DNA from: Ketogulonicigenium robustum
GTDB taxonomy: Bacteria > Pseudomonadota > Alphaproteobacteria > Rhodobacterales > Rhodobacteraceae
Length of the DNA stretch: 64,000 nt
Direction: 5' to 3'
Assembly (NCBI RefSeq): GCF_002117445.1
Contig: NZ_CP019937.1
Span: 1,857,501 to 1,921,500, forward strand
The notes beneath the pieces were generated by a model. It did no database searches. It was not told the origin of the DNA and was given only the letters and a program-made list of their open reading frames with translations. The stretch's first letter is position 1; every line of letters begins with the position of its first letter. Shown one piece after another: positions 1 to 64,000 of the stretch. The translations under genes were made by a program, and so were the position numbers.

Positions 1-552
1 ACCAGACCCTTGGGCGGCGGGCGGCGCAGCTTGTGCGGTTGCCCCCTCAACCACGGGGGGGTTGATCAGCTGTGCCAGCAGATCGTCAATCGAATCGACC
101 GGCGCATCGTCACCGGCGATCTGCAGAACATCGCCCGCGGACAAAACCTCGTCAGGCATTCCGTTGGGCAGCGCACCCGCGCCCGACATGTAGCGCGACT
201 GCTGCGACAGATCTTCCCGCGTAAGGCCGGCGGATTGCGGCGCCAAAATCACCACGTCACTTTCCGAGGCAGCATCGGGGTTACGCGCCAAAACGGCATT
301 CACCGACAGCCCGATGTTTTGCGCCAGCGACCCGCCGGGTGCTGTGGGCGCTGTACGCACCGGCCCGCTGCTGGCGTGGACCATGGGCGTTCCGGCAGCC
401 TCGCGCAATAAAAGGCGATAGCCCCACAGGCCCACGGCGACCATCGTCCCCAACGAGATACATAGCCAGATCATCTGCAACGCCGCTTTGCGCCGCCCGC
501 GTTGCGGCGGCGGGGGATCACGGCGGGTTTCACCCTCGGTGATGGATGCCAT
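1..552 (-). CDS. SPOR-type inner-membrane protein, 3' end cut by the window edge
   Basis: An open frame begins at an ATG (552) and runs without a stop to base 1, so about 184 N-terminal codons are seen. The protein has a basic, proline-rich cytoplasmic start, one membrane segment (about residues 27-47, IWLCISLGTMVAVGLWGYRLL) and then a periplasmic stretch rich in Ala, Pro and Ser. That layout, and the position just downstream of argS, match the single-pass SPOR-domain proteins that bind denuded septal peptidoglycan and lie next to argS in Rhodobacteraceae. The SPOR domain itself would lie outside the window, so the family call is inference from architecture and synteny. It is separated from argS by 98 bases and may be co-transcribed. 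Confidence 0.6.
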   Translation of the reverse strand, partial: MASITEGETRRDPPPPQRGRRKAALQMIWLCISLGTMVAVGLWGYRLLLREAAGTPMVHASSGPVRTAPTAPGGSLAQNIGLSVNAVLARNPDAASESDVVILAPQSAGLTREDLSQQSRYMSGAGALPNGMPDEVLSAGDVLQIAGDDAPVDSIDDLLAQLINPPVVEGATAQAAPPAAQGSG

Positions 553-650
553 CAGCCTGTGCCTCGCTCTGGCGGGGCACCCGTGCGGATGCACCCGTCT
601 GAATTGCCCGATCGCGCGGCCCGCGGTGCTTGTTCGTCAGCGCGCTTTTA

Positions 651-2393
651 TCAGCGCAATTCCTCGGCCGGCGTGACCCCGAGGATACCAAGACCCGCAG
701 AAATCACAACAGCCACGGCGCGGATGAGGGCGATTTTCGCCTGTGACGTTTCGGCGTCCCCCTCTTGCAAGAAGCGCAGCGAGGTATCGTCGTTGCCACG
801 GTTCCACAGGGCGTGGAAATCCGATGCCAATTCATACAGATAGAAGGCAATCCGGTGCGGCTCGTTCCCGCGGGCGGCGATTTCGATCAGGCGGGGCCAT
901 TCGGCCAACTGGCGCATGACCTTCAGCTCGGCCTCGTGCCCGAGGCGCGACAGATCGGCGCCGATCAGCGCGGCATCCGACACATCCAACCCCGCATCGC
1001 GCGCGCGGCGCAGCACCGAATGCACGCGGGCATGGGCGTATTGCACGTAGAAAACGGGGTTGTCCTTGGATTGCTCGAGCACTTTGTCGAAGTCGAAATC
1101 CAGCGGCGCGTCGTTCTTGCGGGTCAGCATGACGAAGCGGGTGACGTCCGCCCCAGCTTGTTCGACCACATCGCGCAGCGTGACAAATGTGCCCGCGCGC
1201 TTCGACATCTTAAAGGGCTCGCCGTTTTTGAACAGCTTGACCAGCTGGATCAGCTTGACGTCCAGCGGCACCTTGCCCCCCGACAGCGCCGAAACAGCCG
1301 CCTTCATGCGTTTGACATAGCCGCCATGGTCGGCGCCGAACACGTCGATCAGCAGGTCAAAGCCGCGCTCGACTTTGTCGTAGTGGTAGGCGATGTCGGG
1401 CGCAAAATACGTCCATTGCCCGTCCGACTTCTTGATGGGGCGATCAACGTCGTCGCCATGCAGGGTCGAACGGAACAGCGTTTGCTCGCGCGGCTCCCAA
1501 TCCTCGGGCAACTTGCCTTTCGGCGGCTCCAGCACGCCTTCATAGATCAGCCCTTGGGCTTCCAGCTTGGCGATGGCCGATTCGATCTTGCCCGTGCCAT
1601 ACAGCGCCTTTTCCGAGGAAAAGACGTCCATTTTCACATTCAGCAGCGCCAGATCGGCGCGGATCATATCCATCATCTGCTGCGTGGCGAATTCGCGCAC
1701 GTCCAGCAGCCAGACGGATTCGGGCTGGTCCAGCAGGCTGTCGCCATACTTGTCTTTCAGCGCCTGTCCGACCTCAATCAGGTAATCGCCGGGGTAGAGC
1801 CCCTCGCGGATGTCGGGGGTCAGGCCGTTCGCCTCGCGGTAGCGTTCAAACGCAGATCGCGCCAGCACGTCGACCTGCGCGCCGCCATCGTTGATGTAGT
1901 ATTCGCGCGTGACATCATAGCCAGCGTAGGACAGCAGCGATGCCAGCGCATCGCCGAACACCGCGCCGCGTGTGTGGCCCACGTGCATCGGCCCCGTCGG
2001 GTTGGCAGAGACGTATTCAACGTTCACCCGCTGCCCTTGCCCCAGCGTCGAGCGACCAAAGCCCGCATCCGACAGTACGGCGCGCAGTACCTCTTGCCAC
2101 ACATCGGCGGCCAGACGCAGGTTCAAGAACCCAGGGCCCGCGACTTCGGCCTTTTCGACACGCGGATCTTGCACCAGCTTTGCGGCCAGCGCATCGGCGA
2201 TCACGCGCGGCTGGACACCTGCGGGTTTGGCCAGAACCATTGCGGCATTCGTGGCCATGTCGCCGTGGCCGGCGTCTCGCGGGGGTTCGACCGTGACATT
2301 ATCGGTCGCCAATCCCGCCGGGATCACACCTTCCGTTACAAGCTGGTCAAGGCAGGCAATCACAAGCGCCCGCATCTGGGTAAACAGGTTCAT
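651..2393 (-). CDS. argS: Arginyl-tRNA synthetase
   Basis: Class I aminoacyl-tRNA synthetase that charges tRNA-Arg with arginine in the cytoplasm. The 580-residue length is usual for bacterial ArgS. Visible signatures are the N-terminal additional domain (about 1-110), the HIGH-type motif HVGH at 137-140 within [13 protein letters not shown], the KMSK loop as KMSKRAG, and a C-terminal helical anticodon-binding domain ending in the typical [13 protein letters not shown]. The start MNLFTQ is supported by the divergent spacing to the helicase gene and by alignment of the N-terminal domain. A long open frame on the opposite strand (765-2552) is a codon-bias shadow of this gene. Confidence 0.97.
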
Positions 2394-2656
2394 TTCAGTC
2401 CTTCGGGCGGCCCGCGCCGCCTTGGCTGGTTGATCAGAATTCCCTGCGGTTTACCACGGACGGGCCGCGCGTCAACGTGCCCCTCCTGCAAAGGTGCCAC
2501 AATCGCGCGCAAAAACCCTGCAATGATTGACGCAAAGACCCAATTCAGATAATTGCCCTTGACCCCGCATACGGCGGGTGAACCGACGGGACGCTCAGAC
2601 CCATGCGTCCCTTTCTTTCATTCTTGCGGGGCCGTTCCCGCAATGACAGGACGCGA

Positions 2657-4210
2657 ATGACCGAATTTTCCGATCTGAACCTCGACCCGAAGGTTCTGCA
2701 GGCCGTTGCCGAAGCAGGCTACACCACACCGACCCCGATCCAAGCGGGCGCGATCCCCGAGGCGCTGGCCGGGCGCGACGTGCTGGGCATCGCCCAGACC
2801 GGCACCGGCAAAACCGCCAGCTTCACGCTGCCGATGATCCAACTGCTGTCGCAAGGCCGCGCCCGCGCGCGCATGCCGCGCAGCTTGGTGCTGTGCCCCA
2901 CGCGCGAGCTGGCCGCCCAAGTTGCCGAAAACTTCGACATGTATGCGAAGTATACCAAGCTGACCAAAGCCCTGCTGATCGGTGGCGTTTCCTTTAAAGA
3001 CCAAGAGGCGATGATCGACCGCGGTGTCGACGTGCTGATCGCCACCCCCGGTCGTCTGCTGGACCATTTCGAACGCGGCAAACTGCTGCTGACCGGCGTG
3101 CAGATCATGGTCGTGGACGAAGCCGACCGCATGCTGGACATGGGGTTCATCCCCGATATCGAGCGTATCTTCCAGCTGACGCCATTTACCCGCCAGACGC
3201 TGTTCTTCAGCGCAACCATGGCCCCCGAGATCGAGCGGATCACCAACACCTTCCTCTCCGCCCCCGCGCGAATAGAGGTGGCCCGCGCTGCCACGACCAA
3301 CCAGAACATCACCCAAGGCGTCGTTCTGTTCAAAGGCAGCAACAAAGAGCGCGAGCCGTCGGAAAAACGCGCCGTCCTGCGCGCGCTGATCGACGGCGAG
3401 GGCGAGGCGCTGACCAATGCCATCATCTTCTGCAACCGCAAGCTTGATGTCGATGTCGTCGCGAAATCGCTGAAGAAATACGGCTACAATGCCGAGCCGC
3501 TGCATGGCGATCTAGACCAATCGCAGCGGATGCGCACACTGGACGGCTTCCGCGACGGGTCGGTGAAGTTCCTCGTCGCCTCTGATGTTGCGGCGCGCGG
3601 GCTCGATATTCCGTCGGTCAGCCACGTGTTCAACTTCGATGTGCCCAGCCATGCCGAAGACTACGTCCACCGTATCGGCCGCACGGGCCGCGCAGGTCGC
3701 AAGGGTTCGACGCTGATGATCTGCGTGCCGCGCGACGAAAAGAATCTGGCCGCTATCGAAACGCTAGTCCAGCAAGAGATCCCGCGTGTCGAGAACCCGC
3801 TGAAAGACATGCCCGCCGTGCCTAAATCGCGAAGCGAGCGGAACGCCAAGCGCGCCGACGCCCCCGCGACCACGGCGGCAGAGGGCAAGAGCAGCGAAGG
3901 TAAGCAAGTCGAGCGTTCGCGCCGCCGCAAGCCCCGTCGCGAGGAGGCCGTCGCCGCCCCGCAGGCTGACGCCCCGCAAGATGTAGCGCAAGCCGCACCC
4001 AAGACTGCCGATACGACGGCGCACGATGACCGCCGCACCCGCGAAGACCGTGCCCCGCGTGAAGAGCGTGCCCCTCGCGAGGAACGTCGCCCACGCGAAG
4101 ACCGCCGCAACCGCGACGATCGCCACGACGCACTAGGCAACGGGGGCTGGGGTGATGACATGCCGGACTTCATCCGCTATAGTTTTGCCGAGCGACGCAA
4201 AAAGGCTTAA
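2657..4210 (+). CDS. rhlE: DEAD-box ATP-dependent RNA helicase, RhlE-like
   Basis: Two-RecA-domain RNA helicase that unwinds RNA duplexes during ribosome assembly or RNA decay. From the chosen ATG the protein is 517 residues. Motifs in order: Q motif in the first 35 residues, Walker A AQTGTGKT (46-53), PTRELAAQ, DEAD (154-157), SAT, DVAARGLD and HRIGRTGRAGR. Past about residue 375 comes a low-complexity, strongly charged tail with arginine-rich repeats, usual for RhlE-type enzymes and likely RNA-binding. An ATG 54 bases upstream (2603) is possible, but the ATG at 2657 has an AGGACG ribosome site at proper distance and starts exactly at the conserved domain. Divergent from argS. Confidence 0.93.
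   Translation: MTEFSDLNLDPKVLQAVAEAGYTTPTPIQAGAIPEALAGRDVLGIAQTGTGKTASFTLPMIQLLSQGRARARMPRSLVLCPTRELAAQVAENFDMYAKYTKLTKALLIGGVSFKDQEAMIDRGVDVLIATPGRLLDHFERGKLLLTGVQIMVVDEADRMLDMGFIPDIERIFQLTPFTRQTLFFSATMAPEIERITNTFLSAPARIEVARAATTNQNITQGVVLFKGSNKEREPSEKRAVLRALIDGEGEALTNAIIFCNRKLDVDVVAKSLKKYGYNAEPLHGDLDQSQRMRTLDGFRDGSVKFLVASDVAARGLDIPSVSHVFNFDVPSHAEDYVHRIGRTGRAGRKGSTLMICVPRDEKNLAAIETLVQQEIPRVENPLKDMPAVPKSRSERNAKRADAPATTAAEGKSSEGKQVERSRRRKPRREEAVAAPQADAPQDVAQAAPKTADTTAHDDRRTREDRAPREERAPREERRPREDRRNRDDRHDALGNGGWGDDMPDFIRYSFAERRKKA
4037..4126 (+). repeat. Five tandem hexapeptide-encoding repeats in the helicase tail
   Basis: Ninety bases encode five consecutive six-residue units of the form x-R-E/D-E/D-R-x (TREDRA, PREERA, PREERR, PREDRR, NRDDRH). 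Codons vary between units, so the repeat is conserved at protein rather than DNA level. Confidence 0.85.
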
Positions 4211-4218
4211 GCAACGCT

Positions 4219-4863
4219 ATGAAACGCACAGCAGCCGCAGCGGTGGTTGTTTTACTCGCCCTGCCCTTCGCAGGGCCTGCGGCGGCGCAGGATCAAACCT
4301 GCACCGCCCATGTCAATGACCAGCACCTCATCATCGTTGCGGGCACCGTGACCGACAGCTCGGCCGGTTGGCGCGAACGGATGACAAATTCCTGGAACGG
4401 TCGCGGCCGTGCCGAGGGCGACTACCCCCCCTGCGATTCCGAGGTCACGATCGCCTTTATCGGCGGCATGATGGGCCTAGAGGATACATCCGGCTACTGT
4501 TTGACCCGCACGGACGAGGACAGCGCGTGGTTGCTGGCACCGGGCGCGCGCAACTATCGCGGCGAATGCCGCAAAACCACCTGCGAATACGTCAATATGG
4601 CCGCCGACACATCGGGCGACATCCTGCGGCGCGGCGCTGAAATCGCGACCGGGCGCGACATTGATGATGTTGGTGATGGTGTGACCGCTGTGGCAGGCAC
4701 AGCCGGCACATTGATGATGACCGGACAAGCCAGCAGCGTCATGCAAGCTTTGGGCGCGGGCGCACAGGCGTTGACGGCTGCCGTGTCGGGCCCTGCGCTG
4801 CTGGCGGCTGGCGCGGTCACCATCGTCGGCGTCGGCGGCGCCGTATATTTGTGCCGCGACTGA
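4219..4863 (+). CDS. Secreted or membrane-anchored protein of unknown function
   Basis: I do not recognise this 214-residue protein. It has a clear Sec signal peptide (MKRTAAAAVVVLLALPFAGPAAAQ, cleavage probably after AAAQ) and several cysteines in the mature part, suggesting disulfides in the periplasm. The final 45 residues are rich in Ala, Gly and Val, with a hydrophobic segment (ALLAAGAVTIVGVGGAVYL) right before the C-terminal CRD, so it may be anchored by its tail. It starts 8 bases after the helicase stop and could be read from the same transcript. An intrinsic terminator overlaps its last codons. No enzymatic motif is visible. Confidence 0.7.
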   Translation: MKRTAAAAVVVLLALPFAGPAAAQDQTCTAHVNDQHLIIVAGTVTDSSAGWRERMTNSWNGRGRAEGDYPPCDSEVTIAFIGGMMGLEDTSGYCLTRTDEDSAWLLAPGARNYRGECRKTTCEYVNMAADTSGDILRRGAEIATGRDIDDVGDGVTAVAGTAGTLMMTGQASSVMQALGAGAQALTAAVSGPALLAAGAVTIVGVGGAVYLCRD

Positions 4864-4884
4864 GATCAGCCGCGGCACTTTTTT
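4851..4884 (+). terminator. Intrinsic terminator overlapping the end of the secreted-protein gene
   Basis: Stem GTGCCGCG (4851-4858) pairs with CGCGGCAC (4871-4878) and is followed by six T (4879-4884). The left arm lies inside the last codons of the upstream gene and the stop codon lies in the loop. It ends plus-strand transcription just before the convergent RNase J gene. Confidence 0.85.
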
Positions 4885-4885
4885 C

Positions 4886-6559
4886 TTAGACCAAACGCGA
4901 GATAATCACGGTCACTTCGGGCTTGTGGCCGACTTCGCTGTTGGCCGTATTGCGCGTGATCTTGCGCAGTTCTTTCTCCAGCGCATCGTCATTCAGCAGC
5001 GTCTTATCGTCGGCGCGGCGCAGGTATTTGGTCAGCTCGGCCTCCAACACCTCGACCAGCGGGGCGTTGCCGCGGCCCAGTTCAGGCAGGCCCATGGCTT
5101 CGCACCACGGATCACCCAGCGGCTCGTCATGTTCGTCGATAATCAGCGTGACGGTGACATGGCCGTTCAGCGCCATACGAATGCGGTCGCGCACGACGCC
5201 ATCCATCGCGCCGATCTGGACCGAGCCGTCCAGATAGGTGCGGCCGGTATCAATGTATTCCGCAACCTTCGGGCGATCGTCCGTCAGGTCCAGCATCATG
5301 CCGTTCACGGCCAAGAAGCCGGGAATATTGCTTTCCTCTGCCAACTTCACATGCTCGCGCAGGTGGCGGTGTTCACCGTGCATGGGCACGATCAGCTGCG
5401 GGTTGACGATGCGGTGCATAGTCTGCAGATCGGGGCGGTTTGCGTGGCCCGACACGTGGTAGCGCCCGCCTGCGTCGTCGACGATATCGACGCCCTTTTC
5501 CGACAGCATGTTCATAATGCGGATCACGCCGCGCTCGTTCCCCGGAATGACCTTGGACGAGAACAGGAACAGATCGCCCTCTTTCAGCTTCAGGCCCAGA
5601 TAGCTGCCGTTCGCCAGTTGCGCGGATGCTGCGCGGCGTTCACCCTGCGACCCAGTGACCAGCAGCAGAACTTTGTGGCGCGGCATGTCGGCGGCTTCCT
5701 CGGGCGAGATCACGGCGGGGAAATCGGTCAAAAGGCCGGTTTCCAGCGCAGCCTCGACCATGCGGCGCATGGCGCGGCCCAGCAGGCAGATACGGCGGCC
5801 GGCAGCGGTAGCTGCATTCGCAATCGTCTTCAGACGCGCAACGTTCGAGGCGAACGTCGTAGCCACAACCATGCCGTCGGCGCTGGCGATCAGCTTCTCG
5901 ACCTCGGGGGCGAGGGTCGATTCCGAACGGCCCGGGGCGGGGCTGAACACGTTGGTCGAATCGCACATCAGCGCCTTTACGCCCCCTTCGGCTGCACGCT
6001 TCCACAGTGCATCGTCAAAGGCCTCGCCAACGACCGGATCACGGTCGATCTTGAAGTCGCCGGTGTGCAGGATGCGTCCCTTGGGCGTGTCGATGATCAG
6101 ACCCGCGCTTTCGGGGATCGAGTGGCTGATCGGCAGGAACCCCACGCTGAACGGGCCCATGGTGATTGTCTGCGCGGGCCACGGCTCGACGATATGCAGC
6201 ACGGATTTGATCGGAGCGCCGCTTTCTTCCAGCTTGGATTCCGCAATGCGCCCCGTGAATTTGCGCGCATAAATAGGCGCGCGCAGACGCGGCCACAGGT
6301 GCCCGATGGCCCCGATGTGGTCTTCGTGCGCGTGGGTGATGATGATGCCTTCGATCCGCTCGCGGCGTTCTTCCAGCCATTTCACATCGGCGAAGATCAG
6401 ATCAACGCCGGGGGTGGTGTCCATATCGGGGAAGGCGACGCCCAGATCTACAACGATCAGCCGCTCCTCGCCGGGTTTGCCGTAGCCGTAGACATAGGCG
6501 TTCATGCCGATCTCGCCCGCGCCGCCGAGGGGAAGGTAGATCAGTCGATCCTGAGACAT
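4886..6559 (-). CDS. rnj: Ribonuclease J
   Basis: Metallo-beta-lactamase/beta-CASP ribonuclease with 5'-3' exo- and endonuclease activity in mRNA decay and rRNA maturation. From the ATG at 6559 it has 557 residues, the usual family length. The zinc-binding HAHEDH motif is at 76-81, later metal ligands lie in ISHSIPES and LHTGDFK, the beta-CASP domain is central, and the conserved PMHGEHRH precedes the C-terminal domain. An upstream in-frame ATG (6646) would add 29 residues of unrelated composition; the chosen start has an AAGGAAA ribosome site 5 bases before it. In relatives the gene follows nuoN-birA-coaX; here coaX is absent. Confidence 0.95.
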   Translation of the reverse strand: MSQDRLIYLPLGGAGEIGMNAYVYGYGKPGEERLIVVDLGVAFPDMDTTPGVDLIFADVKWLEERRERIEGIIITHAHEDHIGAIGHLWPRLRAPIYARKFTGRIAESKLEESGAPIKSVLHIVEPWPAQTITMGPFSVGFLPISHSIPESAGLIIDTPKGRILHTGDFKIDRDPVVGEAFDDALWKRAAEGGVKALMCDSTNVFSPAPGRSESTLAPEVEKLIASADGMVVATTFASNVARLKTIANAATAAGRRICLLGRAMRRMVEAALETGLLTDFPAVISPEEAADMPRHKVLLLVTGSQGERRAASAQLANGSYLGLKLKEGDLFLFSSKVIPGNERGVIRIMNMLSEKGVDIVDDAGGRYHVSGHANRPDLQTMHRIVNPQLIVPMHGEHRHLREHVKLAEESNIPGFLAVNGMMLDLTDDRPKVAEYIDTGRTYLDGSVQIGAMDGVVRDRIRMALNGHVTVTLIIDEHDEPLGDPWCEAMGLPELGRGNAPLVEVLEAELTKYLRRADDKTLLNDDALEKELRKITRNTANSEVGHKPEVTVIISRLV

Positions 6560-6718
6560 TGAGTTTCCTTGATTTGTTGAAGGGATGCAGGTGCCGTAAA
6601 GGCAACCCGCGACTGAGGGATCACACGCGATCCGGTTGCAATGCACATCGCCCTCCGCGCGCGGGGATGCAAGCCCCCACGCGGATATTTTACACCGACA
6701 GCTGCGGATGTGCGGCTA
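6560..6718. other. Intergenic region where coaX would be expected
   Basis: These 159 bases separate birA from rnj. I see no coding frame resembling type III pantothenate kinase and no clear hairpin. The region must hold the rnj leader and any promoter for it. Confidence 0.6.
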
Positions 6719-7468
6719 TCAGCCGCCGAAATGCACCTCGGCGGCGGCGATGGTGCGCAGGCCCTGCGGGGTGCGCAGCAGTAGATTGCCGTCGTCGTCG
6801 AGGCCCTCGAACGTGCCTTCATGTGTAGCGTTGGGCAGGCGGGCGACGATGGGTTTACCCAGCATGACGGCGTGATCCAGCCACATTTGGCGGATCGGGC
6901 CAAAGCCGTGGGCGGCAAAAAGCGCCTCTTGCGCGGCGAAGGCGCGGGCCAGTCGCGGCAGAAATTCCTGCGGGCTGGGCGGCGCCTCGCCCAGTGCAAC
7001 GGGGGCAAAGACGCTGCCGTCGGGATCGGGCGCGCTGGCCAGATTGACGCCAATACCGATGGCCAGCCAATCGACCTGCGCCCCAGCCGTGCGGCTTTCC
7101 AGCAAAATCCCCGCGACCTTGCCGCCATCCAGCAGCACATCATTGGGCCACTTCAGCCCGAGCCGCGTGGGCGCCACGTATTCGGCCAGCGCCGTGCGCA
7201 GCGCGTTCGCCATCAAGAACGACCGCAATCCGGCGGCGTGTGCATCGCCTGCGGGCCGAAACACGATCGTGCCCGCGAAATTCCCCAGCGGGTGCCGCCA
7301 CGCCCTACCCCGCCGGCCGTGGCCCGCTGTTTGTTCCAACGCAAGGATCCACGTCGGCTGCGTCAGGCCCGCCTCGGCCATGCGGCGCGCCTCGAACATA
7401 GTGCTGTCGATACGGTCGTGCACGACCCGCCCGACACCAGCGGGCCATTCTTCGTCAAGTACGGTCAT
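6719..7468 (-). CDS. birA: Biotin--[acetyl-CoA-carboxylase] ligase, monofunctional
   Basis: Attaches biotin to the biotin carboxyl carrier protein of acetyl-CoA carboxylase through biotinyl-AMP. The 249 residues contain the adenylate-binding loop as GHGRRGRAW, the conserved KWPNDVL, and GIGVNL, then a small C-terminal SH3-like domain. There is no N-terminal helix-turn-helix, so it is a class I ligase without repressor function. Its ATG overlaps the TGA of nuoN (TGATG type), implying translational coupling to the complex I operon, an arrangement common in Rhodobacteraceae. Confidence 0.94.
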   Translation of the reverse strand: MTVLDEEWPAGVGRVVHDRIDSTMFEARRMAEAGLTQPTWILALEQTAGHGRRGRAWRHPLGNFAGTIVFRPAGDAHAAGLRSFLMANALRTALAEYVAPTRLGLKWPNDVLLDGGKVAGILLESRTAGAQVDWLAIGIGVNLASAPDPDGSVFAPVALGEAPPSPQEFLPRLARAFAAQEALFAAHGFGPIRQMWLDHAVMLGKPIVARLPNATHEGTFEGLDDDGNLLLRTPQGLRTIAAAEVHFGG

Positions 7469-8892
7469 CAGGGGATGAGGGATTGCGCTGCGATGGCGGC
7501 CAAGGGTTCCAGTCCAAACAGGTTAAGCGCACCCAGCGCCGTTGCCAGTGCCGAGACGGCCAGCGCCACCCGCAGCGGCCAATCGGCAGGGGCTTGCAAA
7601 TCCCCCTCGGCCGGCACGAAATACATCAGGTAGACGATGCGCAGATAGTAGAACGCCCCGATGACCGAGGCAACCACCCCCGCCGCTGCCAGCCAGATCA
7701 GCCCTGCGTCAATCGCTGCCTGCAAGACGTAAAGCTTGCCAAAGAACCCGATGAAGGGCGGTATGCCCGCCAAGCTTACCATCAGCACCAGCACCGCCAA
7801 CCCGCGCGCGGGCTGCGCCCAGCCCAGCCCCTTCAGTGCGTCAAGCTGGCTGATCGGCGCACCGTCGCGCACCATCGACAAGATAAAGGCGAAGGCCCCG
7901 ATGCTCATGATGGCGTAGAGTGCCATGTAGACCAGCATCGCTTCGACCCCGAAGGCGGTTCCGGCGGCAAGGCCGAGCAGCGCATAGCCCATATGGGCAA
8001 TCGACGAATACGCCATCAGCCGTTTGATATCGCGCTGCGCAATGCCCGCGATGGCCCCAAGGAACATAGACAGCAGCGACAGTACCACGATGATCTGTTG
8101 CCAGTCGGCCAAGATGGGGCCGAAGCCGCTGTGCACAATGCGCGCCAGCATAGCCATGGCCGCAACCTTGGGCGCGGCTGCCATGAATGCGGTGACGGGG
8201 GTGGGTGCGCCTTCGTACACATCGGGCGTCCACATGTGGAACGGCACGGCCGAGATTTTGAACGCGACCCCGGCCAGCAGGAATACCAGCCCGAACAGCA
8301 GGCCGATGCTGGCCCCCTCGGCCGCTTGCGCGATGCCGGCGAAACTGGTGGTGCCCGCAAAGCCGTAGGTCAGCGACGCGCCATACAGCAGCAGGCCCGA
8401 CGACAGCGCCCCGAGGATGAAATATTTCAGCCCCGCCTCGGACGAACGGGCGTTTTCGCGCCCGAATGCGGCAAGGATATAGAGGGCGAGCGACTGAAGC
8501 TCGAGCCCCATATAGAGGGTGATCAGGTCGCTGGCGCTGACCATGACCAGCATGCCAAGCACCGCCAGCGCGACCAGCACGGGGTATTCAAACCGCAGCA
8601 TCGCACGGTCCGCCAACCAGCCTTGGCCAATCGCCAGAACAGCCGCTGCCGACAGTAAAATAACCGCCTGCGCAAAACGGGCGAAGCCATCGATCGTGAT
8701 CAGGCCGCCAAAACCCACGCCATCGGCGCGGAACATCACAACCAGCCCCAGAATGGCCAGCACCCCCGCTGTCAGACTGTGCAGCAGCGGTGCCAGCTTG
8801 TCGTGCCCGCCAAAGGCCCCCCAGATCAGGGCGGCAATCGCGAACAAAGCCAAGGCAATTTCAGGCGAAATCAGCGCGAGATCGGCAGACAT
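7468..8892 (-). CDS. nuoN: NADH-quinone oxidoreductase subunit N
   Basis: Proton-pumping membrane subunit of respiratory complex I, one of three antiporter-like subunits. From the ATG at 8892 it has 474 residues of almost continuous membrane helices. The antiporter signature MWTPDVYEGAPTPVTAFM is present in the middle, and the helix-breaking pattern around SSIAHMGYALLG follows. The start directly follows the nuoM stop codon (8894-8896). An in-frame extension to 8976 would lie wholly inside nuoM and was rejected. Last nuo gene before birA. Confidence 0.96.
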   Translation of the reverse strand: MSADLALISPEIALALFAIAALIWGAFGGHDKLAPLLHSLTAGVLAILGLVVMFRADGVGFGGLITIDGFARFAQAVILLSAAAVLAIGQGWLADRAMLRFEYPVLVALAVLGMLVMVSASDLITLYMGLELQSLALYILAAFGRENARSSEAGLKYFILGALSSGLLLYGASLTYGFAGTTSFAGIAQAAEGASIGLLFGLVFLLAGVAFKISAVPFHMWTPDVYEGAPTPVTAFMAAAPKVAAMAMLARIVHSGFGPILADWQQIIVVLSLLSMFLGAIAGIAQRDIKRLMAYSSIAHMGYALLGLAAGTAFGVEAMLVYMALYAIMSIGAFAFILSMVRDGAPISQLDALKGLGWAQPARGLAVLVLMVSLAGIPPFIGFFGKLYVLQAAIDAGLIWLAAAGVVASVIGAFYYLRIVYLMYFVPAEGDLQAPADWPLRVALAVSALATALGALNLFGLEPLAAIAAQSLIP

Positions 8893-8893
8893 G

Positions 8894-10402
8894 CTAGTAT
8901 CCTCCGGCAGCGGCGATTTCGGCGGCCACATGGTCGACCAAACGCTGCACGCTAGGGCCGGTGATGTCGGTGACAAGGCTGGGGTAGACCCCCAGCAGCA
9001 GGGTCATCACGACAAGCGGCACAAAAATGGCGATTTCGCGGGGGGTCAAATCTGCAATCGCCTGCAACGGCTTGTGCGTGATCGCCCCCATGATGACACG
9101 GCGGAACAGCCAAAGCCCGTAGCCAGCCGACAGGATGATACCAGTCCCCGCGACCAGCGCGACCCAGCTATTGGCCTGATACGCGCCCATCAGTGCCAAA
9201 AACTCGCCCACAAAGCCAGACGTGCCCGGCAAGCCGATGTTGGCCATCGTGAACAGCAAAAACAGTGCGCCATAGACGGGCATACGGTTCAGCAGTCCGC
9301 CAAAGGCCGCAATCTCGCGCGTGTGCATGCGGTCGTAGATGACGCCGACGCACAGGAATAGCGCGGCAGAAATGAAGCCGTGGCTGATCATCTGGAAAAT
9401 CGCGCCGTCAATCCCTTGGCGGTTCAGCGCGAACAGGCCCATGGTGACGAAGCCCATATGCGCCACCGACGAATAGGCGATCAACTTCTTCATGTCGGTC
9501 TGCACCAGCGCGACCAACGAGGCATAGACCACCGCAATCGCCGAAAGCCACAGCATCAGCGGGGCCAGCATTTCACTGGCCAGCGGAAACATCGGCAGGC
9601 TAAAGCGCAAGAAGCCGTAGCCGCCCATTTTCAGCAGCACCGCCGCCAGCACGACCGAGCCTGCGGTTGGCGCTTGCACGTGCGCATCGGGCAGCCATGT
9701 GTGCACGGGCCACATCGGCAGCTTCACGGCAAAGCTGGCCATGAACGCCAAGAACAACAGCACCTGCATGCCCCCTGCCATCGGGAAGCTGTAGTTCAGC
9801 AGCTCGACCCCGCCTTCGCCGCACGCGGCGATACAGGTTGTGCCCGCATCCCAGTACATCACCAGCATAGCGACCAGCATCAGCACTGATCCAAGGAAGG
9901 TGTAGAGGAAGAATTTGAACGCCGCGTAGACGCGGTTTTGCCCGCCCCAGACGCCAATGATCAGGAACATCGGGATCAGGCCGGCCTCGAAGAACAGGTA
10001 GAACAGCACCAGATCCAGCGCCGCGAACACGCCGATCATCAGCGTTTCCAGCAGCAGCCACGCGATCATCAGCGTGCGGGCGCGCTCGCTCACCTCCCAA
10101 CTGGTTAGGATCACCAGCGGCATCAGGAAGGTGGTCAGCATGATGAACAGCACCGAGATGCCGTCGACGCCCATGCGATAGGAAAGGCCCATCACCCAAG
10201 CGCGATCCTCGACAAACTGGAAACCGTCGTAGGCGGGGTCGAACCCGAACAGGATGAACAGCGAGGCAACGAACGTCGCAACCGTTGTGCCCAGCGCCAC
10301 CCAGCGGGCATTTCGCTGGGCTGCAGGGCCTTCGCCGCGCAAAAACAGCGCCAACACCAGCGCGCCGATGGCCGGTAGAAACGTGACTAAGGACAGCAAC
10401 AT
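8894..10402 (-). CDS. nuoM: NADH-quinone oxidoreductase subunit M
   Basis: Antiporter-like membrane subunit of complex I, 502 residues with about 14 predicted helices. The conserved pump region [15 protein letters not shown] is visible, with the lysine- and glutamate-bearing helices typical of the family and [14 protein letters not shown] later. The ATG abuts the nuoL TGA with no gap, so the two are likely coupled in translation. Confidence 0.97.
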
Positions 10403-12418
10403 TCAGCGCCCCCCTGCAAACAGGAACAGCCACAGCAGCAGGATGACAACACCGATCACCATCGCAAAGGCATAGTGGAAAAGATAGCCGGTCTGCGCGC
10501 GCGACAGCGCCCGCGTGGCCCGTGGGATCAGCCCCATGGCGACACCGTTCAGGGCGCCGTCAATCACCGCCTCGTCCCCGCCATGCCACAGCGCGCGGCC
10601 GATCGCCTGCGCGGGGCGCACGAAAACGCGGTCGTAAAGCTCATCGAAATACCAGCGGTTCATCAGGAACGCATGCACCCCACCCCAGCGCGCGGCCAGT
10701 TGCGCGGGCAGCGCGGGGCGGGTGATGTAGAACACGACCGCGACGGCAAGGCCCAGCAGCATCGCCACAAAGGGCGCGACTTTAACCCAAGCTGGCACAG
10801 CGTGGGCGTCGTCCAGCACATGGTTATCGGGGGCGATGAACAGTGCGCCTTGCCCCGGTTGACCGGTAAACGCGTAGTGGTGATGGCCCGCATCTGCCAC
10901 GGGAATACCGAAGAACGCCCCGACCTGATCGACATGGCCAAAGAAATCGCCCACCCAGATCACACCCGCCAGCACCGCACCCACAGCCAACACCGCCATC
11001 GGCACCAGCATGACGAGCGGGCTTTCGTGCGGGTGGTGGTGGCCATCGCCCCGCGCCTTGCCGAAGAATGTCAGGAAAATCAGCCGCCAGCTGTAAAAGC
11101 TGGTCAGCGCCGCAGCAACGACCAGCACCGCGAAAGGAAGGAAGCCCGCTCCTGCAAAGGCGCTTTCGATCACTGCGTCTTTTGACAGGAAGCCCGCGAA
11201 ACCGATTTGCGTCAGCGGGATACCGACGCCCGTGATGGCCAGCGTGCCGATCATCATCATGGCAAAGGTGAACGGGATCTGACCGGCGAGGCCGCCGTAA
11301 TTGCGCATATCCTGTTCATGGTCTGTCGCGTGAATGACCGAGCCCGCCCCAAGGAACAACAGCGCCTTGAAAAAGGCGTGGGTGAACAGGTGGAACATTG
11401 CAACGCCATAGGCCCCCACCCCGACCGCCACAAACATGTAGCCCAGCTGCGAACAGGTCGAATAGGCGATGACGCGTTTGATGTCGTTCTGCACCAGCGC
11501 CACTGTCGCCGCATAGAACGCAGTGGCGGCCCCGATGACGACCACAAAACCGGTGGCAATTGGCGCAAACTCCAAAATCGGCGACATGCGGCACAGCAGG
11601 AACACGCCCGCCGTCACCATCGTCGCGGCGTGGATCAGGGCGGACACGGGGGTCGGCCCCTCCATCGCGTCGGGCAGCCATGTGTGCAGGAACAGCTGGG
11701 CGGATTTACCCATGGCCCCGACGAACAGCAGCAGCGCGGCAAGTTCGGTCACGCTCCAATCGCGCCACAGGAAAGGGATGCCGCTTTCGGCCAGCGCGGG
11801 CGCGGCGGCGAAAATATCGGCGAAGTTCAACGAGCCTGTCGCCAGAAACAGCACCATCATCGCCAGATACAGGCCCAAATCGCCCACGCGGTTGACGACA
11901 AAGGCCTTCATGGCAGCCGCGTTCGCGCTGTCTTTGCGAAAGTAAAACCCGATCAGCAGGAAGGACGCGAGGCCCACCCCCTCCCAACCGACGAACAGCT
12001 GCACAAGGTTGTCGGCCGTCACCAGCAGCAGCATCGCAAAGGTGAACAGCGACAGATAGGCAAAGAAGCGCGGGCGATAGCTTTCGCCATGGGCGAAGTT
12101 GTCGTCATGCGCCATGTAGCCCAGCGAATAGAGGTGCACCAAAGCCGAGACCGAGTTTATCACCACCAGCATGATCGCGGACAGCCGATCCAGCCGGATT
12201 GCCCAATCGACCTGCAGCGTGCCTACATCGATCAGGCGCAGCAGGTGGATCACCTGCGTATCGCCCGCAAACCGGAAGAACACGACCCATGACAGCGCGG
12301 CCACCAGCAGCATGATGCCCGTGGCCACCCATGTCGCCAACTGCTCGCCCAGCGCGCGCCAGCCGAAACCGGTCACAACCGCGCCGACCAAGGGGGCCAG
12401 AAGGATGATGTGCTCCAT
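10403..12418 (-). CDS. nuoL: NADH-quinone oxidoreductase subunit L
   Basis: Largest antiporter-like proton-pump subunit of complex I. Its 671 residues carry the signature [17 protein letters not shown], the upstream [17 protein letters not shown] helix, and the long C-terminal extension that forms the lateral amphipathic helix along the membrane arm. Length fits NuoL rather than NuoM or Mrp subunits. It starts 4 bases after the nuoK stop. Confidence 0.97.
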
Positions 12419-12422
12419 CAGG

Positions 12423-12734
12423 TTACCCCTTCATCACATTGGCGTCTTCGACGCCGATCGCGCCGCGCCGCCGGAAGAACGTCACGATAATCGCCAGCCC
12501 GATGGCCGATTCCGCCGCGGCGACCGTCAGCACGAACAGGGTGAACACCTGCCCCGTCAGATCACCCAAGTAGCTGGAAAACGCGATGAAATTGATATTC
12601 ACCGCCAGCAAGATCAGCTCGATCGACATGAGCAGAATGATCACGTTGCGGCGGTTCAGGAACAGGCCGAACACGCCGATCACAAACAAAATCGCCGCGA
12701 CGCCCAAGTAATGGCCCAGCGTGATGGTCATCAT
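12423..12734 (-). CDS. nuoK: NADH-quinone oxidoreductase subunit K
   Basis: Small three-helix membrane subunit of complex I, 103 residues, with the essential buried glutamate in [14 protein letters not shown]. Two consecutive ATG codons open the frame; the first (12734) has a GGAGG site 7 bases upstream and overlaps the nuoJ stop, the second would shorten the protein by one residue. Confidence 0.96.
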
Positions 12735-13342
12735 GCGTCATCCTCCAACCCTTGGCCCGGCTTGGGGTTCACCATGCGAATAGCCTGCGCCGGATCGCGC
12801 ATCATCTGCTGCATCACATCCTGCCGTTTCACATCCTGGCGGTGGCGCATCGTCAACACGATGGCCCCGATCATGGCGACCAGCAGCACAAGGCCGGCCA
12901 GCTGGAACGCAGGGAAGTAGCGGTCGTACAAAATCGCGGCCAAGGCCTGCGTATTATCCACTGTAGCCGGCACCGGCGCATCCAGATTGGCAGCGGCGCT
13001 TGGGGCAAAGCCCCAATTTCCGAACACGACCACAAGCTGCGCGGCGATCACCACCCCGATCAGGATCCCCACGGGCAGATAGGCCCCCGCATTCGCGCGC
13101 ATCGCCGCGAAATCCACATCCAACATCATCACTACAAATAGGAACAGCACCGCAACCGCCCCGACGTAGACGATCATCAGAATCATCGCGACGAATTCGG
13201 CGCCCAGCAGCACGAACAAACCCGCAGCCGACAAAAACGCCAAGATAAGCCACAGCACGGCATGGACGGGGTGGCGCGCGGTGACGGTCATCAATCCGCC
13301 CGCCAGAACACCCGCCGCAAAAAGGTAAAAGATAAAGGCCAT
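12731..13342 (-). CDS. nuoJ: NADH-quinone oxidoreductase subunit J
   Basis: Five-helix membrane subunit of complex I, 203 residues. The conserved third helix with [19 protein letters not shown] carries the pi-bulge region linked to coupling. The C-terminal tail (from about residue 165) is polar and predicted cytoplasmic. It overlaps nuoK by 4 bases. Confidence 0.96.
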
Positions 13343-13351
13343 GCTATCCCT

Positions 13352-13846
13352 TTACCGATACGGCGCGTCGGCGGCGAGGTTGCGGGCAATTTCGGCTTCC
13401 CACTTGTCCCCGTTCGCCAGCAGGCGGTCTTTGTCGTAGAACAGCTCTTCACGCGACTCGGTGGCGAATTCGAAATTCGGGCCTTCGACGATGGCATCCA
13501 CGGGGCAGGCCTCTTGGCAGAAGCCGCAGTAGATGCACTTCGTCATGTCGATGTCATAGCGCGTGGTGCGGCGGCTGCCGTCGTCGCGCGGCTCGGCATC
13601 AATCGTGATGGCTTGGGCTGGGCAGATCGCCTCGCACAGCTTGCAGGCAATGCAGCGTTCCTCGCCCGAGGGGTAGCGGCGCAGCGCGTGTTCCCCGCGG
13701 AACCGCGGCGACAGGGGCACTTTTTCGTGCGGGTAGTTCACCGTGGGGCGCGGGCGGAAGAAATACTTCATCCCCAAGCGGAAGCCGTCCCATACATCCT
13801 TGAGCAGAAAGTATTTCGCAGCGCGGGTATAGTCGATTTGCGACAT
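13352..13846 (-). CDS. nuoI: NADH-quinone oxidoreductase subunit I
   Basis: Peripheral-arm ferredoxin-like subunit carrying clusters N6a and N6b. From the ATG at 13846 it has 164 residues. Two complete [4Fe-4S] motifs are seen: [12 protein letters not shown] and [12 protein letters not shown]. The N-terminal amphipathic helix ([13 protein letters not shown]) matches the membrane-contacting helix of the family. A longer in-frame start (13963) lies inside nuoH and was rejected. Confidence 0.97.
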
Positions 13847-13850
13847 GCCT

Positions 13851-14891
13851 CTAGCCTCCTGTTGCCCAGCGGGCCCATGCGCCGCCCAGAACTTCGAATT
13901 TTGCAAGGAATGCCACGATGACGACCCAGCCCAGCGACATGGGCAGGAAAACCTTCCAGCCAATGCGCATCAACTGGTCATAGCGATAGCGCGGCACTGT
14001 GGCTTTCACCAAAGCGAAGATGAAGAAGCATGCCAAAACCTTGATAATAAACCAGATCACCCCGTCAGCCACCCCAGGAATGGGCGACAACCACCCACCA
14101 AGGAACAGCAGAGTCACCAGCGCGCACATCAGCGTCACGGCCGTCAGCTCGCCAATCATGAACAACAGGAACGGGGTGGAGGAATATTCGACCTGATAGC
14201 CCGCCACCAGTTCTGACTCGGCCTCGGGCAGATCGAACGGCGGGCGGTTTGTTTCGGCCAACGCCGAGACGAAGAACAGGAACAGCATCGGGAAATGCAC
14301 GACCCAGTACCACGAGAAGATCCCGTAGGGCCCGTTTTGCGCATGCACGATGTCCGACAGGTTCATCGATCCGGTCGAGATAATGATCCCGATGATGATC
14401 AGGCCGATCGACACCTCGTACGAAATCATCTGCGCCGCCGACCGCAGCGCCCCGAGGAACGCGTATTTCGAATTCGACGCCCAGCCCCCCATGATCACGC
14501 CGTAGACCTCAAGCGAGGAAACCGCGAAGATATAAAGGATCGCCACGTTGATGTCGGCCACGACCCAGCCGTCGCTGAACGGGATCACCGCCCAGCCCGC
14601 CATGGCCAGCACAAACGACATCATCGGGGCCAAGAAGAAGACAAATCGGTCCGCACCTGCAGGGACGATGATTTCCTTGACCACGTATTTCAACAGGTCG
14701 GCAAAGCTTTGCAGCAGCCCCCACGGCCCAACCACGTTTGGCCCGCGCCGCAACTGCACGGCTGCCCAGACTTTACGGTCGGCATACATCAAAAACGCCA
14801 AAGCCAGCAGCACCAAAACCATGACCAGCAAGCTTTGCAACGTGATCAGCAGCACGATGCCGACGGGGTTCTGGGTCAGAAATGCAATCAT
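13851..14891 (-). CDS. nuoH: NADH-quinone oxidoreductase subunit H
   Basis: Membrane subunit that forms most of the quinone-access chamber and heel of complex I, 346 residues, about eight helices. Conserved loops are visible: [14 protein letters not shown], the [16 protein letters not shown] segment and [19 protein letters not shown]. The stop lies 4 bases before nuoI. Confidence 0.97.
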
Positions 14892-14894
14892 GCT

Positions 14895-16880
14895 CTACTC
14901 CGCCGCGATGGCCCGTCGACTGACACCCGCCGCCAACTGCCCCATCAGGGCGGAGGCACGCGCAATCGGGTTTGTCAGATAGAATTCCGTCACCACGGCG
15001 GGGAAAGTCCCTTGCCCCAGTGGGCCCTGCGCCAAGGCGGGGGCCGGATTTTCCGGCACCACGTCCAACAGGCCCAGATGCGGGTGCGCCTGCACCAGAT
15101 GCTGGCGCAGCGCGGCCAAAGTATCCCACGGCAAGGGCGCGCCCAACGCCGACGAAACGGCCCGCAGCACGGCCCAATTCTCGCGCGCCTCGCCCGGGGG
15201 GAAGCCTGCGCGCAAAGCCAGTTGCGGACGACCTTCGGTATTCACGAACAGGCCGGATTCCTCGGCATAGCAGGCCGCCGGCAGGATCAGATCGGCACGA
15301 TGCGCACCGCGATCGCCGTGGCTGCCCTGATAGACCACGAATGGCCCCTCGGGCAGGTCAATCTCATCGACGCCTAGCGCGTAAATCAGCCCCGCGCCCT
15401 GCAACGCAGCATCAAGGCCGCCCTCGGTCGCGGCGCCGACATCCAGCGCGCCGACGCGCGCGGCGGCGGTGTGCAATACCAGCACCTTACCGCCCTGTGC
15501 CGCCGCCAAGTCAAACGCCGCCGCTAAGGTTGCGCCGCCATCCATCAACGCGCCCTGCCCGATGATGATCAAACCACCCTCGACCGGATCACGCGGCAAA
15601 TCCGCGATGGCGGCGGCGCTGTCGCCTGCATGGTGAACCGCGTAAGTCAAATCGGCGGGCGTACCCACCATCGTCACCTCGGCCCCCGCCAACCATGCCT
15701 TGCGAATGCGGGCGTTCAGAACGGGCGATTCGACCCGGGGGTTGGTGCCGATCAGCGTAATGTGGCGCGCATGGTCGATATCGTCGATCCGCGCGGTGCC
15801 GGCATAACCGCCCCGTTCCAATGGCAGCGCCGCGCCATCCAGACGCGATTCCACCTGACCACCCAGCGATTCCACCAGTAGTTTCAACGCATAAGCTGCC
15901 TCGACCGAGGCCAAATCGCCCACCAGACCGGCCACTTTCACGCCCGTCGCTTTCTGCGCCAACAGGGCCAAAGCCTCGGGCCACGAGACAGGGCGCAACC
16001 GGCCATCTTCGCGGATATACGGCCGATCAAGCCGTTGCCGTCGGATACCGTCCCAAATGAACCGCGTCTTGTCCGAGATCCACTCCTCGTTCACGCCGTC
16101 ATGGTTGCGGGGCAAAATACGCATGACTTCGCGCCCGCGCGTGTCGATACGAATATTGCTGCCCAGCGCATCCATCACGTCGATGCTGGGGGTTTTTGTC
16201 AGCTCCCACGGGCGGGCGGTAAAGGCGTAGGGTTTGGATGTCAGCGCGCCAACGGGGCATAAGTCAATGATATTGCCTTGTAAATTCGAATCCAGCGTCT
16301 GCCCGAGGTATGACGTCACCTCGGCATCCTCGCCGCGGCCCGTCTGACCCATTTGGGTGATACCGGCAACTTCGGTCGTAAACCGGACACAGCGCGTACA
16401 ACTGATGCAGCGCGTCATATGAGTCTCGACCAGCGGCCCCAGATCGATATCGTCCGAGGCGCGCTTGGGCAGGATGAACCGGCTTTCACTGCGACCATAA
16501 GCAAAGGCCTGGTCTTGCAGATCGCACTCGCCCCCTTGGTCGCAAATCGGACAGTCCAGCGGGTGATTGACCAGCAGGAATTCCATCACCCCCGCCCGCG
16601 CTTTTTGCACCATCGGGCTTTGTGTCAACACCACCGGCGGCGCACCTTCGGGGCCGGGGCGCAGGTCGCGCACCTGCATCGCGCAAGAGGCCGTAGGTTT
16701 CGGCGGCCCGCCGACCACTTCGACCAAACACATGCGGCAGTTCCCCGCAATCGAGAGGCGTTCGTGGTAACAGAATCGCGGAATTTCGACCCCGGCGGCC
16801 TCACAGGCCTGTATCAGGGTCATGGCGGCGGGGACTTCTACTACCCGCCCGTCGATGCTGATCTTGCGTAGGTCGTTCAT
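14895..16880 (-). CDS. nuoG: NADH-quinone oxidoreductase subunit G
   Basis: Large iron-sulfur subunit of the NADH arm, 661 residues. The N-terminal ferredoxin domain has the [2Fe-2S] ligands in [15 protein letters not shown], followed by the His/Cys motif with [14 protein letters not shown], and [4Fe-4S] ligands in CISCTRC and CPVGAL. The rest is a molybdopterin-oxidoreductase-like domain that lacks cofactor in this family. A 151-base gap follows nuoG upstream, before the DUF5333-type gene. Confidence 0.96.
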
Positions 16881-17031
16881 ACCTGCGTGCCCTTGGATTC
16901 TTACGGATTTTTCCCATAAGCGGCCTTAGAATCAGCCTATCCAAATCGCGCAGCAGACACCAGCGTAAACCGCGACAAATAGTCCAATTTAACTTCTGAA
17001 AGTGACTATTTTCATCGCCTTAAATTTCGAA

Positions 17032-17433
17032 TCAGTGCAGCAGGCGACCGATCTGGCTACCGGCTGCGATTTGGCTGCGCCCAACCGCGCAAAACGTCTC
17101 GGGTTGGCCGTCAATCGCACCCAAATCCCGCAAGCGCCCGCGCGCGACGTCTTCCAGATTCCGCTTCTGCGTGCGGTCATCGACAAAGCTATCAATCTCG
17201 ACGCTGCTATAGCCGAGGCCCCGCGCGGTTGATTTAATTCCGTTCAGATACCCGATGCCGCGCAGCAGACGAATATTGACCGCCCCGCACACACGGCTGA
17301 TTTCATAGGCCATCGCGGCGGTGATCAGTGGCTCGGTCACTTGCGCCACTTGCCCCAAGGGCGGGCGCGCTTGGGCCAGTGCCATGGACGGCATTAGGGT
17401 CGTGACCATCATTGCTAACATAAAACGCCGCAT
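17032..17433 (-). CDS. DUF5333-type secreted protein inside the nuo operon
   Basis: A 133-residue protein with a Sec signal peptide (MRRFMLAMMVTTLMPSMALA) and a mature domain of about 110 residues with two conserved-looking cysteines. By position between nuoF and nuoG and by its features it matches, from memory, the DUF5333 family found in Rhodobacteraceae nuo operons. Function is unknown; a periplasmic location is predicted, which is surprising for complex I whose peripheral arm is cytoplasmic. The start at 17433 is backed by a GGAGG ribosome site; a longer frame to 17487 exists but would bury the signal peptide. Confidence 0.7.
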   Translation of the reverse strand: MRRFMLAMMVTTLMPSMALAQARPPLGQVAQVTEPLITAAMAYEISRVCGAVNIRLLRGIGYLNGIKSTARGLGYSSVEIDSFVDDRTQKRNLEDVARGRLRDLGAIDGQPETFCAVGRSQIAAGSQIGRLLH

Positions 17434-17508
17434 TTTCCGCCTCCAACCGCTTGCCATCAAAGTGTGCGGCGGGCCGCCAAGGTTCAAGGGGCGCGTGAAA
17501 TTGCGCGC

Positions 17509-18786
17509 TTATTCGGCGGCAATCCGGCTTTGGCGCAAGCGGGCCTCAACCTCGGGGCGGAAGTGACGCACCAAACCCTGAATGGGCCAAGCCGCCGCAT
17601 CGCCCAAGGCGCAAATCGTGTGGCCCTCGACCTGTTTGGTCACTTGGATCAGCATGTCGATTTCGGCAGGCTCGGCCGTGCCCAAAACCAGCCGCTCCAT
17701 CACGCGCATCATCCAACCCGTGCCTTCACGACAAGGGGTGCACTGGCCGCAGCTTTCGTGCTTGTAGAACTTCGACAACCGCCAGATCGCTTTGACGATA
17801 TCCACCGACTGGTCCATCACGATGACCGCCGCCGTCCCGAGGCCCGACTGCTGACCGCGCAGCCAGTCGAAATCCATGATGGCCTCGTCCATCACAGCGG
17901 CAGGCAAAACCGGAACCGACGATCCACCCGGGATCACGCCCTTCAGGTTATCCCAGCCGCCGCGAATGCCGCCGCAATGCTTGTCGATCAACTCGCGGAA
18001 CGGGATCGACATTTCTTCCTCGACCACGCAGGGGTGGTTCACGTGGCCGGAAATGGCGAAAAGCTTGGTGCCCGCATTGTTCGGGCGGCCAAAGCTGCTG
18101 AACCAGCTGGCCCCGCGCCGCAAAATCGTGGGCGCGACCGAGATGGATTCGACGTTGTTCACCGTGGTCGGACAGCCATACAGCCCCGCGCCAGCCGGAA
18201 ACGGCGGCTTCATGCGCGGCATGCCCTTTTTACCTTCAAGGCTTTCCAGCAGCGCAGTTTCCTCGCCGCAGATATAGGCGCCCGCGCCGTGGTGCAGGTA
18301 CAGGTCAAAATCCCAGCCCGACCCCGCCGCGTTTTTGCCTAGCAGGCCCGCGTCGTAGCATTCGTCGATGGCGCGCTGCAGGGCCTCACGCTCGCGGATA
18401 TATTCGCCGCGAATGTAGATGTAGGCGGCATGGGCACCGATGGCATAGGACGCGATCAGGCACCCTTCGATCAGCGTATGGGGTTCGTGGCGCAGGATTT
18501 CGCGGTCTTTGCAGGTGCCAGGCTCGGATTCATCGGCATTCACCACCAAATAGGCAGGGCGGCCACCGGTATCTTTGGGCATAAAGCTCCACTTCAAGCC
18601 GGTCGAAAACCCTGCCCCACCGCGCCCACGCAGCCCCGAGGCCTTCATTTCTTCGACGATCCAGTCCCGCCCCTTCGCGATAATGGCGGCAGTGCCGTCC
18701 CAATGGCCGCGCATCTGCGCACCGCGCAAGCTGCGGTCGTGCTGGCCATAGATGTTCGTGAAGATACGGTCCGAATCGTGCAGCAT
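17509..18786 (-). CDS. nuoF: NADH-quinone oxidoreductase subunit F
   Basis: NADH- and FMN-binding subunit of complex I, 425 residues from the ATG at 18786. The NADH-binding glycine-rich loop [16 protein letters not shown], the FMN site around [14 protein letters not shown], and N3 [4Fe-4S] ligands in [16 protein letters not shown] plus a later cysteine in ICALGDAA are visible. The frame is open to 18924, but that extension runs through the neighbouring small gene and has no family similarity. Confidence 0.97.
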
Positions 18787-18788
18787 CG

Positions 18789-19016
18789 CTACTTTCCCGC
18801 CTCGTTCTGGCGCGCACGCCACAGTTGAAACACGCCCCACAGCACCCAGCCGAAGCCCGCAAGGGCGATCAAATCCAGCAGGGCGCGTACGCGGTTCGAC
18901 AGGCCCATCGCGCCGCCGATCCATGTGGCCAAAATCCAGTAAACACCAACCGCAGCCATCGCGATGGCCAAGCGCTGGCCTTGCTCGGCCGATTTGCGGT
19001 CATTCTCAGTCGTCAT
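18789..19016 (-). CDS. DUF5337-type two-helix membrane protein inside the nuo operon
   Basis: A 75-residue protein with a polar N-terminus and two membrane helices (about 19-37 and 47-65). Its size, topology and location between nuoE and nuoF match, from memory, the DUF5337 family of Rhodobacteraceae. It overlaps nuoE by 4 bases and ends 2 bases before nuoF, so it is locked into the operon. A role as complex I accessory or assembly factor is inferred from position only. Confidence 0.7.
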
Positions 19017-19729
19017 TCTATCGTCTCGCCTCGGGGATGGCGCAGCGGCACTTCGGTGCCGTCAATGCGCTTGATGGTATCTTTGATGGTATCGGCCAGC
19101 GCCATGCTGGCGTTCAGCGGCTCGGCCGCGCCGGGTGTGTCTTGCAAAACCGTCGCGCCGCCCAAGGGCTCGGACGAGAAGCGGCCGTTCTGCGGGCCTG
19201 CGACCGGCACCTCGCCCGCGCGCAGGCGGTCGATCAAATCGGCCAGCCCCTCGGCGGTTAGGTCTTCGTAGTAATCTTTGCCAATCTGCGCCATCGGGGC
19301 GTTGGTGCACGCGCCAAGGCACTCGACCTCTTCCCACGACAGCTTGCCGTCATCCGACAGCGCGTGCGGTTGATCGGCGATCTTTTGGCGGCACACCGCC
19401 ATCAGATCTTCTGATCCGCACAGCATGCACGACAAGGTGCCGCAGATCTGCAAATGCGCGACCGACCCCACGGGCTGTAGCTGGAACATGAAGTAGAACG
19501 TCGCAACTTCCAGCGCGCGGATGAAGGGCATGTCGAGCTGCGTCGCGACATGTTCAATCGCGGCGCGGGTCAACCAGCCTTCCTGTTCCTGTGCGCGCCA
19601 CAGCAACGGGATGATCGCGCTGGCCTGCCGCCCGGGCGGATATTTTGCAATCTGCAATTCCGCCCAGGCCTGATTGGCCGGGGTAAAGGCAAAACTTGCG
19701 GGCTGATCAGGGTGAAGTCTGCGAAGCAT
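19013..19729 (-). CDS. nuoE: NADH-quinone oxidoreductase subunit E
   Basis: Thioredoxin-fold subunit holding [2Fe-2S] cluster N1a. The four ligands appear as CGTLSC and CLGAC, with correct spacing. At 238 residues it is longer than the enterobacterial protein; the extra length is a C-terminal region of about 70 residues, common in alphaproteobacteria. The ATG has a GGAGAGG ribosome site. Confidence 0.96.
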
Positions 19730-19757
19730 CTGCCCTCTCCGGCTGGCGCGGGCCTAG

Positions 19758-20108
19758 TTAGGCACAGCGCGGGGTTATAACGCGGATTGTTCCGCTGGGG
19801 GTGACCTCGGCCCGGCCGGACGAGGCCAGCTGCGGGGCAAGTTCCATCAGTTGTTGCTGTGTCAGGTTCGCGCGCAACAGAACGCTGGCAACATTGCCCT
19901 GTTGCAGGATGCAACCCTCGGATTCGATCGAGGCCAGCAGGCGGTCAGCCGGCGCCAGATTCGACGCCGGCGGGGTTTGGGCGGCGGGCGCGGTTTGCGT
20001 CGGCGTCTGCTGCGCGCGGGTCAGCGAGGGGAACATATCGCTGGTGCAGCCTGCCAAGACACCCAGTGCAGCAAGCAAAGCGACGGGCTTGATGGTATCG
20101 ATCAACAT
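19758..20108 (-). CDS. Small lipoprotein encoded between nuoD and nuoE
   Basis: A 116-residue protein with a lipoprotein signal peptide ending in the lipobox LAGC (Cys21), a Pro/Thr/Gln-rich linker (about 30-50), and a C-terminal domain of about 65 residues containing two further cysteines. I do not recognise a domain. The Asp two positions after the lipidated Cys is absent (CTSD), so outer-membrane sorting by Lol is likely. It has 28 and 38 base gaps to nuoE and nuoD. Its presence in the operon is unexplained. Confidence 0.65.
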   Translation of the reverse strand: MLIDTIKPVALLAALGVLAGCTSDMFPSLTRAQQTPTQTAPAAQTPPASNLAPADRLLASIESEGCILQQGNVASVLLRANLTQQQLMELAPQLASSGRAEVTPSGTIRVITPRCA

Positions 20109-20146
20109 TTCACAATCCTTCTTTCGTGCAGGTCATCGCCATCAGA

Positions 20147-21394
20147 TTACCGATCAACCTCGCCGAATACGATATCAAGTGTGGCAATAATCGCCGTGAC
20201 ATCGGCAAGAAGATGCCCTTTGCTCAGGTGATCCATCGCTTGCAGATGCGCAAAACCCGGCGCGCGCAGCTTGACGCGGTAGGGTTTGTTGCTGCCGTCG
20301 CTGACCAGATAAACGCCGAATTCGCCTTTTGGGGCCTCGACAGCGGCGTAAACCTCGCCTGCGGGCAGGTGGAACCCCTCGGAATATAGTTTGAAGTGAT
20401 GGATCAGTGCCTCCATCGAGCCCTTCATCTCGGCCCGCGGGGGCGGCGTCAGCTTGCCGCGCGCCAGCACATCGCCGGGGCTGCTGCGCAGTTTTTGGCA
20501 GGCCTGCAGAATGATTTTGACCGATTCGCGCATCTCGGCGACGCGGCACAAGAAGCGGTCGTAGCAATCGCCGTTGGTGCCGACAGGAATGTCGAAATCG
20601 AATTCGTCATAGCGTTCATAGGGCTGCGCGCGGCGCAAATCCCACGCCATACCCGAGCCGCGCACCATCACCCCCGAAAACCCGAGGCTGACCGCCTCCT
20701 CTTTCGAGACGATGGCGATGTCGACCATGCGTTGTTTGAAGATGCGGCTTTCAACCAACAGCCCCGCCAGATCGTCGACGAAGGCGGGGAAGCCCTCGGC
20801 CCAAGCTTCGATGTCGTCGATCAAGTCGGGGGGCAGATCCTGATGCACGCCGCCGGGGCGGAAGTAGGCCGCATGCAGGCGCGCGCCGCAGGCCCGCTCG
20901 TAAAACAGCATCAGCTTCTCGCGTTCCTCGAAGCCCCACAGCGGCGGTGTCAGGGCGCCGACATCCATCGCGCCGGTTGTGAGGTTCATCAGGTGGTTCA
21001 GCACGCGGCCGATCTCGCAAAACAAGACGCGGATCAGGCTGGCACGGCGCGGCACGGTGATGCCGGCCAGCCGCTCGATCGCCAGACACCACGCGTGTTC
21101 CTGATTCATCGGGGCGACATAATCCAGCCGATCAAGATACGGCAGGTTTTGCAGATACGTGCGGCTTTCCATCAGTTTTTCGGTGCCGCGATGCAGCAGG
21201 CCGACGTGCGGGTCGCAGCGCTCCACCACTTCGCCATCCAACTCCAGCACAAGGCGCAGAACGCCGTGGGCAGCGGGGTGCTGCGGGCCGAAGTTGATGT
21301 TGAAATTACGCACCTTTTGCAGGTCGCTTTGGTGGTCGTCAAACCCCTGATCGACCGGCATAATCGGCGCAACTTCAACGGTTTGATGGCTCAT
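20147..21394 (-). CDS. nuoD: NADH-quinone oxidoreductase subunit D
   Basis: 49-kDa-type subunit that forms the quinone site together with NuoB, 415 residues. The N-terminal [18 protein letters not shown] with the quinone-contacting histidine, GLLHRGTEK and the C-terminal D-I-V-F-G-E-V-D-R end are conserved. The ATG (21394) overlaps the stop of the sulfotransferase-like gene by 4 bases. The frame stays open upstream to 21637 but this is within that gene. Confidence 0.97.
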
Positions 21395-22281
21395 TGCGAT
21401 AACTCCTCCTCGGGCTGGGCAGCGGAAACCTCGCGGGTTTCGGGCAACCAGCTGGCGGGCATCTCGCCCAGTATTTCGGCAACGGCGTCGTATTGGTCGC
21501 GCAACTGCCAGCGCGCGGCGGCCATCATGGCTGGATCCATACCGGCGTAAGACGGCTGGAACACGGGCTCGTCCGCAGGCACCCCCGCAGGGGCGATCTT
21601 CAGCGCGCGGCAAAGGGCGGCGACGCCAGTGGCACACAGGGCTTGTTCGGCTACCAGAACATACAAGCGCCCGCGCGGCACGACAGCCTGCAAGCGGCGC
21701 AGGGCGCTAGCATAATCGCCCCGCATCATGATGTGCCCCTCGAGGCCCTGCAGCGCGCGGCGCAGGATGAAATTGGCCTTGGCATCCAGATCATCGCCCG
21801 CGCGCAAGCGCCGCGCGGCGTTCATGCGCACATGCGCCCACAGCCGCGCCACGGGGTCGCACATGATGAACAAAAACACGCTGCGGCTGGAAAAGGCGAC
21901 GGCGCGCTCCAGCTCGGCAATGGATAACATACTGTAACTGGGGGTGAAATCCATCGCGTAGGCACCCGCGTGGTCAACCAGCGCAGCGGCCAGATAGGCG
22001 TGATAGGCCGCATCATCAGTGCGGTCGTATTCCAGCACCGCGGCCAATTCTGCCAGATCGAGGCCGGGGCCGTCCAGCCCGTGGCGCTCGGTCATCAGCT
22101 CGGCCCGCGCATTCAGCGCCTGCACGTGCTCTTCCGCATCGCGTGGGGCGAAGGTATCCCAGTAGTGCAGCTCCTCTAGCGGTAGGCTACGCACATCGGG
22201 GCTTTGCGCCAGCGCGTTGAACAGCCAGCTTTGGCCCGCCTGCGCCGCCCCCATGCCGAAAATCACCGGAAGATCGCTCAT
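21391..22281 (-). CDS. Sulfotransferase-like protein embedded in the nuo operon
   Basis: A 296-residue cytosolic protein whose N-terminus ([16 protein letters not shown], from residue 9) resembles the 5'-phosphosulfate loop of PAPS-dependent sulfotransferases, and whose middle ([15 protein letters not shown]) resembles the 3'-phosphate-binding motif. Both motifs are eroded: the loop has Gln where Lys is usual and the second motif has Cys-Asp for the usual Arg-Asn and Ala-His for Ser-His. It may have lost activity. It overlaps nuoC by 4 bases at its start and nuoD by 4 bases at its end, so translation is coupled on both sides. A sulfated substrate cannot be guessed. Confidence 0.7.
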
Positions 22282-22871
22282 ACACCCTCACCTTTATGTT
22301 CGGTTTCATCCCCCGGAAGGGTATGATCCATCCCCTCCCATGGCGAGAGGAAATCGAACTGGCGGTAGGATTGCACAAGCGAGACGGGCGTATGGACGAC
22401 CCGCTTTTCGACCTCGTCGTAGACGACCTCGGTATAGCCTGTCGTTGGAAAATCTTTGCGCAGCGGGTGGCCGGAAAAACCATAATCGGTCAACAGGCGG
22501 CGCAGGTCGGGGTGGCCGCTGAACAGCAGGCCGAACATGTCGAAGACCTCGCGTTCGAACCAATCGGCGGCGGGGTAGACAGGGATCACCGACGGGGTAA
22601 TCGCACCATCGGCCACGGGGGTATGAATGCGAATGCGGTGGTTTTTCGTCATCGAGAGCAGATGGTAGACCAACACAAAACGCGGCGCGCGGGCGGGGTA
22701 GTCGATGGCTGTAATATCGACCAGCGTGCCAAAGCGGCACTGCGGATCGTCGCGCAAAAACGCCAGCAGTGCGGGCAGATCGGCGGGGGCAGCGGTCAGG
22801 GTCAGCTCGCCGTAAGCGATCTGGGTCTGCACGTTGAAAGCCGCAGTGATGTGATCTGCCAGCGCCTGCAT
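22278..22871 (-). CDS. nuoC: NADH-quinone oxidoreductase subunit C
   Basis: 30-kDa-type subunit of the connecting module, 197 residues. The signature [19 protein letters not shown], followed by [12 protein letters not shown], is intact. It is a separate gene from nuoD here, unlike the NuoCD fusion of enterobacteria. ATG at 22871 lies 3 bases after the nuoB stop. Confidence 0.96.
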
Positions 22872-22874
22872 CTG

Positions 22875-23417
22875 TTACCTCACGATCGTGCCGGTTCGGC
22901 GAATTTTGCGCTGCAGCTGCATAATGCCATACAGCAGCGCCTCGGCGGTGGGGGGACAGCCCGGGACGTAGATGTCGACCGGCACAATGCGGTCGCACCC
23001 GCGCACGACGGAATAGCTGTAGTGGTAATACCCCCCGCCATTCGCGCACGACCCCATGCTGATGACATAGCGCGGCTCGGGCATCTGGTCGTAAACTTTG
23101 CGCAGCGCGGGGGCCATTTTATTGGTCAGCGTGCCCGCGACAATCATCAGGTCGGCCTGACGGGGGCTGGCGCGCGGGGCCGTGCCGAAACGTTCCAGAT
23201 CGTAACGTGGCATCGACAGCTGCATCATCTCGACCGCGCAGCAGGCCAAGCCGAAGGTCATCCAGTGCAGGCTGCCCGTCCGTGCCCAGTTCACCAGATC
23301 GGCGGTCGAGGTGACAAGGAACCCCTTATCCTGCACCGCCCGCCCCAGCACCAGCGCGGCGTGGTCGGCATCGCTGCCAGCGGTATTGGGGCCGGTTTGC
23401 AGACTGTTTACTGCCAT
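22875..23417 (-). CDS. nuoB: NADH-quinone oxidoreductase subunit B
   Basis: Subunit that carries the terminal [4Fe-4S] cluster N2 next to the quinone site. Ligands appear as the adjacent pair in [18 protein letters not shown] and [11 protein letters not shown]. The ATG at 23417 gives 180 residues, has an AGGGGGC site, and overlaps nuoA by 10 bases; an ATG 21 bases further upstream (23438) is also possible. Confidence 0.97.
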
Positions 23418-23773
23418 TCCAGTGCCCCCTTGCGCCATTCATAGACAAAGCCGGCCGTCAGCACGGCCAAAAACACCATCATCGACCAGAACGCCGCCAT
23501 GCTCATCCCCGCGAATGACGCCGCCCACGGAAACAGGAACGCAACCTCGAGGTCGAAGATGATGAACAGGATCGACACCAGATAGAAGCGCACGTCGAAC
23601 TTCATCCGCGCATCGTCAAATGCGTTGAAGCCGCATTCATAGGCCGACAGCTTTTCAGGGTCGGGGTTGCGCACGGCGACAACCACCGCAGCCAGCAGCA
23701 TCGCGCCGCCAAGCACAACAGCCAGCCCCAAAAAGATCAGGATCGGCAGATAGTCCCGTAACAGATCCCCCAC
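23408..23773 (-). CDS. nuoA: NADH-quinone oxidoreductase subunit A, first gene of the nuo operon
   Basis: Three-helix membrane subunit of complex I, 121 residues, with conserved YECGF and [11 protein letters not shown]. The start codon is GTG (23773-23771) preceded by a strong AAGGAGG site 6 bases away. It heads an operon that runs about 17 kb to birA. Confidence 0.95.
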
Positions 23774-23868
23774 GACGTGCCTCCTTAAGGTGCGAGCGAT
23801 GGGCGACGCGAGGTGAATCGCGACTGATTGTCACACCTTACCAGACGATCCGGCAGGGTCAACAAAGG
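23774..23868. promoter_or_regulatory. Leader and probable promoter region of the nuo operon
   Basis: Ninety-five bases between gph and nuoA. It contains the AAGGAGG ribosome site of nuoA and a 7-base inverted repeat TAAGGTG (23786-23792) / CACCTTA (23834-23840) separated by 41 bases. I cannot place a -35/-10 pair with confidence. The operon could also read through from gph, which lies on the same strand. Confidence 0.4.
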
Positions 23869-24528
23869 CTAAAGGCGTAATTGCGTAATCACCGCAGAAA
23901 GCTGGGAATAATCGGGCAGGACAGCCTCGGGCTGCAAGGCGGGCACATCGGCCGCGCCGGGGCCAAAGGTGACCAGAACCGCCGGCAGGCCCGCCGCGCG
24001 GGCGGTTTCGCGGTCGGTCACGGTGTCGCCCACCAGACAGCCGCGCGTCAGATCGCCCCCAAGGCGGCGGATCGCTTCAAACAACGGGGCGGGATCGGGC
24101 TTTTTCACCGGCAGCGTATCGGCCCCCACCAGCGCGCCGAACAGATCGCGCACGCCCAAGCGGCGCAGCAGGTCATCGGCAGGCCCTTGCGGCTTGTTGG
24201 TGCAAACGCCCACGGCATACCCCGCCGTGCGCAATTCCTCGATCGCGTCGGGCACGCCGGGGTAGAGCGCGCTGTGCGTATCCAGTGCACCGCGATAGGC
24301 CTGCAGGAAAATAGGGTAGTGCTTCGACTGCACCGGCTGGTCGCGCCGCCCTGCCCGCGCAAACCCCAGCCGCAGCAGCGCCATGCCGCCCGTCAGTGCA
24401 ACGCCGGCATCGCCCGCGTCCAGCACCTCGTCCATTCCCAGCGCGCGCAGCGCCCCATTGCCGGCGACGATCAGATCCAGGCTGGTGTCGGCCAAGGTTC
24501 CATCCAAATCGAAAATCACGCTGCGCAT
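23869..24528 (-). CDS. gph: Phosphoglycolate phosphatase-type HAD hydrolase
   Basis: HAD-superfamily phosphatase likely acting on 2-phosphoglycolate formed by DNA repair or oxygenase activity. From the ATG at 24528 (AAGGAA site) it has 219 residues. Motif I is FDLDGTLADT, motif II lies in VCTNKPQG, motif III Lys is in VKKPDP, motif IV is GDTVTDRETA. The cap domain is of the C1 alpha-helical type. Substrate assignment is by family and by the usual position divergent from glmU. The frame is open far upstream, but into glmU antisense, so the longer start was rejected. Confidence 0.85.
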   Translation of the reverse strand: MRSVIFDLDGTLADTSLDLIVAGNGALRALGMDEVLDAGDAGVALTGGMALLRLGFARAGRRDQPVQSKHYPIFLQAYRGALDTHSALYPGVPDAIEELRTAGYAVGVCTNKPQGPADDLLRRLGVRDLFGALVGADTLPVKKPDPAPLFEAIRRLGGDLTRGCLVGDTVTDRETARAAGLPAVLVTFGPGAADVPALQPEAVLPDYSQLSAVITQLRL

Positions 24529-24645
24529 TACTATTCCTTCCCTCGTTGCGCCCCAGACTAGCCCATACGCCGCCAAAAGAAAGGAACAGCTTGAGATCGC
24601 GGCCCCTCGGGGTAAAAGCAGGCATAATCTTTTGCCGGAGGCCCC

Positions 24646-25989
24646 ATGCCCACACATTTCATTATTCTGGCTGCCGGCAAAGGCACGCGGATGGAATCCG
24701 ACCTGCCCAAAGTCCTGCACGAGGTGGGCGGTGCCCCGCTGATCGCCCACGCCCTGCGCGCAGCCGACAGCCTGATCCCCGAACGCGTCATTGTGGTCAC
24801 CGGCTACGGCGGTGATGCCGTGGCTGCCGCAGCCCTGCGCTGGAACCCCGAGGCGATCATCGCGCGCCAAGACGAACAGCTAGGCACCGGACACGCCGCA
24901 CAAATGGCGCTGCCCGCCCTTGGCGGCGCGGCTGGCGATGTGTTCGTCACCTTCGGCGACACGCCTTTCATCCGCACAGCGACGCTCGAGGCGATGCAGG
25001 CCGCACGCGCCGCGCATGACATCGTCGTCCTCGGGTTCGAGGCCGCCGACCCCGATGCCCGCTATGGCCGCCTTGTCACAGATGGCGACAGCCTGAATGC
25101 CATCGTCGAATACAAAGACGCCGATGCCGCGACGCGCGCGATTCGCCTGTGCAATTCGGGCGTCATGTGCCTATCGGCTCGCAAGCTTCCCGACCTGCTG
25201 GCCCAACTGACGAACGACAATGCCGCAGGCGAATTCTACCTGACCGACATCGTCGCCATCGCGCGCGCGGCGGGGCTGACCGCTGGCGTCGTCACCTGCC
25301 CCGAGGAAGAAACCCTTGGCATCAACAGCCGCGCCGAACTGGCCGCTGCCGAGGCCATCTTCCAGCGCCGCGCCCGTGCCGATGCGGTCGAGGACGGCGT
25401 GCAACTGATCGCGCCCGACACCGTCCATTTCGCGTTTGATACCTTGCTGGGCCGCGACGCGGTGATCGAGCCCTATGTGGTTTTCGCCACCGGCGTGACG
25501 GTCGAATCGGGCGCCCGCATTCGCGCGTTCTCGCACCTTGAAGGCGCGCATGTTTCACGTGGGGCGATCGTCGGCCCCTACGCCCGCCTGCGCCCCGGCG
25601 CAGAACTGGCCGAAGACGTACACGTCGGCAATTTCGTCGAGATCAAGAACGCCACAATTGGCGAAGGCAGCAAGGCCAACCACCTGACCTATATCGGCGA
25701 CGCCGATGTGGGCAGCGGCACCAACATTGGCGCGGGCACGATTACGGTGAATTACGATGGGGTCTTCAAGCACCGCACCACCATCGGCAACCGCGCTTTC
25801 ATCGGGTCGCACTCGACCCTGATCGCCCCCGTAACAGTAGCCGACGAAGGCTTCACCGCCGCCGGATCGGTCATCACCCATGATGTAGCGGCGGGCAGCA
25901 TGGCTATCGGCCGCGCCCGCCAAGTCGACAAACCGGGCTTTGCCCGCTCGCTGATGGCGCGCCTGCGCGCCAAGAAAGACGCTAAATGA
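24646..25989 (+). CDS. glmU: Bifunctional UDP-N-acetylglucosamine pyrophosphorylase / glucosamine-1-phosphate acetyltransferase
   Basis: Makes UDP-GlcNAc for peptidoglycan and lipopolysaccharide. The N-terminal uridylyltransferase domain (about 1-230) opens with LAAGKGTRM and LPKVLH; the C-terminal left-handed beta-helix acetyltransferase contains hexapeptide repeats and the catalytic region SKANHLTYIGDADVG then GAGTITVNYDG. Length 447 is usual. Its last bases overlap the next gene by 4 (ATGA). In many relatives glmS follows glmU; here it does not. Confidence 0.97.
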   Translation: MPTHFIILAAGKGTRMESDLPKVLHEVGGAPLIAHALRAADSLIPERVIVVTGYGGDAVAAAALRWNPEAIIARQDEQLGTGHAAQMALPALGGAAGDVFVTFGDTPFIRTATLEAMQAARAAHDIVVLGFEAADPDARYGRLVTDGDSLNAIVEYKDADAATRAIRLCNSGVMCLSARKLPDLLAQLTNDNAAGEFYLTDIVAIARAAGLTAGVVTCPEEETLGINSRAELAAAEAIFQRRARADAVEDGVQLIAPDTVHFAFDTLLGRDAVIEPYVVFATGVTVESGARIRAFSHLEGAHVSRGAIVGPYARLRPGAELAEDVHVGNFVEIKNATIGEGSKANHLTYIGDADVGSGTNIGAGTITVNYDGVFKHRTTIGNRAFIGSHSTLIAPVTVADEGFTAAGSVITHDVAAGSMAIGRARQVDKPGFARSLMARLRAKKDAK

Positions 25990-26678
25990 GCCTCCCCCCC
26001 GACCTGCAATCCCGCCTTGTCACCCTCGAGGCCGAACTGCGCGCCGAGGGCTGGGACCCGACGCCCGCCGAAATGATCGACTGGCTGGCCCGCGAAATGC
26101 GCCCCGCTGCCAGCGTCGAAGACCGCTTGGCACAGGCGCGCGATCTGTGGGCCTTTGGCACGGCATCCGCGCAAATTTTGGCCGGCAAGTTGCTGACGCA
26201 GGCGCGAATCGCCGATGACGACGCGATTTGGGAGACGCTTTGCGCGTGGCTGGAAACGTTGGAGGATGACGACTGGCCCCTGATCGAAACGGTCTGCCGC
26301 GCACTCGAGCGGCGCCTCGAGGCCGTCCCGGCGCGATTCGATGCAATCTTGCCGTGGGTCACCGCGCCGAAAGCCAGCCTGCGCGCGGGCTTTATTCTGG
26401 TGAACCGCCCGAAATTGCGGGTGAAAGTCCCCAAAGCGGCCGACCTTGTCCGCCGTGACGTGTTCTTGGATGCCGCCGCACCGCTGACGGCCGATCGCAG
26501 CCAAATCGTGCAGCGCGCGCTGGCAGGCGCCCTGCGCGATCTGGCAAAGCACGATGCCGCGCGCGCCACTGCCTTTTTGCTAGCCCACGGCAACGCAATG
26601 GTGCCATGGGCCCGCGCCGAGGCTATCGGCCGCCTGCAAATCGAGACCGACGCGCGCGGGCGGATCGTTACCGCCTAG
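25986..26678 (+). CDS. HEAT-repeat protein resembling AlkD-type DNA alkylation repair enzymes
   Basis: A 230-residue all-helical protein. The stretch with DDDWPLIETVCRAL, KASLRAGFILVNR and SQIVQRALAGALRDLAKHD follows the pattern of AlkD HEAT-like repeats, in which helices wrap around DNA carrying alkylated bases. The catalytic Asp and Trp of AlkD cannot be assigned by eye, so glycosylase activity is uncertain. It is translationally coupled to glmU by an ATGA overlap, an unusual partner for a repair protein. Alternative: a non-enzymatic HEAT scaffold. Confidence 0.6.
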   Translation: MSLPPDLQSRLVTLEAELRAEGWDPTPAEMIDWLAREMRPAASVEDRLAQARDLWAFGTASAQILAGKLLTQARIADDDAIWETLCAWLETLEDDDWPLIETVCRALERRLEAVPARFDAILPWVTAPKASLRAGFILVNRPKLRVKVPKAADLVRRDVFLDAAAPLTADRSQIVQRALAGALRDLAKHDAARATAFLLAHGNAMVPWARAEAIGRLQIETDARGRIVTA

Positions 26679-26696
26679 GCGCGCGCCGCCGACGCA

Positions 26697-26906
26697 TCAG
26701 CGCTTTTTCTTGCCGCCGTGCCCGCTGGCACTGCGTGCCGCCGCAGCCGCCGCCAAGATCTCCTCGGCGATCTCCTCGGCTTCTTCGGGGTCGAAATCCA
26801 TCGGGATTTCGACCGTTCCAGCCTCGATGAAAATGCGCACCATACCGCGATCGGTCGGGCCGATCTGGATGTTCGCTTCGATGTCGCGTTCGTTATTGAT
26901 GCCCAT
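26697..26906 (-). CDS. Small acidic DUF6324-type protein
   Basis: A 69-residue cytosolic protein: a first half with GPTDRGMVRIFIEAG and an acidic helix (DFDPEEAEEIAEEI), ending in an Ala-rich, basic tail (GGKKKR). From memory this is the DUF6324 family, conserved in Rhodobacteraceae with no known function. It is convergent with the HEAT-repeat gene, 18 bases from its stop. Confidence 0.65.
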   Translation of the reverse strand: MGINNERDIEANIQIGPTDRGMVRIFIEAGTVEIPMDFDPEEAEEIAEEILAAAAAARSASGHGGKKKR

Positions 26907-26989
26907 CTCTGCACCCCTGAATGATTGTCAGCCTTTCAGCTAGTCGCAGTGGCGGATCATTGCAAGCAGCGCCAACCTCCCGCTACGTC

Positions 26990-27036
26990 GCGGGGAATTC
27001 CCTATTGCAATCATGCCGCGCCGCGGGTAATTCCCC
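26990..27036. repeat. Paired near-palindromes upstream of tRNA-His
   Basis: GCGGGGAATTCCC (26990-27002) and GCGGGTAATTCCCC (27023-27036) are nearly identical, each centred on AATT, and their starts are 33 bases apart. The second ends 7 bases before the tRNA. They may be part of the tRNA promoter or protein-binding sites. Confidence 0.5.
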
Positions 27037-27043
27037 ACGCAGT

Positions 27044-27120
27044 GCCGCCTTAGCTCAGTTGGTTAGAGCACCAGATTGTGGATCTGGGGGTCCCCCGTTC
27101 GAGCCGGGGAGGTGGTACCA
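27044..27120 (+). tRNA. tRNA-His (anticodon GTG), CCA encoded
   Basis: All arms fold by eye: acceptor GCCGCCT / AGGTGGT with a G1-U72 wobble, D arm GCTC...GAGC, anticodon stem CCAGA/TCTGG around the loop TTGTGGA (anticodon GTG), T stem CCCCG/CGGGG with loop TTCGAGC, discriminator A73, then CCA. The base before position 1 is T, so the usual G-1 of tRNA-His is not encoded. This matches the known alphaproteobacterial subset of tRNA-His that lacks G-1 and has A73, read by a matching HisRS. Confidence 0.95.
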
Positions 27121-27525
27121 TTCTTCCCATTATTCAGCGCCGCACCCGATAGGCTTTTCGATGACGGAAAGCTATGTGCGGATGTCGTGCTGAACGCAGC
27201 AAAGCCCCTCGAATGCAGCAGCAAGGCGATGGGCTAGAGCCTCCAAAAAATTAATAGATTGCGGGCGCCAGCGAATCCTCGCAGTTTTCCGCTATGCAAA
27301 AAGCTAATTATACAAGGCGTATGACGATAGCGGCCAGCATTAGCCGACGCTGGTGCACAGGATTGGGTTGCATCGCATATCTTAACACGCGAACATGCTT
27401 CGGAAAGTTTCAAGAAGGGCGATGTCCCGCCGCCCCTTGCGCGCAGATCGTTGCGCCGAACACATCCGATCTTCGGCGCCCCCCCTCAAGCGCGTTTCTC
27501 ATCCGCACTACGCTTGGAGTATTAG
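27121..27525. other. Gene-free stretch between tRNA-His and the glycosyltransferase gene
   Basis: About 400 bases, more AT-rich than the surroundings around 27245-27320. An 80-codon open frame (27294-27536) has no recognisable family and overlaps the next start, so I do not call it. The last 15 bases hold the GGAG ribosome site of the GT61 gene. No clear terminator or repeat of the tRNA end was seen. Confidence 0.6.
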
Positions 27526-28959
27526 ATGGCCGATGACTTCCGACGCCCACCAATTGAAGTAATGCATATGCCCGCATTTCATGACGGGATATCGTACATT
27601 GGACGCGATCCGAACTGGATCATTCGCCCCGCCCAGTCATCTACATTTCGCATGTTCGCTGCGAGCGACAATGAAGAATTGCGCGGCCGCCAAGACCGCA
27701 TGCTCAATCAGGTGACGCGCGCGCTACCCAAGGGCGCGATGGAGGTCAATGCATTGCCCGTCGTGCTAGACAACGCCCGCTTTGCAGGCGGCCTTGTGCA
27801 GATCGATAACCGGTTTTGGCTGAACGGCGCCTCGGGCGGCCGTGTTCGCAGCAAGTTCGAGCGTGAAAACGCCAAGCCGGAATGGCGCCTTCAGCGATAT
27901 CTGGGCGCATTTCGGCGCGCACGTGCAACTGGGGCCGCGCTGATCAATAACGTCAGCAGTGCCGAAGCAGACGCGTTGGATATCGCGATCGAGTTGAAAA
28001 ACGGCTTCAACTACTATCACTTCACCACCGAGACGCTGGGGTCGCTGGCACACTTCGTCGACGACGGCACAGACGCACCGATCTCGCTACAATTGCCCAG
28101 CGGTGACGTCAAAAGCTTCCAGCAGCGCTTCATCGAGGCGATCTACCCCAGCCTGGCCCATCGCGTGAACTTTGTTGCGCGCCCCAAAGCCTATAATCGC
28201 ATCAGGTCAGTCTACAGCCATCAGCACTTTCTGTATCAGGTCACTGACGAGCGGGTTGATCGCGCGCTGGCCGCGCCCGATGTCGACAGTCGCTGGGAAG
28301 ATGTCATTTTCGGCCCCAGCGATGCCAAGCTGGTCGCAATGATGTCGTATGACAGCAGCCTGCGCAAGTTGCGCAAAGAAGCGCTGAAGCAGATCAGAAA
28401 AGGCCAGAAACGTGCCTATCCCCGCCTGATCTGGCTAGGACGTGATGAAGAGGGTGCCGACGCCCGCGCGCGCGGCATTGAAGGGCACGAGCCACTTCTC
28501 GAGGCGCTGACTGAACGCGGGTTCGAGGCCTTCGCCTTTGAAAACCTGACCCCATTGGAGCAAATCGAAGCCATGAACGGGGCAGACATCGTGATCGCGC
28601 CCCATGGCGCGGGTCTAGCCAACATGATTTATGCGAAAACCAACGCTTTGGTGATCGAAATCGGAACACGTCAGACCCAACTGCACCGGTGGGGCGATTT
28701 CCTGAAGTGCGCGCACGTATCAGGCTGCCGATACGACACCGTTTTTGCCGATATCGCCGGCCTTGAAGACCTGTCGGTCGTGCCGGGCATGTTCGAAGGA
28801 CACCGCGGGATTCGTGTCAGCGAAATCGCAACGTGGAAGATCCTGGAGATCGTTGACGAAGAGCTTTCCCGCATGAAAGCTGAAAAGCGCAAGGCCCGCA
28901 AAGAGGGCGAAAAGTCAGCCCCCCGGAACACCAAACAAACCGCCGACGAGGACGACTAA
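27526..28959 (+). CDS. Glycosyltransferase family 61 (DUF563) protein
   Basis: A 477-residue protein without signal peptide. The C-terminal half holds the GT61 signature GADIVIAPHGAGLANMIYAK followed by VIEIG, the same pattern seen in plant xylosyltransferases and in bacterial capsule or exopolysaccharide clusters. The final 40 residues are lysine- and arginine-rich. Sugar donor and acceptor are unknown. It stands alone, next to a tRNA, without other polysaccharide genes, and its third-position GC looks lower than its neighbours, so transfer is possible. Confidence 0.8.
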   Translation: MADDFRRPPIEVMHMPAFHDGISYIGRDPNWIIRPAQSSTFRMFAASDNEELRGRQDRMLNQVTRALPKGAMEVNALPVVLDNARFAGGLVQIDNRFWLNGASGGRVRSKFERENAKPEWRLQRYLGAFRRARATGAALINNVSSAEADALDIAIELKNGFNYYHFTTETLGSLAHFVDDGTDAPISLQLPSGDVKSFQQRFIEAIYPSLAHRVNFVARPKAYNRIRSVYSHQHFLYQVTDERVDRALAAPDVDSRWEDVIFGPSDAKLVAMMSYDSSLRKLRKEALKQIRKGQKRAYPRLIWLGRDEEGADARARGIEGHEPLLEALTERGFEAFAFENLTPLEQIEAMNGADIVIAPHGAGLANMIYAKTNALVIEIGTRQTQLHRWGDFLKCAHVSGCRYDTVFADIAGLEDLSVVPGMFEGHRGIRVSEIATWKILEIVDEELSRMKAEKRKARKEGEKSAPRNTKQTADEDD

Positions 28960-28961
28960 AC

Positions 28962-28984
28962 GGGCGGGGCAAAGCCCCCCGCCC
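28962..28984. terminator. Probable bidirectional terminator between convergent genes
   Basis: GGGCGGGG (28962-28969) pairs with CCCCGCCC (28977-28984). There is no good T-run on either strand, only short T stretches on the minus side, so strength is uncertain. Confidence 0.5.
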
Positions 28985-29454
28985 TAAACCTCGTCAATCA
29001 ACATCGGGTCGACCGAGACGGCGCGTTTTAGGGCGCGCAGGCCGAATGTGGTGCGCGAATGCTGGATGCCGGGCGTGCGGTATAGCTTCTCGCGCAGGAA
29101 ACGCTCATAGTGTTCCGTTCCCGATACAGCCAACTGGATCAGGTAGTCGTAATCGCCGGTCACCAGATGCGCCTCGACCACCTCGGGCATGCGCAGCAGC
29201 GCGGCGCCGAATTCTTCCAGCGCTTTGTCGTCATGCTTGTTCAGCGTCACCTCGACAAACACGGTATTGCCCAGCCCGATCACCTTGTGGTCGATCAGCG
29301 CGACATAGCCCGCGATGGCACCGCTTGCCTCTAGCCGTTTCACGCGCGTCCAGCACGGCGAGGCCGACAAGTTTACCTTCTCGGCCAGCTCGCTCATGGT
29401 CAGGCGGCCGTTTTCGCGCAGCGCCGACAGTATTTTACGGTCCATATGATCCAT
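28984..29454 (-). CDS. Lrp/AsnC family transcriptional regulator
   Basis: From the ATG at 29454 it has 156 residues. An N-terminal winged helix-turn-helix (about 1-50, MDRKILSALRENGRLTMSEL start and CWTRVKRLE recognition region) is followed by an RAM/AsnC ligand-binding domain with VTGDYDYLIQL. Such proteins form dimers to octamers and sense amino acids or related acids. It is divergent from a ThDP-dependent decarboxylase and probably controls it. The frame is open upstream to 29628, but that would overlap the decarboxylase start. Confidence 0.92.
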   Translation of the reverse strand: MDHMDRKILSALRENGRLTMSELAEKVNLSASPCWTRVKRLEASGAIAGYVALIDHKVIGLGNTVFVEVTLNKHDDKALEEFGAALLRMPEVVEAHLVTGDYDYLIQLAVSGTEHYERFLREKLYRTPGIQHSRTTFGLRALKRAVSVDPMLIDEV

Positions 29455-29533
29455 AGATGCATTCCCCAAAGGAATAGAATAGCTGTCCTGCAAAATGCTA
29501 CTACACAGAACCAATGTCCCGCCATATCGCCAT

Positions 29534-29545
29534 ATTTTCGAAAAT
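29534..29545. promoter_or_regulatory. AT-rich perfect palindrome in the divergent promoter region
   Basis: ATTTTCGAAAAT is a perfect 12-base palindrome in the 166-base region between the Lrp regulator and the decarboxylase. Lrp-type proteins bind short, AT-rich, degenerate palindromes, so this is a candidate operator. Confidence 0.45.
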
Positions 29546-29620
29546 GCAGCAAGAATTTCGCTGCCATTTGGGTGAAATTCCTGCCCACACGATGCATGCG
29601 ATTCGACTGGAGACCCCGCG

Positions 29621-31303
29621 ATGTTCACGAAGACAGATCAGGTCAACGCCCGCCGCGGCGCCGACGTGCTGCTGGAAGTACTTGAGAGCGAGGGCGTCAA
29701 ATATATTTTCGGCAACCCCGGCACAACCGAACTGCCGCTAATGGATGCCCTGCTCGACTTCCTCGACATCAAATATATCCTCGGCCTGCAAGAGGCGAGC
29801 GTGGTGGCGATGGCCGATGGCTACGCCCAAGCCGCCCGCCGCCCCGCGTTTTTGAACCTGCACACTGCAGGCGGGCTGGGGCACGGCATGGGAAACCTGA
29901 TCAACGCCAACGTCTCGCAAACGCCGCTGGTGGTGACGGCTGGCCAGCAGGATTCGCGCCATAGCGTGACCGACCCGCTGTTGTTCGGCGATTTGGTCGG
30001 CCTTGCCGCGCCCACGGTCAAATGGGCGCGCGAGGTTACGACCGCCGACCAACTACCCGTTCTGGTCCGCCGCGCCTTCCACGATTCGAACGCCGCCCCC
30101 AGCGGCCCCGTCTTCCTGTCGCTGCCGATGGATGTGATGGAGGAGATGAGCACCGTCAGCACCACCGGCAAATCGGTGATCGACCGCAATGCGGTTGCCG
30201 GATCGCTGCCGGAACTTGCACAATATCTGGCCGACATCCCACCCGGCCGCCTTGCCGTAATTGCGGGCGACGAGATCTATTCCAGCCAAGCCGCGACCGA
30301 GGCCGCACAGGTGGCCGAACTGCTGGGCGCGCCGGTATACGGCTCGTCCTGGCCCTCGCGCATCCCCTTCCCTACCTCGCACCCGCTGTGGGCAGGCAAC
30401 CTGCCCACGCAGGCCAGCGGCATCGCCAGCATCTTGTCGCAATACGATGCGATTTTTGCGCTGGGGGGCAAGTCGCTGATCACGATCCTTTACACCGAAG
30501 GCCCGGCTGTGCCGGACGGTTGCGATGTGTTCCAGCTGTCGGCCGATGTGCGCGACCTGGGCCGCACCTATGCAACCAAACTGTCGGTCGTCGGCGATAT
30601 TCGCGCGTCGCTGCAGGCGCTGATGCCGCATTTGCGCGAACGCACCGCCGACCGCACCGCCACCTATAGCAAGCTGGTTTCGAACGCCGGTGCCGCGCGT
30701 AAACAACAACGGTTCGACCTGAACGCCGCAGCCGATGCCCTGATGGATGCCGACTGCATCCCGCCGCTGGTCGCCGCGCGCGAAGCAATGCGCGCCATCG
30801 GCCCAAAAACCGCCATCGTGGACGAAGCGATCGCGACCTCCAGCCTCGTGCGCAAGTTCCTCGATAGCGACAGCCCCAACCAGTATTCGTTCCTGCGCGG
30901 CGGCGGCCTTGGGTGGGGTATGCCTGCCGCGGTTGGCTGTTCGCTAGGCCTTGGGCGCGATCCGGTCGTTTGTTTTGTAGGCGACGGCGCGGCGATGTAT
31001 TCGCCCCAAGCCCTGTGGACAGCCGCACACGAAGAACTGCCCGTCACTTTCGTCGTGATGAACAACCGCGAATACAATGTCCTCAAAAACTTTATGAAGG
31101 GGCAGGCGAATTACGTATCTGCGCGCAGCAACCAGTTCATCGCGATGGACCTGCAGCGGCCAGCCATCGATTATGTCGCGCTGGCCAACTCCATGGGCGT
31201 CACCGCGCGCCGCATTGACCGCGCCAGCGACATCGCCCCTGCGATCGAGGCGGGCATCGCCAGTGGGCAGCCGAACTTGGTCGAGATCATCATCGGCACA
31301 TAA
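29621..31303 (+). CDS. Thiamine-diphosphate enzyme, benzoylformate decarboxylase-like
   Basis: A 560-residue three-domain ThDP enzyme. The N-terminal domain closely follows benzoylformate decarboxylase: IFGNPGTTELPL, LQEASVVAMADGYAQA with the ThDP-activating Glu58, and NLHTAGGLGHGMG with a His at 81 that matches the active-site His70 of that enzyme. The ThDP/Mg motif is GDGAAMYSPQALWTA then NNREYNVLKNF. The second active-site His of benzoylformate decarboxylase (His281) has no obvious match, so the substrate may differ, for instance another 2-oxo acid. A divergent Lrp regulator fits control by an amino-acid-derived acid. GGAG site precedes the ATG. Confidence 0.8.
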   Translation: MFTKTDQVNARRGADVLLEVLESEGVKYIFGNPGTTELPLMDALLDFLDIKYILGLQEASVVAMADGYAQAARRPAFLNLHTAGGLGHGMGNLINANVSQTPLVVTAGQQDSRHSVTDPLLFGDLVGLAAPTVKWAREVTTADQLPVLVRRAFHDSNAAPSGPVFLSLPMDVMEEMSTVSTTGKSVIDRNAVAGSLPELAQYLADIPPGRLAVIAGDEIYSSQAATEAAQVAELLGAPVYGSSWPSRIPFPTSHPLWAGNLPTQASGIASILSQYDAIFALGGKSLITILYTEGPAVPDGCDVFQLSADVRDLGRTYATKLSVVGDIRASLQALMPHLRERTADRTATYSKLVSNAGAARKQQRFDLNAAADALMDADCIPPLVAAREAMRAIGPKTAIVDEAIATSSLVRKFLDSDSPNQYSFLRGGGLGWGMPAAVGCSLGLGRDPVVCFVGDGAAMYSPQALWTAAHEELPVTFVVMNNREYNVLKNFMKGQANYVSARSNQFIAMDLQRPAIDYVALANSMGVTARRIDRASDIAPAIEAGIASGQPNLVEIIIGT

Positions 31304-31322
31304 CCGGACGCCAGACTTGGGA

Positions 31323-31349
31323 TTAGACCTTGCCCGATCAGGGGTCTAA
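31323..31349. promoter_or_regulatory. Inverted repeat upstream of the MFS gene
   Basis: TTAGACC (31323-31329) and GGTCTAA (31343-31349) form a 7-base inverted repeat with a 13-base spacer, about 30 bases before the MFS start. It could be an operator or a weak terminator for the preceding gene. Confidence 0.35.
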
Positions 31350-31376
31350 GAGGGGGGTGTCAGAAAGGCGCGTTCC

Positions 31377-32597
31377 ATGCACTCCCCCCTTCCCCCAGCG
31401 TCGGCCGAGACCACGCAAGTCCGCCGCGCATCGCCGGCCTTTGCGAAAATCAAGTTCGCGCTGTTTCTGGCGGGGTTTTCCAGCTTTGCGCTGATCTACT
31501 GCGTCCAGCCGCTGCTGCCCGCCTTTGCCGCCAGCTTCAACCTGTCGCCGACCGCCAGTTCGCTGGCGCTGTCGCTGACGACGGGTTGCCTTGCCATCGC
31601 CATCTTTATCATGGGGGCACTGTCGCAATCGCTCGGGCGTAAAATGGTGATGGCGGGGTCGATGTTCGGCGCGGCGGTGCTGAACATGATCATCGCAGTC
31701 TTGCCTGATTGGCATTCGGTTTTACTGGCGCGCGCACTGGAAGGCGTCGTGCTGGGCGGCGTTCCCGCCGTGGCCATGGCCTATCTGGCCGAGGAAATCG
31801 CCCCCGAAGATCTGGGTAAGGCCATGGGCCTTTACATCAGCGGCACCGCATTTGGCGCGATGATGGGGCGCGTCGGCATGGGCCTGCTGACCGAGATCGG
31901 GTCGTGGCGCATGGCCATGGGGGTGCTGGGCGCGCTGTGTTTCATCGCGGCGGTCGGCTTTCTAATTTTGCTGCCCGCCTCGCGCAACTTTCAGCCCAAG
32001 CCCCATGCAGGCTTGCGCTTTCACCTGAGCACTTGGGCAGGGCACCTGCGCAATCCCGCGCTGCAACGCCTTTATTTCCTGGGCTTTTGCCTGACCAGCG
32101 TTTTTGTCACCATCTTCAACTACGCCACCTTCCGGCTAACGGGCGCGCCCTACGGCCTCAGCCAAACTGCGACCAGCATGATCTTTCTGGCCTTTGCGCT
32201 GGGGGTGGTGTCCTCGAATGTGGCGGGCACGCTGGCCGACCGGCTGGGGCGGCGGCCCATGCTGGTGTCGGCCTTTGCCATGATTCTGGTTGGGGTGCTG
32301 GTCACGCTGGCCAGCCCGATTTGGGCGATTATCACCGGCATCGCCATTATCACCACCGGCTTTTTCATCGGCCATTCGGTCGCGAGCAGTTCGGTCGGGG
32401 CGGCGGCGGATGGGGCCAAGGGGCACGCGGCGGCGCTGTATTTGTTGCTGTATTATGCTGGGTCCAGCATTACGGGGTCGATTGGTGGTTGGTTCTGGCA
32501 GCACGGCGGGTGGCCTGCGGTCGTCGCGCTGGCGGCGGCCTTCAGTATCGCCGCGCTTCTGGTGGCTGCGTTTGGCCCGAAAATAAACAGGCATTAG
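31377..32597 (+). CDS. MFS transporter, drug/metabolite exporter type
   Basis: A 406-residue, 12-helix inner-membrane protein. The motif-A equivalent between helices 2 and 3 is GALSQSLGRKMVM and the matching loop in the C-terminal half is GTLADRLGRRPMLV. The pattern resembles YnfM/NimT-type antiporters. Substrate unknown. The next gene, a NUDIX hydrolase, starts 9 bases after its stop, so the two are one unit. Confidence 0.85.
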   Translation: MHSPLPPASAETTQVRRASPAFAKIKFALFLAGFSSFALIYCVQPLLPAFAASFNLSPTASSLALSLTTGCLAIAIFIMGALSQSLGRKMVMAGSMFGAAVLNMIIAVLPDWHSVLLARALEGVVLGGVPAVAMAYLAEEIAPEDLGKAMGLYISGTAFGAMMGRVGMGLLTEIGSWRMAMGVLGALCFIAAVGFLILLPASRNFQPKPHAGLRFHLSTWAGHLRNPALQRLYFLGFCLTSVFVTIFNYATFRLTGAPYGLSQTATSMIFLAFALGVVSSNVAGTLADRLGRRPMLVSAFAMILVGVLVTLASPIWAIITGIAIITTGFFIGHSVASSSVGAAADGAKGHAAALYLLLYYAGSSITGSIGGWFWQHGGWPAVVALAAAFSIAALLVAAFGPKINRH

Positions 32598-32606
32598 GGG
32601 ACACGA

Positions 32607-32996
32607 ATGGAAATCATCATCGCCGCCGCAATCATCACCCGCGCCGATGGTGCGCTGCTGCTGGTGCGCAAACACGGAACAACCGCCTTCATGCAACCGG
32701 GCGGCAAAATCGACGTGGGCGAGAGCCCGCGCGCCGCGCTCTGCCGCGAGTTGAGCGAGGAGCTGGGCATCGACATCGCCCCAGATGCGCCGCAGTACAT
32801 CGGGCAGTTCAGCGCCCCCGCCGCGAACGAGGCTGGCCACACCGTCACCGCCGCGCTGTTTCGCGTCACCGCCCCGCCCACGATCACCGTTCAGGCCGAG
32901 ATTGCCGAGGCCATCTGGCTTCATCCCGACCAACCCGCCCTGCCCGATTTGGCGCCGCTGACACGCGACCATGTTTTGCCGCTGGTCAGGGCCTGA
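32607..32996 (+). CDS. NUDIX hydrolase
   Basis: A 129-residue pyrophosphohydrolase that would cleave a nucleoside diphosphate linked to some moiety. The NUDIX box is complete (G33, E39, then RELSEELG at 47-54). The small size fits a MutT-like or housecleaning enzyme; the substrate cannot be inferred. A strong bidirectional terminator follows. Confidence 0.9.
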   Translation: MEIIIAAAIITRADGALLLVRKHGTTAFMQPGGKIDVGESPRAALCRELSEELGIDIAPDAPQYIGQFSAPAANEAGHTVTAALFRVTAPPTITVQAEIAEAIWLHPDQPALPDLAPLTRDHVLPLVRA

Positions 32997-33002
32997 AACG
33001 CA

Positions 33003-33030
33003 AAAAGCCCCGCCAACCGGCGGGGCTTTT
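33003..33030. terminator. Strong bidirectional intrinsic terminator
   Basis: AAAAGCCCCGCC (33003-33014), loop AACC, GGCGGGGCTTTT (33019-33030): a perfect 12-base inverted repeat with T-runs on both strands, between the convergent NUDIX gene and katG. Confidence 0.95.
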
Positions 33031-33046
33031 CGTGTAATATATCACC

Positions 33047-35233
<2,187 letters not shown>

Positions 35234-35323
35234 TTAGCTGCGAATTGCGTAGCAAGCGGCTGCGGGCCAGCGCCCACACCCACATTTGCGCGCAGCCTAA
35301 CAAAGCATGTCCATAAATCCTAA

Positions 35324-35336
35324 TTGGAACTTCCAA
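35324..35336. promoter_or_regulatory. Candidate LysR-type (OxyR) binding site between katG and oxyR
   Basis: TTGGAACTTCCAA is a perfect palindrome with the T-N11-A form typical of LysR-family sites. It lies 22 bases before the oxyR start and 103 bases before the katG start, so it could serve OxyR autoregulation and katG activation. Confidence 0.55.
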
Positions 35337-35357
35337 ATATTGTGATAAGATTTTCAA

Positions 35358-36263
35358 ATGAAAGCCCTGACGATCAAACACCTGCGCTACTTCGCCGCCC
35401 TTGCCCGTCACCACCATTTCGGCCGCGCGGCCGAGGTCTGCGCCATCAGCCAACCCGCTTTGTCGCTGCAGATTAAAGAGCTGGAGACCATCGTCGGCGC
35501 CCCCCTGCTGGAGCGCGGCCCCCGCCAGTTGCACTTGACTGCACTAGGCGAGGAATTCGCCGCGCGCGCCGCGCAAATTCTGCAAGCTATGGACGACCTG
35601 GGCGAGCTGGCCCGCGCCGCGTCGGGCGACATGGCGGGGCGGCTACGACTGGGGATCATTCCGACGGTCACCCCCTATCTGCTGCCGCGCCTGATGACGG
35701 CCCTGACCCGGCGCTACCCCGCGCTAGACCTGCAGCCGCGCGAGACAGTCACCCGCCGCCTACTGGATGATCTGCACGCCGGCACGCTGGATGCGGCCGT
35801 CGTCGCCCTGCCCGTATCCGAGCCCCAACTGCACGAGGAGCCGCTGTTCGACGAAGATTTCGTGCTGGTGCGCCCCGTCACCGATGCCGACCGGCCCGTG
35901 CCCAGCGCCGCGATGTTGCGCGAGATGCGCCTGCTGTTACTCGAGGAAGGGCACTGCTTCCGCGATCAGGCGCTGTCGTTTTGCAGCCTTGATACCACGC
36001 ATGCACGCGACCTGATGGAGGCAAGCTCGCTTGCGACACTGGTGCAAATGGTCAGCGCCGGCATCGGCGTCACGCTGATCCCCGAAATGGCGGTTGCCGT
36101 CGAGACGCGCGGCGCGGCTGTCAGCGTGGCGCGACTGGCGCACCCTGCCCCGACGCGCCGGATCGGGCTGGTCTGGCGCAAATCCAGCCCGCTGGCGGGG
36201 CAACTGGGGCAGTTTGCCGCCCTTATCCGCCAGACATGGGCGCAGCAAAAAGGCGGCGCTTAA
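35358..36263 (+). CDS. oxyR: Hydrogen peroxide-sensing regulator OxyR
   Basis: LysR-family regulator, 301 residues: winged helix-turn-helix (about 1-65) and a periplasmic-binding-protein-like sensor domain. Two cysteines at 200 and 209 (EEGHCFRDQALSFC) match the peroxide-reactive Cys199 and Cys208 of E. coli OxyR, so disulfide switching is expected. The divergent katG is its probable target. The ribosome site is weak, and the stop codon sits in the loop of a terminator hairpin. Confidence 0.94.
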   Translation: MKALTIKHLRYFAALARHHHFGRAAEVCAISQPALSLQIKELETIVGAPLLERGPRQLHLTALGEEFAARAAQILQAMDDLGELARAASGDMAGRLRLGIIPTVTPYLLPRLMTALTRRYPALDLQPRETVTRRLLDDLHAGTLDAAVVALPVSEPQLHEEPLFDEDFVLVRPVTDADRPVPSAAMLREMRLLLLEEGHCFRDQALSFCSLDTTHARDLMEASSLATLVQMVSAGIGVTLIPEMAVAVETRGAAVSVARLAHPAPTRRIGLVWRKSSPLAGQLGQFAALIRQTWAQQKGGA

Positions 36264-36276
36264 ACGGCGCCGCCTT
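36250..36276. terminator. Terminator hairpin at the end of oxyR
   Basis: AAGGCGGCGC (36250-36259) pairs with GCGCCGCCTT (36267-36276), loop TTAAACG containing the oxyR stop codon. No long T-run follows, but A/T ends give both strands a short U tract. It also faces the end of the convergent hydantoinase operon. Confidence 0.65.
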
Positions 36277-36282
36277 CTATCA

Positions 36283-37929
36283 TTATTCTAAGCCGTAAAC
36301 GTCGCGCGCAGCTGCGGCTGAAATGCGCCCCTCGCGCAAATCGCGCCGAACCAAGTCGCGGTCACGCGCCAGCGGGTCACCATAGCCGCCACCGCCCGAT
36401 GTCACGGCAGCCGCAGTTTGACCGCCTTCCAGCATTCCGTTGCGGGCCGACAGCGGCTTCACCCCCGCGCCCAGTTCGATGCGCGCAAGGCCGCCGGGCA
36501 GGCCATCTTCCAGCCCCCAAGCGGGAACGCGGTTCAGCGGACCGCCAAGGTTGACGGTCGCCTGATGGCCGATCGGCGACAGGCGGCGACGAATGGCCAT
36601 CCCACCACGGAACTTACCTGCACCACCCGAATCCTGCACCAACTCGTAAACATCGACGGACAGGGGGTATTCACTTTCCAGCGCCTCGACCGGAATGTTG
36701 GCCGAATTGGTGCTGTTCACATGTACGCCGTCCAAACCGTCGCGCAGGCGCCGCGCGCCCATGCCCCCGCCCATGCTTTCGTTATAGACATAGAACTTGC
36801 CCAAGCGCGGGTGGGTGCCGCTGACGGTTTGAACGGTGACCCCGGTCGACCCTGCCGGCACTCGATCGGGGATAGCGGGGGCGAGCGCTGCGAACATCAT
36901 GTCGATCAGGCGCTGCGCCACATCATGGCGGCTGTAAACGGCGGCGGGCGCCGTTGCGTTCACCACTGTCCCCTCGGGGGCGGTGATGGTCAGCGGGCGG
37001 TGGAAACCCGCGTTTGCCGGCGTATCGGGGTCGATCAGCGTTTTGACGACGAAATACACGCAGGCCTGCAACACGGTGAAGACCATGTTCATACCCGAGC
37101 GGGTCTGCGGTGGACAGCCATCGAAATCAAACGTGGCTTCGTCGCCCTTGATGGTGATCGCCACAGCCAGCGGCAGAATATCGGGCCAAAGGCTGGTGTC
37201 GAAATCATGCTTGAACGTGTAGTGGCCATCGGGGATGGCCTCGATGCCCGCGCGGGCCATACGTTCCGAATAATCCATCAGTTGGTTCGACGCCGCCGCA
37301 ATCGTGCCCGCGCCATAGCGCTGGAACAGCGCCTGCATGCGCTGCACGCCCAAGCGGTTCGACGCCATCTGCGCGCGAAAATCGCTGACGCGTTCGTCCG
37401 GCACTTGGCAGTTCAGCAGCACCAGATCCATGATGTCCTGCTGCAGAACCCCCGCACGATAGAGGCGCACGGGCGGAATCCGCAGCCCCTCTTGGAAGAT
37501 GTGGGCATGGCCGCGGTCGACGAAATCGGAATGGTGCGCAATGTTGGCAACCCACGCGACAATCGTGCCGTCGACAAAGACAGGTTCAAAGAAGACGATG
37601 TCGTTCAGGTGCGTGCCGCCGCCCGTGTAGGCGTCGTTGCCGATAAACACGTCATCGGGGCGCACGGTGGACAGGTCGGTCCGCTTCAGCGTCTCGGTCG
37701 CGATCCCCAGCAACGAGCCGAGGTGCAGCGGAATTTGCTGAGCCTGCGCCAGCAGCGTGCCATCGGGGGCGAACACCGCCGCGGAACAGTCGCCGCGTTC
37801 CTTGATGTTGGCCGAATAGGATGCGCGCATCAGCGCGCGGCCCATTTCCTCGACCACGGTCGACAGGGCATTGCCGATCACCTCGACGGTGATCGGATCA
37901 AGACGCAGGGTTTGATCAGACGCGGCCAT
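36283..37929 (-). CDS. hyuB: Hydantoinase B / 5-oxoprolinase beta-subunit family protein
   Basis: From the ATG at 37929 it has 548 residues. Family marks are ERGDCSAAVF, GNDAYTGGGTHLND and the glycine-rich SGGGGYGDP near the C-terminus. With HyuA it forms an ATP-dependent amidohydrolase that opens hydantoin, N-methylhydantoin, 5-oxoproline or related rings; the same subunits also occur in acetone or acetophenone carboxylases. Its ATG overlaps the hyuA stop (TGATG). The exact substrate is not visible. A longer in-frame start (38112) lies inside hyuA. Confidence 0.88.
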   Translation of the reverse strand: MAASDQTLRLDPITVEVIGNALSTVVEEMGRALMRASYSANIKERGDCSAAVFAPDGTLLAQAQQIPLHLGSLLGIATETLKRTDLSTVRPDDVFIGNDAYTGGGTHLNDIVFFEPVFVDGTIVAWVANIAHHSDFVDRGHAHIFQEGLRIPPVRLYRAGVLQQDIMDLVLLNCQVPDERVSDFRAQMASNRLGVQRMQALFQRYGAGTIAAASNQLMDYSERMARAGIEAIPDGHYTFKHDFDTSLWPDILPLAVAITIKGDEATFDFDGCPPQTRSGMNMVFTVLQACVYFVVKTLIDPDTPANAGFHRPLTITAPEGTVVNATAPAAVYSRHDVAQRLIDMMFAALAPAIPDRVPAGSTGVTVQTVSGTHPRLGKFYVYNESMGGGMGARRLRDGLDGVHVNSTNSANIPVEALESEYPLSVDVYELVQDSGGAGKFRGGMAIRRRLSPIGHQATVNLGGPLNRVPAWGLEDGLPGGLARIELGAGVKPLSARNGMLEGGQTAAAVTSGGGGYGDPLARDRDLVRRDLREGRISAAAARDVYGLE

Positions 37930-39998
37930 CAGGCGATCTCCTCGATGACGATGTTCAGATAGGGGTCGACCGAGGCCTTTTGACCATCCAACACCAGCGT
38001 GGTCGAATCCATCTGGGTGATAATCGCGGGGCCCATCACGCTTTGGCCCGGGCCCATCTGGGCGCGGTCGTACAGGTTCACGCTGATTGTCGTGCCACGT
38101 TCGGGCAACCACAAATCGCGCGTGCCAACGATGGTGTCTGCGACATCGCCCGTCGCCGCAGGCTCGGCCACCAGACGCGCGCGCTGCACACGGCCCGTCG
38201 CCTCTAGCCGCAGGGCAATGATGTCGATCGGCTCGTCAGGGAAGGCATAGCCGTAGATCTGGGTATGCGCCGCCTCGAACCCGGCGCGCAGGGCGGCCAG
38301 CGTTTCGGCGGTGATGAGGCCTGCGGGGCAGTCGACGGGCAGCTCGAACGCTTGGCCGCGATAGCGCATGTCGGCTGTGCGGGCGGTGCTTTGGTCGGCG
38401 CCAGCAATGCCTTGGGCGGCGAACCAGCCTTCGGCCTTGGCATCCAGTTGGGCATAGCCCTGCGCGACGGCATCAATGCTGTCGCCGTTCAGATGGATCA
38501 TCCGGCCCACGGCAAAGTGGGTCTTCAGGTCGGTCAGCAGCAACCCCATCGAGCACATGATACCGGGGTTGCGGGGCACCAGAATGCGCGGCATGTCCAG
38601 AGCGCGGGCCAGACGTGCGGCGTGCAGCGGGCCAGCCCCGCCAAAGGCCATCAGTGCGTAATCGCGGGGGTCGTAGCCACGCTCGACCGAAACAACGCGG
38701 ATGGCCTTGGCCATGTTCGCCGTCGCGACCGAGATGATCCCCTGCGCGGTTTCCATCAAACCCATGCCCAGCCGGTCGGCCAGTGCCTGAATCGCATCGA
38801 CCGCTGCCTGACGGTTGATCGGCAAACGCCCGTCCAGCAAATGCGTCGGGTGCAAAACGCCCAGCACAACATTCGCATCGGTCACCGTGGGTTGGGTGTT
38901 GCCTTTGTCGTAGCAGACCGGCCCGGGCACGGCGCCCGCGCTTTGCGGCCCCACCTTCAGGTGGCCGCCTGCATCAATCCACGCGATCGAACCGCCACCG
39001 GCGCCCACGGCGTGAATGTCCAGCATCGGCACCTTGATCGGGTGGCCGTGAACGACCGCATCGGTGACCAGCTGGGGCCGTCCCTTGTCGATCAGCGCGA
39101 CGTCGGACGAGGTGCCGCCCATGTCGAACGTGATCACATCGGGGAAGCCTGCGGCACCCGCAATTTCCAGCGCGCCCATCACGCCCGCCGCGGGGCCGGA
39201 CAAGACGGTGCGCACCGGATAGGTCGCAGCCTCTTGCGCGGAAATGACACCACCGTTGCTCTGGGTCAGACGCGGCTCAGGCGCGACGCCGATGTCGCTC
39301 AGGCGCGGGCGCAACCTGTCTAGATAGCGCTTCATCACGGGCCCCAGCGCGGCATTCACCACGGCCGTCGAAAACCGCTCGAACTCGCGATATTCGGGCG
39401 CCACATCCGAGGAGGTCGAGATGAACACCCCCGGCAACTCCTCGGCCAGAATGCGGGCGACTGTTTCCTCGTGGTCGGGATAAAGGTAGGCGAAGAGGAA
39501 GCCAATCGCGACCGATTCCACCCCTTCGGCACGCAGCTGCGCGGCATGGGCGCGCACGGCCCCCTCGTGTAGCGGCACGCGAACCGAACCATCGAAATTC
39601 ACGCGTTCCGGCACTTCGAGGCGCAGATCACGCGGGGCCAGCGGCGGCGTCTTTTCTTGTTGCAAATCATACAGATCGGGGCGCTGCTGGCGGCGGATCT
39701 CGATCACGTCGCGGAAGCCTTGGGTCGTGATCATCGCCGTTTTGGCGAAATTTCCGGTGATCAGCGCGTTGGTTGCGACCGTGGTGCCGTGACCGACATA
39801 GGCCACCTCGTCAGGGGTGCGGCCATGGGCGGCCAGCCCCTCGCGGATGCCGGTCGCGATGGCTTCGGACGGGTCGGCGTTGGTCGACGACACTTTCCAC
39901 ACCACCAGCTTACCCGTGGCGGGGTCGTAAATCGAAATATCGGTGAAGGTGCCGCCCGTATCGGCCCCAATACGCAGCGCGGGAACAGATGTCGTCAT
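37929..39998 (-). CDS. hyuA: Hydantoinase A / 5-oxoprolinase alpha-subunit family protein
   Basis: ATP-binding subunit, 689 residues, of the actin/Hsp70-like ASKHA type. Visible motifs are GADTGGTFTDISIYD at the N-terminus, the second phosphate loop DMGGTSSDVALID, and GAGGGSIAW. It phosphorylates the ring amide or enol so that the B subunit can hydrolyse it. It is the third gene of an operon behind two peroxidase-like genes, 9 bases after the AhpD-like stop. Nearby transporter and monooxygenase genes suggest an imported nitrogenous compound. Confidence 0.9.
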   Translation of the reverse strand: MTTSVPALRIGADTGGTFTDISIYDPATGKLVVWKVSSTNADPSEAIATGIREGLAAHGRTPDEVAYVGHGTTVATNALITGNFAKTAMITTQGFRDVIEIRRQQRPDLYDLQQEKTPPLAPRDLRLEVPERVNFDGSVRVPLHEGAVRAHAAQLRAEGVESVAIGFLFAYLYPDHEETVARILAEELPGVFISTSSDVAPEYREFERFSTAVVNAALGPVMKRYLDRLRPRLSDIGVAPEPRLTQSNGGVISAQEAATYPVRTVLSGPAAGVMGALEIAGAAGFPDVITFDMGGTSSDVALIDKGRPQLVTDAVVHGHPIKVPMLDIHAVGAGGGSIAWIDAGGHLKVGPQSAGAVPGPVCYDKGNTQPTVTDANVVLGVLHPTHLLDGRLPINRQAAVDAIQALADRLGMGLMETAQGIISVATANMAKAIRVVSVERGYDPRDYALMAFGGAGPLHAARLARALDMPRILVPRNPGIMCSMGLLLTDLKTHFAVGRMIHLNGDSIDAVAQGYAQLDAKAEGWFAAQGIAGADQSTARTADMRYRGQAFELPVDCPAGLITAETLAALRAGFEAAHTQIYGYAFPDEPIDIIALRLEATGRVQRARLVAEPAATGDVADTIVGTRDLWLPERGTTISVNLYDRAQMGPGQSVMGPAIITQMDSTTLVLDGQKASVDPYLNIVIEEIA

Positions 39999-40007
39999 GA
40001 CTTTGCC

Positions 40008-40586
40008 TTACCTTGTGGCCGTGCCCGCCGGAACGGCATGGCCCAGAATATGCATCAAGCGGTTCGCCCAGCCGAAAATGGCGGTCGCATGGATCAGATC
40101 CGAAATATCGGCAGTGCTGAAGCCCTGTTCAACCAGCGCCTGCACATGATCGGGCGTCGCCTGCGCGGGCGTGACCGACAGCGCGCGGCAAAAATCGACG
40201 ACAGCGCGGATCTTCGGCTCGTAATCGGCATCCAGCCCGACGGTATACATCAGCTTGACCACGTCGTTACGCCCCGACAGCCGTTCATACCGCCGCGCAT
40301 GAACAGATGCGCAGTACACGCACTTATTGACCGCCGAGGCGACCAGTGCCCCAAGTTCCCGCCACTCGTTCGACAGGCCGCCGTCATCATACATGATCTG
40401 GTTATACAGCGTGGTGCGCGCCGCATAGCTTTCGGGGTCATGCGCCAGCGTGCGCACATAGGGCGAGACCTTACCGCCCGAGGGGGTGAATTGCATCGCC
40501 TCCAGCTGGATGGGGGTGGCATCCTCCATCGCCAGGGGTTCGAGGTAGGGCTGCCAAGACAGGGGTTTGACCGTGAATGCCGCCAT
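40008..40586 (-). CDS. AhpD-like alkylhydroperoxidase domain protein
   Basis: A 192-residue helical protein with the AhpD active-site pattern: Glu77, then CVYCASVH with Cys89, Cys92 and His96. AhpD proteins reduce peroxides through this CxxC. From memory it resembles the Avi_7169-type family that pairs with the neighbouring CMD protein beside peptide-type ABC transporters. The start at 40586 has a GGAGG site; a longer in-frame start (40847) lies in the upstream gene. The gap to that gene is a single base. Confidence 0.82.
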   Translation of the reverse strand: MAAFTVKPLSWQPYLEPLAMEDATPIQLEAMQFTPSGGKVSPYVRTLAHDPESYAARTTLYNQIMYDDGGLSNEWRELGALVASAVNKCVYCASVHARRYERLSGRNDVVKLMYTVGLDADYEPKIRAVVDFCRALSVTPAQATPDHVQALVEQGFSTADISDLIHATAIFGWANRLMHILGHAVPAGTATR

Positions 40587-40587
40587 C

Positions 40588-41031
40588 TTACACCTCCAAC
40601 AGGGCGTGGCCCTGACGAATGCGGGTTTCGTAATTCGTGAACGCCACCAGTTCCGACAGCGCGACCACCTGCGGCACCGTAAGACCCGCTGCGACCAATG
40701 CGTCGATGTCGGCGCGGGTCGCCTCGCCGGGGGTTTGGGTGATCTTGTCGCAATGGCGCACCATTGCGGCAACCGCACCATCGGCGATGCTATCAGCCGA
40801 TGCGCCAGCGGCGATCTGCGCGGGGATGCCGTCCAGCCCCGCGGCATAGTGCGTAGCCATAGCGCCCTGCCCGATCAGCGTGCACATCCGCGCCGCCAGA
40901 CCCGACCGCAGCGCGGCGGGCAGGCCCAAATCGTCGCGCGGCGCGATGACCGACGCGCGGCAAGCATCGGTGCTGTCGCGAAACGCCGCGCGACCCGCCG
41001 CACCGTCACCTGAAAGCTGTGCTACGCCCAT
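40588..41031 (-). CDS. Carboxymuconolactone decarboxylase (CMD) domain protein
   Basis: A 147-residue, mostly helical protein of the AhpD/CMD fold that lacks a CxxC pair, unlike its neighbour. From memory it resembles the Avi_7170-type CMD family. The ATG at 41031 has AGGAGG 9 bases upstream; an upstream GTG (41040) would leave no room for the ribosome site. It is the first gene of the CMD-AhpD-hyuA-hyuB operon. The role may be as a partner or assembly subunit of the AhpD-like protein, which is inference. Confidence 0.75.
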   Translation of the reverse strand: MGVAQLSGDGAAGRAAFRDSTDACRASVIAPRDDLGLPAALRSGLAARMCTLIGQGAMATHYAAGLDGIPAQIAAGASADSIADGAVAAMVRHCDKITQTPGEATRADIDALVAAGLTVPQVVALSELVAFTNYETRIRQGHALLEV

Positions 41032-41067
41032 ATCCTGCACCCTCCTGAAGGCTTGTCTAGTTATTCG

Positions 41068-41101
41068 TATATTGCATTTATTGGCAGCTTAAATGCCAAT
41101 A
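41068..41101. promoter_or_regulatory. Nested inverted repeats, candidate operator of the CMD-hydantoinase operon
   Basis: TATTGGCA (41079-41086) and TGCCAATA (41094-41101) form a perfect 8-base inverted repeat with a 7-base spacer. TATATTGCATTTA (41068-41080) overlaps its left arm and nearly repeats the same sequence with one base missing. It lies 37-70 bases before the CMD gene, in the region divergent from the LysR gene. Confidence 0.6.
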
Positions 41102-41253
41102 TAAGATTAGTGAAGCGCTATTAAACCCGCGCCTATTGAACGCGCGGCCCGCCCATCGCAGCCCGCCTTTGACTGGATGGCACCGGCAAGATACAGCATA
41201 AGGGCGACCCATCCGGTGCAAGCACACCGGTGCAAACAAGGACATAGACCCAT

Positions 41254-42234
41254 ATGGCAGGTGCACCGCTTTTCGACCTTCGACAGTTGGAGGCTTATGC
41301 CGCCGTCATATCGACCGGCAGCGTCACGGGGGCGGCACGGGTCATCGGCAAGTCGCAGCCCGTCGTCACTCGCCTTGTCCAAGACCTCGAGGCCGAGCTG
41401 GGCTTTGCGCTGTTCGCCCGCCACGGTCGCCGCATTACGCCCACGCAAAACGGCAGCCTGTTCTACCGCGAGGTCGAGCGCCTGCTGGCCGACGCCAGCC
41501 GCACCCGCCAACGCGCAGCCGATTTGGCGCACCGGCAGATTGCCTCGATCGAACTGGCCGCGACGGCCACGATGGCCGCTTCGATCGTCCCCCACGCGCT
41601 GAAGACGCTGCGGGCGCAAGGCTACTCGCCCAAAGAAATCATCCTGCGCAACCAAACCTCCGAGGAAGTCATCCAGTCCGTCGCCGCGCGGCAGGCCGAT
41701 GTCGGCATCGCCAGCCTGCCCCTCGACCACCCCGGCCTCGAGGTGCAGTGGATCGCCGAAGCGTCCTGCGTGTGCGTGCTGCATGAAGACGACCCCCTTG
41801 CCGCCCAAAGCGTGATCGATCTGGCCGCACTGGCGGGGCGGCAACTGATCACGCTGCTCAATCCTTATCGTATCCTTGGGCGCATTTCGGCGGCGCTGGC
41901 GGATATCGATGTCGATGCGGTCATCCGCACCAATTCGTCGACCACCGCGTTGAACATGGTCAGCGCGGGGTTAGGTGTCGCGATACTCGAGCCTGTCTCG
42001 CCGGTCGGGCAGCACTTTGCCCATACCGTGGTGCGCCCACTGTCGGTATCGATCCCGTATTATTGGGGTATCATCACGCCCATCGGTCTGCCGGAATCGC
42101 CCATCGTGCAGCCCTTGGTCGAGGCGCTGATCGCCGCATCCGACATGGGCATGCCTGGCTTTCGCGTGCGCGACCCGCGCGATACCGAAAGCATTCAAAA
42201 GAACATCTTCAACTTTTCCGAAGACACGCTGTAA
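41254..42234 (+). CDS. LysR-family transcriptional regulator
   Basis: A 326-residue regulator with an N-terminal winged helix (FDLRQLEAYAAVISTGSVTG start, then SQPVVTRLVQDLE recognition helix) and a substrate-binding effector domain. It is divergent from the CMD-AhpD-hyuAB operon and convergent with the binding-protein operon, so it probably controls the whole locus in response to the imported compound or a product. AAGGA ribosome site. Confidence 0.9.
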   Translation: MAGAPLFDLRQLEAYAAVISTGSVTGAARVIGKSQPVVTRLVQDLEAELGFALFARHGRRITPTQNGSLFYREVERLLADASRTRQRAADLAHRQIASIELAATATMAASIVPHALKTLRAQGYSPKEIILRNQTSEEVIQSVAARQADVGIASLPLDHPGLEVQWIAEASCVCVLHEDDPLAAQSVIDLAALAGRQLITLLNPYRILGRISAALADIDVDAVIRTNSSTTALNMVSAGLGVAILEPVSPVGQHFAHTVVRPLSVSIPYYWGIITPIGLPESPIVQPLVEALIAASDMGMPGFRVRDPRDTESIQKNIFNFSEDTL

Positions 42235-42246
42235 CGGCATCGCCCC

Positions 42247-42262
42247 GCCCCCCGCAGGGGGC
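42247..42262. terminator. Hairpin between convergent LysR and binding-protein genes
   Basis: GCCCCC (42247-42252) pairs with GGGGGC (42257-42262), loop CGCA. No T-run, so termination is not certain. Confidence 0.45.
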
Positions 42263-42275
42263 AGGGCCGCAACGC

Positions 42276-43775
42276 TTATTCGGCGTCAAAGTCCATCGCG
42301 CGCTTCCAATCGTCGCCGCGGGCATTCCAATGCACATCCGTGCTGGTCGCATAGGTGACGGGCTGCTCGTACAGGAAGACGAACGGCGCCTGCTCGCACA
42401 TCAGCTCGGTCGCTTTGTCATAGGCGGCCTGACGTTCGGCAGGGTCGGTGGTCGCACGGCCTTCATGCAGGTATTCGCTGAATTCGGAATTACCCCAGAA
42501 ATCATAAGGGTTGCCGGCTTCGGCCAGACCCAGCAGACCGTCGGCATCGATGGTCGGCCACGCATAGGACAGCAGCGAAAGACGGCCCACATCATGTGCC
42601 TTGATGTGCTTGTCTTGATAAGCGCCGAAGGACATCTCGACGATGTTCACGTTCAAGCCCACATCCATCAGCATGGACTGCACGGCCTGCGCCACTTCTT
42701 CGCCCTGCAGATAGGTTCCGACCGGCACTTCCAGTTCGATCGGCTGCGACAGGTCGACGCCCGAGGCCGCCAGCAGTTCGATCGCCTTTTCGGGGTCGTA
42801 CGGATAGGGCTGCAGGTCGGGGTTGTAGCCGAAGTATTGCGAGGTCAGAATTTGGCAGTTTGCCACATTGGCCATGCCTTCGAACAGCGCATCGGTGATC
42901 GCTTCCTTGTCGACCGCATAGTTCAGCGCCTGACGCAGCTCGAGGCTGTCCATCGGCGGCTTCTCGGTGTTGATCTTCAAGAAGGTCGTGCGCGTGGCGG
43001 GCACGGAACCGGCGACCAGATTGGCCTCGGCGTCAAGGCTTGCCACCTCGGACACGGGAATCTTGTCGGCAAAGTCGACCTCGCCCGCACGCAGGGCGGC
43101 CACGCGGGCGGCATCCTCGGGAATGATCTTGATCTCGACGCGGTCGAATTGCGGCGCGGGGCCCCAGTAATCGGGATTCGCGGTCAGCGTGATGCTGCTG
43201 CCCGGCACGCGGTCGGACATGACGTAGGGCCCGCCCGAGGTGGTTTCCAACGCGGGATTCACATCGCTCATCCATTGCGGAGGCAACAGGAAGAACATCG
43301 ACAGCTGATCGGCCAGCGCGGGGTAAGGCGTGCCGGTTTTGAATTCGACCGTCTGCGCGTCGATAACATTTACCTCGGTGATATTGCCGAACCAGCTGGC
43401 AATGCGCGAGTTCAACTCGGGGTTGGTCACACGCTCGACGTTGGCCTTCACGGCGGCGGCGTCCAGCGCCTCGCCGTTGATGAACTTGGCGGCGGGGTTC
43501 AGGTGGAACAGCCATGTGTGATCGTCCACCGCTTCCCAGCTTTCAGCCGCGTTAGCGTGCAGCGCCATGTCGGGGCCGCGCCAGACCAGCGACGGATAGA
43601 TGTGGCTAGCGATGCTAAGGTCGGTGCCGATCGACGCCGTCATATGCGGGTCAAGCGTCGTGACATCGCCCGACAGGGCCATAACCAGTGTCCGCCCCTC
43701 TTGCGCGCTGGCGGGCAGCGCAAAGGCGGCGGCAATGGCAAGCGCTGACAGGGTCGTTTTCCAATGATAAGACAT
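42276..43775 (-). CDS. Peptide/nickel-type ABC transporter substrate-binding protein (SBP_bac_5)
   Basis: A 499-residue periplasmic protein with a Sec signal peptide (ALAIAAAFALPASAQ). The family marks TLDPHMTASIGT near the N-terminus and the LRQALNYAVDKEAI region are present. It would deliver a peptide-like ligand to the DppBCDF-type transporter encoded on the other strand at 46.4-50 kb. GGAGGTAAC ribosome site precedes the ATG at 43775. It is second in an operon with an alpha/beta hydrolase, 35 bases downstream of it. Confidence 0.9.
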   Translation of the reverse strand: MSYHWKTTLSALAIAAAFALPASAQEGRTLVMALSGDVTTLDPHMTASIGTDLSIASHIYPSLVWRGPDMALHANAAESWEAVDDHTWLFHLNPAAKFINGEALDAAAVKANVERVTNPELNSRIASWFGNITEVNVIDAQTVEFKTGTPYPALADQLSMFFLLPPQWMSDVNPALETTSGGPYVMSDRVPGSSITLTANPDYWGPAPQFDRVEIKIIPEDAARVAALRAGEVDFADKIPVSEVASLDAEANLVAGSVPATRTTFLKINTEKPPMDSLELRQALNYAVDKEAITDALFEGMANVANCQILTSQYFGYNPDLQPYPYDPEKAIELLAASGVDLSQPIELEVPVGTYLQGEEVAQAVQSMLMDVGLNVNIVEMSFGAYQDKHIKAHDVGRLSLLSYAWPTIDADGLLGLAEAGNPYDFWGNSEFSEYLHEGRATTDPAERQAAYDKATELMCEQAPFVFLYEQPVTYATSTDVHWNARGDDWKRAMDFDAE

Positions 43776-43810
43776 GTTACCTCCGTGAACCGGGCGCACC
43801 CGGGGTGGTT

Positions 43811-44665
43811 TTATTGAGCAAGAAACGCCCGCACGGCGGGCATTACGACTTCGGGGGCCTGCACGTGGACGCTGTGGTTTGCGCCCGGCACGACCAACAG
43901 GGTCGCATTGGGAATCTTTTCGGCCATCAGGCGCGACTGCGAGGCCGGGCAGATCCAGTCGTCTTCACCGACACAGATAAAGGTCGGGGCAGTGATTTCG
44001 TGCAGGCGTTCGCGCACATCATAGGCCAACCACTGGTCATCCTCATAGAGGTCGTTGTGCGCCTGCAGGTGCACGGGCATATCCCGCGTGCGTTCAAACG
44101 CGGCTTGCGCGTCGAACTTTGCCGGATCGTCGGCATAAAGCGGCTGCATCGCCAGCCATAGCAGGCGGAATTCCAGATCGCTTTCCACGCGGTTCGAGAA
44201 CAGCTTCTCGATCATCGCGGGGGTCAAGCTGGGCACCAGATGCGCGCGCGATTTCATAATCTCGATCGCTTCGGCTTCCATATGGTAGCTGGGTGCGGTG
44301 CCGCGCAGGACCAGCTTGGAATAGCTGCCGGGGTGGCGCAGCGCATAAGTCAGCGCGATAAACCCGCCGAACGACCCCCCGATGACGATGCATTGATCAT
44401 CACCGCAAAAATGCTTGCGCAGCGTTTCAACGTCGTCGGCCAGTTGGTTGAAGGTGAAGGGCAGCGTATCCGTGGTCTTGCCATGCCCGCGCTGGTCATA
44501 GCTGATGACGCGATAAGTATCCGACAGGGCCGCACCCCACGAACGGAAGTCGTTCGCCAACTCGCCAGCGCCACGGCCGCCATGAAGCGTGAAAATCGTC
44601 GGAGCGTTTTCAGGGCCTGCAACTTCGTAATTAAATGTGACTCCATCCAGCGTAACCGAGGGCAT
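43811..44665 (-). CDS. Alpha/beta-hydrolase
   Basis: A 284-residue cytosolic hydrolase resembling proline iminopeptidases and carboxylesterases. The oxyanion loop LHGGRG (27-32), the nucleophile elbow GGSFGG with Ser98, the acid in CVGEDDWICP and the base in GANHSVH are visible. It could cleave an ester, lactone or amide of the imported substrate. It heads an operon with the binding protein, divergent from the monooxygenase. AAGGAA site 8 bases before the start. Confidence 0.85.
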   Translation of the reverse strand: MPSVTLDGVTFNYEVAGPENAPTIFTLHGGRGAGELANDFRSWGAALSDTYRVISYDQRGHGKTTDTLPFTFNQLADDVETLRKHFCGDDQCIVIGGSFGGFIALTYALRHPGSYSKLVLRGTAPSYHMEAEAIEIMKSRAHLVPSLTPAMIEKLFSNRVESDLEFRLLWLAMQPLYADDPAKFDAQAAFERTRDMPVHLQAHNDLYEDDQWLAYDVRERLHEITAPTFICVGEDDWICPASQSRLMAEKIPNATLLVVPGANHSVHVQAPEVVMPAVRAFLAQ

Positions 44666-44894
44666 GAGCAGATTCCTTTTTGTTTGTTCTAATCGTGATG
44701 CGAATTTGAAATCTTTGCAAAGTCAATTTTCACATAAGCAGAGAGGATTCTTGCCGTTGTAGGCCCTTGCGATAGCATGGGCGTACTTTCTGCTCATTAA
44801 ATTCTCATTTGCGATCTGTGTGGCTGTTGAATTCACTTTTCACATTGAATACGCCAAACAGACCTATAGCCTGACCCACGAAACGGGGACGAAT
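44666..44894. promoter_or_regulatory. Divergent promoter region between hydrolase and monooxygenase operons
   Basis: About 230 bases, clearly more AT-rich than the surroundings. The string TTTTCACAT occurs twice (about 44732 and 44837). It must hold promoters for both transcripts; I cannot fix the -10/-35 boxes. Confidence 0.45.
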
Positions 44895-46331
44895 ATGACC
44901 GACACCTCACTTCAGGCGCTAGAAGCGCGCCTTGCCGAAGATCTCGACCGGCTGTGCTTTACCGGCAAGGACTGGGTGCCCCGCACAACGGTGGGCGACC
45001 AGCCTGTGCGCGATGTTGTGGTGATCGGCGCGGGCATGTGCGGGCTGGTGACATCGGTGGCGCTGCGCAAGCACGGCATTCTAAACCATATCGTCTATGA
45101 CAAGGCCCCCGCAGGGCTGGAAGGTCCGTGGCTGACGATCGCCCGCATGGAAACGCTGCGCTCGCCCAAACAGCTGACGGGCCCGGCCTATGGCCTGCCC
45201 TCGCTGACCTTCCGCGCGTGGTACGAGGCCAGCCATGGTACCGCTGCGTGGAACGCGTTGGACAAGATCGTCGTCGCTGACTGGATGGCCTATCTGATCT
45301 GGTATCGCCGCGTGATGGACGTGCCCGTGGTTAATGGGGCCGAGATGACCGGCCTGCGCAACGGCCCCGATGGGCTGATCGCATTGGAAATGGTTATCGA
45401 CGGGCAGCCCGAACGTGTCCTGACGCGCAAGCTAGTGCTGGCCACTGGCCGCGACGGGCTCGGTGGGCCGTTCCTGCCCGCCGCCGCGCAAGCCCTGCCC
45501 GCCCATCTGCGCGCCCACTCGGCCGACATCATCGATTTCACCGCGCTGGAAGGCAAAGTCGTCGGCGTCGTCGGCGCGGGCGCCTCTGCAATGGATAACG
45601 CCGCAACCGCGCTGGAAACCGGTGCCGCTGCTGTCCACATGTTTATCCGCCGCCCTGATATTCCCCGCCTGAACAAGGGCATGGGCATAGGCAGCCCCGG
45701 CATGACGCACGGCTATGCGGCGCTGGACGATACGTGGAAATGGGCGATCCAACACCATATCAACGCGGCGCAAACGCCGCCGCCGCGCGCCTCGACCCTG
45801 CGCGTATCGCGGCACGAAAACGCGTTTTTCCATCTTGCCTCGCCGCTGAACAGCATCACGCGTGTGGGTGATCAACTGCAGGTCACCACGCCCAAGGGGC
45901 AGTATCTGCTGGACTACATGATCTTTGCCACCGGCTTTATGGTCGATTTCGCGCAGCGCCCCGAATTGGCCGCGATTACACCGCATATCAAACTATGGCG
46001 CGACGAACGCCTGTCCGCCGACCTGCGCGACGATGCGCTGGCGTTTTCACCCGACCTCGGGCCGGGGTTCGAGCTGCAAGAGAAAGAGCCGGGCACCTGC
46101 CCGATGCTGAACAGCATCCTCAGCTTCAACTTCCCCTCGACCCTTAGCCATGGCAAACTGTCGGGCGACATTCCAGCCGTCAGCGAGGGGGCCGACCGCA
46201 TGGTGCGCGGCATCGTCAGCAGCCTGTTTACCGCCGACATCGATCAGCACTGGCAAAGCCTGGTCGACTACGATGTGCCCGAACTGCTGGGCGACGAATG
46301 GCAAGACGCCGATGCCGAGGGCAGCGCATGA
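44895..46331 (+). CDS. FAD-dependent monooxygenase, FMO/N-hydroxylase-like
   Basis: A 478-residue flavoprotein from the ATG at 44895. The FAD dinucleotide motif VVVIGAGMCG is at 41-50, the NADPH motif VVGVVGAGAS at 222-231, and an ATGF turn (FATGFMVD) lies in the C-terminal third. This order matches class B flavoprotein monooxygenases: FMOs, Baeyer-Villiger enzymes, and SidA-type N-hydroxylases. The exact FMO fingerprint FxGxxxHxxxF is not seen, so N- or Baeyer-Villiger oxidation cannot be decided. First gene of an operon with the Dpp-type transporter, 25 bases before dppB. Confidence 0.8.
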   Translation: MTDTSLQALEARLAEDLDRLCFTGKDWVPRTTVGDQPVRDVVVIGAGMCGLVTSVALRKHGILNHIVYDKAPAGLEGPWLTIARMETLRSPKQLTGPAYGLPSLTFRAWYEASHGTAAWNALDKIVVADWMAYLIWYRRVMDVPVVNGAEMTGLRNGPDGLIALEMVIDGQPERVLTRKLVLATGRDGLGGPFLPAAAQALPAHLRAHSADIIDFTALEGKVVGVVGAGASAMDNAATALETGAAAVHMFIRRPDIPRLNKGMGIGSPGMTHGYAALDDTWKWAIQHHINAAQTPPPRASTLRVSRHENAFFHLASPLNSITRVGDQLQVTTPKGQYLLDYMIFATGFMVDFAQRPELAAITPHIKLWRDERLSADLRDDALAFSPDLGPGFELQEKEPGTCPMLNSILSFNFPSTLSHGKLSGDIPAVSEGADRMVRGIVSSLFTADIDQHWQSLVDYDVPELLGDEWQDADAEGSA

Positions 46332-46356
46332 GCCGCAACCAAACACGAGGGCTGAG

Positions 46357-47280
46357 ATGAGCCGCTATCTTCTGCGCCGCTTGGCCGAGGCTGTCATTTC
46401 GATCTGGGGCGTGCTGACGATTGTGTTTTTCGTTGGCCGCCTTCTGGGCGACCCCGTGTCGCTGCTGGTGCCCATTGGGGCATCTACCGCCGATATGGAC
46501 CGTCTTCGCGCGGGCCTTGGGCTGGATCTGCCGCTGTGGCAACAATACCTGACCTATATGGGCCAAGTGCTGAAGGGTGACTTCGGCACGTCTTTCGTCT
46601 TCAACCAGCCCGCCATGCAAGTGGTGCTGGAACGCATGCCTGCCACGATTGAACTGGCGATGACGGCGCTGGCCATCGGCATAGTCATCGGCGGCACGGC
46701 GGGCATCATCGCCGCGCTGAACAAGGGCCGTTGGCCCGAAACGCTGGTGCTGGGCTTTGCTATGATCGGCCAAGCGACCCCCACATTCTGGCTGGGGATC
46801 ATGTTGATCCTGTTCTTTGCCGTGCAACTGGGCTGGGTGCCCACGGGCGGTTACGGCACAGTCCAACACCTGCTTCTGCCCGCCTGCACCGTGGCAATCT
46901 TCATCTCGGCCTCGATCGCGCGGCTGCTGCGCTCGTCCATGCTGGACACCCTGCGCGAGGATTACGTCCGCACCGCTAAGGCCAAGGGATTGATGCCACG
47001 CACGATTTTGCTGTGGCATACCCTGCGCAACGCCCTCATCCCCGTCATCACCATGATCGGTATTCTGGTGGGCGAGCTGCTGGGCGGCGCGGTTGTGACG
47101 GAAACCGTGTTTGCATGGCCCGGCGTCGGCCGGCTGATCTATCAGGCCATCGACCAGAAAGACTTCCCCGTTATTCAGGCGGGCGTGGTTTTGGTCGCCA
47201 CTATCTTTGTCCTCGCCAACTTTCTGGTCGACCTGCTGTATGCCGTGCTTGACCCCCGCATCAAAGAGGGTCGCGCATGA
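46357..47280 (+). CDS. ABC transporter permease, DppB type
   Basis: A 307-residue inner-membrane permease with six helices. The N-terminal MSRYLLRRLAEAV and the EAA loop EDYVRTAKAKGLMPRTILLW are typical of the peptide/opine/nickel family. The start at 46357 lies after the monooxygenase stop with a GAGG site; an in-frame upstream extension lies within the monooxygenase gene. It overlaps the next gene by 4 bases. Confidence 0.93.
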   Translation: MSRYLLRRLAEAVISIWGVLTIVFFVGRLLGDPVSLLVPIGASTADMDRLRAGLGLDLPLWQQYLTYMGQVLKGDFGTSFVFNQPAMQVVLERMPATIELAMTALAIGIVIGGTAGIIAALNKGRWPETLVLGFAMIGQATPTFWLGIMLILFFAVQLGWVPTGGYGTVQHLLLPACTVAIFISASIARLLRSSMLDTLREDYVRTAKAKGLMPRTILLWHTLRNALIPVITMIGILVGELLGGAVVTETVFAWPGVGRLIYQAIDQKDFPVIQAGVVLVATIFVLANFLVDLLYAVLDPRIKEGRA

Positions 47281-48124
47281 AAAAGTTCCTGTCGTCCCTG
47301 CTACGCAGTAAAGGCGGGTTGATCGGCGCGATCATTCTGCTGGTGCTGGTGGCCATTGCGCTGTCGGCCCCGCTGTTCGATCTGCCCAGCCCCATCCGCA
47401 GCGACCTGCGCGCCCGCCTTGTCGGGCCGACGTGGACGGGGCTGTTCAGCCCCGGCGCGCACCCCTTCGGCACAGACCCCAACGGCCGTGACATCTTGTC
47501 CCGAGTCATCTACGGCGCACGGATCTCGCTGTCGATCGCGCTGGCGGCGGTACTGCTGGGCGCCGTGATTGGCGTCACGCTGGGGATCATCGCCGGCTTT
47601 GTCGGCGGCTGGGTCGATGCGGTGCTGATGCGCCTTGTCGATATGCAGCTGGCCTTCCCGCTGGTGCTGTTCGCTTTGCTGGTTGTCGCGGCCCTTGGGC
47701 CAAGCCTGACGAACCTCATCATCGTGCTGGGGATCACCAGTTGGACGCAATACGCCCGTATCGTGCGCGGCCAAGTGCTGGCCCTGCGCGAGCGTGAATT
47801 CGTCCTGTCCGCCCGCGCGGCGGGTACCGGTGCCTTCCGCATCATGGCGCGCCATATTCTGCCGAACGTCGTCACGCCCGTGCTGGTGGTCGGCACGCTG
47901 GAACTGGCGCGGATCATTGTGATGGATGCGGCGCTGTCGTTCCTTGGACTTGGTGTGCAGCCCCCAACCCCCAGCTGGGGCCGGATGCTGGCCGACGGGC
48001 GCGTCTACATCACTTCGGCATGGTGGGTCGTGACGTTCCCCGGCATCGCCATCGCCCTTACCGTCCTCAGCGTGAACCTGCTGGGCGACTGGCTGCGTGA
48101 CTACTTTGACCCGCGGGGTGCAAA

Positions 48125-48128
<4 letters not shown>
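47277..48128 (+). CDS. ABC transporter permease, DppC type
   Basis: A 283-residue permease partner of the upstream gene. HPFGTDPNGRDILSRVIYG near the N-terminus and the EAA loop REFVLSARAAGTGAFRIM are family marks. It overlaps both neighbours by 4 bases (ATGA), so the four transporter genes are translationally coupled. Confidence 0.93.
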
Positions 48129-49134
<1,006 letters not shown>

Positions 49135-49138
<4 letters not shown>

Positions 49139-50016
49139 CCGAACCGCTGCTTTCCGTCAAAAACCTGTCGAAAACCTATCGCGGCCCCGGCGGGAAAGAG
49201 GTGTTGGCCGTGCGCGGCGTCAGCTTCGATCTGGCCCCAAGGGAGATCCTCGGGCTGGTCGGCGAATCCGGTTCGGGAAAAAGCACTACTGGTCGCCTTG
49301 TGCTGCGGCTGGAAGATGCCACCAGCGGCGAGATCACCTTTAACGGCCAGCGCATCGACCAGTTGGCCCAGCGGCAAATGCGCCCGATCCGCCGCGACAT
49401 GCAGGTGGTTTTCCAAGACCCCTATGCCGCGCTGAACCCACGCATGACCGTCGGCAAATTCGTGGCAGAACCGCTGGAAATCCACGGCCTAACCCATGGG
49501 CGGGGCGAGACGCGCGACCGCGTGGCCGCGCTGTTCAAGCAGGTCGGCCTCGACCCCAGCTTCATGGATCGCTACCCGCATGAATTTTCGGGCGGTCAGC
49601 GTCAGCGCATCAACATCGCCCGCGCCATCGGCATCAACCCCAAGTTGATCGTCGCGGACGAGCCGATCACCGCGCTGGACGTGTCGATTCAAGCGCAGAT
49701 CGTGAACCTGTTTTCCGACCTGCAGGAAGAACTCGGGCTGGCCTATCTGTTCGTCGCGCATGATCTGGCGATGGTGCGCTTCCTGTGCCACCGCGTCGCG
49801 GTGATGCTGCGTGGCCGGATCGTCGAAATCGCCCCGACCGAGGCGCTGTTCGAAAACGCCCAACACCCCTACACGCGGGCGCTGATCTCGGCCATTCCGA
49901 TCCCCGACCCCGCGCGGGAACGCGCACGCAAGGCGCAGGTCTACACCCCCACCCCCGAGGCGCTAGAGGGGGAACTGCGCGAGGTTTCCCCCGGCCATTT
50001 TGTGCTGCAGGGCTAA
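49135..50016 (+). CDS. ABC transporter ATPase, DppF type
   Basis: A 293-residue ATPase: Walker A GESGSGKST, signature FSGGQRQRINIARA, Walker B KLIVADEPITALD, and the tail HPYTRALISAIP. It is slightly shorter than usual (about 320). The gene closes the monooxygenase-dppBCDF operon; a hairpin follows 30 bases later. Confidence 0.93.
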
Positions 50017-50048
50017 ATCGCCATCAAACTGTCATCTGGCAGGCATAA

Positions 50049-50071
50049 GGCGGGGGGATTCTTTCCCCGCC
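50049..50071 (+). terminator. Hairpin after the Dpp-type operon
   Basis: GGCGGGG (50049-50055) pairs with CCCCGCC (50065-50071). It is followed by AAAAA, not T, on the plus strand, so it may instead protect the upstream mRNA or act in the IMPase leader. Confidence 0.45.
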
Positions 50072-50085
50072 AAAAAGCACCTGAG

Positions 50086-50892
50086 ATGACTGAGCAATTC
50101 CACCCCTCGCCCCGCCTTGCCGCCATGATCGCCGCCGCCCACGCGGGCGGTGCCGTCGCACGCGACGGCCTGCGCCACCGCAACGCCGCCGAGGTGGTTC
50201 ACAAGCGTCCGCGCGACTACCAGACCGAGGTCGACGTCGCCGTTGAACGCGTGATCGTCGCCGCCCTTGCCCCCCACTTCCCAGACCACGCCATCGGTGG
50301 CGAGGAAGGCGCCGACGACCGCGAAGGCCGCGGCGCGGGCGAGCTGGTGATCGACCCCATCGACGGAACGACCAATTTCATGTGGGGCATGCCGCATTTC
50401 GGTGTGGTGATCTCGTTGGTCGAGGCAGGAGAGGTCGTCGCAGGCGTTGTCTACGACCCCATGCTGGACGAAACCTTTTGCGCCGAAGCGGGTCAAGGTG
50501 CTTGGCTGAACGGCACCCGCCTGCGCCTGACGGCCAGCACCGACGCCGTAAATGCCGTCTTTGGCGCAGGACTACCCATTCCGGGCCAAGTCCAATCGGT
50601 GTCCGAGGACACCTACCACAGCGCCCTGCGCCGCCTGATGGACACCAGCGCCGGTGTGCGACGGCTGGGCTCGTCCGCGCTGTCGACCGCTTGGGTCGCG
50701 GCTGGGCGTCTGGACGGTTTCTTCGAGGATATGCTGTCGCTGCACGATTACGGCGCATCCATGCTGATCGTGCGCGAGGCTGGCGGCTTGGTCACCGACC
50801 TGCGGGGCGGCCCTGTCACCAACCCCGGCGCCATTTTGGCCGCGCGCCCCGGCCTGCATGACTGGCTGCTGGCCGGGTTCGCTGCGGGTTGA
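50086..50892 (+). CDS. Inositol monophosphatase-family phosphatase
   Basis: A 268-residue Mg-dependent phosphatase. Metal-site motifs are GGEEGAD, the hallmark DPIDGTTNF, and HDYGASMLIVREAGG; in the last the usual Trp-Asp is His-Asp but the metal-binding Asp is kept. Members act on inositol phosphates, PAP, histidinol phosphate or other sugar phosphates. Next to a glycerophosphodiester import locus, a role in dephosphorylating a product is plausible but not shown. Its stop codon abuts the stop of the SorC gene with no gap. Confidence 0.85.
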   Translation: MTEQFHPSPRLAAMIAAAHAGGAVARDGLRHRNAAEVVHKRPRDYQTEVDVAVERVIVAALAPHFPDHAIGGEEGADDREGRGAGELVIDPIDGTTNFMWGMPHFGVVISLVEAGEVVAGVVYDPMLDETFCAEAGQGAWLNGTRLRLTASTDAVNAVFGAGLPIPGQVQSVSEDTYHSALRRLMDTSAGVRRLGSSALSTAWVAAGRLDGFFEDMLSLHDYGASMLIVREAGGLVTDLRGGPVTNPGAILAARPGLHDWLLAGFAAG

Positions 50893-51825
50893 TCACACCA
50901 GCAGGTTAGTGGCGTTTTCGCTGTCGGTGACGAGAACACTCGCCAGACCGCCCGCCAAAATAGCCCGCACCGCCTCTAGCTTATAGGCACCGCCACCGGC
51001 CAGAATCCGGTGGCGGATGTGTTTGAAACGATCCAGCGCAGGCGAAAAAACCTGCGCATTGATCGGGTGGTCGATCGGTTGCCCCGCTGTGTTCAAAAAG
51101 TGCCCAGCCACCTCGCCGACAGCCCCTGCCGCCAGTAAATCCTCGCGCGTGACGCCAGCCGGCAAGCCATAGCGCACCTGCAGTGAGCGTCCTGAAATAT
51201 CCCCGATACTCAGATAAGCCATATCGACCGTGCAGATCGTCTCGAACGTCTTGCGGAACACATCCTGCGCGATGATCAGATCACGCGACCGGGCCGAATC
51301 GGCATAAATCGGGGCAACCAGATATTCGCAAGCCGCACCGAACACATTGGCAAAGCCCCGCACAATTTCGAATGTGTTGATTTCAGACCCATGGGTCAGC
51401 CCCCCCATCACCGACCTGATCTGCATCTGTGGACGCGCGGCGGGCGACATAGCCTGCACCGTCTCGCGCAGGGTCGATCCCCAGCCGACACCCATGGTCT
51501 GGATATCGTTCACCACGATGAACCGGTCCATCCAATCGGCGATAGCGCGCCCCAATACCGAATGCATCTGCGCCGGATCAACCGGCGTTGGCACGACCAA
51601 AGCCGCATCAAGGCCGTAACGGGCGCACAGGTCGCGTTCCAGCCCTGCGCATTCGCCAATCTTGCCGCTAAAAGATATTTTCACGAATCCCTCGCGCAGG
51701 GCAGCAGCCAGAACCTCGTTCACACGGCGGCGCGTCACGCCCAGCGCATCCGCGATCTGGGCCTGGGTCAACCCCTCCATATGGTACAGCCATGCAGCGC
51801 GGGCCATCAGCTCATTTGCATCCAT
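50893..51825 (-). CDS. SorC/DeoR-type sugar-binding transcriptional regulator
   Basis: From the ATG at 51825 it has 310 residues: N-terminal helix-turn-helix (LTQAQIADALGVTRRRVNEV) and a large effector-binding domain related to sugar-phosphate isomerases, with GVGWGSTLRETV and GGGAYKLEAVRAIL. Effectors of this family are phosphosugars or polyols, which fits glycerol-3-phosphate import. The chosen ATG has AAGGTAAG 6 bases upstream; two in-frame ATGs further up (51852, 51876) have none. Divergent from ugpB, so it probably controls the ugp operon and itself. Confidence 0.85.
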   Translation of the reverse strand: MDANELMARAAWLYHMEGLTQAQIADALGVTRRRVNEVLAAALREGFVKISFSGKIGECAGLERDLCARYGLDAALVVPTPVDPAQMHSVLGRAIADWMDRFIVVNDIQTMGVGWGSTLRETVQAMSPAARPQMQIRSVMGGLTHGSEINTFEIVRGFANVFGAACEYLVAPIYADSARSRDLIIAQDVFRKTFETICTVDMAYLSIGDISGRSLQVRYGLPAGVTREDLLAAGAVGEVAGHFLNTAGQPIDHPINAQVFSPALDRFKHIRHRILAGGGAYKLEAVRAILAGGLASVLVTDSENATNLLV

Positions 51826-51862
51826 GCGGATCTTACCTTTTTTCTTACTCATCCGGCCAAAA

Positions 51863-51893
51863 GTAACAAATGTCATTTAAGCGTAACATTTGT
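51863..51893. promoter_or_regulatory. Candidate SorC operator: paired GTAACA half-sites
   Basis: GTAACAAATGT (51863-51873) and GTAACATTTGT (51883-51893) are direct repeats 20 bases apart that differ only in the two central bases. Their ACAAATGT and ACATTTGT cores are also inverted repeats. They lie between the SorC start and ugpB. Confidence 0.55.
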
Positions 51894-51981
51894 ACCCTAT
51901 TCGATCACTAACGCCACCCCGCAGCTGATTCAAGCACCCAGCGCGGCAGGCCCAGCCTTAAACCGAATAAGGAACAGAACA

Positions 51982-53295
51982 ATGAAACGCTTTGCACCTT
52001 TATCCCTGGGTGTCGCGCTTGCGGCGCTGACAGCACTGCCCGCCAGCGCCCAAGATCGTGTCCAAATCGAATGGTGGTATGCCGTCAACGGCCGTCTGGG
52101 CGATTTGGCGCAAGAGATCATCACGCGCTTTAACGCATCGCAAGATCAGTACGAAGTTGTCGGCACCTATAAGGGCAACTACGAAGAAAGCATGGCGGCG
52201 ATGGTTGCGGCCTATCGCGTCGGACAGCAGCCCACGATTTTGATGGCAGCCGAGCGCGGCTTTATGACCATGTTGAACTCCGGCGCGGTTGTTCCCGTGA
52301 ACCAGTTGATGGCCGCGCAGGGCTATGATGTCGATTGGGATGACTTCATCGCCCCCGTGGCGGGGTTCTATGTGGTCGATGGTGAACCAGCAGCCCTGCC
52401 TTTCAACTCGTCAACGCCCATCTTGTGGTACAATGCCGACCAATTCCGCGCCGCAGGTTTTGATGGCCCCGCCGATACCTGGCAAGAGCTGGAACAGCAG
52501 CTTTACACCCTGAAAGCGCAGGGCATTTCCGAATGCCCGATGGTCCTGAACGGCGATTTCCAGTGGGGCATGCTGGAAAACTATTCGGCGATCAACGACA
52601 TGCCTTGGGGCACCAAAGCCAACGGCTTTGACGGGCTGGACACGGAATTCGTTTACAACACGACGGGCGTCGTCGATCAGGCCACCCGCATGGGCAAATG
52701 GATGGAAGACGGCGTTCTGCACCTTGCGGGCGAGGGGATGAACCCGCAGCAGATGTATATCGCCGAAACCTGCGCCACATTGATCGCCTCGACCGCAGGC
52801 CACGCGGGTGTCGAACAAGGCGCCCAGTTCGACTGGAGCGCCACCTATCTGCCCCACGAAGCCGGCATCACTCCGAAAAACAGCACTATCGGTGGCGGCG
52901 CTTTGTGGGTGGTCAACGGCAAAAGCGATGCAGAATACGCGGGCGCGGCGGCCTTTTTGAACTTCGTCTCCAGCCCCGAACTGCAATCGTGGTGGAGCGG
53001 CGAGACCGGCTATGTCCCCGTGACCAATACCGCCTATGAAACCATGCGCGACGCTGGCTACTTCGAGGCCCATCCGACCCGCGAAATCGCCATTTTGCAA
53101 CTGTCACGCGGCACGCCCAGCGACAATTCGCGCGGGTTCCGCTTTGGCAATCACAACCAAGCCACCGCCATTCTGGTCGAGGAAATGCAGGCCATCTGGA
53201 CGGGGCAGAAAACCGCACAGCAGGCCCTCGACTCGGCCGTTGCGCGGGGCAACGACATCCTGCGCCAATACGAGCGTATCCATGCTGGCCGCTAA
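51982..53295 (+). CDS. ugpB: sn-Glycerol-3-phosphate / glycerophosphodiester binding protein
   Basis: A 437-residue periplasmic binding protein with a Sec signal peptide (MKRFAPLSLGVALAALTALPASAQ). The mature part follows UgpB closely: EWWYAVNGRLGD, RFNASQDQYEVV, YKGNYEES, LPFNSSTPILWYN, IGGGALWV and TGYVPVTNTAYE. UgpB captures glycerol-3-phosphate and glycerophosphocholine-type diesters. AAGGAACAG site before the ATG; the frame is open far upstream but across the divergent regulator. A hairpin with a T-run follows the gene. Confidence 0.92.
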   Translation: MKRFAPLSLGVALAALTALPASAQDRVQIEWWYAVNGRLGDLAQEIITRFNASQDQYEVVGTYKGNYEESMAAMVAAYRVGQQPTILMAAERGFMTMLNSGAVVPVNQLMAAQGYDVDWDDFIAPVAGFYVVDGEPAALPFNSSTPILWYNADQFRAAGFDGPADTWQELEQQLYTLKAQGISECPMVLNGDFQWGMLENYSAINDMPWGTKANGFDGLDTEFVYNTTGVVDQATRMGKWMEDGVLHLAGEGMNPQQMYIAETCATLIASTAGHAGVEQGAQFDWSATYLPHEAGITPKNSTIGGGALWVVNGKSDAEYAGAAAFLNFVSSPELQSWWSGETGYVPVTNTAYETMRDAGYFEAHPTREIAILQLSRGTPSDNSRGFRFGNHNQATAILVEEMQAIWTGQKTAQQALDSAVARGNDILRQYERIHAGR

Positions 53296-53315
53296 ATCCG
53301 GCAGCACGATCACGG

Positions 53316-53339
53316 GGGGCGCGCCATCGCGCCCCTTTT
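53316..53339 (+). terminator. Terminator-like hairpin between ugpB and ugpA
   Basis: GGGGCGCG (53316-53323), loop CCAT, CGCGCCCC (53328-53335), then TTTT. It lies 20 bases after the ugpB stop and before the permease gene. In many transport operons such a hairpin keeps binding-protein mRNA in excess by partial termination or 3' protection. Confidence 0.8.
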
Positions 53340-53359
53340 CGGCGTTGTGGGCCCGCATC

Positions 53360-54277
53360 ATGCGCGCCCAACAAAACGCGGCTGTCAACGGGCTGAAAAC
53401 CACCCATTTCCGCAAACCGGGCGTGGCGTTTTGGCTTTTGGCCCCGCAGGCCCTGATCTTGTTGTTTTTCTTTTATATTCCGGCCTACAAAGCGCTATCG
53501 CTGGCCTTTGTGGAAACCGATCCTTTCGGCTTGTCGGTCATCTTCGTGGGCTTTGACAATTTCACCCGCCTCTTCGCCAGCCCCGCCTACCGCGCCAGCG
53601 CCGTGCTGTCGTTGGTCTTTACGCTGGTTCAAAGCGTCCTGACGCTTGGCCTTGCGACAGCGCTGGCCTTCGCCACCGATCGGGTCGTGCGCGGACAGGC
53701 GTTTTTCAAAGGCGTGATCCTGCTGCCCTATGCCATCGCGCCTGTCGCGTCGGGCACGATCTTTGCCTTTATGTTCAATCCGAATGTCGGGCCAATGGCC
53801 CACATGCTGCACGCGATGGGCCTACCGTGGAATCCCGCTATGCGCCCGCTGGACGCGCAGGTCCTGGTCGTGATGGCGGCCGTTTGGAACCACCTGTGCT
53901 ATGATTATATCTTTTTGGTCGCGGCGCTGCTGTCGGTCCCCCGTTCCCTGATGGAGGCCGCCGCCCTAGACGGCGCCGGCGCGGTGAAACGCTTTTTCAC
54001 CGTCTCGTTGCCGATCATCATGCCGACCTTCTTTTTCCTGATGATCATGAACCTGATTTACGGCCTGTTCGACACCTTTGGCCTGATCGAGACGATGACA
54101 CGGGGCGGCCCTGCCGCAGCCACCAACACACTGGTTTACAAGGTCTATCAGGATGGTTTCGTCCAGTTGGATCTGGGCAGTTCTGCCGCGCAATCCGTGG
54201 TTCTGATGGGGATCGCCATGGCTTTCACCATTTTGCAATTCCGCGCGGTCGAGCGGCGCGTCAACTACACGGGGTAA
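53360..54277 (+). CDS. ugpA: ABC transporter permease UgpA type
   Basis: A 305-residue permease of the CUT1 family with six helices and the EAA loop LMEAAALDGAGAVKRFFTVSLP. From 53360 its length fits UgpA (about 295). An ATG at 53282 would overlap ugpB and run through the terminator-like hairpin, so the later start is preferred, although neither has a strong ribosome site. Next gene begins 4 bases after the stop. Confidence 0.88.
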   Translation: MRAQQNAAVNGLKTTHFRKPGVAFWLLAPQALILLFFFYIPAYKALSLAFVETDPFGLSVIFVGFDNFTRLFASPAYRASAVLSLVFTLVQSVLTLGLATALAFATDRVVRGQAFFKGVILLPYAIAPVASGTIFAFMFNPNVGPMAHMLHAMGLPWNPAMRPLDAQVLVVMAAVWNHLCYDYIFLVAALLSVPRSLMEAAALDGAGAVKRFFTVSLPIIMPTFFFLMIMNLIYGLFDTFGLIETMTRGGPAAATNTLVYKVYQDGFVQLDLGSSAAQSVVLMGIAMAFTILQFRAVERRVNYTG

Positions 54278-54281
54278 TCAC

Positions 54282-55202
54282 ATGGTCGAACGTAACCCTT
54301 GGCTGACCTTTGTATGCTACCTGATCCTGGCGGTCGGGGCGGCTATTGTCTGTGTGCCGCTGTATCTGTCGTTCGTGGCTGGTTCGCTTGACTATGTCCG
54401 GCTGCAACAGGCCCCGTTCCCCTTGCTGCCCGGCGACAATTTCTGGGCCAACATCACCGAGGCATGGCAAAAAGCCGATTTCTCGCGCCTTTACCTGAAC
54501 TCGCTGATCGTCACGCTGGGCATTGTCGCGGGCAAGATCCTGATCTCGCTGATGGCCGCCTTTGCGATCACCTATTTCCGGTTCCCCTTTCGCATGACCA
54601 TGTTTTGGCTGATCTTCATCTCGATGATGTTGCCGATCGAGGCGCGGATCATCCCGACTTACGAGGCAATCGCCGATGTCGGCGGGCCGCTGCGCGACCT
54701 GTTCGCCGCGACGGGCCTGACAGGGTTGATCCATACAGTCACCGGCTACCGGTTGGAGATGGCCATGAACTGGAACCTGATCAACAGCTATCCGGGACTG
54801 ATCCTGCCGCTGATCGCCTCGGCCTCGGCCACATTCTTGTTCCGGCAGTTTTTCATGACAGTGCCAGACGAGCTGCTGGAAGCGGCAAAGTTGGACAACG
54901 CAGGGCCGGTGCGCTTCTTTTTCGACATCCTGCTTCCGCTGTCGCGCAGCAATGTGGCCGCGCTTGCGGTGATCTTGTTCATCGGCAACTGGAACCAATA
55001 CCTGTGGCCCATGCTGTTCACCACCACGCCCGACATGCGCACCGTCATATTGGGGCTGCGCAGTCTGGTGCCTGGCCCGGATCAACCACCGGCATGGAAC
55101 CTGTCTATGGCTGCGGCGTTTTTCGTCATGCTGCCCCCTGCCCTTGTCGTCATCTTCCTGCAACGCGCCATGACGCGCGGCGTTGTGGACGGTGACAAAT
55201 AA
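54282..55202 (+). CDS. ugpE: ABC transporter permease UgpE type
   Basis: A 306-residue CUT1 permease partner with six helices and EAA loop LLEAAKLDNAGPVRFFFDILLP. The stretch WNQYLWPMLFTTTPDMRT is typical of UgpE. No ATPase gene (ugpC) follows; the phosphodiesterase gene comes next after 18 bases. Confidence 0.9.
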   Translation: MVERNPWLTFVCYLILAVGAAIVCVPLYLSFVAGSLDYVRLQQAPFPLLPGDNFWANITEAWQKADFSRLYLNSLIVTLGIVAGKILISLMAAFAITYFRFPFRMTMFWLIFISMMLPIEARIIPTYEAIADVGGPLRDLFAATGLTGLIHTVTGYRLEMAMNWNLINSYPGLILPLIASASATFLFRQFFMTVPDELLEAAKLDNAGPVRFFFDILLPLSRSNVAALAVILFIGNWNQYLWPMLFTTTPDMRTVILGLRSLVPGPDQPPAWNLSMAAAFFVMLPPALVVIFLQRAMTRGVVDGDK

Positions 55203-55220
55203 CCCCCGAAAGGAATGAAC

Positions 55221-55961
55221 ATGACCCTTATTGCCGGTCACCGCGGGGCCCGTAACCTATGGGCCGAAAACAGTCGCACGGGCTTTCTGAACCTGCGCCA
55301 GATGCCCGTCGAGGCTGTTGAATTCGACATTCACCTTGATGGCGCAGGCGAGATCGTGGTGATCCATGACGCGACGCTGGATCGCACCACCGACCACGCA
55401 GGGCCTGTCAGCGCCCTGCCCGCAGGCGCCCACCGTCAGGTTTTGCTAAAGGACGGCCACGGCGACACCATTCCCACGCTGGCGGACGTGCTGGACATCT
55501 ACAAAGAAACCCCGTTCGAGCTGCATATCGAGCTGAAAACCGACGCCAACGCCCTGCCCTATGCTGGGCTAGAGGCCAAAACGATCGCATTGGTGACAGC
55601 TTTGGGCATCGCCGATCGCTGCGTCCTGACCAGCTTTGATCTGGGCGTTTTGCAGACCCTGAAAACCCTCGCCCCCCATATTCGCAGATTGTCGTCCTAT
55701 GATCGCAAGGGCGCAGACCGCGACGGCGTGCTGGTGGGCTTGCAAAAGCGGCTAGATCTTGTCGATATCCTCGCCGTCGAAAAATCGCTGCTGGGCGCAC
55801 ATTGGGACATCTTTGCCCAGCACGTCCCGCTAGAGCGATTGGGCGCGTGGGTGACCAACACCCCGGCGGATCTGGAAAAGTGGATGTCCTGCGGGTTGCG
55901 CCAGATCACGACAGACAATCCCGATGTGGCTTTGGCTGTCCGCAAGGCTCTGACCGTATGA
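55221..55961 (+). CDS. ugpQ: Glycerophosphodiester phosphodiesterase, UgpQ-like
   Basis: Hydrolyses glycerophosphodiesters to glycerol-3-phosphate and an alcohol in the cytoplasm. The GDPD motif is HRGARNLWAEN (His7, Arg8, Glu16), followed by EFDIHLDGAGEIVVIHD with the metal-binding Glu, Asp and the second catalytic His, and ELHIELK. Length 246 equals that of UgpQ. The ATG at 55221 is chosen because AAAGGA sits 6 bases upstream; an ATG two codons earlier (55215) overlaps that site. It overlaps the HAD gene by 4 bases. Confidence 0.93.
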   Translation: MTLIAGHRGARNLWAENSRTGFLNLRQMPVEAVEFDIHLDGAGEIVVIHDATLDRTTDHAGPVSALPAGAHRQVLLKDGHGDTIPTLADVLDIYKETPFELHIELKTDANALPYAGLEAKTIALVTALGIADRCVLTSFDLGVLQTLKTLAPHIRRLSSYDRKGADRDGVLVGLQKRLDLVDILAVEKSLLGAHWDIFAQHVPLERLGAWVTNTPADLEKWMSCGLRQITTDNPDVALAVRKALTV

Positions 55962-56611
55962 ACGCGATCATCTTCGACTGCGACGGCGTTCTGATCGATA
56001 GCGAACCCTTGGCCAGTGCCACGCTGGCCGCCGCTCTGCGCCGCAAAAATATCGCGATCACGGCCGAGGAATCCCACCGCGTCTTTACCGGCAATGCCTT
56101 GCCCGTCATCCAGCAGATCTGCGTCGAGACCTACGGCCTGCAAGATGTTGATGGCTTGTTCGCGCAGTGGCAATCCGATTTGTTTGCCGCCTTTGCAACC
56201 CAGCTGCGGCCCATGACCGGCATGATCGATCTGCTGGCGGGATTGGGGGGGCCAATCTCGGTCGCATCGAACAGCAGCAGCGCGCGCCTGCGGGCCAGTT
56301 TGGGGGTCACGCCCCTATGGCCTTTGTTCGCCGGACATATCTACAGCGCAGACATGGTCCCCCAGCCCAAGCCCGCACCCGATCTACTGCTGCTCTGCGC
56401 GGCGCGGATGCAGGTCGCCGCGCAAAATTGCACGATGATTGATGATAGCCCCCACGGGATCACCGCGGCCCGCGCGGCGGGCATGCGCAGCATCGGATTT
56501 GTCGATCCAAACGATCCCCGCCCGAACAGAGCCGCTGCGCTGCGGGCCGCCGGGGCTGACCATGTCGCAACCGGCGTTCCCGAACTTCGGTCCCTGTTGC
56601 GGCACGCATAA
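55958..56611 (+). CDS. HAD-superfamily phosphatase, beta-phosphoglucomutase/GS1-like
   Basis: A 217-residue HAD enzyme. Motif I is IIFDCDGVLIDSEP, the cap is the alpha-helical C1 type, motif II is in SVASNSSSA, motif III Lys in PQPKPAPD and motif IV in MIDDSPHGITAA. Its place at the end of the ugp operon suggests a phosphate released from glycerol-3-phosphate or another product, but family members vary widely in substrate. It starts within the last codon of ugpQ. Confidence 0.8.
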   Translation: MNAIIFDCDGVLIDSEPLASATLAAALRRKNIAITAEESHRVFTGNALPVIQQICVETYGLQDVDGLFAQWQSDLFAAFATQLRPMTGMIDLLAGLGGPISVASNSSSARLRASLGVTPLWPLFAGHIYSADMVPQPKPAPDLLLLCAARMQVAAQNCTMIDDSPHGITAARAAGMRSIGFVDPNDPRPNRAAALRAAGADHVATGVPELRSLLRHA

Positions 56612-56614
56612 CAA

Positions 56615-56648
56615 AAACCCCGGCCAAATCGGCCGGGGTTTCTTTTTT
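56615..56648 (+). terminator. Strong intrinsic terminator of the ugp operon
   Basis: AAACCCCGGCC (56615-56625), loop AAATC, GGCCGGGGTTT (56631-56641) and a following T-run (to 56649). The A's at the left arm make it work for the convergent operon too. Confidence 0.95.
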
Positions 56649-56660
56649 TAAGGCTGTGCG

Positions 56661-57488
56661 TTAGCCCTGCAGGGCGCTCCATAACGCCAGGGGGTCGTCA
56701 GTCGTAATCTGCGCGACACCCAGTGCCATCAACTGCTGCGCGATCCCGACGGTGTCGGCTGTCACGCGCTGCAAGGTATAGGCATCGACAGGGCGGCCAA
56801 TAGCGCCGACCAGATCAAACCCCGCAACTGCGCTGGAAAGAACGACGCGGTAATCCAGATAGATCATCCGCGCATCGCCTGCCGCCTGCAGCGCCCGCGC
56901 GGCAAAACCCGCATAGTCTCCGCTGGCATCCAGCCGTTCCAGTGCGCCGAAATGGCACGGATCATACCCCGTCGCCAAATCAGGCAGTTCTGCCGACAGC
57001 CGCGCAACAGCCTGCGCATCGCCCCCCGACAGGATCATATGGCGCTGCACCGGCTGCACGGCCTGAACAAAGGCCGCAATATCAGCATCCTGCAACGTCG
57101 CGCTGGTTTCTTTCATATCCAGCTGCAACTGGGCGCCCGCCGGCAGGTCATGCGCGGCCAAAGCAGCACACAGATCCCCCAGCAGCGCCACGCCCGTTTG
57201 GGTCAGAGCCCCGTGATCATTGCGGCGGCGCAGGCGACGGATCGTCTCGGCATCGGCGGCATCAACGCGGCCATGTCCGTCGGTGCCGCGATCCAGCGTC
57301 TCATCGTGCAGAACGGCAAAGCCGCCGCCCGCATGACGCACCAGATCAACCTCGACCCGCGCACCTGCGCGCAGGCCCTGCAAGATGCGGGCGGGATCGA
57401 ATTCCATATCGCCCGCCTGCCGCCGCCCACGGTGCCACTTCAGCCATGTGCGACCATGGGCATGATCGATGAACAGCGGCTCAGTCAT
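56661..57488 (-). CDS. Second, divergent glycerophosphodiester phosphodiesterase-like protein
   Basis: A 275-residue GDPD-family protein from the ATG at 57488. HRG is at 19-21, and the later VEVDLV, VLHDETLDRGTDGHG and ITTDDPLALW match the fold. The usual PEN motif after HRG is missing, replaced by an Arg- and Gly-rich loop with a Met-Glu-Phe, so specificity or activity may differ from UgpQ. It overlaps the ATPase gene by 8 bases and closes that transporter operon. Confidence 0.75.
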   Translation of the reverse strand: MTEPLFIDHAHGRTWLKWHRGRRQAGDMEFDPARILQGLRAGARVEVDLVRHAGGGFAVLHDETLDRGTDGHGRVDAADAETIRRLRRRNDHGALTQTGVALLGDLCAALAAHDLPAGAQLQLDMKETSATLQDADIAAFVQAVQPVQRHMILSGGDAQAVARLSAELPDLATGYDPCHFGALERLDASGDYAGFAARALQAAGDARMIYLDYRVVLSSAVAGFDLVGAIGRPVDAYTLQRVTADTVGIAQQLMALGVAQITTDDPLALWSALQG

Positions 57489-58488
57489 GGAACACCGCCA
57501 CATCCGTGGCCGAGGGGCGCACGCTGTCGCCCATCATCCACGGCGCGCCGGGCGGGCAGATGACTTTCAGCCGCGCGTCACAGCCGTCGATGCCGACCTC
57601 GGCCAGCATATGGGTGCCGAAATCGGTCACGCGGTGAATGCGCCCACCCTCGCCCCGTTCCAACTGCATCGCCTCGGGGCGGATGGCCAGCGTGGCGGGG
57701 CCATCGCCGACATTGGCACGGGTGCGGAACAACGGGTGGGTCGAGTGCTGGGCGCGGAAATCGGTCTTCACGAAGTTCATCGTGCCGATGAAGCCCGCAA
57801 CAAAACGCGTAGCCGGTTGGCGGTAGATGCGCGCGGGCGTGTCAGCTTGCTCGATCATCCCATCTTTCAACACGACGATGCGGTCTGCCAGCGCCAGCGC
57901 CTCGTCCTGCCCGTGGGTGACGAAGACGGTGGTGATGCCCAGACGCTGCTGGATATCACGCAACTCTTCGCGCAGGTGCTCGCGCAGGTGTTGGTCAAGA
58001 CTGGCAAAGGGCTCGTCCAGCAGCAAAATTTTAGGCTCTAGCGCAAGCGAACGGGCCAAGGCCACGCGCTGCTGCTGCCCGCCAGACAATTGCCAGACGC
58101 GGCGCTTGCCATAGCCTTCCAAACCCACCAGCGTCAGCACCTCGTCCACCTTTTGGGCGATGGCGGCTTTGGCCAGACCGCGCAAGCGCAGGCCAAAGGC
58201 AACGTTTGCGGCAACATCCATATGCGACCACAGCGCGTGGCTTTGAAACACCATACCCGTGGGGCGCTTTTCAGGCGGCACGCGCGTCATGTCGGCCCCG
58301 TCGATCAGTACTTGCCCGCTGTCGGCAGCCTCGAACCCGCCGATCATGCGCAAGATCGTCGACTTGCCCGACCCCGACGGCCCCAGCAGGCACACCAGCT
58401 CGCCATCGGCGACATCAAGCGAGACGGATTTGACGACGGGCGTGCCGCCGAAGGATTTTTCCAATGCGCGCAAAGTCAGACTGGACAT
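57481..58488 (-). CDS. ABC transporter ATPase, PotA/FbpC/UgpC type
   Basis: A 335-residue ATPase with Walker A GPSGSGKST, Q-loop, signature LSGGQQQRVALARS, Walker B ILLLDEPFASLDQ and H-loop VFVTHGQDE, then a C-terminal TOBE domain (about 240-335, ATLAIRPEAMQLERGE). The TOBE domain fits polyamine, iron and sugar-type importers. AAGGAG site 6 bases before the ATG. It is the only TOBE-type ATPase in the window while two transporters of compatible type are present. Confidence 0.9.
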   Translation of the reverse strand: MSSLTLRALEKSFGGTPVVKSVSLDVADGELVCLLGPSGSGKSTILRMIGGFEAADSGQVLIDGADMTRVPPEKRPTGMVFQSHALWSHMDVAANVAFGLRLRGLAKAAIAQKVDEVLTLVGLEGYGKRRVWQLSGGQQQRVALARSLALEPKILLLDEPFASLDQHLREHLREELRDIQQRLGITTVFVTHGQDEALALADRIVVLKDGMIEQADTPARIYRQPATRFVAGFIGTMNFVKTDFRAQHSTHPLFRTRANVGDGPATLAIRPEAMQLERGEGGRIHRVTDFGTHMLAEVGIDGCDARLKVICPPGAPWMMGDSVRPSATDVAVFHD

Positions 58489-58497
58489 GATTTCTCC

Positions 58498-59304
58498 TTA
58501 CACACCAAAGCCACGGGCAAAGCTGGACGAACCCACCAACCGCCGCGCAAACAGCAAGGCAACAAAGCTGGGGATCCACAGCAGCACCGACAAAACGGCC
58601 CCGTATTGGACAACGATCTGGTTATTGATGAAGGTGATCATCAGCACCGGCATGGTGCGGATCTGCGGCGCGCCGATCAGCCACGCCCCTTCGGTTTCAT
58701 AAAACGTGCCGACGAAGGTCAGCAGCAGCGCGGCAAAAATCGTGGGCGCCGCCTGCGGCAGGCTGATCTGCAGGAAGACCCGCAAAGGCCCTGCGCCGGC
58801 GTCACGGGCGGCTTCCTCCATCCGGCGGTCGATGTTCTGAAAGGCCGCGACGGGAATCCAGATCATCATCATCAGCGTGCCCACCAGCTGGATCAGCACC
58901 ACGCCCCAGAAATTGGACACCAGCCCCAGCCCAAGGAAGATCCCGGCAATCGCCACCAACAACCCGAATTTGGGAAAAGCGTGGCTGGCCAGAAACGACA
59001 GGAAGAAGATGTTCTTGCCCGGAAAATTCATCCGCGCAAAGGCATAGGCAGCAGGCAGGCAGATAACGGCAGACAGGAGGGTGACCGTCAGCGACAGCCG
59101 GATCGAAAGCCAGATCGCCTCCCACACATCGGCGCGGGCCAGCGTTTGGCCCCAGAACCGCGTGCCCCATTGCTGCGGCAACAACGAGGGGTAGCGCCAA
59201 ACCTCGGTAAAGGCCCAGATCGCCACCACCAGCAGCGGCAGCACGATGACAAGGGCAAGGGCGGCTGCGATCAGCACGCCCAGCCAGTCGAATTTCTTTT
59301 GCAT
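58498..59304 (-). CDS. ABC transporter permease (second permease of the 56.7-61.3 kb importer)
   Basis: A 268-residue permease of the PotC/FbpB-type with six helices. EAA loop is MEEAARDAGAGPLRVFLQISLP. The start at 59304 overlaps the stop of the preceding permease gene (TGATG), so the two are coupled. An in-frame start at 59367 lies inside the neighbour. Confidence 0.88.
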   Translation of the reverse strand: MQKKFDWLGVLIAAALALVIVLPLLVVAIWAFTEVWRYPSLLPQQWGTRFWGQTLARADVWEAIWLSIRLSLTVTLLSAVICLPAAYAFARMNFPGKNIFFLSFLASHAFPKFGLLVAIAGIFLGLGLVSNFWGVVLIQLVGTLMMMIWIPVAAFQNIDRRMEEAARDAGAGPLRVFLQISLPQAAPTIFAALLLTFVGTFYETEGAWLIGAPQIRTMPVLMITFINNQIVVQYGAVLSVLLWIPSFVALLFARRLVGSSSFARGFGV

Positions 59305-60176
59305 CAGCGGCGCTCCTTTTGGCCGCGCGCGATGGATCGCACGTAAAAGGCGCCAAAGACGGCACAAATCGCAAAGGTGACCACCGCCTGCGTCATCGCC
59401 ATGCGCGTATCCAGCACTTGGCTAAAGGTGCGCTGCATGAACGGGCCCATCATTTCGGGGCTGGCCGGCCCCAGCACATAGGGGAAGGTGAAGGCCGAAA
59501 AGATGCCCAGCACGGTAAACGACAGCACCACCAGAATCGAATTGCCGATCTGGGGCAGGATCACATGGTGAAACACCGCCAGCTTGCCCGCGCCCGCATC
59601 GCGCGCCGCATCGACCGCGTTATCGGACACCGCGCCAAGTCCTGCGACCAGCAGCAGCACCGTCAGCGGAATATTGTCCCACACCAACCCGATAATCGGC
59701 CCCATCGGCGTCAGGTAAGGCGAGTGGATTTTGGGCAGCCCCATATTCACCAGCAGAATATCCACAGCGCCATTGGGCCCGATCGTGCGGATCAGCGCAT
59801 AGGCCAGAATGACCGAAGGAACGAACAGCGGAAACAGCGTCAGCCCCTGCACGATGCTGGCAACGCGGCTTTTGGCAAAGCGCAAATACAGTGCGATCGG
59901 CAGGCAGATCGCCATCAGCAGCGCCGCACAAACCGCCGTGACCCACAGCGTCAGCCACAGGTTTTTCAAACTATAGGCATCGGTAAAGAAAAAGGCATAG
60001 GTGTCCAGCGCCAGATGCCCGTCGACCACCATCGTCCGCCATAAGGCATTGAAGATGGGGAAAATAATCAGCCACGCCAAAAGCCCCACCGGAACGGCAA
60101 CAAGAAGGAGGCCGACCAGCCCCCTTCCGTTGCGTTTTCCGTGGGTCTTGGCGGCCTTGATGTCCGCCGCGCTCAT
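59304..60176 (-). CDS. ABC transporter permease (first permease of the 56.7-61.3 kb importer)
   Basis: A 290-residue permease of the PotB type. EAA loop is VDAARDAGAGKLAVFHHVILP. The polar N-terminus (about 20 residues) leads into the first helix LVGLLLVAVPVGLLAWLIIF. Start at 60176 overlaps the stop of the binding-protein gene (TGATG). Confidence 0.88.
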   Translation of the reverse strand: MSAADIKAAKTHGKRNGRGLVGLLLVAVPVGLLAWLIIFPIFNALWRTMVVDGHLALDTYAFFFTDAYSLKNLWLTLWVTAVCAALLMAICLPIALYLRFAKSRVASIVQGLTLFPLFVPSVILAYALIRTIGPNGAVDILLVNMGLPKIHSPYLTPMGPIIGLVWDNIPLTVLLLVAGLGAVSDNAVDAARDAGAGKLAVFHHVILPQIGNSILVVLSFTVLGIFSAFTFPYVLGPASPEMMGPFMQRTFSQVLDTRMAMTQAVVTFAICAVFGAFYVRSIARGQKERR

Positions 60177-61321
60177 CAGTCGCGGGCCACGTTCGGTGCG
60201 ACGGCGCGATACCAGCCATCGTTGATCGCCGATTCCCACGCCCCGCCCGGGAATGTCGGGATCGAGGTCGGGATGACGTCCTTGAACTGCTCGCGCAGCG
60301 CCGGATCGACGTAATCCCAGCTAACACCGGGGAAACCGCCCAGTTCGGTCAACACGGCCGACTGGATGTCTTCGGTCAGCAGGAAGTCGGCCAGTTTCAG
60401 CGCAGCTTCTTTTTGCACGCCATTGGCCAGCACCACCGCACGCGAGAAACCGCCGCACAGCGCCAGATCCTGCAATTGCACAAGGCCGGTCGTCTCAGGC
60501 AGCACGCCCTGGCCGATGGCCGACAGCACTTGGTCCGACCAAACGGGAGTCATCGTCACAACGCCTTGGGCCAGCAGCTGGATCGACTGGGTGTTGCCCG
60601 CCGAATAGCTGCCGCGTTCATACAGCGCGGGGGCGATGTCGTTCAGAATGTCCCACGCTTTGCCCAGCGCCTCGGCGGCGAAAGCGTCCGAATAATTCTC
60701 GACAGTGAAGGCTCCGGGGTCGCGGCCGTTCGCCTCGTGAATGGCGCGGCGCACAAAGTTACCGCCCGAGCCACCCTTGTCGGGGCGGTTATAGATGAAT
60801 TGACCGGGGTTCGCCTTGATCCACGCCGTCAACTCGTCCCAGCTTTTGGGCGCATCGGCGGGATTCAGGCGGGTGGCATCATAGGCCAACAGCACTTGGC
60901 TACCGCGATAAGGCATCGAATAATTCGATTCCAGCGCGGCGGGGTTCACACGCGACCAGTTCGACAGGCCCGCCTGCGACAGGTCGACCCAAAGGCCAGC
61001 CTCGACGGTGCCGGTCAGTTCCTCGGGGCGGAAGGATTCGAACATTTCGGCTTGCGGGTCGGCGCCGGTGGGCAGCGCGGCCAGCGCCCGCTCGCCAATA
61101 GCGCGCAGACCAGCGTTGTCGCCCGCATCCACCACACGCAGCGCAACGCCGGGGTTGGTCGCATTAAAGCGCGGCACGATCACATTCGTCCAGAAGTCGA
61201 CGATATTCGAATCCGAGCTGGAATACATGTAAAGCGTCCCGTCCGCAGCCAGCGCGAAACGGGGCAGCGCAGCCGCTGCACCAACGGCAGCCGAGCGAAG
61301 CAGGAAAGAACGGCGATCCAT
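60176..61321 (-). CDS. Extracellular solute-binding protein with twin-arginine signal
   Basis: A 381-residue binding protein of the iron/polyamine/thiamine class. The N-terminus DRRSFLLRSAAVGAAAALP has the Arg-Arg pair, Phe and Leu of a Tat signal, so it is probably folded before export. The mature part begins LYMYSSSDSNIVDFW and contains SWDELTAWIK and a C-terminal GGAWESAINDGWY. Start at the ATG 61321; a TTG one codon upstream is less likely. First gene of the SBP-permease-permease-ATPase-GDPD operon. The GDPD gene suggests a phosphodiester ligand rather than iron. Confidence 0.88.
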   Translation of the reverse strand: MDRRSFLLRSAAVGAAAALPRFALAADGTLYMYSSSDSNIVDFWTNVIVPRFNATNPGVALRVVDAGDNAGLRAIGERALAALPTGADPQAEMFESFRPEELTGTVEAGLWVDLSQAGLSNWSRVNPAALESNYSMPYRGSQVLLAYDATRLNPADAPKSWDELTAWIKANPGQFIYNRPDKGGSGGNFVRRAIHEANGRDPGAFTVENYSDAFAAEALGKAWDILNDIAPALYERGSYSAGNTQSIQLLAQGVVTMTPVWSDQVLSAIGQGVLPETTGLVQLQDLALCGGFSRAVVLANGVQKEAALKLADFLLTEDIQSAVLTELGGFPGVSWDYVDPALREQFKDVIPTSIPTFPGGAWESAINDGWYRAVAPNVARD

Positions 61322-61441
61322 CAAGTGGTCTTTCTGTTTTGATCCGATGGAGGGCTTTTGCGGCGCTTACACGACAAAGCCGCAACGGCTGTGCGAAAGT
61401 TTTTTGACAAGGCGCATGCGGGCGTAACATGCAGTCGCGCC
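61322..61441. other. Upstream region of the Tat-dependent binding-protein gene
   Basis: About 120 bases upstream of the binding-protein start with no gene. On the minus strand a TTGTCA (in TTGTCAAAAAAC, near 61405) could be a -35 box; no convincing -10 was found. Confidence 0.3.
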
Positions 61442-61781
61442 ATCGGGCTGCTCATACCGCACCCCAGCATCGGTGCGAAATCGACCACTCGCGCCATCGC
61501 ACTGGGCGTAATTTCTGCCCGTAATCCACACCTATTCGGGTGTTGATGCTGCCGCGCGTTCGCTGATACGGATGGCGCAATTCTTCATGCTGCCCCTGCA
61601 CACCGCCGCCGCCCGAGACGCTCTGCCTGACATGATATCGGGGGTGCGTTTCGCGATCGCGCTGCTGGTCGTCCCGCCCAAGATGATCGGCGCGCAACAA
61701 AAGGCTGGTGCGTTCTTGCGGCCTTCGGCGGCGCAAAACAATCGGCTACGGGCCACACCCGCCCGCAGTCGCCACATATGA
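61442..61781 (+). pseudogene. Decayed SsuC/TauC-type ABC permease fragment
   Basis: Two neighbouring frames give consecutive pieces of a nitrate/sulfonate/taurine-type permease. Frame 1 (61442-61543) encodes IGAKSTTRAIALGV, matching the usual GIGE-S-K-x-x-x-IALGV loop, and then stops. A +1 shift later (from about 61542) the next frame encodes VDAAARSL, matching the VD-x-x-x-IEAARSLGA loop, then ALPDMISGVRFAIA and MIGAQQKAGAFL, matching the ALP-x-I-x-GLRxALG and EMIGA-x-x-GLG motifs. The N-terminal helices are missing. This is pattern recognition by eye and needs alignment. Confidence 0.5.
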
Positions 61782-61800
61782 CAAGAAAGCGAGGCCGACT

Positions 61801-62982
61801 GTGCCTTCCGACCGGCCCAACACCTGGGGGCCATTCATCCTGACAGCCGCCACCTTGGTTACAGGCACCATGGGCGCCACAATGGCCAGCCCGCTCTTTC
61901 CATTATACGAGGCCGGCTGGGGCCTGCTGCACGCGCAGACCACGCTGATCTACGTGATCTATATGCTGGGCGTGTTGGCGTCGTTTCTGTTTTTTGCCCG
62001 CCTCAGCGACAGCATCGGCGCGGTAACAGTGCTGCGCCTTGCCAGCGGGCTGATGCTGCTGGGGCTGATCGCATCAGCCGGTGCGGCCCTCCTGCCGGTG
62101 GGCGGGCTATGGGTTTTGTTCACGGGGCGCTTTTTGATCGGCGTTGCCTCGGGGATGATCTCGACCGCCGCGGCTATGGGCATGGCCCAGTTAGAGCCAC
62201 AGGGCATTCGGCACGCGCCCTTTGTGACGTCGGTCACAACGATGGCGGGGTTCGGGCTTGGCCCGCTGGTGTGCGGGTTGATCGCCCAATTCGCACCATG
62301 GCCGCTGATCACGCCCTATGTGGTCGTATTGGTGCCGGTGATGGCCATTCTGGCAGGGCTGCTGCGCCTGAAACCGCCCGCGCGGCCACGGCGGCCGGTC
62401 TCGCTGCTTCCGCAACTGGGGTGGCCCGCGCAAAGCGGCCTGTTGCTGGTCGGATCTTTCGCCGTATTCGCCGCCTACGCGCTGTTCAGCCTGCTGGCAT
62501 CGCTTGCGCCATCGTTTCTGGGCGATGTGCTGCCGTGGCGCGGGCCAGGGGTATCGGGCACGGTCGTGGGGTCGGTGCTATTCCTGTCGGCGGGGGTGCA
62601 GATCATCGCGCGCAAACTGCCGACGGGCCGCACACTGCCGCTGGCGCTGGGCCTGATGGGCTGCGGGGCGCTGCTGCTGATCCCTTCGATGCTGTTCAAC
62701 GCGGCGGCGGCCTTCCTTCTTGCCGATGTTCTGATCGGCCTTGGGCACGGGCTGTCGTTTATGTCGGGCATCCGCATCGTGCACGCGATGACGGGCGACG
62801 AAGACCGCGCAGGCGTACTGGCAAGCTTCCTCAGCATATCGTACCTCGGGGCGATTTTCCCGACGCTGGCGGTGGGGTATCTGGCCGACATCAGCGGCCT
62901 CGGCACGGCTGTGATCAGCTTTGGCGCGGCGGCGGCCCTGCTGTGCGTGGCGCTTGCCCTGCTGCAGCGACGCCTGCGCTAG
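61801..62982 (+). CDS. MFS transporter
   Basis: A 393-residue, 12-helix major facilitator. The loop between helices 2 and 3 is FARLSDSIGAVTVL, a diverged motif A, and the second half has a longer linker with KPPARPRRP. It has no close functional match that I recognise; a drug or metabolite exporter is the default guess. The start is taken as GTG at 61801, with GAGG 6 bases upstream and the first helix soon after; an ATG at 61708 would add an unlikely basic leader overlapping the pseudogene. Confidence 0.8.
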   Translation: MPSDRPNTWGPFILTAATLVTGTMGATMASPLFPLYEAGWGLLHAQTTLIYVIYMLGVLASFLFFARLSDSIGAVTVLRLASGLMLLGLIASAGAALLPVGGLWVLFTGRFLIGVASGMISTAAAMGMAQLEPQGIRHAPFVTSVTTMAGFGLGPLVCGLIAQFAPWPLITPYVVVLVPVMAILAGLLRLKPPARPRRPVSLLPQLGWPAQSGLLLVGSFAVFAAYALFSLLASLAPSFLGDVLPWRGPGVSGTVVGSVLFLSAGVQIIARKLPTGRTLPLALGLMGCGALLLIPSMLFNAAAAFLLADVLIGLGHGLSFMSGIRIVHAMTGDEDRAGVLASFLSISYLGAIFPTLAVGYLADISGLGTAVISFGAAAALLCVALALLQRRLR

Positions 62983-62996
62983 CCATAGACCCGCTG

Positions 62997-63016
62997 GTAT
63001 AATCTCGCAGTTATAC
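62997..63016. promoter_or_regulatory. Palindrome with -10-like TATAAT upstream of the ThuA gene
   Basis: GTATAA (62997-63002) and TTATAC (63011-63016) form an inverted repeat with an 8-base spacer; TATAAT (62998-63003) resembles a -10 box. It may be a promoter with an overlapping operator. Confidence 0.4.
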
Positions 63017-63074
63017 AAGGCAGGCAAAATGTCATTATCCCGCGCGCCGAATGCGCCCTAGGCTTTGCCCGCAC

Positions 63075-63098
63075 GCCGCCCTTGGGGAGAAGGGCGGC
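63075..63098 (+). promoter_or_regulatory. Stable hairpin in the leader of the ThuA gene
   Basis: GCCGCCCTT (63075-63083) pairs with AAGGGCGGC (63090-63098), loop GGGGAG, ending 16 bases before the start codon and just before the GAGGGAGGA ribosome site. No T-run, so not a simple terminator. Confidence 0.55.
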
Positions 63099-63114
63099 GG
63101 CGAGGGAGGACGAC

Positions 63115-63993
63115 ATGACATTGAAAAGCCTTTCGAAACTGGCGATTGCCGGAACAATGGCGCTTGGCTGCACGCTTGTCGGGCAGGCCGCAAACGCACA
63201 GAACGGCGCTGTGTGCCAAGGCCTCGACCCCGCCTGCTACAATGACTGGGGCGGGCGCGATCCGGCGACAAACGGGTATAGCGTGCTGATCTACAGCCGC
63301 GTGGCCGAGGGCAGCAACCCGCACGCCAACACGCCCTACGGCATCGCCCGACTGACCGACCTGCTGGAGAGCGCCGACATCAAAGTCACCGCCACCAGCG
63401 AGGTGACCGACGTGCAGGGCGCGCGCCAACTGCGGGCCTATGACGCGGTGATCTTCTTCAATACCCAACGCGATGTTCTGGACAGCGCGGCGATGATGGC
63501 GCTGCGCATCTATATGGAAAGCGGCGGCGGGTTTGTCGGGATCCACAACGCATTCGGCACGATGTACAACTGGGAATGGTATCGCGGCCTGTTGGGCAAT
63601 ACCCAGCTGTTCGACCACGGGCCAAACCAGCCGGGCACCGTGAACGTGATTACCGCAGGCGATGCCTCGACGCGCGACCTGCAGCCTAGCTTCACCGTGA
63701 CGGACGAGTTCTACAACATCTGGCCCGACCCGCAGATGGGCGGCAATATCCGTGTTCTGCTGGCGTCCGACGATTCCACCCGCGAACGCGGCACACAAGG
63801 CTACAACGGCCACCCCGGCACCTACGAAGGCCTGCACCCCGTCAGCTGGTGCCACTATTACGACGGTGGCCGCGCCTTCCTGACAGTCCTTGGCCATACC
63901 GAGGAAATCTTCGACGACGCCAACTTCCGCGCGCATATCTTGGGCGGGGTCGAAAGCGCAATGGGCCGCCAGCCCTTCTGTCAGGGCGAATGA
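63115..63993 (+). CDS. Secreted ThuA-domain protein
   Basis: A 292-residue protein with a Sec signal peptide (ends GQAANAQ, about residue 28). The ThuA (trehalose-utilisation) fold, a class I glutamine-amidotransferase-like domain, is seen in YDAVIFFNTQRDVLD, GGGFVGIHNAFGTMYNWEWY, HPVSWCHYYDGGRAFLTVLGHTEE and HILGGVESAMG. Such proteins occur with sugar catabolism, often as secreted enzymes of unknown reaction. Strong GAGGGAGG ribosome site. The longer in-frame ATG at 63082 lies in the leader hairpin and is less likely. The gene ends 7 bases before the window edge. Confidence 0.88.
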   Translation: MTLKSLSKLAIAGTMALGCTLVGQAANAQNGAVCQGLDPACYNDWGGRDPATNGYSVLIYSRVAEGSNPHANTPYGIARLTDLLESADIKVTATSEVTDVQGARQLRAYDAVIFFNTQRDVLDSAAMMALRIYMESGGGFVGIHNAFGTMYNWEWYRGLLGNTQLFDHGPNQPGTVNVITAGDASTRDLQPSFTVTDEFYNIWPDPQMGGNIRVLLASDDSTRERGTQGYNGHPGTYEGLHPVSWCHYYDGGRAFLTVLGHTEEIFDDANFRAHILGGVESAMGRQPFCQGE

Positions 63994-64000
63994 CCACCCT

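What the first reader, a model, noticed from the sequence alone, without database searches (positions are those of the whole stretch)
21391..22281. Sulfotransferase-like gene wired into the nuo operon by overlaps on both sides
The sequence shows 4-base ATGA overlaps with nuoC upstream and nuoD downstream, so this gene is translated in lockstep with complex I subunits. Known nuo operons of Rhodobacter and Paracoccus contain unidentified frames, but a sulfotransferase fold with eroded PAPS-binding residues (Gln for Lys in the loop, Cys-Asp for Arg-Asn in the second motif) is unexpected. It may be a repurposed fold that helps assemble or regulate complex I.
Basis: partly seen in the sequence, partly recalled or inferred. 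Interest (0 to 1): 0.6.

Follow-up and report, generated by a model that had tools for sequence, protein, structure and literature searches.

The report
Dead sulfotransferase in complex I operon
Many alphaproteobacteria of one family carry a gene for a sulfate-transferring enzyme inside the gene cluster for respiratory complex I, and in this species that gene has lost the residues needed to hold its sulfate donor while keeping its fold, which suggests a former enzyme kept for another role, possibly at complex I.

Summary
The gene is real: minus strand, 21391-22281, 296 aa, with 4-base overlaps with nuoC and nuoD. It has a sulfotransferase fold (AlphaFold pLDDT 90.7; best solved match Z 19.7). 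It belongs to a fast-evolving family found in the nuoC-nuoD gap of many Rhodobacteraceae: 30 of 99 resolved gaps; 78 of 80 named relatives lie between nuoC and nuoD.

The relatives look like live enzymes: 144 of 145 other nuo-linked rows keep the four PAPS-site residues. The window copy alone lost all four (K14Q, T17Q, R141C, S149A). It keeps the acceptor-side Glu37/His39/Asp42 and most conserved scaffold columns. It is about 14 charge units more acidic than relatives; its NuoB, NuoC and NuoD show no such shift.

The gap is an accessory slot: other genomes have unrelated small genes there, and Ketogulonicigenium vulgare has none. So the gene is no obligatory complex I part.

Best reading: a pseudoenzyme retained as a binding protein; a dead methyltransferase bound to Paracoccus complex I (PMC11522691) is the precedent. 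A relic kept open for translation of nuoD is a serious rival.

The parts
21391..22281 (-). sulfotransferase-fold gene between nuoC and nuoD, 296 aa, PAPS site lost
22278..22281 (-). ATGA overlap of the nuoC stop with the start of the gene
21391..21394 (-). ATGA overlap of the gene's stop with the nuoD start
22225..22251 (-). former 5'-phosphosulfate-binding loop, residues 11-19 GAAQAGQSW (family GATKAGTSW): K14Q and T17Q
22156..22176 (-). acceptor-side motif, residues 36-42 EELHYWD (family KELHYFD): catalytic-base Glu37, His39 and Asp42 kept, K36E
21835..21861 (-). former 3'-phosphate site, residues 141-149 CDPVARLWA (family RDPVxRLWS): R141C and S149A
22278..22871 (-). nuoC (Complex1_30kDa)
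20147..21394 (-). nuoD (Complex1_49kDa)

Best explanation
The gene descends from a Rhodobacteraceae sulfotransferase carried in a slot between nuoC and nuoD. In relatives it is probably a working PAPS enzyme of the 3-OST/NDST structural class. In this species it can probably no longer hold PAPS: the loop Lys and Thr and the 3'-phosphate Arg and Ser are gone. The fold, the acceptor-side Glu/His/Asp and most of the scaffold are kept, so it most likely works as a non-catalytic binding protein, made together with NuoC and NuoD. It would bind its old acceptor or a surface of the complex I peripheral arm, in the way the dead methyltransferase CI-PIMT sits on NDUFS3 (NuoC) in Paracoccus. SHOWN by computation: position, family, fold, loss of the conserved residues, charge shift. 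INFERRED: no PAPS binding, and that a protein is made. GUESSED: the binding partner.
For: Fold: AlphaFold pLDDT 90.7, pTM 0.87; Z 19.7 to 3rnl and 18.5 to 3-OST-3 with bound PAP. Family and place: 30 of 99 gaps; 78 of 80 named relatives between nuoC and nuoD plus one beside nuoD at a contig end. Selective loss: all 4 cofactor-side columns changed against 3 of 27 other columns conserved at 93% or more (Fisher p 0.0011; the set was named after the losses were seen, so the p is descriptive). Strongly diverged copies (L051 and L194, one genome, 7 deviations; L018 6; L016 and L209 5) keep all four with at most Arg for Lys; L142_1 (6 deviations) has S149A. Acceptor-side E37/H39 and D42 are kept; the motif aligns with 3-OST E-x-H-F-F-D, E184/H186/D189 in 3-OST-3. 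Charge shift specific to this protein: 0 of 125 relatives as acidic over shared columns; NuoC 1.2 units more acidic on average, NuoD and NuoB slightly more basic. Third-position GC 0.78, within the 0.73-0.82 of five nuo genes. PAPS shortage is not the cause: an APS kinase gene is present. Precedent: PMC11522691 section 11.
Against: No direct sign of any contact with complex I. The sister species lacks the gene, nuoC and nuoD overlapping directly. One nuo-linked copy elsewhere is split over two frames (L276), so the gene can be lost. Acidification could simply follow loss of selection for a polyanion pocket. No second strain of this species was available for a dN/dS test, and the rate comparison with NuoC+NuoD was inconclusive. 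The structure model leans on intact relatives in its alignment. The cofactor set is fixed by homology: loop Lys and helix Ser from PMC11625862 passages, Arg and Thr as contacts from recall. First-position GC (0.72) is above that of five nuo genes (0.62-0.68).
Confidence: 0.42

Rival explanations
1. Relic: the enzyme has recently lost its function and the reading frame stays open only because a stop or frameshift would reduce translation of nuoD and the genes behind it. The protein itself does nothing.
For: Patchy presence: 37 changes on the NuoC+NuoD tree, of which well-supported branches force 14. Absent from K. vulgare. A linked copy split over two frames exists in another genus (L276). The two overlaps would make breaks costly. 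The window copy has the fourth longest end branch of 128 (1.68, median 0.42; 1.08, median 0.56, in the tree), though it also lacks near relatives.
Against: Loss is concentrated on the cofactor residues (4 of 4 against 3 of 27), where drift should hit conserved columns alike; but an early loss followed by little time would look similar. Clean loss is possible, as K. vulgare shows. Distance relative to NuoC+NuoD is not raised (94th of 98 by residual), although few control pairs exist at that distance.
Confidence: 0.33
2. Complex I helper throughout the family: the enzyme modifies a complex I subunit, or quinone, in all carriers, and this species uses a changed version of the same function.
For: Linkage to nuo is strong and widespread. 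Sulfated quinone has a mycobacterial precedent, sulfomenaquinone (search listing only; the chemistry and enzyme are recalled).
Against: 69 of 99 gaps lack the gene. The same slot carries unrelated genes. Three close family members have no nuo genes in the fetched stretch (L008, L009, L072). The Paracoccus complex I paper names no sulfotransferase among the extra subunits (abstract, passages and section 11; whether that strain has the gene was not tested).
Confidence: 0.15
3. The window protein is still an active sulfotransferase with an unusual donor site.
For: Acceptor-side residues are intact; the structure model is confident; PAPS can be made.
Against: Lys or Arg in the loop and Ser on the 3'-phosphate helix define sulfotransferases (PMC11625862, passages); K162A of 3-OST-3 leaves under 1% activity (PMC8341778, passage).
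Confidence: 0.06

Closest known systems
Sulfotransfer_3 (PF13469) bacterial sulfotransferases, e.g. 3rnl of Alicyclobacillus
   Same: fold over residues 2-280, Z 19.7, 3.0 A over 228 residues; 24 of 25 members of alignment A1 match PF13469 at E 0.01, all but the window protein
   Different: window protein lacks the PAPS-loop Lys and Thr and the 3'-phosphate Arg and Ser and falls below the Pfam cut-off
Heparan sulfate 3-O-sulfotransferases (3-OST-1, -3, -5)
   Same: Z 18.1-18.5 for 1vkj, 1t8t and 3bd9; Glu-x-His-x-x-Asp acceptor motif shared
   Different: no PAPS-loop Lys; 15-20% identity; bacterial and nuo-linked
CI-PIMT, dead L-isoaspartyl methyltransferase subunit of Paracoccus denitrificans complex I (PMC11522691, section 11)
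   Same: an enzyme that lost cofactor-binding residues and has a surface charge opposite to its live relative, in a related alphaproteobacterium, tied to complex I
   Different: unrelated protein; CI-PIMT is seen in the complex and also lost acceptor residues; contact with complex I is not shown here; the window genome has two PIMT-family genes of its own, so this gene is no replacement by count

Membership tests
PAPS-dependent sulfotransferase (enzyme) | sulfotransferase fold | tested here: met
   predicted model
PAPS-dependent sulfotransferase (enzyme) | Lys or Arg in the PAPS-binding loop | tested here: not met
   Gln14; K or R in all 145 other linked rows
PAPS-dependent sulfotransferase (enzyme) | Ser on the 3'-phosphate-binding helix | tested here: not met
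   Ala149; Ser in 144 of 145 others
PAPS-dependent sulfotransferase (enzyme) | acceptor-side catalytic base (Glu or His) | tested here: met
   Glu37 and His39 kept; assignment by alignment to 3-OST
PAPS-dependent sulfotransferase (enzyme) | sulfate transfer from PAPS | not testable with these tools
   needs an assay
nuoC-nuoD slot sulfotransferase family of Rhodobacteraceae (defined here) | sequence match to the family | tested here: met
   single-protein hits to linked relatives, best E 1.0e-46, roughly 28-43% identity; profile match 309.8 bits (the profile includes this sequence)
nuoC-nuoD slot sulfotransferase family of Rhodobacteraceae (defined here) | lies between nuoC and nuoD, same strand | tested here: met
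nuoC-nuoD slot sulfotransferase family of Rhodobacteraceae (defined here) | intact PAPS residues | tested here: not met
complex I supernumerary subunit | found in the purified complex | not testable with these tools
   needs purification
complex I supernumerary subunit | sequence match to a chain of a solved complex I | tested here: inconclusive
   one 55-residue match, E 0.11, to a NADH-binding 51 kD subunit (9mqx), taken as chance; the family profile finds sulfotransferases and one 12-bit stray at E up to 1

The most novel reading that the evidence does not exclude
The nuoC-nuoD junction of Rhodobacteraceae is a loading slot for lineage-specific accessory subunits of complex I. Unrelated proteins (sulfotransferase, small membrane protein, lumazine-binding-like, GFA-like, FlK-like) enter there, are translated beside NuoC and NuoD, and can become structural parts after losing their own chemistry. 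The window gene would be a sulfotransferase caught after that change, a second case beside CI-PIMT.
Probability: 0.2. Interest if true: 0.78.

Novelty: new variant of a known kind. Interest (0 to 1): 0.5.

Why it matters
It links an unassigned gene family to complex I genes in a tractable bacterial group and offers a natural pair for experiment: apparently live copies in most carriers and one dead copy. If the protein binds complex I, it would show that dead enzymes are recruited there more than once. If it does not, it shows how coupling inside a key operon can keep a dead gene open. Nothing about this linkage appeared in the searches made, in an open-access library only: 'sulfotransferase' with 'nuo operon' (one paper, whose nuo passages are unrelated), with 'complex I' and 'Paracoccus denitrificans' (one paper, unrelated by title), and with 'nuoC' and 'nuoD' (none). 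Of 15 papers holding two of 'nuo operon', 'Rhodobacter' and 'unidentified reading frames', 12 were listed; two of these were searched inside, and the word sulfotransferase does not occur in the R. sphaeroides complex I paper PMC4859585.

Tried and rejected
Loss of the PAPS supply as the cause of decay: rejected, an APS kinase gene is present in G000 and in all 12 genomes given to that search. Replacement of CI-PIMT: not supported, two PIMT-family genes in both G000 and G001 (which of them is CI-PIMT-like was not tested). Another copy of this sulfotransferase family in the genome: none found with the family profile at E up to 1. A family-wide dead enzyme: rejected. The nuo-linked gene elsewhere in the class: 14 of 337 genomes matched at E 1e-8 or better, 18 places, and only G335 and the window itself had nuo genes in the short stretch fetched around each match; few of the genomes listed there belong to the window's family. 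Relative-rate test against NuoC+NuoD: inconclusive, because few control pairs lie at the window's distance. The first genome-contig scan with the single protein found no relative. Naming the genome from its own small contigs gave only distant matches; G001 was named instead through its plasmid, and 77% of a 6 kb piece of G000 contig C2 matched K. vulgare plasmids at 78%. NuoD in the plasmid collection gave no Rhodobacteraceae among the rows shown, so Paracoccus nuo could not be checked. Paper searches for PAPS motif names gave nothing or mostly unrelated papers. The second structure model was not superposed on the first.

Full report
WHAT IS THERE. The window (G000:C1:1857501-1921500) holds a nuo operon on the minus strand. 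Between nuoC (22278-22871) and nuoD (20147-21394) lies one ORF of 296 aa, 21391-22281, minus strand. It shares ATGA with nuoC at 22278-22281 and with nuoD at 21391-21394. Such overlaps are common in this operon (also nuoE/DUF5337 and nuoJ/nuoK), so they show close packing and probable translational coupling, not a special link.

ORGANISM. G001, the only other genome of the genus held, is Ketogulonicigenium vulgare WSH-001: a 6000-base piece of its contig C2 (242,715 bases) matches NC_017385.1 (242,715 bases) at 100%. The window is therefore a Ketogulonicigenium of another species; K. robustum is the only other named one in the taxonomy, so that name is inference. In G001 nuoC and nuoD overlap directly by 4 bases (L275), and neither the protein nor the family profile finds a copy there. 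G036 is very probably Dinoroseobacter shibae: its contig C3 has 152,970 bases, as has the D. shibae plasmid hit at the same place; its nuo-linked copy (L010) has all four PAPS residues.

FOLD. Pfam sees only a sub-threshold Sulfotransfer_3 match (14 bits, cut-off 27). With 41 relatives aligned, AlphaFold2 gives pLDDT 90.7 and pTM 0.87. The best solved matches are the bacterial sulfotransferase 3rnl (Z 19.7, 228 residues, 3.0 A), then 3-OST-3 with PAP (Z 18.5), 3-OST-5, 3-OST-1 and NDST1. The aligned relatives carry mostly intact motifs and may guide the model. A relative from Rhodovulum robiginosum was modelled too (pLDDT 94.9); the two models were not superposed.

FAMILY AND PLACE. One hundred and thirteen of 295 family genomes, each of another genus, hold a match at E 1e-8 or better; these include sulfotransferases outside nuo. 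Of the 30 loci, 16 lie at nuo, the window included; of the 28 further loci (L061-L088), 27 do. Of these, 78 lie between nuoC and nuoD, one (L160) has nuoD on one side and a contig end on the other, and one (L135) is elsewhere. Records that bear a genus name are, as I recall their placement, Rhodobacteraceae in the old wide sense. That scan's patterns include the PAPS loop, so it favours intact copies; the genome search sets do not use such patterns. To look at the gap itself I fetched 101 stretches: 100 family genomes from the capped list (the 80 with NuoC nearest the window's and 20 from the end of the list) plus G001. Ninety-nine were resolved and 30 hold the sulfotransferase; in two no nuoD was found in the stretch. 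In a tree of 94 sulfotransferases, 78 linked and 16 unlinked rows need 7 changes of label, with unlinked L008, L009 and L072 nearest to linked ones.

LIVE RELATIVES, DEAD WINDOW COPY. In 49 linked relatives from the genome search, position 14 is Lys in 46 and Arg in 3, 17 is Thr in 49, 141 Arg in 49, 149 Ser in 49. In the larger set of 149 linked rows, 2 are the window, 2 are fragments, and 144 of the other 145 (129 distinct) keep all four, counting Arg for Lys and Ser for Thr. Seventy-six of the 145 do not come from the pattern scan, and all 76 (62 distinct) keep them. The exception is a second tandem copy with S149A (L142_1). The window has Gln, Gln, Cys and Ala, and also K36E. Glu37 and His39 and Asp42 are kept. 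By alignment these match the catalytic base Glu184, His186 and Asp189 of 3-OST-3 (PMC8341778, passages). The loop Lys and helix Ser define the sulfotransferase cofactor site (PMC11625862, passages); Arg141 and Thr17 as PAPS contacts are recalled. Of 31 columns conserved in at least 93% of 144 relatives, the window changed all 4 cofactor columns and 3 of the other 27 (H27, K36, M127; Fisher p 0.0011). The cofactor set was named after the losses were seen, so this p is descriptive. The most diverged relatives have 5-7 changes in these columns, yet L051, L194, L018, L016 and L209 keep Lys or Arg, Thr, Arg and Ser; L142_1 alone has lost one. This looks like a targeted loss.

CHARGE. Over shared columns the window protein is on average 14.3 units more acidic than 125 relatives (linked or not), none of which is as acidic. 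For NuoC the same difference is 1.2; NuoD and NuoB of the window are slightly more basic than relatives (2.3 and 1.5). Whole-protein net charge is -15 against a mean of +4.2, SD 3.8, lowest -8, in linked relatives. The shift is largest in residues 51-105, then in 251-296 and 1-50. It may reflect a new surface or only the end of selection for binding a polyanion.

A SLOT, NOT A FIXED SUBUNIT. In the 99 gaps, 33 are 60 bases or less with nothing assigned, 30 have the sulfotransferase, 23 a small membrane protein of about 57 aa or its longer kin, 8 a Lumazine_bd_2-like protein, 4 a GFA-like protein, 3 an FlK-like thioesterase, and 10 are unassigned; some gaps hold more than one. Presence of the sulfotransferase needs 37 changes on a NuoC+NuoD tree of 192 rows (123 carriers, an enriched set), against 56.5 in shuffles; branches with good support force 14. 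Sulfotransferase distances follow NuoC+NuoD distances (r 0.50, 0 of 999 permutations as high), so much of the history may be vertical. Tandem pairs occur (L084, L100, L110, L125, L142, L160, L253, L277) and one linked copy is split over two frames (L276). The gene is thus widespread but dispensable.

MECHANISM. The enzyme's acceptor in relatives is unknown. For the window copy the most likely account is a binding protein that no longer transfers sulfate. Its partner may be the former acceptor or complex I. The closest precedent was found in the literature: purified Paracoccus denitrificans complex I carries CI-PIMT, a methyltransferase that lost SAM and substrate residues, with a surface charge opposite to the free enzyme, bound to NDUFS3, the NuoC equivalent (PMC11522691, section 11 read whole; other parts as passages). 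The window genome has two PIMT-family matches, and all 12 genomes given to that search have two or three, so the sulfotransferase is not a substitute by count. A relic kept open for nuoD translation explains most data nearly as well; only within-species selection data or a deletion can decide.

LIMITS. No second strain of the species was available; no expression data; papers were searched only in an open-access library; the gap survey leans towards genomes with NuoC close to the window's.

Noticed in passing
nuoC-nuoD gaps of L202, L231, L268, L270 and others (23 of 99 gaps): A small membrane-protein-like ORF of about 57 aa (e.g. L202: TIPMLKLLPHFGINKYWA) sits in the same slot; Pfam gives only a sub-threshold DUF2484 match and no solved structure matches.
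   Followed up: partly
gaps of L191, L273 (Lumazine_bd_2-like), L211, L218, L247 (GFA-like), L204, L185 (FlK-like): Other unrelated small genes that look like enzymes occupy the same nuoC-nuoD slot, several with a 4-base overlap with nuoC.
   Followed up: partly
window 18789-19016 and 17032-17487, minus strand: DUF5337 and DUF5333 proteins between nuoE/nuoF and nuoF/nuoG; no solved structure match at E 0.01.
   Followed up: no
window 19758-20108, minus strand: 116-aa ORF between nuoD and nuoE, lipoprotein-like by eye, with no Pfam match at E 0.01.
   Followed up: no
L276 (G310) about 2285-3122: The nuo-linked sulfotransferase is split over two frames: pseudogene or sequencing error.
   Followed up: no
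L196 (G225): A sulfotransferase directly follows nuoC but no nuoD was found in the 3.9 kb stretch.
   Followed up: no
L072 and L135: Close family members with no nuo genes in the fetched stretch; L072 has one stop inside its matched frame.
   Followed up: no
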